In this document: positions 1-34,198 of the stretch, piece by piece
Position numbering within the stretch: the first letter of the stretch is position 1
Layout of the letters: each line of letters opens with the position of its first letter
Origin: Lachnospiraceae bacterium
Lineage (GTDB): Bacteria > Bacillota > Clostridia > Lachnospirales > Lachnospiraceae
NCBI GenBank assembly: GCA_021772075.1
Contig: JAETNQ010000037.1
Location: forward strand, 1-34,198
Direction of reading: 5' to 3'
Length of the DNA stretch: 34,198 nt
Position numbers and translations under genes: made by a program
The notes under the pieces: generated by a model
Databases searched by the model: none
What the model saw: the letters and a program-made list of their open reading frames with translations, nothing else
Told to the model about the DNA's origin: nothing

Positions 1-109
1 TCAAACTTAATCCTGCCTAAAACTATTATAAAGCAAGACAGGAAACTAAAACAGTAGCGGAGCCAGTCCCCTATTTTCATTACAGGCTGTGATAACCTTT
101 CATGATTCG

Positions 110-138
110 TTGAAAAGTGCATAATTAAATATTATAAA
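110..138 (+). promoter_or_regulatory. Putative promoter of the integrase gene
   Basis: TTGAAA (110-115) and TATAAA (133-138) are separated by 17 bases, a good sigma-A-type match. Transcription would begin near 145, just before an AGGAG at 146-150. That AGGAG lies 21 bases from the first ATG of the integrase, which is too far for a normal ribosome binding site, so the promoter call is firmer than the start call. Confidence 0.5.
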
Positions 139-171
139 GGCATACAGGAGCAAAAAGAGAATCCTCGAACA

Positions 172-1161
172 ATGAAAGCCTTATATCCAGAGTGGCTAAA
201 ATATAAGGCGGTCGATACCTCAAAGGCGAATGCAACCAAACTACAGTGGGTATGGAATACTTATTATGCTGATTCAGAAATTGTGAACATGGACATATCA
301 AGCATTGATGTAATCATTATTAAAGAATGGTTTCTTAAAGTGATTAAAAAGCATGAACTTTCCAGTAGGAAGTATAAGGAAATGAAATCTGTGGCAAATA
401 TGCTGTTGGATTATGCGGTGGAAAAACGATTAGTTTCTACTAATGTATCAAGGTGTGTTCATGGAATATCCAGTAAAAAGTTTACTGAACCACCTAAAAA
501 AGAAGTAACAGAGCAAGTATATATTGATGATGAAGCGAAATTGCTTATTGAAGAAGCAGAGCGACACTACAAAAAAACTCATAATGTTGCTTGTTTAGCG
601 ATTTGCCTGAACTTCTCACTTGCTTTAAGAGTTGGTGAACTCGTTGCTTTACGGACAAATGATTTTACGGATTCCTCTGTAAAAATAGACAGACAGGAAG
701 TAAAAACCTATTATGTTGATGAAAATAATATTTGTCGTAGGAATGGGTATGAAATTTCTAGCCATACAAAAACAAAAATGGGGAAACGGGAATTATATTT
801 ATCAGCAGATGCAAAGAGATATCTTGCTATGATTTTGGAGCATAACCAAAATAGCGGTTTTAAAAGCGAATATTTGCTGTTAGATGAGAATGGAGAACGA
901 ATCCATGAATTTGCTATTAACAATGTACTGAGAGAGTTAAATAGAAAAATCGGAACTGCTCAAAAATCTAATCATAAAATCAGAAAAACCTGTATTTCTT
1001 TTCTGATTTCTTCTGGTCAATTAACAAATGAGGAAATCCGAGTCTTTGCAGGACATGAAGATTTTGCCACAACGGAAAAATACTATGAGTTTCTGACTAA
1101 TTCTATGGATAAGAGGGCAGATGCCTATGAAAAAGCACTTTCTTATACTAAGAAAGTGTAA
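172..1161 (+). CDS. Tyrosine recombinase (phage/ICE-type integrase), probably short at the N terminus
   Basis: This is a site-specific recombinase that cuts and rejoins DNA through a 3'-phosphotyrosine link. A core-binding helical domain covers roughly residues 1-105 and the catalytic domain residues 115-325. The catalytic set is visible: Arg153 in ALRVGEL, a beta-hairpin Lys near 200-202, His268 and Arg271 in HKIRK, His295 in GHED and the nucleophile Tyr304. It is complete at the active site. At 329 residues it is shorter than related integrases of about 400 residues, which carry an extra N-terminal arm-binding domain. The frame stays open upstream to 106 but has no good start, and a TGA closes it at 103-105, so the N terminus may be lost. 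It reads toward the 3' end of tRNA-Leu, 78 bases away, the classic layout of an element integrated in a tRNA gene. The element would extend left, out of the window. Confidence 0.88.
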   Translation: MKALYPEWLKYKAVDTSKANATKLQWVWNTYYADSEIVNMDISSIDVIIIKEWFLKVIKKHELSSRKYKEMKSVANMLLDYAVEKRLVSTNVSRCVHGISSKKFTEPPKKEVTEQVYIDDEAKLLIEEAERHYKKTHNVACLAICLNFSLALRVGELVALRTNDFTDSSVKIDRQEVKTYYVDENNICRRNGYEISSHTKTKMGKRELYLSADAKRYLAMILEHNQNSGFKSEYLLLDENGERIHEFAINNVLRELNRKIGTAQKSNHKIRKTCISFLISSGQLTNEEIRVFAGHEDFATTEKYYEFLTNSMDKRADAYEKALSYTKKV

Positions 1162-1196
1162 CCAAATGTAACCAATTATTTTAACAATAAAAAATG

Positions 1197-1225
1197 GGGA
1201 AACCTTAGTAAAATCAAGGTTTCCC
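1197..1225. terminator. Bidirectional hairpin terminator between integrase and tRNA-Leu
   Basis: A perfect 10-bp inverted repeat, GGGAAACCTT (1197-1206) and AAGGTTTCCC (1216-1225), encloses a 9-base loop. Read on the minus strand it is followed by CC and a T-rich run (ATTTTTTATT), so it should end the tRNA-Leu transcript. On the plus strand the T run is weaker (CTTTTAAC), but it could also stop the integrase message. Confidence 0.8.
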
Positions 1226-1239
1226 ACACTTTTAACCAA

Positions 1240-1323
1240 TGCGGAAGATGGGACTTGAACCCACACGATGTAACCATCACAAGATCCTTAGTCTTGCTCG
1301 TCTGCCAGTTCCGACACTTCCGC
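1240..1323 (-). tRNA. tRNA-Leu (anticodon AAG)
   Basis: The minus strand folds into a full class II tRNA of 84 bases. The acceptor stem is GCGGAAG/CTTCCGC with discriminator A. There is a D arm, an anticodon stem CAAGA/TCTTG with loop CTAAGGA (anticodon AAG at 1287-1289), a long variable arm GATG/CATC typical of Leu, and a T arm with loop TTCAAGT. CCA is not encoded. A34 would be expected to be modified or to read CUU and CUC by wobble. The 3' end points at the integrase gene and is the likely attachment site. Confidence 0.95.
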
Positions 1324-1362
1324 ATACGCACTGGATTATGTAATTTCCATGCCGCGAATAAC

Positions 1363-1391
1363 ATAATACCATTTCAGGGGGGAAAAGTCAA
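1363..1391 (-). promoter_or_regulatory. Promoter of tRNA-Leu
   Basis: On the minus strand, TTGACT (complement of 1386-1391) and TATTAT (complement of 1363-1368) are spaced by exactly 17 bases. The start would be near 1356, about 33 bases before the mature tRNA 5' end. This is one of the best sigma-A matches in the window, as expected for a stable RNA gene. Confidence 0.8.
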
Positions 1392-1469
1392 TGCTATTTT
1401 TTCATTTTTTGTTTTTCTGTTTTTCCGTATTTTCCCATTCCTCTGCGGTTCAGGCCGATTTCGATGCCT

Positions 1470-2501
1470 CTATCCCGTTTTTTCATCTTTGATCCACCAT
1501 TTGACCACCTTCGGGGTACCGTCTTTTTCCCAGGTGATGAGAAATTGGGCGACAGCCACATTGTGTACGACCCCTCCTTCCCCATATAAATATTCCGAAG
1601 CCTGCAATGCTTTTTTTCCATTATATTCCGCCACGCATAAATTATAAAACCCCCGCGCATTGCTTCCTGTAATCTGCGGCCTGTCGGGTGGGCCGTATCC
1701 TTCGATATTTTCCCTGTGGAAGAAAATCTGTTCGTCAAAGTAAGGGCAATAAGCGCTGTAGCTGTTGGGTTCCGGTTCCTGGATCAGATCGACCCGGAGT
1801 CCGCAGTCATAATCTTCCTCCAAATCAGATGGAAGCGCCATCCGGGTTATCGCATGATCTTTGTATTTAAAAATAGCTTTATAGGAATCGCCGACCGCCC
1901 CGCAGCCCGTTCCCTGCGCGGTGAACACGATCTCTATATTTTCATCGTTGTCGATATCGTCCCAAAAGACATCGAACCAGCCATAAAAAGAGCAGTCTTC
2001 CGACTCAAAACAGCAGGGTTCCTCCCCGTTCATATAAAACCATAAAGCCCCCGAGCCATAAAAAGGCCTTTCCTCTGCATCCATGGTTACAACCAGCATA
2101 TCCAGCTGCCCGTTTCCGTCAATATCACCGATCCGAAGACCGGTAAGGGCCATAAAGCCATTCTGAAGGATCTGGTCTTCGAAAAGCCGCCCATATAATT
2201 CCTCTGCCGGTTTGATCCCTATTTTCTGCCTGGCGGCTTCCTCAAAAAACATAACTTCATTCTTTTTGGACTGTCCTTCGGGAGAAAATGCTTCTTCGCC
2301 TTCTGTCAGATCCGCTTCCTCCGTTTCTTCCGTCTGCATTTGTATTTCCGGCGTTTCCTCCGGCCAAGCGCCTTGTACAGTTTCCGGTTCCGGCCTTGTT
2401 TCGGCATTCTCCATTTCCCGGCCGGACGAGCAGGAAGAACCGACCGCCATATATAATAAAAACAAAAATAACCATTCCGTCTTTTTCATCCATTTCTTCA
2501 T
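1470..2501 (-). CDS. Lipoprotein with Asp-rich FG-GAP/VCBS-like metal-binding loops
   Basis: I do not recognise a specific function. The 343-residue product starts with a Lys-rich n-region, a hydrophobic stretch (residues 9-20) and a lipobox-like GSSC with Cys24 as probable lipidated residue, so it should be anchored on the outer face of the membrane. Residues 30-80 are a Glu/Pro/Thr-rich spacer. The folded part carries two Asp-rich loops, DIDGNGQLD (126-134) and DIDNDENIE (182-190), of the kind found in FG-GAP/VCBS beta-propeller and EF-hand-like repeats that bind calcium. A minus-strand AGAGGA lies a few bases before the ATG. The gene is transcribed toward the tRNA-Leu promoter with no clear terminator between. 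The next gene, transcribed divergently, is a calcium-type ATPase, a suggestive but unproven link. Confidence 0.75.
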   Translation of the reverse strand: MKKWMKKTEWLFLFLLYMAVGSSCSSGREMENAETRPEPETVQGAWPEETPEIQMQTEETEEADLTEGEEAFSPEGQSKKNEVMFFEEAARQKIGIKPAEELYGRLFEDQILQNGFMALTGLRIGDIDGNGQLDMLVVTMDAEERPFYGSGALWFYMNGEEPCCFESEDCSFYGWFDVFWDDIDNDENIEIVFTAQGTGCGAVGDSYKAIFKYKDHAITRMALPSDLEEDYDCGLRVDLIQEPEPNSYSAYCPYFDEQIFFHRENIEGYGPPDRPQITGSNARGFYNLCVAEYNGKKALQASEYLYGEGGVVHNVAVAQFLITWEKDGTPKVVKWWIKDEKTG

Positions 2502-2623
2502 CGCTTTGTCCTCTTATGTTTTGTCCTGCCCTTTCCGAATCCTCCCGCGGCAAGCAGCGGGGGATCGAGTTTATCCGGCCAATGATCTGATATACCTATT
2601 TTACCGGCGACATAGATCATAAT

Positions 2624-2652
2624 TGCATCAAAAATGCATCATAGTTGCATCA
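2624..2652. repeat. Three TGCATCA direct repeats at exact 11-bp period (operator-like)
   Basis: TGCATCA occurs at 2624-2630, 2635-2641 and 2646-2652, each start exactly 11 bases after the last, about one helical turn. The array lies in the 245-base divergent region between the lipoprotein and the calcium-ATPase gene. It is upstream of a TATAAA (2699-2704) that lacks a good -35 box, which would suit an activator bound on one face of the DNA. The palindrome GGCCGGCC follows at 2656-2663. The regulator is unknown. Confidence 0.6.
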
Positions 2653-2746
2653 TTTGGCCGGCCAAAACAAAACACACATATTTCCCTTCGTACAAGCATA
2701 TAAAAGCATAAGAGAAAAGGACAGGCGGGAGGAAAAAGGGAAAAAT

Positions 2747-5563
2747 ATGTATGAAAACAAGCAGGTTCGGGAAGTCGGACAAATCTTACAATGCGATACG
2801 GAAAAAGGCCTGAGCAATGCGGAAGCGGCTGAAAGGCGGAAGCAATACGGGCAAAATTTACTGAAGGAGCAGAAAGAAAAGACAAAAATTGTTTTATTTT
2901 TGGAACAGTTGAATGATCCGTTGATTTTTATTCTTTTTGTGGCGACTGCCGTCTCCCTGTTTCTTGGCGAAATGGAAGACGCGCTGATTATCGTCACGGT
3001 AATCACGGTCAACGCTTTCGTAGGAGTCGTGCAGGAAGGAAAAGCAAGAAAAGCGATAGAAGCGTTAAAAAAGCTGACAAGCCCCCATGCCATTGTCAAA
3101 AGGGGCGGAAGGCAGATGGAGATTCCGGCAGGGGACTTGGTGCCGGGGGATATCGTCTGCCTGGAAGCGGGGAGACAAGTTCCTGCGGATCTGCGCCTTT
3201 CCAAAACAATGAGCCTGAAGATCGAGGAGTCGGCTCTGACGGGCGAGTCCGTGCCGGTGGATAAGGATGCGGCTTATCTGGCAAAAGGCAGGACGGATAT
3301 TGGGGATTGCAGGAATATGGCTTATATGTCCACGAACGTGACTTATGGGAGGGGGGAAGGGATTGTGGTCGCTACGGGCATGGAGACCCAGATCGGCCAT
3401 ATTGCCGGGATGATCAGCGAGGCAAAAGAAGAAATGACTCCTCTTCAAAAAAGGCTGGCGGATCTTGGAAAAGTATTGAGTGCTTTGGCGGTTTTTATCT
3501 GTGTCTTCCTTTTTTGCGTGGCAGTACTACAGAAAAGGGATGTGGGGGATATGCTGCTGACAGCTATTTCCCTGGCGGTGGCGGCTGTGCCGGAGGGGCT
3601 TCCTGCGATCGTGACGATTGTTCTCGCCTTAAGCGTGTCCCGGATGGTAAAAGTAAATACGATTATCCGTAAGCTTCCGTCCGTAGAAACGTTGGGATCG
3701 GTCAATGTGGTCTGCTCGGACAAGACAGGAACGCTGACCCAGAACCGGATGACGGTGAAAAAGTGTTATGCGGAAGGCAGGATTTTTTCTGCGGATAAGA
3801 TGGATATGGAAAGGCATAAGGAGCTGTTGCTCGGATGTGTGCTTTGCAATGACGGAGTGGTCGCGGAGGGAAGCAGGATCGGCGATCCGACGGAACTGGC
3901 TCTTCTGGACCTGGCCGGGAAATACGGCATGAAAAGAGCGGAAATGGAGAAAGATTATCCGAGAATCGGGGAGAAAGCTTTTGACTCCGACCGGAAAATG
4001 ATGACGACGCTGCACCGGGGAAGGGGCAGCAACGCATTGGTATCCTATACGAAGGGGAGTACGGAGGAAGTGCTGCGGCATTCCCGGTATCTGCTCTCCC
4101 GGGGAAAGAGGACAGCTTTAACGGAATCGGCAAAAAGGGAAATCCTGCATGCGGCGGAACAGATGTCCGCAGAGGCCCTGCGGGTGCTGGCGGTGGCTCT
4201 GCGGCGGGATGCGCCGGAAGCGGAAGAAAGGGAGCTTACGTTCGTGGGCTTGGTAGGAATGATGGATCCCGCGAGGCCGGAGGCGGCGGAGGCAGTGGAA
4301 GCGTTCCGCCGGGCAGGAGTGGATACGGTCATGATCACAGGCGACCATGTGGATACTGCCTATGCGATCGCCAGGGAGCTTGGAATCGCACAAAGCAGGG
4401 AAGAATGCTTAAGCGGCGGGGAACTGGATAAACTGGGCGAAGAAGAGTTTGAAAAAAAAGCGGAATACATAAGGGTATACGCCAGGGTGTCGCCGGAGCA
4501 TAAGGTAAAGATCGTGAATGCTTTGAAAAAGAAGGGGAAAATGGTGGCTATGACAGGGGACGGGGTAAACGACGCCCCTTCGCTGAAAGCGGCGGATATC
4601 GGCATCGCCATGGGAATGAACGGCACGGATGTGGCGAAAAATGCTTCGGATATGGTTCTTACGGATGATAATTTTGCCACCATCCGCAAAGCGATCGAGG
4701 AAGGAAGGGGGATTTATGAAAATATCCGCAAGGCTATCCTGTTTTTGCTTTCTTCCAATTTTGGAGAGATCATTACTATGCTGGCGGCTATTCTGGCCGG
4801 ATTCCCCTCTCCGCTGAAAGCCAGCCATATTTTATGGATTAATCTGATCACGGACTCTTTTCCGGCGCTGGCTTTAGGGGTGGACGAAAATGACGGCGGG
4901 GAGCTGATGAGGCAGAAACCGAGGAAAAGCGATGAAAATCTTTTTGCCAGAGGAGGACTGGCATGTACCCTTTGCTACGGGGCCGTGATCGCGGCAATCA
5001 GCCTTGCCGCATTTTTGCAGGTTCCTTATGGAGCGCTTGTAAGGCAGGGGCTGCCTGTCGATTTACACAACATGAAATCGATGCTGGCGCTGCCGGAGCT
5101 TCTCAATAAGGCGCAGACCCATGCTTTTACCGTGCTGGGCATGAGCCAGCTGGTGCATGCGGTAGGGATGCGGGACGTGAATAAATCGGTATTCCGTATG
5201 AACCATTTTTCCAACCGCTCGATGATCTTTGCCTGTACGGCCGGGGTGGGGCTGCAGGCGCTGGTAACAGAAATCCCGTATTTCGTCGGATTATTTGGAA
5301 CGGTGCGGCTTTCGCTGCATGAGTGGGGATGGCTGGCGGCTCTGTCGTTTGTGCCGTTAGTCGTACATGAACTTTTGGTGGCAGGAGGAATCGCGGAACA
5401 TAGCCTGGAACATAAGAAGAAAAAGGGCGTTGTAACCGATTTTCCTTCCACGGAATCCCCGCAGGAAATCCAGCCTTATGCGGACCAAGCGGAAGATTCC
5501 CCATGGAAAAAGCCCTCTTCCCATGCGCCGGAATTAAAAAGCGCTTCCATGGAAAGGGACTAA
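2747..5563 (+). CDS. P-type calcium-transporting ATPase (P2A, SERCA-like)
   Basis: A membrane pump that exports Ca2+ at the cost of ATP. The 938-residue length and all P-type signatures are present: TGES (165-168, actuator domain), the phosphorylated Asp325 in DKTGT, ITGD (530-533) and GDGVND (604-609). Ion-site residues match SERCA: PEGLP with Glu283 in M4, SNFGE with Asn671 and Glu674 in M5, and NLITD with Asn699 and Asp703 in M6. Keeping both the M5 Glu and the M6 Asp suggests calcium rather than Mn or monovalent ions. I chose the ATG at 2747 because GGGAGG precedes it and the family begins with a short N-terminal cation-ATPase domain; an upstream in-frame start at 2645 would lie in the operator repeats. 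The C-terminal tail of about 50 residues is hydrophilic and may be regulatory. It ends 5 bases from the convergent ytaF gene. Confidence 0.93.
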
Positions 5564-5568
5564 ACACG

Positions 5569-6123
5569 TTACAAGAGTTTGGAAAACGCCAGGAAAAGGA
5601 GGAGGAATCCGCCGACGATGGAAAAATTAAATTCCGATTTGGATGCCAGAAGCCTCCCCAGCCGGCAGCCGCCATAAATGGCCAGGATGCCGATCATAAA
5701 GGTGAGGACGGCGGTGATGGGAAGGGAGAATTCCAAAGAGGCGGCTCCGATGCCTGCGGCGGCGCTGTCGGCGGAGAGGGCGAAACCGAGCGGAAGGGCT
5801 TCCGAGGGAGAAAGGACTTCCATATCCCCGCCGTTGGCTTTTTTGATCGTTTTTTTGAGGGAACTGTCAAAAATTTTCAACACGGCCAGCACGGCCAGAA
5901 TAAAAAATGACAGGAGGGAAGCGGCCGAGGCGGGAATATATGCTTTAAAGAGGCTGCCGATGCTTAGTGAAGAGACGAGGAGCAGAACGGATAGCAAGGA
6001 TACGATAATGGCGGACAGGGGAGGAATCCTCACCCGATCCGTACCGTATGCAAAACCGGCGGTAAACGCATCGGCGGAGAGGGCTATGATAAGCAGTATT
6101 AATTTTGAAACAGAGAAAAACAA
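5569..6123 (-). CDS. ytaF: YtaF/MntP-family sporulation membrane protein, TTG start
   Basis: An integral membrane protein of 184 residues with about six helices, made of two related halves. Each half carries the same signature, ALSADAF around Asp18 and ALSADS around Asp119, the paired acidic motif of the MntP/YtaF (former DUF204) superfamily. MntP is a manganese exporter. YtaF members are named from sporulation genomes and their substrate is not established. The start appears to be TTG (complement of 6121-6123), preceded on the minus strand by AAGGTG at proper spacing; no in-frame ATG gives a complete first helix. The gene converges on the Ca-ATPase with only 5 bases between stop codons, so neither gene has its own obvious terminator there. 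The opposite promoter side is shared with the ABC exporter. Confidence 0.85.
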   Translation of the reverse strand: MFFSVSKLILLIIALSADAFTAGFAYGTDRVRIPPLSAIIVSLLSVLLLVSSLSIGSLFKAYIPASAASLLSFFILAVLAVLKIFDSSLKKTIKKANGGDMEVLSPSEALPLGFALSADSAAAGIGAASLEFSLPITAVLTFMIGILAIYGGCRLGRLLASKSEFNFSIVGGFLLLFLAFSKLL

Positions 6124-6151
6124 GTGGGTTCACCTTCTTAACCTTTCTTAT

Positions 6152-6181
6152 TTGCTTTATTGTATGTGGTTATGATATAAT
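6152..6181 (+). promoter_or_regulatory. Promoter of the ABC exporter gene (extended -10)
   Basis: TTGCTT (6152-6157), an 18-base spacer and a perfect TATAAT (6176-6181) with the extended TGA before it (6173-6175). The predicted start is near 6188, about 20 bases before the ATG at 6208, giving a very short leader. Confidence 0.75.
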
Positions 6182-6207
6182 TGACTTCGAATCAGAGGAG
6201 AAAAATT

Positions 6208-7968
6208 ATGGATAACAGACAATATAAGACAAAAGAACTGCTGAAAAGATTTATTCCTTATTTTAAACCATACAGAAAAACTCTGTTTTTCGACTTGTTC
6301 TGTGCGGCGCTGACTACTATATGCGAGTTGGTGCTGCCGCTTATTATGCGCTATATTACTAATGAGGGGCTGTACCGTCTGGCGGAGCTTTCGGTACGGA
6401 CGATAGGCGGTCTGGGACTGCTTTATCTTTTGCTGCGCATCATCGATACGATGGCCAGCTATTATATGGCCGATATGGGTCATGTCATGGGGGCGAAAAT
6501 CGAGACGGATATGCGCAGGGACGCTTATTTCCATTTGCAGCAGCTTTCCAACACTTACTATAATAATACGAAGGTGGGGCAGATCATGGGGCGGATCACG
6601 AACGATCTGTTCGATGTGACGGAATTTGCCCATCACTGCCCGGAAGAATTTTTTATTGCAGGAATCAAAATACTGATTGCTTTTCTTATTCTGGCGGGTA
6701 TTAATCTGCCTTTGACCCTGCTGATCTTCCTTGTAGTTCCGGTGATGACCGGGGTATGCATGTCTTTGAACTTCAAGATGAGGGGTGCTTTTCGGAAGCA
6801 GAGAAATCATATCGGGGAATTGAATGCCAGGATCGAGGACAGCCTTCTCGGGCAGAAGGTGGTGAAGGCGTTTACGAACGAAGAGGCGGAAAACCGGAAA
6901 TTCGAAAAAGATAACGGGCAGTTTCTGGATATAAAAAAAGAGACTTACCGCTATATGGCGGCTTTCCAGGCGACTACGAAAATGTTCGACGGCCTTATGT
7001 ACCTGATGGTGCTGGTGGCCGGAGGGATTTTTATGGTGAAGGGGATGATCGTGCCAGGAGATCTGGTGGCTTATATGCTTTATGTAACGACGATGATTGC
7101 CACGATCCGCCGGATCATAGAGTTTGCGGAACAGTTCCAGCGGGGGATGACGGGGATTGAGCGTTTTTTGCAGATCATGGATGCGGATATTGAGATTTTT
7201 GACGAGCCGGATGCGGAAGAAATGGTGGAGACACAAGGGAATATTTCTTTTGAAAACGTCAGCTTTGAATATCCGGACGACCATAATATCGTGTTCACAG
7301 GGCTGGATCTGAATATCCGGCACGGGGAGAAGGTGGCGATCGTGGGACCCTCCGGCGGGGGGAAGACGACTTTGTGCAATCTGATACCCAGATTTTATGA
7401 TGTAACGGAGGGCAGGATACTGATCGATGGAGAGGATATCCGGCATTTTACGTTAAAAAGCCTGAGAAAAAACGTGGGCATCGTCCAGCAGGATGTCTAT
7501 CTTTTTTCGGGAACGATCTATGAGAACATTGTTTACGGAAGGCAGGATGCCTCAAAAGAGGAGGTGATAGAGGCGGCGAAGCGGGCGGGGGCCCATGAAT
7601 TTATTTTGAATCTGAAGGACGGTTATGATACCTATGTGGGGGAAAGAGGCGTGAAGCTGTCCGGCGGGCAGAAGCAGAGGATCAGCATCGCCCGGGTATT
7701 TTTAAAAAATCCTCCGATCATCATTCTGGACGAAGCGACATCGGCTTTGGATAACGAAAGCGAGTTTGCCGTGGCCGAGTCGCTGGCAAGGCTTTCGGAG
7801 GGGAGGACTACGCTTACCATAGCCCACCGATTATCAAGTATACGGAATTCCGATAGAATACTGGTTTTGACGGAGCAAGGCATCGCGGAAGAGGGAAATC
7901 ATGAAGAACTGCTGGAGAAAAGAGGAATCTATTATCAGTTCTATACGATGGCGAACGAGCTGAAATAG
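6208..7968 (+). CDS. ABC exporter, fused membrane and ATPase domains (MsbA/BmrA type)
   Basis: A 586-residue half-transporter that would dimerise to move lipids, drugs or peptides out of the cell. Residues 1-310 form a six-helix ABC membrane domain and 335-586 the nucleotide-binding domain. Visible motifs are Walker A G380-T388 (GPSGGGKTT), signature LSGGQ (484-488), Walker B with Asp508-Glu509, and the switch His540. I chose the ATG at 6208 because AGAGGAG ends about 8 bases before it; an in-frame TTG at 6181 overlaps the promoter. It stands alone, not paired with a second half-transporter gene, which suggests a homodimer. The substrate cannot be read from the sequence. Confidence 0.9.
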   Translation: MDNRQYKTKELLKRFIPYFKPYRKTLFFDLFCAALTTICELVLPLIMRYITNEGLYRLAELSVRTIGGLGLLYLLLRIIDTMASYYMADMGHVMGAKIETDMRRDAYFHLQQLSNTYYNNTKVGQIMGRITNDLFDVTEFAHHCPEEFFIAGIKILIAFLILAGINLPLTLLIFLVVPVMTGVCMSLNFKMRGAFRKQRNHIGELNARIEDSLLGQKVVKAFTNEEAENRKFEKDNGQFLDIKKETYRYMAAFQATTKMFDGLMYLMVLVAGGIFMVKGMIVPGDLVAYMLYVTTMIATIRRIIEFAEQFQRGMTGIERFLQIMDADIEIFDEPDAEEMVETQGNISFENVSFEYPDDHNIVFTGLDLNIRHGEKVAIVGPSGGGKTTLCNLIPRFYDVTEGRILIDGEDIRHFTLKSLRKNVGIVQQDVYLFSGTIYENIVYGRQDASKEEVIEAAKRAGAHEFILNLKDGYDTYVGERGVKLSGGQKQRISIARVFLKNPPIIILDEATSALDNESEFAVAESLARLSEGRTTLTIAHRLSSIRNSDRILVLTEQGIAEEGNHEELLEKRGIYYQFYTMANELK

Positions 7969-8030
7969 AGGAAAACAGACGTTATATAGTAAATGAAAAG
8001 TGTAAAGCATCGCGTAAAACCCTTTCTTTC

Positions 8031-8059
8031 TTGCTAATGGGAGTCGATTTTTGTATAAT
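8031..8059 (+). promoter_or_regulatory. Promoter of the SDR-fragment/MBL operon
   Basis: TTGCTA (8031-8036), a 17-base spacer and a perfect TATAAT (8054-8059). The predicted start is near 8066, giving a leader of about 54 bases to the ATG at 8120. The rest of the 7969-8119 gap holds no other clear feature. Confidence 0.75.
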
Positions 8060-8119
8060 GATGGAACAGGCAAGGCGCACTGAAAAATAAGAATGATTCA
8101 AGGCAAGGAGAGAGAAACG

Positions 8120-8467
8120 ATGTTAAGGAAGAAAATATGCGTAGTCGTAGGGGGGGCAAAAGGCAGAGGATGCAGTCTTGTTGAGGAGTATGCAGGACGC
8201 AGATACCACATTGCCCTGATGGATAAGGACAAGGAACGCGGTAAATTACTAAAAGAGAAAGTGGAAAAAGAATACGGAAGCAAAATGTTTTTCTTCCATG
8301 GGGATGCGGATAGCGAAGAAGATCTTGAATTATTTGCGGGGGCGATTATTGGGCAGTATGGCAAGGTGGACTACCTGTATTATCGGACGGATATTGCCGC
8401 GGGAGCGGAAAAAATGGAGAGTCTTCTGAAGAACCATTTGAAGAATAACGGAAAGGCGTTTATATGA
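8120..8467 (+). CDS. Short SDR-like Rossmann protein lacking the catalytic half
   Basis: The 115-residue product has a Rossmann-like N terminus: a beta strand, a Gly-rich VVGGAKGRG loop (residues about 8-16), then LMDKDKERG at the end of strand 2 and HGDADSEEDLE at strand 3, as in short-chain dehydrogenases. It stops near residue 115, before the Ser and YxxxK catalytic residues of that family, which is normally about 250 residues long. It is therefore either a decayed dehydrogenase or a small nucleotide-binding protein. The start at 8120 is supported by AAGGAG at 8105-8110; an in-frame upstream start at 8093 has no such site. Its TGA overlaps the ATG of the next gene (ATGA, 8464-8467), so the two are translationally coupled, which argues it is still expressed. 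Confidence 0.6.
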   Translation: MLRKKICVVVGGAKGRGCSLVEEYAGRRYHIALMDKDKERGKLLKEKVEKEYGSKMFFFHGDADSEEDLELFAGAIIGQYGKVDYLYYRTDIAAGAEKMESLLKNHLKNNGKAFI

Positions 8468-10059
8468 AATTAACTTTTATAGGAGCTGCCCATGAGGTGA
8501 CAGGAAGCTGCCATTATCTGGAGGCCGGAGGCAAGCATATCCTGATCGATTGCGGTATGGAACAGGGAGTGCAGAATTATGAAAAGGAGGAACTGCCCAT
8601 CGAGGAGGCTTCGGTAGATTATGTCCTGCTGACCCATGCCCATGTGGACCATTCAGGCATGCTGCCCGCATTATATGCGAAAGGCTTCAGGGGGCAGATA
8701 CTGGCGACTGAGGCTACGGCGGATCTGTGCAGTATTATGCTGCGCGACTGCGCGCATATACAGATGCAGGAAACGGAATGGAAAAACCGGAAAGCGAAGC
8801 GCCATTCGGGGATAGAACCCTATGAGCCGCTTTATACGATGGAAGACGCGGATGGAGTGATTAAGAGGATCGTTCCATGCAAATATAATCATATCACAGA
8901 GTTGTGCGAAGGGATTAGAATACGCTTTACCGATGTGGGGCATTTGCTCGGTTCTGCCAGCATCGAGGTATGGGCATCCGAGAACGGACAGGAAAAAAAG
9001 ATCGTATTTTCCGGAGATATTGGAAATATCGACCAGCCCCTGATCAAAGATCCCGCTTATACGGAAGAAGCGGATTATGTGGTCATGGAGTCTACTTATG
9101 GAAACCGGGTGCATTCCACAGGGAGGCCGGATTATGTGACGGATCTGGCCAAGGTATTGCAGGAAACCTTTGACAGGGGAGGAAATGTGGTAATTCCTTC
9201 CTTTGCAGTGGGCAGAACCCAGGAAATGCTTTATTTCCTCCGCCAGATCAAAGAAGAAAAGAGAATCGAAAGATTTCCGGATTTTACGGTATATGTGGAC
9301 AGCCCCCTGGCTGTAGAAGCGACGGATATTTTCCAGAGGAACGTGGCAGAGTGCTTTGACGAGGAAGCGATGGAGCTGGTAAGGAAGGGAATCAATCCGA
9401 TTCGTTTTCCGGGGCTGCGCCTGTCGATTACCAGCGATGAATCGAAAGCCATTAATTTTGACGATTCGCCCAAAGTCGTGATTTCTGCTTCCGGCATGTG
9501 CGAGGCGGGAAGGATCCGGCATCATTTAAAACATAATTTATGGAAGCCGGAATGCACGATCTTGTTCGTTGGATACCAGGCAAACGGCACATTGGGAAGG
9601 GCGCTGATCGAAGGGGCAAAGGAAGTAAAGCTCTTTGGAGAGAAAATAGAAGTGAGGGCGGATATCAAGGCGTTGCCTGGGATCAGCGGCCATGCGGATA
9701 AAGAAGGGCTGATCCGGTGGATTGAAGGATTCCGGCAGAAACCGGGAAAAGTCTTTGTGGTACACGGCGAGAGCAGCATATGCGAATCCTTTGTTTCCTG
9801 CCTGAAAGAGGAACACGGGATCGAAGCTTATGCCCCATATAGCGGTACGCGTTTTGACCTGCTGACCGGAGAGGCGGAATATGTGGCGAAACCGAAGCCG
9901 TTAAAGAAGAAACGGGCGGCTCAGGATATCTTTGACCGTCTGGTGGCGGCAGGACAAAGGCTGATGGCTGTGATCAGGAAAAATGAAGGCGGAGCCAATA
10001 AGGATCTTGGAAAGTTTGCGGACCAGATCAATTCCCTTTGCGATAAATGGGACAGATAG
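8464..10059 (+). CDS. Metallo-beta-lactamase/beta-CASP RNA-processing nuclease (CPSF-like)
   Basis: A probable zinc-dependent RNase of 531 residues. Motif 2 is THAHVDH with His58, His60, Asp62 and His63. GHLLGSASIE supplies the next metal His and FSGDIGN gives Asp185. The beta-CASP part follows, with SASGMCEAGRIRHHL, SGHADKE (His410) and VVHGE (His434), the A-C type motifs that close the active site. This is the YSH1/CPSF-73-like branch (COG1236) rather than RNase J, which carries a different C terminus. The last 60 residues are Lys-rich and may bind RNA. It is coupled by a 4-base overlap to the short SDR-like gene. The thyA gene starts 70 bases downstream, possibly in the same transcript. 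Confidence 0.88.
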   Translation: MKLTFIGAAHEVTGSCHYLEAGGKHILIDCGMEQGVQNYEKEELPIEEASVDYVLLTHAHVDHSGMLPALYAKGFRGQILATEATADLCSIMLRDCAHIQMQETEWKNRKAKRHSGIEPYEPLYTMEDADGVIKRIVPCKYNHITELCEGIRIRFTDVGHLLGSASIEVWASENGQEKKIVFSGDIGNIDQPLIKDPAYTEEADYVVMESTYGNRVHSTGRPDYVTDLAKVLQETFDRGGNVVIPSFAVGRTQEMLYFLRQIKEEKRIERFPDFTVYVDSPLAVEATDIFQRNVAECFDEEAMELVRKGINPIRFPGLRLSITSDESKAINFDDSPKVVISASGMCEAGRIRHHLKHNLWKPECTILFVGYQANGTLGRALIEGAKEVKLFGEKIEVRADIKALPGISGHADKEGLIRWIEGFRQKPGKVFVVHGESSICESFVSCLKEEHGIEAYAPYSGTRFDLLTGEAEYVAKPKPLKKKRAAQDIFDRLVAAGQRLMAVIRKNEGGANKDLGKFADQINSLCDKWDR

Positions 10060-10129
10060 GGCGGCTGTAAGAGGAACTATATTGTGGAAGCAGTACCCGC
10101 AGAAATAGAAATTGGGAAAGGGAAAATCA

Positions 10130-10993
10130 ATGAGTCTGGCAGATAAAATTTTTATTCAAATGTGCAAGGATATACTGGAAAACGGAACCAGCACGGAAGG
10201 GGAAAAAGTACGCCCCCATTGGGCGGACGGGACTCCGGCTTATACGGTGAAGAAGTTCGCCGTCGTGAACCGGTATGATCTGTCGAAAGAGTTTCCCATC
10301 TTGACGCTGCGCAAAACGGCATTAAAAAGCGCTACGGACGAGATGCTTTGGATATGGCAGAAAAAGTCCAATAATGTTAACGACCTGAACAGCCATATCT
10401 GGGACGAATGGGCGGATGCGGACGGCAGCATCGGCAAGGCATACGGCTATCAGATGGGAGTGAAGCACCAATACAAGGAAGGGATGATGGACCAGGTGGA
10501 CCGGGTCATTTATGATTTGAAGAACAATCCTTTCAGCCGCCGGATCATGACGAACTTGTATGTGCATCAGGATCTGCATGAGATGAACCTGTATCCGTGC
10601 GCTTACAGCATGACGTTTAACGTAACGGCCCCCGCTGGCGCGGCGCGGGAAAAAGGGGGCGGGAAGCTGGTGTTAAACGCCATATTGAACCAGCGTTCCC
10701 AGGATGTGCTGACGGCGAATAACTGGAACGTGGTGCAGTATGCGGTGCTGCTGCATATGCTGGCACAGGTATGCGATATGAAAGCGGGGGAATTGGTGCA
10801 TGTGATAGGGGATGCCCATATTTATGACAGGCACATTCCCATCATAAAGGAACTGATCGGGCGCAAGCCTCTGGAAGCGCCGGCTTTTTGGCTGAATCCC
10901 GATATCCATGATTTTTACCAGTTTACGCGCGATGATGTAAAAGTAGAAAATTATCAGGCGGGACCTCAGGTGGATATTCCCGTTGCCATTTAG
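10130..10993 (+). CDS. thyA: Thymidylate synthase
   Basis: Converts dUMP to dTMP with 5,10-methylenetetrahydrofolate, producing dihydrofolate. The 287-residue protein has the catalytic Cys157 in YPCAYSM, the dUMP phosphate-binding Arg in NQRSQDV, the Asn in NNWNVVQYA and the GDAHIYDRH substrate motif. RRIMTN supplies the second-subunit arginines. A short Gly/Ala-rich insertion (about residues 168-178) precedes the strand carrying QRSQDV. The start is the ATG at 10130; an in-frame TTG at 10112 would remove the GGGAAAGGG leader that may serve as ribosome binding site. folA follows 20 bases downstream, so the product dihydrofolate is recycled by the next enzyme of the same operon. Confidence 0.96.
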   Translation: MSLADKIFIQMCKDILENGTSTEGEKVRPHWADGTPAYTVKKFAVVNRYDLSKEFPILTLRKTALKSATDEMLWIWQKKSNNVNDLNSHIWDEWADADGSIGKAYGYQMGVKHQYKEGMMDQVDRVIYDLKNNPFSRRIMTNLYVHQDLHEMNLYPCAYSMTFNVTAPAGAAREKGGGKLVLNAILNQRSQDVLTANNWNVVQYAVLLHMLAQVCDMKAGELVHVIGDAHIYDRHIPIIKELIGRKPLEAPAFWLNPDIHDFYQFTRDDVKVENYQAGPQVDIPVAI

Positions 10994-11013
10994 CAGAGAG
11001 GAGGAAACGGGAT

Positions 11014-11514
11014 ATGAATTTGATTGTGGCGGTGGACAGCCATTGGGGGATCGGAAATAAGGGTGAGCTGCTGGTAAGGATACCGAACGACCACAAATTT
11101 TTCCGGGAGGAAACGACAGGAAAAGTAGTGGTACTCGGCCGCAAAACGCTGGAGACATTCCCCCAGGGGCTGCCTTTGAAAAACAGGACGAATATTATCC
11201 TTTCATCCAATCAGGATTACCGGGTAAAAGATGCCGTCGTGGTACACAGCCTGGAGGAACTGCTGGAGGAACTGAAAAAGTATAAGAGCGGGGATATTTA
11301 TATCGTGGGCGGCGACAGCGTGTACCGGCAGCTTCTGCCTTACTGCGACGTGGCCCATGTGACGAAGATCGACCATCGGTACGAGGCAGATGCCTTTTTC
11401 CCTGATCTGGACGGGATGGAAGAATGGGAGATTACAGCGGACAGCGAGGAACAGACGTATTTTGATATCGCTTACCAGTTTGTGAAGTATGAGAGAGTGA
11501 AAAAAAGCGAATGA
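11014..11514 (+). CDS. folA: Dihydrofolate reductase
   Basis: Reduces dihydrofolate to tetrahydrofolate with NADPH, closing the cycle with thyA just upstream. The 166-residue length is typical. It shows the N-terminal strand LIVAVD, the HWGIGNKGE loop with the conserved Trp, the acidic Asp26 in IPNDHKFF that protonates the pterin, VVLGRKTLETFP for NADPH, and IYIVGGDSVYRQLLP for the dinucleotide fold. A strong GAGGAGG site precedes the ATG. A factor-independent terminator begins just 5 bases after the stop, so this is the last gene of the transcript. Confidence 0.96.
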   Translation: MNLIVAVDSHWGIGNKGELLVRIPNDHKFFREETTGKVVVLGRKTLETFPQGLPLKNRTNIILSSNQDYRVKDAVVVHSLEELLEELKKYKSGDIYIVGGDSVYRQLLPYCDVAHVTKIDHRYEADAFFPDLDGMEEWEITADSEEQTYFDIAYQFVKYERVKKSE

Positions 11515-11519
11515 GAGGA

Positions 11520-11554
11520 AGCGCCAGGCGGGAAAAACGTCTGGCGCTTTTTTT
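11520..11554 (+). terminator. Rho-independent terminator of thyA-folA
   Basis: An 11-bp stem (11520-11530 with 11538-11548, arms AGCGCCAGGCG and CGTCTGGCGCT with one G-T pair) encloses a 7-base loop and runs into seven T residues (11548-11554). It cleanly separates the folate genes from the accessory block to the right. Confidence 0.93.
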
Positions 11555-11606
11555 GGGTTTAGGGTATAGTTATAGTAAGGATCATTAGGGAGAGGAAATA
11601 AGGATT

Positions 11607-14348
11607 ATGGCGAAGGATGTAAAAGAGATATTAAAAATACTGTTTCCGGAGTACCAAATAAAGGCTTGCATAGATGAACGGGGATTTATCGCAAAGAAAC
11701 AGGAACAAAAAGCAGCAGAGGTTCCCGCGCCGGCATCGAAGCCGGCTGGGAAAGCGAATCCGTCTGTAAAAAATGATATGGAAAGGGCGATTAAGGCAGA
11801 GGATGCCTTTGAACATTTACCGGCAGAGCTAAAAAAGCATTGGATTGGATCGGAAAAGGACAGGGAAGCGCTTTGCAAAGCGTTTCAAAGGCCGTATGTC
11901 AAGGGATTTGACCAGAATATACCTAAAAATGCTGTTTTAATCATTGGCACTGAGAGCCGCGGGCGCGTGTATGCAGTGCGCTGCATCAGTGAATTGCTGA
12001 GGCAGAAAAATGTTTTCCAATATGCTGGGACCATAACCATGGATATGCTGGATTATGCATCGGACTCTGCTGACGGATTGTTTCTCAGTGATTTGTATCA
12101 AGCGCTTAATGCCGATACGGAGAGCGTGGTATTTGAGAATATGGAAAAAGCATCGCCGCTGTATTTGGATATTATTTATCAGCTGCTTGTGGAAGGCGCA
12201 TACAGGCTTCCCAGGCGGTATATGGCAAGCAATGGCGGCTTGGTGGAAGCAACGGGAATGTTAACTACAGGACTTATTTCGGAACTCGGGGCGAATGGAA
12301 AATTTTTTGTATTTACTACCTCTATGCCCCAGGCTGACGTGATATCCGTTTTGGGAAATAAAATCATAAAAGAGTTGGGAGATATTATTACGTTGGATCC
12401 CATAGCGGATAACCAAGTAAAAGATCTGACAGATACATTGTGCATGAATCTGGCAGATAAATGCAGAAAAAATCTTCATATAGAAGTGGAGTTTGATGAG
12501 CTTCTGATCGATGCTGCAGGAAAAAAATATAGTATATCTTCCGGAGTCAAAGGCCTGGAAGAGTATTTGGATGATCAGTTGTATGAAACGCTTTCGGAAA
12601 TAAAATTACAGAAAATTTTAAGGGATGGCGAAAGCATAACCATTACATATACACATGAAGATGGATGCTGCGCGGTTCTGAAAAACGGAAAAAGAATAAA
12701 AATGTCGCAGTATTTGAAGAAGTACCATGCGGCAGAGCTGGAAGAAACCAGAAAAGAACTGGACCGGGTCATCGGCCTGGATCGAGTGAAGGAGTATGTT
12801 CTGAATCTTGAAACAAACTATAAGGTGCAGCAGATGCGTGCGGATAAAGGATTAAAAAAATCAGACATTTCGATGCATATGATATTCGCCGGTAATCCGG
12901 GAACCGGCAAAACAACCATTGCCCGAATCGTCGCCAAATATTTAAAGGCAACAGGCATTTTGTCGTCCGGGCATTTATGCGAGGTTACAAGGGCTGATTT
13001 AGTCGGACAATATGTGGGACATACTGCGGTAAAAACAACGGACGTCATAAAAAATGCGGTAGGGGGAGTCCTGTTTATTGATGAAGCTTATGCGCTTTGC
13101 CGGGATAAAAATGATACCTTCGGCCTGGAGGCGGTAGATGCTTTGGTGAAAGGGATGGAAGATTACCGGGATGACCTGGTTGTTATTTTAGCGGGTTATG
13201 AGGATGAAATGCAGGAATTCCTGAAGACAAACCCCGGCCTGAAATCAAGATTTCCGAATGTAGTACATTTTGAAGATTATACGGTGGAGGAGATGTATGA
13301 AATTGCGAAAGTGACTGCGGCATCCAAAGGCTACAGGCTGTCCGGCGACTGTGAGGAGGGGCTGCGCCGCGAATTTGAAAAGCGTCAGGTGAAAGGAAAA
13401 AATGATGGCGGCAACGGCCGCCTGGTAAGAAACCTGATAGAAGCGGCAGTTTTGCGCCAATCGCAAAGAATCGTTAAAAATCCGGAAGATGATATGGAAC
13501 TGTTAGTTGCCGCTGACTTTGGGCTGGACCAGGAAGGCGAGGCGGCAGAATTTGATCTGGAAAAAGAATTATCCAAAGTGGTCGGACTGGAACCGGTAAA
13601 GAGATATATCAGAAGTCTGTATGCGCGGTTAAAACTTCAGGCTGAAAGAAAAAAAGCCGGGTTAAAAACGGACAATACGCAGACGATGCATATGATATTT
13701 GCCGGTAATCCCGGGACTGGAAAGACCATGATGGCGCGAATGGTAGCGGACATCCTCTATCATATGAATGTGATTACCTCAAATAATCTGGTGGAAACCG
13801 ATAGGTCAGGACTGGTGGCCGGCTATGTCGGGCAGACTGCAATGAAAACCCGGCAGATGATAGAAACGGCATTGGGCGGGGTATTATTCATCGATGAAGC
13901 CTATGCCTTGGCACAGGGCGGTGAAAATGATTTTGGCAGGGAGGCTATCGATACGCTGGTTAAGATGATGGATGACAACCGTGACCGGTTAGTGGTGATA
14001 CTTGCGGGGTACAGCGACGATATGGAGAAATTCCTGGATAAAAACGCAGGGCTGCAATCAAGGTTTGCGAATAAGATAGAATTTCCCGATTATTCCACGG
14101 ATGAATTAATGTTGATTGCGGATGGACTGTATGCGGGGCAGGGATATGTTTTGAGCGCAGGAGCGCGGACTGCCTTAAGGGAAGAAATCGAGGCGGCCAG
14201 AACGGATAAACAATTTGGAAACGGCAGATATGTAAGAAATGTATTTGAGAGATCACTAAATAATCAGGCATTGCGGTTGAGCGGTGAAAAGGAGTATACA
14301 ATGGAATCGCTTACTGTTATTACGGAGAGGGATATCAGGGAGGCGTAA
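11607..14348 (+). CDS. Triple AAA+ ATPase: degenerate ClpB-like domain plus two SpoVK/CbbX-type domains
   Basis: A 913-residue cytoplasmic ATPase with three AAA+ modules. Residues about 80-385 resemble a ClpB D2 domain with its small C-terminal lobe (RDGESITITY at the end), but the Walker A position reads GTESRGR (114-120), without the Lys-Thr, and the Walker B position reads VVFENME, so this module is probably inactive. Module 2 has an intact Walker A G429-T437 (GNPGTGKTT) and Walker B with Asp492-Glu493. Module 3 has GNPGTGKT from G700 with Lys706 and Asp763-Glu764. Modules 2 and 3 belong to the SpoVK/CbbX/EccA group of ring-shaped remodellers, with the typical TxxxLVGxYVGxTA segment. The start is supported by GAGGAAATAAGG. 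It leads an operon with two membrane proteins, suggesting that it remodels or assembles something at the membrane. Function unknown. Confidence 0.88.
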   Translation: MAKDVKEILKILFPEYQIKACIDERGFIAKKQEQKAAEVPAPASKPAGKANPSVKNDMERAIKAEDAFEHLPAELKKHWIGSEKDREALCKAFQRPYVKGFDQNIPKNAVLIIGTESRGRVYAVRCISELLRQKNVFQYAGTITMDMLDYASDSADGLFLSDLYQALNADTESVVFENMEKASPLYLDIIYQLLVEGAYRLPRRYMASNGGLVEATGMLTTGLISELGANGKFFVFTTSMPQADVISVLGNKIIKELGDIITLDPIADNQVKDLTDTLCMNLADKCRKNLHIEVEFDELLIDAAGKKYSISSGVKGLEEYLDDQLYETLSEIKLQKILRDGESITITYTHEDGCCAVLKNGKRIKMSQYLKKYHAAELEETRKELDRVIGLDRVKEYVLNLETNYKVQQMRADKGLKKSDISMHMIFAGNPGTGKTTIARIVAKYLKATGILSSGHLCEVTRADLVGQYVGHTAVKTTDVIKNAVGGVLFIDEAYALCRDKNDTFGLEAVDALVKGMEDYRDDLVVILAGYEDEMQEFLKTNPGLKSRFPNVVHFEDYTVEEMYEIAKVTAASKGYRLSGDCEEGLRREFEKRQVKGKNDGGNGRLVRNLIEAAVLRQSQRIVKNPEDDMELLVAADFGLDQEGEAAEFDLEKELSKVVGLEPVKRYIRSLYARLKLQAERKKAGLKTDNTQTMHMIFAGNPGTGKTMMARMVADILYHMNVITSNNLVETDRSGLVAGYVGQTAMKTRQMIETALGGVLFIDEAYALAQGGENDFGREAIDTLVKMMDDNRDRLVVILAGYSDDMEKFLDKNAGLQSRFANKIEFPDYSTDELMLIADGLYAGQGYVLSAGARTALREEIEAARTDKQFGNGRYVRNVFERSLNNQALRLSGEKEYTMESLTVITERDIREA

Positions 14349-14352
14349 ATAT

Positions 14353-14805
14353 ATGAAAAATAAGATATCTAATTTACTGGCAGTCTTATGGTTTTTTGGA
14401 GTATTGGTTGAAACATTGTTCTTTATGGCGATTGTTATTTTGATCATTTTCTTCAGCAATATAGTCGGAACGCTCAAATCAGGCTTTTCCACACCGGCGG
14501 TAGGCTTTTTGTTTTGCTTTTTAGCAGGGCTGGTCTTTGCTGTTACCGGATGGGTGCCGGCATTCAGAAAGTGTTATTACAAGCTTCCATGGCTTTATCC
14601 TCTCAGTATGATGCTGACCATGCATTTATTTATACTATCCATAGCGGAGGCCGTGCTGGCAAAAGGATTTTCTGTGATAAGCACTCCAAGGCATTTAGCA
14701 GCTATATGCATTATGGTTGTTCAACTGATCGTTTGCCGGGCGGCGATGTGCATTTACTTAAAAAAGAATCCGATGGTGCTGCATCGGTATGACAGGATAG
14801 AGTAG
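14353..14805 (+). CDS. Unknown four-helix membrane protein of the AAA+ operon
   Basis: I do not recognise this family. The 150-residue product has four likely membrane helices (about residues 8-37, 46-69, 80-103 and 113-136), short loops and a basic C-terminal tail (KKNPMVLHRYDR) that the positive-inside rule places in the cytoplasm. I chose the ATG at 14353 because GGGAGGCG (14338-14345) precedes it; a longer in-frame version from 14284 would overlap the AAA+ gene and add a charged, non-membrane leader. It begins 4 bases after the AAA+ stop codon, so co-translation is likely, and a physical partnership with the ATPase is a reasonable inference. Confidence 0.75.
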   Translation: MKNKISNLLAVLWFFGVLVETLFFMAIVILIIFFSNIVGTLKSGFSTPAVGFLFCFLAGLVFAVTGWVPAFRKCYYKLPWLYPLSMMLTMHLFILSIAEAVLAKGFSVISTPRHLAAICIMVVQLIVCRAAMCIYLKKNPMVLHRYDRIE

Positions 14806-14816
14806 GGAGGCGGGTT

Positions 14817-15422
14817 ATGGATAAGATGAATGTAAAAACGCAGGAAAAAATGGATAAAAAGAAGGAAGAGATCGTACTGCCCGATTCGTATCAACTATTA
14901 GAAGATGAGAGAATTTCACCGTTTACAAGAAGAATTAAAAAGAGTTCGACGGTTTTAGTGATAGCGGCCTTCATTTCCCTGGCTGTTTGGGCTATGGACA
15001 GTACAAGCCATTCCATTGATACGGGCGCTGAAGCAGAGAAAGCTATAGAAACGCATATGTCTGTTACACTAGCTGCCGGTACAAGGCTGATGGCGAAGGA
15101 TGACCATTATATAGGCGGAGATCTTACCATTACACATGACTTCGAGAAAGAAGAAACGACAATCTGGGTTTGGGATTATGCAGCGGAGGATGGGGACTAT
15201 GTGCAGATTATCGTGGATGGAACGCCTTTAGGAGATCCATTTATGATCAAAAATAAACCGGTATCGTTTGCCGTTCCGTCCACAGGGGAGATTCAGGTTC
15301 TCGGAACGAGGGACGGCGGCGGCGGGATCACTTATGGCGTGTACTATGAACTGAATCAGACGGCATATTTTAATGGAATGAATGAAGGGGGGGATAATTT
15401 GTATACGTTGGTGAGGGAGTGA
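14817..15422 (+). CDS. Membrane-anchored protein with extracellular beta-rich domain (AAA+ operon)
   Basis: A 201-residue protein with a charged cytoplasmic N terminus (residues 1-43), one membrane helix (about 45-60) and an outside domain (80-201) rich in beta strands. The outside part contains short repeated hydrophobic strands, DLTITHDF, TIWVWDYA and VQIIVDG, and a Gly-rich turn, GTRDGGGGITYGVYYE, followed by AYFNGMNEGGDNLYTL. I recall similar GGGGITY-type domains in uncharacterised bacterial proteins but know no function. GGGAGGCGGG (14806-14815) lies 2 bases before the ATG at 14817, and the previous stop codon is 11 bases upstream. With one helix and the outer domain, it could be the sensor or effector face of a complex energised by the triple AAA+ ATPase. 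Confidence 0.72.
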   Translation: MDKMNVKTQEKMDKKKEEIVLPDSYQLLEDERISPFTRRIKKSSTVLVIAAFISLAVWAMDSTSHSIDTGAEAEKAIETHMSVTLAAGTRLMAKDDHYIGGDLTITHDFEKEETTIWVWDYAAEDGDYVQIIVDGTPLGDPFMIKNKPVSFAVPSTGEIQVLGTRDGGGGITYGVYYELNQTAYFNGMNEGGDNLYTLVRE

Positions 15423-15481
15423 TAAAGTAAGGTATTGCTTGAGGGAGAACCATTATATTTATTGAAAAGACGGAGGCTGAT

Positions 15482-17038
15482 ATGGTAACGGGAGCCATTA
15501 AAAATAAAATTGATAAAATATGGACGGATATCTGGGCTGGAGGAATTACCAATCCGCTGACGGTAATCGAACAACTGACGTATTTAATGTTTATTCGGTC
15601 TTTGGATGAAAAGGAACTGGAAAACGAAGAGTTCGAAAATATGACAGGACAAAAAGTGGATAAAATTTTTCCGCAATCAGAAGCGGGGCAGTCCATGCGT
15701 TGGAGCCGGTTTAAAGAAAAGGATTCCCGGGATATTTTTGATATTGTATCTCAAAGAGTTTTTCCGGCCATAAAGAAAATGAAGAATCATCAATTGCCGG
15801 ATTTTGACGAGGAAGGGAAATTAAAAGAAATTCTGGATGATGATATATTTCCTAATAAAGATAAGGGGAAAGAGGTGGAAAAAACTGCCTTTGCAAGATA
15901 TATGGAAGGCGCAGCATTTTTAATCCCAACGCCTCAGGTATTGCAAAAGATAATTACAGGACTGGACGATTTATATGAACATGATATTTCAGATTTGGAT
16001 ATGCAAGGCGATCTGTATGAGTATATGCTAGGAAAACTGGCGATTGCAGGGCAGAATGGCCAATTCAGGACTCCCAGGCATATCCGGGAAATGATGGTGG
16101 AACTATTAGCGCCTACGCCAGATGATGATATTGTAGATCCCGCATGCGGTACCGCCGGATTCTTGGTATCGGCATCGGAATATATCAGAAAAGCATATGA
16201 AGATACCATGACAAGCGAGCAATGGGATCATTTTGTGGGCAATGCATTTACAGGGTTTGATATGGATCATACCATGTTAAGGATTTCCGCGATGAATTTG
16301 ATGCTGCATTCCATTACGAACCCAGAAATCTGTTATAAGGACAGCCTGTCCAAGCAAAATCAAATAAGCAGTAAATATACGATCTGCTTAGCCAATCCTC
16401 CGTTTAAGGGAACGGTCGATGCGGAGAGCATCAACGACGATTTGAAAGCGGTCACAAACACGAAGAAAACAGAACTATTGTTTCTGGCATTGTTTCTTCG
16501 TTTGTTGAAAACCGGCGGAAGATGCGCATGCATTGTTCCGGACGGTGTATTGTTTGGAAGTAGTAATGCCCATAAGTCGATTAGGAAAGAGTTGATAGAA
16601 AATCATAAATTACAAGCAGTGATCTCCATGCCGTCAGGGGTGTTTAAGCCGTATGCGGGAGTATCGACAGCGATTCTTATTTTTACGAAAACGGGAGCTG
16701 GTGGAACGGATCGCGTATGGTTCTATGATATGAAAGCGGATGGATTTACCTTAGACGATAAACGGTCGGAAACGGATGAAAATGATATCCTAGATATTAT
16801 CGCGCGCTTTCATTCTTTGGATAAAGAAGCGGACAGAAAAAGAACGGAACAGAGTTTTTTTGTGCCTAAGGATGAAATTGTGGAAAATGGTTATGATTTG
16901 TCTATTAATAAGTATAAAAAAGTGGAGTATGCGGAGGTGGAGTATCCGCCGACCAATGAGATCTTAGCAGAGATTAAAAAAATCCAAAAAGAAATAACGG
17001 AGGGAATTGGTGAGTTGGAGGCGATGTTGGAGGTATGA
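15482..17038 (+). CDS. hsdM: Type I restriction-modification DNA methyltransferase subunit
   Basis: N6-adenine methyltransferase subunit of a type I restriction-modification complex. The 518-residue protein has the N-terminal HsdM helical domain (about residues 5-130), the SAM-binding motif I DPACGTAGF (219-227) and the catalytic motif IV NPPF (305-308). The C-terminal tail is helical, for contact with HsdS. GGAGG at 15472-15476 gives a 5-base spacing to the ATG. The preceding 59-base gap holds no convincing promoter. hsdS starts 52 bases after the stop. Confidence 0.95.
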   Translation: MVTGAIKNKIDKIWTDIWAGGITNPLTVIEQLTYLMFIRSLDEKELENEEFENMTGQKVDKIFPQSEAGQSMRWSRFKEKDSRDIFDIVSQRVFPAIKKMKNHQLPDFDEEGKLKEILDDDIFPNKDKGKEVEKTAFARYMEGAAFLIPTPQVLQKIITGLDDLYEHDISDLDMQGDLYEYMLGKLAIAGQNGQFRTPRHIREMMVELLAPTPDDDIVDPACGTAGFLVSASEYIRKAYEDTMTSEQWDHFVGNAFTGFDMDHTMLRISAMNLMLHSITNPEICYKDSLSKQNQISSKYTICLANPPFKGTVDAESINDDLKAVTNTKKTELLFLALFLRLLKTGGRCACIVPDGVLFGSSNAHKSIRKELIENHKLQAVISMPSGVFKPYAGVSTAILIFTKTGAGGTDRVWFYDMKADGFTLDDKRSETDENDILDIIARFHSLDKEADRKRTEQSFFVPKDEIVENGYDLSINKYKKVEYAEVEYPPTNEILAEIKKIQKEITEGIGELEAMLEV

Positions 17039-17090
17039 AACAACTGGGCAAGTCAAAATATTCCGTCGGAATGGAGGCAGTAATAGGAGA

Positions 17091-18188
17091 ATGATTTATA
17101 AAAATTTAGAAGATGTTTGCGAAATTCTCGATTCGCGCAGGATACCAATTACTGCCAAAGATCGCAAAGCAGGGGAATATCCTTATTATGGCGCAAATGG
17201 GGTGCAGGACTATGTGGCAGATTATATTTTTGATGATGAACTTGTTTTATTGGCCGAGGATGGAGGAAATTTTGGTTCTGTAGAGCGGCCTATAGCGTAT
17301 CGGGTTTCAGGCAAATGCTGGGTGAATAATCATGCACATGTGTTGAAAGCAAAAAAATCTATTAATGTTGACTACTTATGTTATTCATTGATGTTTTATA
17401 ATACGGATGGAATTGTCAACGGAGCGACACGGCAAAAGCTGACACAGGCAGCTATGCGGCAGATGAAGATTCCTCTTAGGGATATGGATGAGCAGATGAA
17501 GATTGTCCGTAAAATGAATTGTATTTTTGGATTGATAAAAAAGCAAAAGAAAGTATTAGACTTGCTGGATCAAGTTGTAAAATCAAGGTTTGCAGAATTG
17601 TTTGAACAAGGATTTCCAATGACGACTGCGGATATGGTATGCTCTGCTATTGTTGATTGCCCGCATTCAACACCTAAATATGATGGGAGTGATTTAAACT
17701 TTCCAGCTATTAGGACAACCGAAATTAAAAACGGACAAATTGAATGGAGTTCTATGCGGTATGTTAGCCATTCGGAGTATTTGGAACGAACAAAAAGGTT
17801 GATTCCTGAGTCCGGAGATATTGTATATGCCCGTGAAGGCATATATGGTGATTGTGTTATTTTGCCAGAGGGGGAAAAGTTTTGCCTTGGACAGCGAACA
17901 ATGCTTTTTCGACCAAATAGAAAGAAGTGTACATCTTTCTATTTACATCAAGCGTTGCGTTCCGATGCGGTGAAAAGGCAGGCTGATAAAAGCAATGCAG
18001 GTTCAACAGTGCCTCATGTTAATGTAACTGATGCAAAAAAATTTAGCTTTCCATTACCGCCTATGAAACTTCAAATGGAATTTACGTCTTTTATTTTACA
18101 AGTAAATAAATCGAAATTGGCAATGAAAGAAAGTCTGAAAAAATTAGAAATATTAAAAAAATCATTGATGCGACAGTATTTTGGCTAG
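17091..18188 (+). CDS. hsdS: Type I restriction-modification specificity subunit
   Basis: DNA-recognition subunit that directs both methylation and cutting. The 365-residue protein has two target-recognition domains, about residues 1-150 and 180-335. Each is followed by a helical spacer with a Lys-rich repeat: IFGLIKKQKKVLDLLDQVVKS near 145-165 and KKLEILKKSLMRQYFG at the end. The first domain carries the YPYYGANGVQDYV signature of this family. The ATG at 17091 has AGGAG (17085-17089) very close before it and GGAGG at 17073; an in-frame start at 17007 would overlap hsdM and add unrelated residues. The A+T-rich codon use, especially after 17500, differs from hsdM, as expected for a gene whose recognition domains are swapped by recombination. 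Confidence 0.93.
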   Translation: MIYKNLEDVCEILDSRRIPITAKDRKAGEYPYYGANGVQDYVADYIFDDELVLLAEDGGNFGSVERPIAYRVSGKCWVNNHAHVLKAKKSINVDYLCYSLMFYNTDGIVNGATRQKLTQAAMRQMKIPLRDMDEQMKIVRKMNCIFGLIKKQKKVLDLLDQVVKSRFAELFEQGFPMTTADMVCSAIVDCPHSTPKYDGSDLNFPAIRTTEIKNGQIEWSSMRYVSHSEYLERTKRLIPESGDIVYAREGIYGDCVILPEGEKFCLGQRTMLFRPNRKKCTSFYLHQALRSDAVKRQADKSNAGSTVPHVNVTDAKKFSFPLPPMKLQMEFTSFILQVNKSKLAMKESLKKLEILKKSLMRQYFG

Positions 18189-18199
18189 GAGAAGGAAAA

Positions 18200-18673
18200 A
18201 TGGAAAAAATAGTTGTTGATCATGGAAGCTCTCAGATTGTGGAAACGCCAGTGATACGAATAACAAAATATAATAAAGATTTTTACTTCGGTTTTTACTG
18301 TACAGTTATAAAAGAACAGGCAAGGCGTTGGGCTACAAGATTCGGGGGAGAAGGATATATTAACTCTTATGAATATGATCCAAATCAAGAATTGAAAATA
18401 CTTATATTTGAAGAAATGACAGAGGAATGGTTAGATTTTATTGCGGCTTGCCGAGGTGGACAGGCGCATAGCTATGATATTGTAGAAGGGCCAATGGCAG
18501 ATGATACGATTTATAATTATGTGCAAGGTTTTATTGATGGAAAATATTCCAGAGAAGCTTTTTGGGAGCTGGCTAAATTTAAGTACCCTACGCACCAAAT
18601 CAGTTTTCATACTGCCAGAGCTTTAACGACATTAAGATTTTTAAAAGGAGTATCAGCGAATGAGAAACAATAA
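18200..18673 (+). CDS. DUF3990-like protein, probable ADP-ribosyltransferase-fold toxin
   Basis: The 157-residue sequence matches my memory of DUF3990: an early DHGSSQIVETP strand, then DFYFGFYCTVIKEQARRWA (family pattern DFGxGFYxTxxxxQAxxWA), SYEYD, EWLDFIAACRGG, YDIVEGPMADDTIY and a C-terminal QISFHTARALTTLRF. This arrangement resembles ADP-ribosyltransferase-fold toxins, where an early His or Arg and a later Glu bind NAD, but the active residues cannot be confirmed by eye. It sits between hsdS and hsdR, 11 bases after hsdS, and its last 14 bases overlap the next small gene. That coupling fits a toxin-antitoxin pair carried inside the restriction operon. An alternative is a regulator or modifier of the restriction complex. 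Confidence 0.68.
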   Translation: MEKIVVDHGSSQIVETPVIRITKYNKDFYFGFYCTVIKEQARRWATRFGGEGYINSYEYDPNQELKILIFEEMTEEWLDFIAACRGGQAHSYDIVEGPMADDTIYNYVQGFIDGKYSREAFWELAKFKYPTHQISFHTARALTTLRFLKGVSANEKQ

Positions 18674-19097
18674 CAATTTGTTTTATGTCTGTAGCTTGAT
18701 CGAATATATAGCAAGAAAAACCCAAAACCGCAGAGATGATATTGTGAACTGCCTTGGAAGCGATCTGCAGCGCATATACGATTATGCCGATGTTTTCCAT
18801 TGCGAACCGATGGAAAAGGTAGCGGATGATTTTATTCAGAGAAACTATATCGCAAACGGAAATTATGATAACCTTGCAGAATGTAAGTATACGATTCCTG
18901 ACTATTGGGATATTGGAGAAGTATTTGCCCGGCTGATAGAGGATTGCTATGAAGAAAGTAATATAATAAGCGGGACGAAAGAGGTATATCAATCATGGTT
19001 GACGGATAAAATTTTGAATTTTAACTCAGATTTATATTATCAGTCCAGAGAATATATAGCGCTTTGTTATAAAGAAGGAGAAATATTATTAGCATAA
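18660..19097 (+). CDS. DUF3791-like helical protein, likely partner of the DUF3990-like gene
   Basis: A 145-residue, mostly helical acidic protein. The first 65 residues (LFYVCSLIEYIARK, then an IYDYADVFHCEPMEKVADDFIQR segment) resemble DUF3791, a small domain I recall as a frequent neighbour of DUF3990. The second half (residues 66-145) is an extension I do not recognise. The ATG at 18660 lies inside the end of the preceding gene, with AAAAGGAG upstream at 18642-18649, so it should be translated together with that gene. Its stop is 23 bases before hsdR. The most likely role is antitoxin or immunity protein; this is inference from the pairing. Confidence 0.55.
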   Translation: MRNNNNLFYVCSLIEYIARKTQNRRDDIVNCLGSDLQRIYDYADVFHCEPMEKVADDFIQRNYIANGNYDNLAECKYTIPDYWDIGEVFARLIEDCYEESNIISGTKEVYQSWLTDKILNFNSDLYYQSREYIALCYKEGEILLA

Positions 19098-19120
19098 ATG
19101 CAACAAGAGAGGAATCGTCG

Positions 19121-22100
19121 ATGTCTAATTTCAAGTTTCTTCAAGATAAAAAGGAATACCAATTATTTGCGGCGGCAGCGGTCGAGGCTGAAAGAATTTA
19201 TTATTCGTCTCCTGCGATGTGTGCGGTTGGATGCAGAAAAGCATTGGAGCTTGCTGTAAAGTGGGTTTACTCTGCGGATCATTCGATCAAGATGCCTTAC
19301 AGGGACAATTTACAGTCTCTGATCCATGAGCGGTCCTTCCGTTTTGCGCTCGATCAAAATACATGGGGAAAACTGCCATATATCGTTAAGCTGGGGAATT
19401 TGGCCGTCCATACGGAGAAAAATGTACAGGCGGGCGATGCGCTGGCTGCTATGAGAGGGGTATTTGAGTTTATCAAGTGGATCGATTACTGTTATGGAAC
19501 AGATTATGAAGAAAGAAGGTTTGATGAGGCAATTATTCCGAAGGAAAAGGTTGCCGTGGATATAAAGAAAATAAAAGAACAGGAAAGTTTGCTGGGGGAA
19601 AAGGATGCTGAAATCGAAAAGCTGCGCAGACAGGTGGAAGAGATGTCTGAAAAACTTACGGCGCAGAAGGAAGAACATCAGCAGAGCAGGAGATTTATTG
19701 CCGAGGATATTACGGAATGGGAAACAAGGAAACGCTATATAGACCTCGATCTGAAAGAACTTGGATGGAAGCTGGATGGAGTGGATTCCGATGTGCGGGA
19801 GGAGTATCCCGTCAATGATATGACGGGAGCGTCGGGAAAAAGAGGATATGTGGATTACGTGCTTTTTGGTAAGGACGGACTGCCGCTGGCGTTGATCGAA
19901 GCAAAAAGGACGAGCAATGATCCGAATATTGGAAGGAAACAGGCAATGCTATATGCGGATTGCCTAGAGAGAAAGTTTGGTCGTAGACCGATGATGTTTA
20001 CCAGTAATGGATTTGAAACGTATTTTTGGGATGATGCATCTTATCCGCAGCGCCGTGTAAGCGGCATCTTCAGCAAGGAAGATCTGCAAAAATTGATGAA
20101 CCGGAGAGCTGAGAAAAAGGATTTGTTATCCGTCAGGATTGATGACCGAATTACGGATCGCTATTATCAGAAAGAGGCGATACGGGCAGTATGCGAGAAC
20201 GTGGAGCAGGGATATCGGAAAAATCTTTTAGTCATGGCGACCGGCACGGGAAAGACGAGAACAGCAGCCGCTTTGACGGATGTATTCAGCCGGGCGGGGT
20301 ATGCTACTAATGTTTTGTTCTTGGCAGACAGAACGGCGCTTGTGAAACAGGCGAAAGACGATTTTAAGAATTATCTTCCCCATATGTCACTTTGTAATTT
20401 ATGTGCAGATAAGGACGAAAAAAATGCCAGAATTGTGTTTTCTACTTATCCAACGATATTAAATGCCATTGACGATGTGAAAAATGAAGAAGGGAAGAGG
20501 CTGTTTACGCCGACGCATTTTGATTTAATCCTTATAGACGAAAGCCATAGAAGTATTTTTAAGAAGTATAAAGCGATTTTTGAGTATTTTGATGCCATAT
20601 TGGTAGGGCTGACAGCGACGCCGAAAACGGATGTGGACAGGAATACCTATGATTTCTTTGAAATGGAAACGGGAGTGCCTACCTATGTTTATGATTATGA
20701 AACGGCGGTGTATTCCGACCACGTACTGGTACCTTATTATACATATATTGTGAAGACAGAATTTTTAAATGACGGTATTACATATGAAAAATTGTCGGAG
20801 GCGGATAAAGAAAGATATGAAGAAGATTTTGCAGAGGATGAGAATATACCAGAATTTATACCTTCGGCAGCTTTAAATAAATTTGTATTCAATGAACTGA
20901 CCGTGGATAAAGTTTTGCAGGATCTAATGGAGAGAGGAATTAAAGTTGCGGGCGGAGACAGACTGGGTAAGACGATCATATTTGCCCAGAATAAAAAGCA
21001 TGCAGAATTTATTGTGGAAAGATTTAACAAGTTGTATCCAAGGTATAAAGGAATGTTTGCGCAAAGGATTATCTGTGACGATGCTTATGCGCAGACGGTG
21101 ATCGACGACTTTAAGAAACCGAATGCGGAGCCTCACATTGCGGTATCTGTGGATATGATGGATACGGGTATCGATGTGCCGGAATGCGTGAATCTTGTTT
21201 TCTTTAAAAAAGTGCGTTCTAAGACAAAGTTCTGGCAGATGATCGGCCGGGGTACGAGGCTGGCGGAGAATCTAGATTGCATTGACCGGATAGACGGAGA
21301 GTATGCTGGCAAAAGAAGGTTTTTGATCTTTGATTATTGCAATAATTTTGAATTTTTTGGTTCGAAGACCAATGATTATGAAGGAACTGATACAAAGACA
21401 TTGTCGGAAAATATATTCGGAAAAAGAATACGCCTGATAGCAGCTTTGCAGAAGAGCATTTTCGGAGGAGAGGAATATCGGAATTGGAGACAAAACATGG
21501 CAGACACATGCCATGATCAGATTATGGCTTTGAATGATGACTTGATATCGGTGAGGTTAAAGAGGCAGTATGTAGAAAAATTCAGGAACATGGAAACTTT
21601 TCAGAATTTCGGTGAAGGCGATAAAAGGGAGTTGATCAAGGAGATCGCCCCTCTCGTTTCCATGGATGATACGGATGAGGCGGCAAAACGGTTCGATAAT
21701 TTTATGTATGGGATGATATTGTCAAATATAGAAGGGATGGCATCTTTTCAACGCGCGAAAAGACAGCTGCGCCATATTGCAAGTACTTTGGAGGAAAAAG
21801 CGGGCATCCCACAGGTCAAAGAAAAAATGAAACGGATCAAGGAAATCAATACGGACGAATTCTGGGCGGAAAACAGGATTTTGCTGTTCGAAGAGGTCAG
21901 GAAAGAATTGCGGGGATTGATGAAATTCCTAGCCGATGAAAAGAAATCGGTGGTTACAAAGCTGGCAGATCCTGTAATAGAAGATAAGGAAGGTGTTTCA
22001 TTAGATTCGGCCTTTGATTTTGAGGATTATCGCAAGAAAGTAAATCGTTATGTGGAGGAGCATAAAGACTCTTTGGCAATATACAAACTTATGCATAATA

Positions 22101-22486
22101 ACCGCCTGTCGGAAGGGGACTACAGGGAGCTGGAAAGAGTGCTGACGGAAGAGCTGGGCAGCAAGGAAGATTATCGGCGTGAATTCGGCGATATTCCCTT
22201 TGGGCTGTTGGTCAGAAAAATTGCGAAGCTGGATCATGATGCAGCAATGGATGCATTTTCGGCGTTTATCAATGACGCATCCCTGAATCAGAGGCAGATA
22301 CAGTTTATTTGCAAGATCATCAACCATATAGAACAAAATGGTTATATGGAAAATATTATGGATTTGCAAAGGCCGCCGTTTGATAAGCCGGTGCCATTTA
22401 CAAAAATGTTCGATGCAAAAATGAGAAATTTATTAATGCAGGCAATTAACGGAATTAAGGAGAATGCAGTGAATATTATTGCATAA
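19121..22486 (+). CDS. hsdR: Type I restriction endonuclease subunit with N-terminal DUF4145 domain
   Basis: The motor and nuclease subunit of the type I system, 1121 residues. The order is a DUF4145-like helical domain (about 10-125), a coiled coil (about 145-195), the HsdR nuclease domain with PD-(D/E)xK residues Asp245 and Glu260-x-Lys262, and two helicase lobes. The helicase shows Walker A ATGTGKT (373-379), box II DESH (473-476), TATP as motif III and QMIGRGTR as motif VI. The C-terminal region after about 750 resembles the EcoEI-type R subunit tail. All key residues are present. The DUF4145-plus-coiled-coil start makes it a fusion beyond the minimal HsdR. It follows the two small ART-type genes by 23 bases, so the operon order is M-S-x-y-R. 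Confidence 0.92.
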   Translation: MSNFKFLQDKKEYQLFAAAAVEAERIYYSSPAMCAVGCRKALELAVKWVYSADHSIKMPYRDNLQSLIHERSFRFALDQNTWGKLPYIVKLGNLAVHTEKNVQAGDALAAMRGVFEFIKWIDYCYGTDYEERRFDEAIIPKEKVAVDIKKIKEQESLLGEKDAEIEKLRRQVEEMSEKLTAQKEEHQQSRRFIAEDITEWETRKRYIDLDLKELGWKLDGVDSDVREEYPVNDMTGASGKRGYVDYVLFGKDGLPLALIEAKRTSNDPNIGRKQAMLYADCLERKFGRRPMMFTSNGFETYFWDDASYPQRRVSGIFSKEDLQKLMNRRAEKKDLLSVRIDDRITDRYYQKEAIRAVCENVEQGYRKNLLVMATGTGKTRTAAALTDVFSRAGYATNVLFLADRTALVKQAKDDFKNYLPHMSLCNLCADKDEKNARIVFSTYPTILNAIDDVKNEEGKRLFTPTHFDLILIDESHRSIFKKYKAIFEYFDAILVGLTATPKTDVDRNTYDFFEMETGVPTYVYDYETAVYSDHVLVPYYTYIVKTEFLNDGITYEKLSEADKERYEEDFAEDENIPEFIPSAALNKFVFNELTVDKVLQDLMERGIKVAGGDRLGKTIIFAQNKKHAEFIVERFNKLYPRYKGMFAQRIICDDAYAQTVIDDFKKPNAEPHIAVSVDMMDTGIDVPECVNLVFFKKVRSKTKFWQMIGRGTRLAENLDCIDRIDGEYAGKRRFLIFDYCNNFEFFGSKTNDYEGTDTKTLSENIFGKRIRLIAALQKSIFGGEEYRNWRQNMADTCHDQIMALNDDLISVRLKRQYVEKFRNMETFQNFGEGDKRELIKEIAPLVSMDDTDEAAKRFDNFMYGMILSNIEGMASFQRAKRQLRHIASTLEEKAGIPQVKEKMKRIKEINTDEFWAENRILLFEEVRKELRGLMKFLADEKKSVVTKLADPVIEDKEGVSLDSAFDFEDYRKKVNRYVEEHKDSLAIYKLMHNNRLSEGDYRELERVLTEELGSKEDYRREFGDIPFGLLVRKIAKLDHDAAMDAFSAFINDASLNQRQIQFICKIINHIEQNGYMENIMDLQRPPFDKPVPFTKMFDAKMRNLLMQAINGIKENAVNIIA

Positions 22487-22519
22487 AGATGAATTTTCTT
22501 GGAATTTCCACGTTATTTA

Positions 22520-22548
22520 TTGACTTTTCCCTCCAAAAGTACAATAAT
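22520..22548 (+). promoter_or_regulatory. Promoter of ilvE
   Basis: TTGACT (22520-22525), a 17-base spacer and AATAAT (22543-22548). The predicted start is near 22555, 39 bases before the ATG at 22594. There is no room for a T-box or attenuator leader, so classical leucine attenuation is unlikely here. Confidence 0.75.
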
Positions 22549-22593
22549 AAGTAAGGAAAATTTTGCATGTTTCGGAAAGGGCAGGGCGAGGAT

Positions 22594-23619
22594 ATGGAAA
22601 AGAAAAATTTAGACTGGGCGAATATTGGTTTTAATTATATAGAAACGGATGAAAGATACGTATCCAATTATAAGGATGGTGCATGGGACGAAGGCGTGAT
22701 GACGAAAGATCCGATGGTGGCCATCAACGAGTGCGCCGGTGTGCTGCAATATGCGCAGACCGTGTTCGAGGGAATGAAGGCTTATACTACGGAGGACGGG
22801 CGTACCGTGACGTTCCGCCCGGATTTGAATGCGGCCCGTATGGCGGATTCGGCAAGACGGCTGGAAATGCCGGTATTTCCGGAAGACAGGTTTATCGATG
22901 CGGTAATAAAAACAGTGGCGGCAAACCGGGCGTATGTTCCCCCTTTCGGATCGGGGGCTACGCTCTATATCAGGCCTTATATGTTCGGGTCCAATTCTGT
23001 GATCGGCGTAAAACCGTCGGATGAATATCAGTTCCGCGTATTTGTAACCCCGGTGGGACCTTATTTTAAAGGAGGTGTAAAACCGCTTACGATCTGCATC
23101 AGCGATTTTGACCGTGCCGCCCCCAGGGGAACGGGACATATCAAAGCAGGACTCAATTATGCCATGAGCCTTCATGCCATTCAGACGGCGCATAGGAACG
23201 GATTTGATGAAAATATGTATCTGGATGCGGCGACAAGAACGAAGGTGGAAGAAACGGGAGGCGCGAACTTCCTGTTTGTAACAAAAGACAATAAGGTGGT
23301 TACTCCGAAGTCGGACAGCATCCTTCCTTCGATTACAAGGCGTTCCCTCATGCATGTGGCAAAAGAATACCTCGGCTTGGAAGTGGAGGAAAGGGAAGTG
23401 CTGTTTGAGGAAGTGAAGGATTTTGCGGAATGCGGCCTTTGCGGCACAGCGGCCGTTATTTCCCCGGTAGGAAAAATTGTAGACCATGGAAGGGAGATCT
23501 GCCTGCCTAGCGGTATGGACGGCATGGGAGCGGTTACGCAGAAATTGTATGATACTTTGACTGGAATCCAGATGGGGAGGATCGAAGCTCCGGAAGGATG
23601 GATTGTGGAGATTTCATAA
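22594..23619 (+). CDS. ilvE: Branched-chain amino acid aminotransferase
   Basis: Class IV PLP enzyme that transfers amino groups between glutamate and the keto acids of leucine, isoleucine and valine. The 341-residue protein has VFEGMKAY near the N terminus, RPYMFGS, the PLP-binding Lys184 in HIKAGLNYA, VEETGGANFLFV with the catalytic-site Glu, and the phosphate-binding GTAAVISPVG loop. The length and motifs fit the longer BCAT II type, common in Firmicutes and eukaryotes. The ATG at 22594 starts the conserved region; an in-frame ATG at 22567 would put the start only about 12 bases from the predicted transcription start. It is a single-gene unit with its own promoter and terminator, and marks the return to housekeeping genes. 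Confidence 0.94.
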   Translation: MEKKNLDWANIGFNYIETDERYVSNYKDGAWDEGVMTKDPMVAINECAGVLQYAQTVFEGMKAYTTEDGRTVTFRPDLNAARMADSARRLEMPVFPEDRFIDAVIKTVAANRAYVPPFGSGATLYIRPYMFGSNSVIGVKPSDEYQFRVFVTPVGPYFKGGVKPLTICISDFDRAAPRGTGHIKAGLNYAMSLHAIQTAHRNGFDENMYLDAATRTKVEETGGANFLFVTKDNKVVTPKSDSILPSITRRSLMHVAKEYLGLEVEEREVLFEEVKDFAECGLCGTAAVISPVGKIVDHGREICLPSGMDGMGAVTQKLYDTLTGIQMGRIEAPEGWIVEIS

Positions 23620-23640
23620 GTGCGAAGAAGCGCAGTCAGG

Positions 23641-23679
23641 GCATGGGAGAGTTTTCCTAAAATTTTCCCATGCTTTTTT
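23641..23679 (+). terminator. Rho-independent terminator of ilvE
   Basis: GCATGGGA (23641-23648) pairs with TCCCATGC (23666-23673), followed by six T residues (23674-23679). The loop is fairly long, but the T run and the position 21 bases after the stop make it a good terminator. Confidence 0.82.
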
Positions 23680-23684
23680 CATGC

Positions 23685-23712
23685 TTATGACCATAAAACT
23701 TTATGGCCATAA
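23685..23712. promoter_or_regulatory. Two tandem 12-bp palindromes TTATGrCCATAA (operator-like)
   Basis: TTATGACCATAA (23685-23696) and the perfect palindrome TTATGGCCATAA (23701-23712) lie 16 bases apart, just upstream of the PHP gene. They look like two sites for a dimeric regulator. The second contains an in-frame ATG at 23703 that I do not take as the start codon. Confidence 0.5.
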
Positions 23713-23741
23713 ACAGGATGCAGAAAGGACAGGTTGATGTG

Positions 23742-24512
23742 ATGAACGCTTTAAAAATAAAATTGCCGGCAGAATATCCCTATCTTTATGAAACGCATCT
23801 GCATACTTCCCAGGGAAGCGCTTGTGCGGCCGATACGGGAAGCGAGATGGCAAAGGCCTGTAAAGAAGCGGGATATACGGGGATTATCGTAACTGACCAT
23901 AACTGGGGCGGCAACACGGCGGTCAACAGGCATATGCCCTGGAAAGAATGGGTAAATGCGTTTGTAAAAGGCTATGAGGATGCCAAGAAGACAGGAGACC
24001 GTATTGGATTGGATGTTTTTTTCGGGTACGAGGCGGGATACCGGGGGACGGAGTTTTTGATTTATGGCGTGGATAAGGAATTTATGTTATTCCATGAAGA
24101 ATTGCGGACGGCGACGGTAGAGCGGCAGTACCGGATGGTCCATGAAGCCGGAGGAATGGTGGTACACGCCCATCCGTTCCGGGAGGAATATTACATTCCC
24201 GAGGTCCGCTTATATCCCGGATATGTGGACGCGGTGGAAGGGGTGAATGCCGCTCATTCCAGCCATAGGAGCAAATCCCACAATAACGCGGAGTTCGATG
24301 AAAAGGCGGTTGACTATGGAAGACAACATGGACTTCCGATGACGGCGGGTTCGGATATCCATAAGACGGATTTGCTCGGCGGCGGCATGGCCTTCCGGCG
24401 GAAATTAAAATCGATCCAGGATTTTATGGAAGCGGTGCGAAACGGAGAGGATTATCTTCTGACCAACGGGGACGACTGGTTTGCCAAAGACGGTTCCCGT
24501 ATCATGCCCTGA
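23742..24512 (+). CDS. PHP-domain metal-dependent hydrolase
   Basis: A 256-residue protein with the PHP metal-site motifs: HLHTS (His19, His21), TDHN, the Glu in FGYEAG, HAHP and DIHK. PHP enzymes hydrolyse phosphoesters with two or three metal ions; relatives include histidinol phosphatase, polymerase-linked exonucleases and nucleoside phosphatases. This one cannot be assigned to a substrate. I chose the ATG at 23742, because AAAGGA (23724-23729) sits upstream at workable spacing and the family motif begins soon after; the GTG at 23739 is equally close. The in-frame ATG at 23703 lies inside a palindromic operator-like site with no ribosome binding site. sbcD follows 57 bases later in the same direction. 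Confidence 0.83.
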   Translation: MNALKIKLPAEYPYLYETHLHTSQGSACAADTGSEMAKACKEAGYTGIIVTDHNWGGNTAVNRHMPWKEWVNAFVKGYEDAKKTGDRIGLDVFFGYEAGYRGTEFLIYGVDKEFMLFHEELRTATVERQYRMVHEAGGMVVHAHPFREEYYIPEVRLYPGYVDAVEGVNAAHSSHRSKSHNNAEFDEKAVDYGRQHGLPMTAGSDIHKTDLLGGGMAFRRKLKSIQDFMEAVRNGEDYLLTNGDDWFAKDGSRIMP

Positions 24513-24569
24513 GACAGTGGATGAGGATGGTGAAGAGTGATACGGATGGCGTAAGGACGGAGGAGGCGC

Positions 24570-25697
24570 ATGAAGTTTGTGCATACGGGCGACCTGCATA
24601 TAGGAAAAACAGTAAATGGTTTTTCCATGATGGAGGACCAGAGGTATATTTTAAAACAGATTTATGAGATATCCTGCAAGGAAAAAGCGGATGCCCTCAT
24701 TTTGGCGGGAGATATTTATGACCGGGTGATTCCTCCGGCGGAGGCGGTGGTTCTGCTGGATCATTTCCTGACAGACATGGCAGCGGCCGGCATTCCGGTT
24801 TTGTTGATAAGCGGGAACCATGACTCGCCGGAAAGGCTTGGTTTTGCCGGAAAGCTGCTGGAAGATCAGGGGATCCACATCGCGGGCATATATGAAAACC
24901 AATTAAAAGAAGTGAAAGTTACGGATCGCTACGGAGAGGCAACCTTTGTTTTAATGCCTTTTGCCAGGCCGGCAACGGTGGAGGCAAAAAGCAGCGGGGA
25001 GGCCGTGGCGCATATGTTGTCCAAAAGAGTCAAAAGAACGGAAAGGGAAATATTAGTCACCCATTATTTCGTAACGGATATGGGCAGGGCGCCGGAGCTT
25101 TCCGACGGGGAGACGACGGTTCATGTAGGCGGCCTGGACAATGTGGAGGCTTCTCTTTTGGATGGGTTTGATTATGTGGCGCTGGGACATATCCACAAGC
25201 CCCAGAAGATCGGGCATGGGGAGATTTATTATGCGGGGGCGCCGTTGGCCTATTCCTTTTCAGAGGCCGGACAGGAAAAATCGGTGAACCTGGTGGAACT
25301 GGGGAAAAAGGGCGGTGTTGAAGTACGCCGGATTCCGTTGAAACCGCTGCATGACCTGAGGAGGATCAGAGGAAGGCTGGAGGAGCTGATGCGGCCGGAA
25401 ATCGTGGCGGCGGGCGATGCCAATGATTATATCCGGGCGGAACTGACAGACGAAGAAGAATTGGTTGACCCGATCGGTACGCTGCGGAGCGTATATCCGA
25501 ATATTATGCAGATCGTGCTGCTGAAGAATGAGGAAAAAGAAAATATATCTTATACCAGCCGCTTAGAGGAAAAAAGGAAGAGCATCCCTGAACTTTTTCA
25601 GGATTTTTATGAAATGATACGCGGGGAAAAACCGGACGAAGAGAAAATGGAGGCGGTCAGGGCTGCGGCTGAAAAAGCGGAGGAGGAGAATCTATGA
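24570..25697 (+). CDS. sbcD: SbcD (Mre11-type nuclease)
   Basis: Nuclease subunit of the SbcCD complex, which opens DNA hairpins and trims blocked ends. The 375-residue protein has the calcineurin-like phosphoesterase motifs GDLHIG (Asp8, His10), GDIYD, GNHDS, a later THYF His and GHIHKP. A GGAGGAGG site precedes the ATG. Its end overlaps the sbcC start by 4 bases (ATGA, 25694-25697), so the two subunits are made together. Confidence 0.94.
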   Translation: MKFVHTGDLHIGKTVNGFSMMEDQRYILKQIYEISCKEKADALILAGDIYDRVIPPAEAVVLLDHFLTDMAAAGIPVLLISGNHDSPERLGFAGKLLEDQGIHIAGIYENQLKEVKVTDRYGEATFVLMPFARPATVEAKSSGEAVAHMLSKRVKRTEREILVTHYFVTDMGRAPELSDGETTVHVGGLDNVEASLLDGFDYVALGHIHKPQKIGHGEIYYAGAPLAYSFSEAGQEKSVNLVELGKKGGVEVRRIPLKPLHDLRRIRGRLEELMRPEIVAAGDANDYIRAELTDEEELVDPIGTLRSVYPNIMQIVLLKNEEKENISYTSRLEEKRKSIPELFQDFYEMIRGEKPDEEKMEAVRAAAEKAEEENL

Positions 25698-28321
25698 AGC
25701 CTGAAAAATTGACGCTTTCCGGCTGGGGGCCGTATAAAGACCGGGTGGAAGTGGATTTTACCGGGCTGGAAGGCAGAGGGTTATTTTTGATTACGGGGGC
25801 TACCGGCGCGGGCAAAACGACGCTTTTCGATGCCATTACGTATGCTCTTTATGGAGATATGAGCGGCGGCATGAGGGAGAAAAACAGCGTGCGCAGCGAT
25901 TTTGCCGACGAGGATACGCCGACTTTTGTAGAACTGTTTATGCGGCATGGCGGGGAGGAATACCGTATTGTAAGAAATCCGGAATATATGCGCCCGAAGA
26001 AAAAGAAGAGGGGAAAGAGCGCTTTTACGAAGGAAAAGGAAAATGCCGTCCTTTATCTTCCGGATGGAAAGATTATTGAGGGAGGCAGCGAGGTAAACAG
26101 GAAAATACAGGAGATACTGATCCTGGACTACAGGCAGTTTAAACAGATATCCATGATCGCCCAAGGCGAGTTCGCAAAGCTCCTGACCGCTTCGCCGGCA
26201 GAAAAAATCAGGATATTCCGGGAAATTTTTTCTACTTCTGTTTATGATAGTTTTGCGGGGGCGCTGCGGGAGCGTTCCGGGGAACTTTATAAGCGTATGA
26301 TGGAGTACAGGAATAAGATGGATGAAAACGTCCATATGCTCGAAATGGGGGAATGGGGCAAAACCGGACGGATGGAAGAAAAAGAGAGTGCTTCTGTCCA
26401 AAAGTACCGCTACGGAGAGATTATTGCTATGCTGGAGGAAGAGGAGCATCGGTACCAGGAGGAACTGGAAAAGGCGGAGGAAGAACATGCCTTATATGAA
26501 AAGGAACTGGCCGGGCTGGCAGAAGAGATTCATGCTGCGGAAAGGATGAATGAAAAGCTGGAGAAGCTGGAGGAACAGCAGAAGCAGAAGGAGAAACTGC
26601 TGAAAGAACGGGATAGGATCGTACAGGCGGAAAAAGAAGTGAAGGAAGCGGGAAAGGCGGCCGCCCTGCGGGAAGATTATGTCAACTGCAAAAATGCCGG
26701 AGAAACGCTGGCCTCCATAGAAGAGAAAATCGAAAGGGATCGGGGGGAATTGGAGGCATGTGCCAGGAAACAGGAAGAAAAAAGCCGTTATTATGAGAAG
26801 CGGGCAGAAACGAGAGCCGCTTATCAATTACTATCCGCTTATAAAGAGAAAAAGAAGCTGCTGGAGGATGCCGACCGGCGGGCGGGGAAAAAGGAAGAAG
26901 AATTAAAGAGGCTGCAGGAGCATTATCTGCTACAGGAAGAAAAGACAGAGCAGAAAAAAAAGGAGTTTGAGACGGCAGATCTGGCTTATAAGCGGGCAGT
27001 AGTGGGAATCGCGGCCCGCCAGGTAAAGGAAGGGGAACCATGCCCGGTATGCGGTTCTTTGGATCATCCTTGCGTGGCGGAGGCGGCAAAAGAAGCGCCG
27101 GATGAAAAAGAACTCCAGCAGCTCCAAAACCGGTATGAAGAGGAAAGGAAACGGCTGATGGAGCTGCATGGCAGAGCGGCAGTCTGCAAGGGAGAAGCGG
27201 AAAACCAGAAAAAGCAGCGGGAGGAATGGGCGGAGCAGATGGAGGAATTGGAGTCTGCGGCCGGCAAGATACCAGAAGAGGTCATGGCTGTCCTGGATGC
27301 CCTGACGGAGAAGGAATATGAAGATATCCTGCATCAGTACCAAAGGCTGGAGGCGCAGATCGAAGAAAAAAAGAAGCAGCTTGCCAGGGAAACGGAGGAA
27401 GCCGCCAGGCAGGAAGAGAAGAAACGGAAATTGGAGGAGGCTTTTGAGGCTGGATACCGGAAAGCAGGGTTTTCCTCGCTGCCGCAGTATGAACAAGCGC
27501 TGCGCCCGGCGGGGGAAATGGAGAAAAAGGAGAGGCAGATCAGGGAATACTATGCCAAGGCGCAGACGATCGAAGGAAGGATCGCTTCCCTGGAAGAGGA
27601 AACGAAGGGGAAGAAAAGGGAAGATACGGACGGGCTGAAGGCGCGGCGGGAGGAGAAGGCCGTGCAGAAACAGCGTGCGCTTGAGCTGGTGAATGTGAAA
27701 CATCATAGCCTGCAGGAACGGAAGAAGATCAAAAGATCTTTGCAGGAAAAGAGGAAGAAGCTGGAGGCTCTGGAAAAGGAGTATGGAATCGTCAAGGATC
27801 TGGACAATATGGCATCCGGAAACAACGCAAAAAAGCTTGTGTTCGAGCAATATGTCATGGCCGGGTATTTTGAAGAGATTCTGCGGGCAGCCAATGTAAG
27901 GCTGGCAAAAATGACAGGAGGGCGTTATGAGCTTTCCCGCAGGGAGGAGATCGGGGACGGAAGAGTCAAAGATAATCTGGAAATGCAGGTTCTTGATTAT
28001 TATACCGGAAAATACCGGACGGTAAAAACCTTGTCGGGCGGGGAATGTTTTAAAGCGTCACTGGCGCTTGCCCTTGGAATGAGCGATGTAGTACAGGGCT
28101 ACAGCGGGGGCATCCGGGTGGACACGCTGTTCATCGACGAAGGGTTTGGGGCTTTGGACAGCGAATCGCTGGACCAGTCCTGCCAGACGCTTTTGTCACT
28201 GGCGGAAAAAGACAGGCTGATCGGGATCATTTCCCATGTGCCTGAACTGGCGGAAAAAATTGAAAAACAAATCATTGTAACGAAAACAAATGTAGGCAGC
28301 AGGGTGGAAGTTGTGGTATGA
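25694..28321 (+). CDS. sbcC: SbcC (Rad50-type SMC ATPase)
   Basis: ATPase partner of SbcD. The 875-residue protein has Walker A GATGAGKTT (about 34-42) near the N terminus, two long antiparallel coiled coils rich in Glu, Lys and Gln (about 220-440 and 470-720), the zinc-hook CPVC (450-453) between them, signature LSGGE (780-784) and Walker B with Asp815-Glu816. The coiled coils are shorter than in E. coli SbcC (over 1000 residues), as is common in Firmicutes. Its last bases overlap a possible ATG of the next gene, which I do not use as the start. Confidence 0.94.
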   Translation: MKPEKLTLSGWGPYKDRVEVDFTGLEGRGLFLITGATGAGKTTLFDAITYALYGDMSGGMREKNSVRSDFADEDTPTFVELFMRHGGEEYRIVRNPEYMRPKKKKRGKSAFTKEKENAVLYLPDGKIIEGGSEVNRKIQEILILDYRQFKQISMIAQGEFAKLLTASPAEKIRIFREIFSTSVYDSFAGALRERSGELYKRMMEYRNKMDENVHMLEMGEWGKTGRMEEKESASVQKYRYGEIIAMLEEEEHRYQEELEKAEEEHALYEKELAGLAEEIHAAERMNEKLEKLEEQQKQKEKLLKERDRIVQAEKEVKEAGKAAALREDYVNCKNAGETLASIEEKIERDRGELEACARKQEEKSRYYEKRAETRAAYQLLSAYKEKKKLLEDADRRAGKKEEELKRLQEHYLLQEEKTEQKKKEFETADLAYKRAVVGIAARQVKEGEPCPVCGSLDHPCVAEAAKEAPDEKELQQLQNRYEEERKRLMELHGRAAVCKGEAENQKKQREEWAEQMEELESAAGKIPEEVMAVLDALTEKEYEDILHQYQRLEAQIEEKKKQLARETEEAARQEEKKRKLEEAFEAGYRKAGFSSLPQYEQALRPAGEMEKKERQIREYYAKAQTIEGRIASLEEETKGKKREDTDGLKARREEKAVQKQRALELVNVKHHSLQERKKIKRSLQEKRKKLEALEKEYGIVKDLDNMASGNNAKKLVFEQYVMAGYFEEILRAANVRLAKMTGGRYELSRREEIGDGRVKDNLEMQVLDYYTGKYRTVKTLSGGECFKASLALALGMSDVVQGYSGGIRVDTLFIDEGFGALDSESLDQSCQTLLSLAEKDRLIGIISHVPELAEKIEKQIIVTKTNVGSRVEVVV

Positions 28322-28341
28322 TGGATATAACGGAGGTTGGT

Positions 28342-29742
28342 ATGGAAAATAAATATGATGTGATTATTATAGGAGCCGGGCCGGGAGGGATTTTTTGCGC
28401 GTATGAGCTGATGCGGCAGAAAAAGGAACTGAAGGTGCTGGTAGTGGAAAAGGGACGTTCGATTGAAAAGAGGAACTGTCCGAAGAGGGTGACAAAGCAG
28501 TGCGTGGGCTGTAAGCCTTGTTCTATTACGACGGGGTTTGCCGGGGCAGGAGCTTTTTCGGATGGGAAGCTATCCTTGTCGCCGGATGTGGGGGGCAATC
28601 TGCCGGCGATCCTCGGGTATGAGGAAACGGTACAGCTGATTCGGGAGTCGGATGATATTTATCTGCAATTCGGGGCAGATACGAAAGTATACGGAATCGA
28701 TAAAGAAAAGGAGATCAGGGAGATCCGCAGAGAGGCGATCAACGCCAACTTAAAACTGGTGGAATGCCCGATCCGGCATCTCGGTACGGAAGAAGGATAT
28801 AAAATTTATTCCAGGCTGCAGAAACATTTGGAGGAAGCGGGAGTGACGCTTCTTTTCCAGACGATGGTGGAAAATATTCTGGTCGAAGACGGAAGAGCGG
28901 TCGGCATCGTGACTGACCGGGGGGAATCCTATTATGCGGAGGAAATCGTATCTGCGGTCGGCCGGGAAGGCGCCGACTGGTTTAAGGATAAATGCGGGGA
29001 GATCGGTATAGAGACGATGCCGGGTACGGTGGATATCGGCGTCCGCGTGGAGGTAAGGGATGAGGTCATGCAGTTTTTGAATGAAAACTTATATGAGGCC
29101 AAACTCATACTGTATACGCCGACTTTTGATGATAAAGTGAGAACGTTTTGCACCAACCCGTCAGGAGAAGTGGCGACGGAATACTATGAAGGCGGATTGG
29201 CCGTTGTCAACGGACATGCCTATAAGTCGCAGGATTACAAAACCAATAATACCAATTTTGCTATTTTGGTGTCCAAAAACTTTACGAAGCCTTTTAAGAC
29301 GCCGATTGAATATGGAAAGCAGATCGCCCAGCTGTCCAATATGCTTTGCGGCGGCAGGATTATGGTACAGACTTTCGGCGACTTTAAGAGAGGGAGAAGA
29401 ACCACGGAGGAAAGGCTTTGCAGGAATAATATTATTCCTACTTTGAAAGACGCAGTGCCGGGGGACTTGTCGCTGGTATTCCCCCACCGGATTATGGTGG
29501 ATATCCAGGAAATGCTGGAAGCTTTGGATAAGGTGACGCCGGGCATCGCATCGGATGAAACGCTGCTTTACGGCGTGGAAGTAAAGTTTTACTCTAACCG
29601 GGTGGTAGTGAACAAGGGGTTTGAAACGAGCATCAAGGGGCTTCGCGCGATCGGCGACGGAGCCGGGGTGACGAGAGGATTGCAGCAGGCATCCGCTAAC
29701 GGCCTCAGTGTGGCGAGAAGCATTTTGAAAGGGATGGATTAA
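28342..29742 (+). CDS. FAD-dependent oxidoreductase, COG2509-type
   Basis: A 466-residue flavoprotein of unknown substrate. The N-terminal dinucleotide fold reads DVIIIGAGPGG (about residues 6-16). A Cys-rich stretch follows (NCPKRVTKQCVGCKPCS), then GFAGAGAFSDGKLSL. A C-terminal FAD-contact segment includes AIGDGAGVTRGLQQASANG. This matches the group annotated as uncharacterised FAD-dependent dehydrogenases. The Cys cluster might take part in redox chemistry or metal binding. I chose the ATG at 28342 because GGAGG (28331-28335) lies 6 bases before it; the ATG at 28318 has no such site and adds eight residues. It probably belongs to the sbcDC transcript. Confidence 0.83.
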   Translation: MENKYDVIIIGAGPGGIFCAYELMRQKKELKVLVVEKGRSIEKRNCPKRVTKQCVGCKPCSITTGFAGAGAFSDGKLSLSPDVGGNLPAILGYEETVQLIRESDDIYLQFGADTKVYGIDKEKEIREIRREAINANLKLVECPIRHLGTEEGYKIYSRLQKHLEEAGVTLLFQTMVENILVEDGRAVGIVTDRGESYYAEEIVSAVGREGADWFKDKCGEIGIETMPGTVDIGVRVEVRDEVMQFLNENLYEAKLILYTPTFDDKVRTFCTNPSGEVATEYYEGGLAVVNGHAYKSQDYKTNNTNFAILVSKNFTKPFKTPIEYGKQIAQLSNMLCGGRIMVQTFGDFKRGRRTTEERLCRNNIIPTLKDAVPGDLSLVFPHRIMVDIQEMLEALDKVTPGIASDETLLYGVEVKFYSNRVVVNKGFETSIKGLRAIGDGAGVTRGLQQASANGLSVARSILKGMD

Positions 29743-29748
29743 GAAGCA

Positions 29749-30834
29749 GTGGTTGGGAACAGGAAAAGCGGACGGAAGAGAAAGGCGGCGGGCAGATGCC
29801 TGGCGGCGGGAATCGGACTGGCAGTTTTTTTTACCGGCTGTGGAATTCCCATAGAAGACAATACGAAGGTAGTGCTGACTACCGGATTTGAGAAAGACGA
29901 GATTTTCCGCATAGAAGGAATCTCCTGCCGTGTGCCGGAGATCATGGTATATCTGACGAATACCCAGAACCAGTACGAGAGCGTATACGGCTCTGAAATC
30001 TGGAAAGCGAATGCGGAAGGCGTCACGCTGGAACAGAATATCAAAGATACCGCGCTGGCTAGGATCGCCCAAATCAAAACGATGAATCTGCTCGCCAGGG
30101 AGTATAAGGTAGAACTGTCGGAGCAGGAACAGGAAATGGCAGCGGAAGCTTCCGCTGCTTATTTCGCCTCTTTGAACGATAAGGAAAAGGAACTGATGGG
30201 GGTGACGGAGGAGACGATCCTGAACCTGTATGCGGAATATGCCCTGGCCAATAAGGTCTATCAGTTTATTATCAGGGATATCAATCCTGAAATCAGCGAC
30301 GATGAGGCGCGGACGATCACCGTGCAGCATGTGTTGATCAAAACCTATGCCCTGGACGGCACGGGAGCCAGGGTGGAATATACGGAAAACGCAAAAAAGA
30401 AAGCCTACGAGACGGCGAGAGAAGTATGGGAATTGGCACGGGACGGAGAGACGGATTTTGAACAATTGATCGCGAAATACAGCGAAGATAATAAGGGGAC
30501 ATATTCCTTCGGCAAAGGGGATATGGAGGAAAACTTCGAAAAAGCGGCATTTAACCTCGGTACGGGGGAAATCAGCGATATTGTGGAAACAAAGTATGGA
30601 TACCATATTATTAAATGCATCACGACTTTTGACAGGACGGAGACGGATGCCAATAAAGTGAAGATCGTCGAGGAGAGGAAAAAGGAAGTATTCGGCCAGG
30701 AATATGATACTTTTGTAAAATCGCTGACGAGGAACCTGAATGAGGAACTTTGGGACAGCGTGACATTTCTGGACGACCCGGAAGTGCACACGGCGGATTT
30801 TTTTGATGTTTATGAAGAATATTTCAGGGAGTAA
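29749..30834 (+). CDS. Parvulin-type peptidyl-prolyl isomerase lipoprotein (PrsA-like)
   Basis: An extracytoplasmic foldase of 361 residues. It has a basic n-region, a hydrophobic core and the lipobox FTGC (Cys31), so it is anchored outside the membrane. Residues 60-180 form a SurA/PrsA-type chaperone region, and about 188-295 form the parvulin domain (VQHVLIK, FEQLIAKYSED, SFGKGDME and KYGYHIIKC are typical). The start appears to be GTG at 29749: an in-frame stop lies just upstream (29740-29742) and there is no nearby in-frame ATG. The ribosome binding site is weak, so expression is probably low or coupled to the preceding flavoprotein gene, 6 bases away. Confidence 0.87.
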   Translation: MVGNRKSGRKRKAAGRCLAAGIGLAVFFTGCGIPIEDNTKVVLTTGFEKDEIFRIEGISCRVPEIMVYLTNTQNQYESVYGSEIWKANAEGVTLEQNIKDTALARIAQIKTMNLLAREYKVELSEQEQEMAAEASAAYFASLNDKEKELMGVTEETILNLYAEYALANKVYQFIIRDINPEISDDEARTITVQHVLIKTYALDGTGARVEYTENAKKKAYETAREVWELARDGETDFEQLIAKYSEDNKGTYSFGKGDMEENFEKAAFNLGTGEISDIVETKYGYHIIKCITTFDRTETDANKVKIVEERKKEVFGQEYDTFVKSLTRNLNEELWDSVTFLDDPEVHTADFFDVYEEYFRE

Positions 30835-30920
30835 ATTCTGTCTGCGCGAGCAAAACTATCAGTTTAGAAAGATTTTAGAAATAAGGAAACGCCCGGTTTT
30901 ATAAGGGAAACGGGAAATTA

Positions 30921-30947
30921 TTAGCACTCGTTTTTGTCGAGTGCTAA
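30921..30947 (+). promoter_or_regulatory. CIRCE operator (HrcA binding site) upstream of htpG
   Basis: TTAGCACTC (30921-30929), nine spacer bases and GAGTGCTAA (30939-30947) form a perfect CIRCE inverted repeat, the site bound by the heat-shock repressor HrcA. It ends 8 bases before the -35 box of htpG. HrcA normally controls groE and dnaK operons; here it marks htpG as part of the same regulon. Confidence 0.95.
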
Positions 30948-30954
30948 TTTTCTC

Positions 30955-30983
30955 TTGACTTTTGGATGGGTTGGAATTAAACT
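30955..30983 (+). promoter_or_regulatory. Promoter of htpG
   Basis: TTGACT (30955-30960), a 17-base spacer and TAAACT (30978-30983). The predicted start is near 30990, giving a leader of about 45 bases. It directly follows the CIRCE element, so repressor binding would cover the upstream edge of the promoter. Confidence 0.75.
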
Positions 30984-31034
30984 AAGAAGCAGGTTAAGAA
31001 GTGAAAGAAAAAAATAAAAAGGGAGTGGCGCATT

Positions 31035-33203
31035 ATGGCAGCAAAACACGGTAATTTATCAATAAACAGCGATAATATTTTTCCTATTATCAAAAAATGG
31101 CTGTACTCAGATCATGATATTTTCATGAGGGAAATGATTTCCAACGGATGCGATGCGATTACAAAGCGGAAAAAATTGGAAATGATGGGAGAATGCGTTC
31201 TGGCAGACGACTACAAGGCGAAAATAGAAGTAGTGGTCAATCCGGAAGAAAAGACGCTGAAATTTATTGATAACGGTATCGGCATGACGGCGGACGAGGT
31301 GGAAGAGTATATCAATCAGATCGCTTTTTCCGGGGCAACTGACTTTTTTGAAAAGTATAAGGACAAGACCAATGAGGATCAGATTATCGGACACTTCGGC
31401 TTGGGCTTCTATTCCGCATTTATGGTAGCGGATCAGGTACACATCGATACTCTTTCCTATAAAGAAGGAGCCGAACCGGTGCATTGGGAGTGCGATGGAG
31501 GAACGGAATTCGATATGGAAGAAGGAAGCCGGACCGAAGTGGGGACGGAGATCACCCTCTATATCAATGAGGACTGTCTGGAGTTCTGCAACGAGTATAA
31601 GGCAAGAGAGGTCATTAAAAAATATTGTTCTTTTATGCCGACAGAAATCTATCTTTCCAAAGCGAATACGACGGAGACGCAAATCATCAAAGCGGAAGAA
31701 AAGCTGGATACGGACACCGTCATAGAAGAAATCAAGAAAGAAAAAGAAGAGGATGAGCAGAAGCTGAAAATCGCAAAGAGGCCGGAACTTCTGAACGAGA
31801 CGACTCCTCTTTGGGCGAAGCATCCGAATGAATGCACGAAGGAAGAATATCTGGAGTTTTACCGCAAGGTATTCCAGGATTATAAGGAGCCGCTGTTCTG
31901 GATTCATCTGAATATGGATTATCCGTTTAACTTAAAGGGAATTTTGTATTTCCCGAAAATCAATATGGAATATGAGTCCATCGAAGGCACGATCAAGCTG
32001 TACAATAATCAGGTGTTCATTGCGGATAATATCAAGGAAGTCATTCCGGAATTCTTGTTGTTGTTAAAGGGCGTGATCGATTGTCCTGACCTGCCGCTGA
32101 ATGTTTCCAGGAGCGCGCTGCAGAATGACGGCTTTGTGAAGAAGATTTCCGACTATATTTCTAAAAAAGTAGCCGACAAGCTGTCCGGCATGTGCAAGAC
32201 GGAAAAAGAGGAATACGACAAATATTGGGACGACATCAGCCCGTTCATTAAGTTTGGCTGCTTAAAGGATGACAAGTTCTGCGAAAAGATGACAGATTAC
32301 ATTCTCTTTAAAAACCTGGAAGGAAAGTATCTGACATTGCCCGAATGCCTGGAGGTTAACAAGACGGACGTGGAAGAAAATGCAGACGGGGAAAGCAGCC
32401 AGGAGAAAGCGGAAGAAGGAGCTGCGACAGAAGCGGAGGCTGTGACAGAAACGGAGGCTTCGACAGAAAAGGGAGCTTCGGCAGAAACGGAGGCTCCGGC
32501 AGAAGCGGAAGCCTTGGATGCAGACGGCAGCACGGTAGAAGGAGAAGTGCTGGATGCAGACGGAAATCCGGTAGAAGAGGAGGAAGAGACAAAAGAAAAG
32601 GTCATTTATTATGTGACGGACGAGCAGCAGCAGAGCCAGTACATCAACATGTTTAAGGCGGCGAAAATGGATGCGGTGATCCTGACCCACAACATCGACC
32701 AGCCCTTTATTTCCCAGCTGGAGGCGAAGAACGAAGGAATTAAGTTCCAGCGCATCGATGCGGACCTGACGGATTCCTTCAAAGCCAAAACCTCCAAAAA
32801 AGCCGCAAAAGAGATGGAAGAGCAGGCAGAAGAAATTGCCAAAATCATGAAAAAAGCGCTCAAAAAAGACAATCTGACAGTGAAAGTAGAAAAATTAAAG
32901 AATAAAAAGATATCATCCATGATCACGGTTTCCGAAGAAAGCAGGCGGATGCAGGATATGATGAAAATGTATGCCATGAACGGAATGGATATGGGATTCG
33001 GCCAGGAAGGGGAAACCCTGGTGCTGAACGCAAACCATCCTCTGGTACAGTATGTGCTGGAAAACAAAGATGGCGACAACGTGAAGATGATCTGCGAGCA
33101 GCTGTATGATCTGGCGCTGCTGCAAAATGCGCCTCTGAAGCCGGAAGCCATGACAAAATTCATTACAAGAAGCAATGACATTATGATGATGCTTACCAAA
33201 TAA
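31035..33203 (+). CDS. htpG: HtpG, bacterial Hsp90 chaperone with an acidic insertion
   Basis: An ATP-driven chaperone dimer. The 722-residue protein is about 100 residues longer than E. coli HtpG (624). The GHKL ATPase domain shows Glu33, Asn37 and Asp40 in EMISNGCD, DNGIGM and GHFGLGFYSAF. The middle domain has NVSRSALQ with the catalytic-loop Arg. The C-terminal dimer region is complete. An insertion of about 80 residues (442-522, bases 32358-32600) is rich in Glu, Ala and Thr and contains repeats of a TEAEA/TETEAS type and two LDADG units. It lies in the middle domain just before the strand EKVIYYVTD. Such a charged, disordered stretch resembles in composition the charged linker of eukaryotic Hsp90 but sits at a different place. 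GGGAG at 31021-31025 serves the ATG. Confidence 0.96.
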   Translation: MAAKHGNLSINSDNIFPIIKKWLYSDHDIFMREMISNGCDAITKRKKLEMMGECVLADDYKAKIEVVVNPEEKTLKFIDNGIGMTADEVEEYINQIAFSGATDFFEKYKDKTNEDQIIGHFGLGFYSAFMVADQVHIDTLSYKEGAEPVHWECDGGTEFDMEEGSRTEVGTEITLYINEDCLEFCNEYKAREVIKKYCSFMPTEIYLSKANTTETQIIKAEEKLDTDTVIEEIKKEKEEDEQKLKIAKRPELLNETTPLWAKHPNECTKEEYLEFYRKVFQDYKEPLFWIHLNMDYPFNLKGILYFPKINMEYESIEGTIKLYNNQVFIADNIKEVIPEFLLLLKGVIDCPDLPLNVSRSALQNDGFVKKISDYISKKVADKLSGMCKTEKEEYDKYWDDISPFIKFGCLKDDKFCEKMTDYILFKNLEGKYLTLPECLEVNKTDVEENADGESSQEKAEEGAATEAEAVTETEASTEKGASAETEAPAEAEALDADGSTVEGEVLDADGNPVEEEEETKEKVIYYVTDEQQQSQYINMFKAAKMDAVILTHNIDQPFISQLEAKNEGIKFQRIDADLTDSFKAKTSKKAAKEMEEQAEEIAKIMKKALKKDNLTVKVEKLKNKKISSMITVSEESRRMQDMMKMYAMNGMDMGFGQEGETLVLNANHPLVQYVLENKDGDNVKMICEQLYDLALLQNAPLKPEAMTKFITRSNDIMMMLTK

Positions 33204-33239
33204 AAGGCCATGCCGGGCATAAACCGGCGCATGAAGGGC

Positions 33240-33269
33240 TTCACAGACAAGAAAACCTCTGCATATAAT
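33240..33269 (+). promoter_or_regulatory. Promoter inside the terminator hairpin upstream of the cell-wall protein
   Basis: TTCACA (33240-33245), an 18-base spacer and a perfect TATAAT (33264-33269). The -10 box overlaps the 5' arm of the hairpin at 33252-33295, so the predicted start (about 33275-33277) falls in the hairpin loop. A transcript from here contains only the 3' arm and cannot form the hairpin. Confidence 0.65.
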
Positions 33270-33295
33270 GGGGTAAACGAATATGCAGAGGTTTT
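33252..33295 (+). terminator. 15-bp hairpin: htpG terminator that also hides the next gene's ribosome binding site
   Basis: AAAACCTCTGCATAT (33252-33266) and ATATGCAGAGGTTTT (33281-33295) are perfect complements around a 14-base loop. The A arm and T arm make it a plausible bidirectional terminator for htpG, though no long T run follows. The only ribosome binding site of the next gene, AGAGG (33287-33291), lies in the 3' arm. In read-through RNA it would be base-paired and inaccessible. Confidence 0.8.
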
Positions 33296-33298
33296 ATT

Positions 33299-34198
33299 AT
33301 GTCTGTAAATATGATACATGCCGCACAGAATGCCGGGCCGGATACAGGAAGACTGAAAGTCAGCGTAACTTCTTCGCTGGGGCTTATTCCGGTTACGGAT
33401 GCCAGAGTGAAAATTGCTTATAAAGGAATGCCCGATTCCACAATCGAAATATTGAATACCGATATGTCCGGGCAGACAGAGGAGATATCGCTGCCGGCGC
33501 CGCCTTTGGAATATAGTCTGGAACCCGGGTCGGAACAGCCTTATTCGGAATACAATATCGAAGTGGATGCGCCGGGCTATGAGCCGGTGACAATTTCGGG
33601 AACAGAGGTTCTGCCGAATTCCCTGGCATTGCAGCCCGTTCAAATGAATCCCATGGAGGTAGAGCAGAGGGAAGAAGAGACAATTGTGATCCCGGATCAT
33701 ACCCTGTATGGGGAATATCCGCCTAAAATTCCGGAGGATGAGATCAAACCGATGGATGAAACCGGGGAAATCGTACTTAGCAGGGTCGTTATTCCGGAGT
33801 ATGTGGTTGTTCATGACGGCGTGCCTTCGGATGCCTCTGCCCCGAACTATTATGTAAAATATAAAGACTATATTAAAAATGTGGCATCCTCGGAGATCTA
33901 TGCCACATGGCCGGAAAGCTCGATTTATGCCAATGTGCTGGCGATCATGTCCGTGACTTTAAACAGGGTATATACGGAGTGGTACCGGAACCGGCGCTGG
34001 CCGCAAGGCGGCATCTGCCGGGCGGCGGCCGGCAATATTCAATATGTAACAGTTCAGCCTTGCATGTTCCTCCTGCCCGTTTCGGCGTCCGGTCTCCGTT
34101 TTGCCTGTCTGTTTTTTTGCAAAATTTTGGATGGGATGTTTCTAAACAAAAGAGGGAAGACAGCGGTGGCGTCCGGGTCGGAAATAAGGGACGTCCTT
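33299..34198 (+). CDS. Cell-wall/peptidoglycan-binding-type protein, partial, disrupted after about 232 residues
   Basis: The frame opens at the ATG at 33299 and runs to the window edge without a stop. Residues 1-232 match a Lachnospiraceae protein type I recall, usually ending in a peptidoglycan-binding domain: a carboxypeptidase-regulatory-like beta domain (LKVSVTSSLGLIPVTDARV), LYGEYPPKIPEDEIKP, VVIPEYVVVHDG, and KNVASSEIYATWPESSIYANVLAIMSVTLNRVYTEWYRNR. After Arg232 (near 33995) relatives continue with a GYDFxIT-type motif, but this sequence reads RWPQGGICRAAAGN and shows no family resemblance. None of the three plus-strand frames restores the motif. The gene is therefore probably interrupted by inserted DNA or a sequence join, and the remaining open frame is fortuitous. 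AGAGG at 33287-33291 is the ribosome binding site, 7 bases from the ATG. Confidence 0.72.
   Translation, partial: MSVNMIHAAQNAGPDTGRLKVSVTSSLGLIPVTDARVKIAYKGMPDSTIEILNTDMSGQTEEISLPAPPLEYSLEPGSEQPYSEYNIEVDAPGYEPVTISGTEVLPNSLALQPVQMNPMEVEQREEETIVIPDHTLYGEYPPKIPEDEIKPMDETGEIVLSRVVIPEYVVVHDGVPSDASAPNYYVKYKDYIKNVASSEIYATWPESSIYANVLAIMSVTLNRVYTEWYRNRRWPQGGICRAAAGNIQYVTVQPCMFLLPVSASGLRFACLFFCKILDGMFLNKRGKTAVASGSEIRDVL
33995..34198. other. Unassigned sequence after the break in the cell-wall gene
   Basis: About 204 bases that do not continue the family of the interrupted gene. The first 40 bases are very GC-rich with partial self-complementarity (CCGGCG, GGCCGC and GCGGCGGCC blocks). The rest is mixed with A/T-rich patches. 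I see no recognisable insertion-sequence end, group II intron start or coding signal. Confidence 0.4.

Follow-up and report, generated by a model that had tools for sequence, protein, structure and literature searches.

Genes A, B and C constitute one unit that moves between distantly related bacteria and has a patchy spread, and their products probably form an undescribed machine acting at the cell envelope. A limited literature search found no system of this kind described. The unit lies in the window, a stretch of 34,198 nucleotides of Lachnospiraceae DNA, and consists of three genes read in the same direction:

11607..14348, + strand: gene A, a 913-aa triple-AAA+ protein (ORF calls, family searches, motif reading)
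14353..14805, + strand: gene B, a 150-aa membrane protein with four predicted helices and no known family (searches, hydrophobicity, model)
14817..15422, + strand: gene C, a 201-aa protein with a cytosolic tail, one membrane helix and a conserved beta domain, predicted to lie outside

The ATG of B (14353) is located 4 bases past the stop of A, C starts 11 bases past the stop of B, and purine-rich AGGA/GGAGG-like ribosome sites are read ahead of the starts of A, B and C. Reading frames, coordinates, spacing and ribosome sites are those given by the initial annotation, whose two intact CbbX/SpoVK-type modules in A are likewise borne out by the Walker, pore and sensor motifs. Within A a degenerate ClpC/ClpB-D2-like AAA+ module is followed by two motif-intact CbbX/SpoVK-type modules:

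11607..11696, + strand: N-terminal LFPEYQI...GFIA motif, found only in B/C-linked ATPases
11802..12722, + strand: degenerate ClpC/ClpB-D2-like AAA+ module (profile match to ClpC 3pxi, ClpB_D2-small matches)
11946-11966, + strand: Walker A GTESRGR, inside the degenerate N-module
12732..13526, + strand: CbbX/SpoVK-type module 1, the most conserved, with 62-83% identity in the ABC loci compared
13554..14348, + strand: CbbX/SpoVK-type module 2, with pore loop GYVGQT

Both CbbX modules of A keep Walker A GNPGTGKT, the pore loop YVG, Walker B FIDEAY, the sensor-1 GY signature of the SpoVK/CbbX/EccA clade (VVILAGY in each) and NxGLxSR. The CbbX-type core is seen in Pfam as matches to AAA (7.4e-42) and AAA_lid_6 (8e-30), each over two stretches, and the structures matched include CbbX 3syk (E 3.7e-63) and the EccA-clade 9lur (E 2.3e-57). 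Whole A passes the NCBIfam equivalog cut-offs of SpoVK, EccA and CbbX, over two stretches each, so that the whole-protein score does not discriminate among the three. Matches of A in PADLOC-DB 2023, to IetA and others, fall over the CbbX modules. The marks of the clade given in PMC10659427 are GY in sensor-1, an Asn 4 before the first Arg finger and a sensor-2 Arg. The modules of A read NPGLKSR and NAGLQSR, in which the Asn stands 6 before the Arg by plain count rather than by the residue numbering of that paper; GNGRxVRN, inspected for the sensor-2 Arg, is present.

The class of the N-module was assigned from a profile built on 20 related proteins, that of the window among them, which matches ClpC 3pxi (E 2.2e-20) in an alignment covering both the large and the small domain of D2; 11 of the 20 proteins match ClpB_D2-small with E no higher than 0.1. 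The N-terminal 375 residues of the window's own A match no Pfam family at the E 0.1 limit, and neither they nor their relatives match a TPR family or the Clp N-domain. The module resembles ClpC/ClpB D2 in its homologous large and small domains and departs from it in the missing Clp N-domain match and in degenerate catalytic motifs, with GTESRGR as Walker A and FEN in place of the Asp-Glu of Walker B. Among the 18 relatives with such a module, all retain the Walker A Lys, 13 lack the Ser/Thr that follows it, and none has the Walker B Asp-Glu. A degenerate ClpB-like module had been proposed at the outset and the profile agrees with it, but the change of Lys to Arg is peculiar to the window.

Known members of the SpoVK/CbbX/EccA clade are described as dedicated chaperones, SpoVK and EccA1 being tied to the envelope; SpoVK has a single AAA+ module with a short N-terminal domain of three strands and one helix, and EccA carries TPRs in its N-terminal region (PMC10659427). 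A resembles the clade in its CbbX-type modules, AAA_lid_6, sensor-1 GY and intact Walker and pore motifs and, as clade members do, probably has a dedicated client. It differs from SpoVK in its 913 residues, three AAA+ modules and Clp-like N-module, and from EccA in that this N-module has no TPR match and no ESX gene is present among the 25 window ORFs scanned. CbbX is a partner of the Rubisco operon and is stimulated by RuBP, whereas no Rubisco gene occurs among the same 25 ORFs. The ABC unit as a whole is set apart from the clade by two to four CbbX modules per chain, joined in most cases to a degenerate Clp-type module, and by two membrane partners of no known family.

Four hydrophobic helices are predicted in B and one in C, and structure models of the two proteins (mean pLDDT 86 and 84) agree with these numbers; the beta domain of C is predicted on the extracytoplasmic side, as first proposed. 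Neither protein matches a family in Pfam, NCBIfam or PADLOC (the last at E 0.1), and the component models of known anti-phage systems (PADLOC-DB 2023) match neither B nor C. Across 23 sequences the C ectodomain has invariant W119, D120, A122, E124, D125, D127, Y128 and V129, among other positions. The calcium-dependent carbohydrate-binding modules of CBM60 (2xfd, 2xhh) show no significant profile similarity to C: the family is matched neither by C nor by its 22 relatives, and hhalign of C against a shallow CBM60 alignment of 3 sequences gives a probability of 0.4% (E 0.14).

Among 391 genomes of the window's class, B is present in 7, the window's own included, and C is present in exactly these 7, each time beside a CbbX module. 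The order A-B-C is fixed in all 24 assessable loci, two of which have a damaged A, and the genes overlap or are separated by at most 43 bases, except for the 404 bases between A and B in L052. Each intact A has between two and four CbbX modules. Module 1, B and C diverge in parallel: the distances in their trees correlate at r 0.78-0.83 across 21 of these 24 loci, values that none of 2000 permutations reached and that shared ancestry alone gives too. The tree left out L054, whose A is fragmented, L063, whose A is cut within module 1, and L047, a near copy of L046. A PE.Q[IV] motif starts all 23 B/C-linked ATPases, is retained in L062 where the N-module is lost, and precedes the first CbbX module in none of 37 relatives without B/C, 5 of them truncated at the end of a contig. 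Walker A and B are kept in all 59 CbbX modules of the 23 ATPases, the pore-loop Tyr in 58 (one has Phe), and GY and NxGLxSR also in 58, the remaining module being cut. These motif counts left out L054 and L058 besides repeat loci; L058, which ends within A, was also left out of the A-B-C counts, and L098 and L101, repeats of L050 and L049, were counted once.

The occurrence of C is patchy: 1 of 16 genomes in the genus (the window's own), 3 of 398 in the phylum sample (one the window's own, one a far match, L107) and 9 of the 189 from the family of G946, inferred to be Selenomonadaceae, where one match is doubtful and 7 of the 9 repeat known loci and were counted once. The contig scan across genomes used six exact peptide patterns and is incomplete. 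A weak C match in G1034 (E 8.8e-4) was taken as chance because its 3.1-kb locus has no B or CbbX module and its neighbours resemble pilus genes. ABC occurs in several phyla, its tree topology departs from taxonomy, and the joint recurrence of the three genes across phyla is more than chance. The initial suggestion that the three form one system has good support from their co-occurrence, their invariant order, the tight spacing and the parallel divergence.

The view that A is just a common SpoVK/CbbX paralogue, and that the two membrane genes downstream are unrelated and there by chance, is favoured by the three NCBIfam cut-offs that the whole protein passes and by related ATPases without B/C; the occurrence of B and C solely together and beside a CbbX module in the 391-genome sample, and the 24 loci of fixed order, make this explanation highly improbable. 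The relatives in question, from Lachnospiraceae-family genomes, Gemmiger, Fournierella and other Oscillospiraceae, likewise combine this degenerate Clp module, by fusion, with a CbbX module that is 56-60% identical to module 1 of A. They differ from A in having only one CbbX module, no preceding PE.Q[IV] motif and no B or C; in 14 loci (L034-L037, L065-L073, L095) the N-module is followed by one CbbX module, and B and C are absent from the locus sequences examined. ATPase homologues lacking the membrane genes, which had been held to count against a system, are found in these 14 loci as a separate class, whereas both membrane genes accompany the ATPase in 24 of 24 loci with PE.Q[IV] and tandem CbbX modules.

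A different arrangement is seen in L107, where a far C-like protein, found without using A, is encoded one gene from a CbbX-type ATPase carrying hydrophobic helices, in a cluster that also holds a TraG/VirD4-type coupling protein. It shares with ABC the combination of a C-like single-helix beta protein, a CbbX-type ATPase and hydrophobic helices, but its single CbbX module is fused to its own helices, it lies beside a conjugation-type coupling protein, it includes a further protein of one helix whose NPCBM match is sub-threshold, and it was seen in one genome only. This coupling protein, together with the place of EccA in the same AAA+ clade (9lur E 2.3e-57), would fit ABC as part of a secretion or transfer apparatus, comparable to EccA in type VII systems or to a partner of a type IV coupling protein. 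Such a role is improbable given the Clp-like N-module, the N-terminal 375 residues of A and relatives without the TPRs of EccA, and neighbours of 22 other loci in which no ESX or T4SS family appears among 25 of 152 Pfam families listed.

In the window ABC and a type I restriction system share an 11-kb insert; a hairpin ahead of A was not listed by the pattern scan and is based on the RNA fold:

11514..11554, + strand: terminator-like hairpin with a T-rich 3' arm, between the DHFR gene and A (-27.9 kcal/mol, z -7.2)
15482..17038, + strand: type I methyltransferase HsdM, same insert, 59 bases past C (family searches)
17007..18188, + strand: specificity subunit HsdS (family searches)
18200..19097, + strand: PDC-M10A/M10B, a pair of candidate defence genes located between hsdS and hsdR (PADLOC match)
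19121..22486, + strand: type I restriction subunit HsdR, the last gene of the insert (family searches, site comparison)

No stable hairpin was found between C and the HsdM gene. Of the 12 congeners compared, 8 have an empty insert site and the nearest keeps a scar of C there; in the relative G202 a type III restriction-like fragment (E 9e-6) lies beside the scar of C at the same site. These neighbours, a BrxL gene upstream of ABC on the same strand in L099, the patchy presence in genus, class, phylum and family of G946, and the spread over phyla with a tree at odds with taxonomy suggest anti-phage or anti-plasmid defence, in which C or B would sense envelope damage or injection, A would remodel a client and B might be a membrane effector. 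However, the 116 neighbour ORFs of the 22 other loci include only one BrxL and one UvrD-type helicase among 25 of 39 PADLOC families listed, each family in one member, and mostly metabolic and signalling families among the 25 Pfam families listed. The expected proximity to defence genes is thus confined to the window and a few loci. With B and C unmatched in PADLOC and an ectodomain whose strong conservation would be unusual in a direct phage sensor, defence appears possible but less likely than not; if ABC does shield the envelope from attack, its defence would be of a new kind.

The make-up of the unit, its fixed linkage and patchy spread, the parallel divergence of its genes and the intact ATPase motifs, all observed, and the predicted topology are consistent with a horizontally carried three-gene unit encoding a membrane-anchored AAA+ remodelling machine, a reading which we consider to have an even chance of being correct. 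The invariant positions in the ectodomain of C, the C-like protein near a CbbX-type ATPase with hydrophobic helices in L107, and the envelope ties of SpoVK and EccA1 also speak for it. B and C would form its membrane part, with the beta domain of C outside the cytoplasmic membrane, and A would be recruited to the inner membrane face, probably via the PE.Q[IV] motif at its N-terminus. An adaptor or scaffold role is proposed for the degenerate Clp-like module, while the two to four CbbX-type modules, presumably as stacked rings in the complex, would use ATP to pull on or refold a single dedicated client. This client is probably either a tail of B or C or an envelope-enzyme complex that B/C hold. 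The outside domain of C may bind or sense a conserved envelope feature and so gate the motor. A bolder proposal, possible but well short of an even chance, is that ABC is the first of a new class of AAA+ machines that span the envelope, in which a carbohydrate- or calcium-responsive outside domain of C controls the ring stack through B. Up to five AAA+ rings per chain (the degenerate Clp plus two to four CbbX) would then pull a membrane client from the cytosol, and the stand-alone cassette would spread while its type IV secretion-linked cousin L107 fuses membrane part and CbbX motor.

Few members of the SpoVK/CbbX/EccA clade have known clients, and the remodelling machine proposed here adds a widely dispersed branch with CbbX motors in tandem on one polypeptide and two membrane protein families nameless in the libraries searched. 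Since likely partners are encoded beside the ATPase, client and control are directly testable, and the conserved, predicted outside domain of C should have a definable ligand.

A phage or plasmid origin was also considered and rejected. Blastn of ABC against 50,697 phage records gave no match. With C, tblastn likewise found nothing in phages at E up to 1 and nothing in 72,556 plasmids at E up to 0.01, and IMG/VR scans with A, the C alignment and the L107 C-like protein gave no relative; these scans are seeded by short peptide patterns and may overlook relatives. Other CbbX-type ATPases are numerous on plasmids, where they occur in 274 records.

Three adjacent genes encode an AAA+ ATPase and two candidate membrane partners. 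The reading frames lie where the initial annotation had placed them, with gaps of 4 and 11 bases and purine-rich ribosome sites:

11607-14348, A, a 913-residue protein with a degenerate Clp-like module and two CbbX/SpoVK-type modules
14353-14805, B, a 150-residue predicted four-helix membrane protein
14817-15422, C, a 201-residue single-helix protein with a beta domain predicted to lie outside

The upstream DHFR gene is followed by a terminator-like hairpin (-27.9 kcal/mol, z -7.2 by RNA fold). The 59-base gap between C and hsdM contains no stable hairpin (fold z 0.4), and none was found there in a pattern scan either. The three genes are therefore probably transcribed on their own, and this transcript may read on into the restriction genes.

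Scanning 11.3 million genome contigs with A as the query gave 53 loci, 20 of which (L045-L064) belong to the A-B-C class. B and C lie downstream in all 19 of these other than L058, which is not assessable as its contig ends inside A. Among 391 genomes of the Clostridia, the class of the window, C was matched in seven, the window's own included, and in every case B and a CbbX module adjoin it. A separate search of the same genomes with B returned exactly the same seven, where about 0.13 shared genomes would be expected if the two were independent. Four loci from the C search are new (L099, L100, L102 and L103), giving a total of 24 with the window, among which L054 has a fragmented A and L063 a cut one. 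In the family of genome G946, inferred to be Selenomonadaceae, C was matched in 9 of 189 genomes; seven matches repeat known loci, one was judged to be chance after inspection of its locus, and the last, in G1117, has B and CbbX stretches next to C and is a possible 25th locus in which A is seen in part only. Across a sample of the phylum, matches to C came from three of 398 genomes: the window's own, G946 and the distant G804.

The spacing of the three genes ranges from -86 to 43 bases, except between A and B in L052 (404 bases, with an extra small ORF). Pairwise distances for the first CbbX module of A, for B and for C agree over 21 loci (r 0.83, 0.78 and 0.78; 0 of 2000 permutations each). 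The tree of these loci mixes taxa, with Synergistes and Mogibacterium placed among a split Lachnospiraceae. The taxa named in the scan with A, many of them from metagenome assemblies, are Selenomonas, Anaerovibrio, Mitsuokella, Butyrivibrio, other Lachnospiraceae, Mogibacterium, Granulicatella, Fibrobacter, Synergistes and Campylobacteraceae. The degenerate Clp-like module fused to a single CbbX module occurs without B or C at 14 loci (L034-L037, L065-L073 and L095), so that, judged from sequence, B and C are dispensable to the wider ATPase family. In the subfamily with tandem CbbX modules and the N-terminal motif PE.Q[IV], B and C are present wherever visible.

This motif is found in all 23 B/C-linked ATPases, and ahead of the first CbbX module in none of 37 related ATPases that lack B and C (five of them cut by a contig end). 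In L062 the Clp-like module is lost and the first 34 residues, which contain the motif, are retained. On its sequence distribution, PE.Q[IV] is likely to be a docking element.

Behind the degenerate module, the two CbbX/SpoVK modules of A match the Pfam families AAA (7e-42) and AAA_lid_6 (8e-30); matches among known structures include CbbX (3syk, E 3.7e-63) and EccA1 (9lur, E 2.3e-57). Built from 20 members, a profile of the degenerate module hits the D2 domain of ClpC and ClpB (3pxi, E 2.2e-20), and 11 of the 20 match ClpB_D2-small. Whereas active Clp D2 domains carry an Asp-Glu pair in Walker B, this module has FEN, and because of this replacement it probably does not hydrolyse ATP. The degeneracy had initially been read from Walker A; the Lys-to-Arg change is present but is peculiar to the window, the lysine being kept in all 18 relatives that have the module.

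The number of CbbX modules in A varies: nine loci, the window among them, have two, twelve have three, Mogibacterium (L049, 1483 residues) has four, and L063 shows part of one. Walker A and B are kept in all 59 CbbX modules of the B/C-linked ATPases, the pore-loop tyrosine in 58 (phenylalanine in the other), and the GY and NxGLxSR motifs likewise in 58, the exception being L063, which is cut ahead of them. Conservation among the modules of A is highest in the first CbbX module.

B is modelled with four hydrophobic helices (pLDDT 86), and C with one helix and a nine-strand beta domain (pLDDT 84) that has many invariant residues and the consensus VWDYAAEDGDYVQV ... RDGGGGITYAV. Neither protein has a match in Pfam, PADLOC or NCBIfam. 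Against PHROGs, two B proteins gave no match and two C proteins gave single matches (E 0.043 and 0.0058).

The match of the C profile in G804 (E 6.8e-8) leads to a related arrangement:

L107:5352-10848, a C-like single-helix beta protein, then another single-helix protein and a CbbX-type ATPase in a row

The second protein has a sub-threshold match to NPCBM (E 7e-4), three hydrophobic segments lie ahead of the helix-bearing ATPase, and the genes share a cluster with a TraG/VirD4-type coupling protein. As this locus was found without using A, it supports, as a single case, a functional tie between the C-type beta domain, membrane helices and CbbX motors. The arrangement occurs in none of 21 other genomes of the same order.

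A literature search of open-licence PMC papers found no earlier description of the A-B-C composition. Figure 3A of PMC10659427 presents selected operons of the SpoVK/CbbX/EccA clade, and the A-B-C operon may have been drawn there. CoCoNuT loci, described in PMC11090510, place a glycine-zipper protein beside a SpoVK-family ATPase, an arrangement that differs from A-B-C. The system is judged to be one of CbbX-type motors, an already known kind, in a new membrane context. Both CbbX modules of A are also spanned by matches to proteins of Streptomyces plasmids that carry the annotation of beta-helix repeat proteins.

Between DHFR and ilvE the window has 11,056 bases, taken up by A-B-C together with a type I restriction system that includes PDC-M10 genes. 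The G+C content is 44.7% for A-B-C, 36-42% for the restriction genes and 49-50% for the flanks. The genus is represented by 15 further genomes; the same site, compared in 12 of them, holds 78-311 bases in eight and other cargo in four. In the nearest relative, G202 (L154), 26 of 30 bases of the 3' end of C (window counterpart 15396-15425) lie just past the DHFR hairpin, against 22 of 30 for the best of 60 single-base shuffles; next comes a type III restriction-like fragment (E 9e-6). This scar points to a cassette that was probably present in a common ancestor and later lost in G202. A gene matching Argonaute-associated models is also present past the scar.

At the other loci, neighbours were taken mechanically as the nearest three ORFs of at least 100 residues on each side. 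Their Pfam families are mostly metabolic and signalling among the matches listed (25 of 152), and defence genes are rare among the PADLOC families listed (25 of 39), the examples being BrxL (L099) and a UvrD-type helicase (L053). In the two closest relatives, the gene immediately upstream of A encodes a DUF4236-like protein (L049:6449-7969 and L099:13393-14868); DUF4236 is matched by two of 116 neighbours, assigned to these loci from their shared start. BrxL of L099 lies further upstream. In the window, two candidate phage-defence genes, PDC-M10A (DUF3990) and PDC-M10B, lie between hsdS and hsdR (18200-19097), and near the left end, where the contig starts, are genes for a phage-type integrase and for tRNA-Leu (172-1324).
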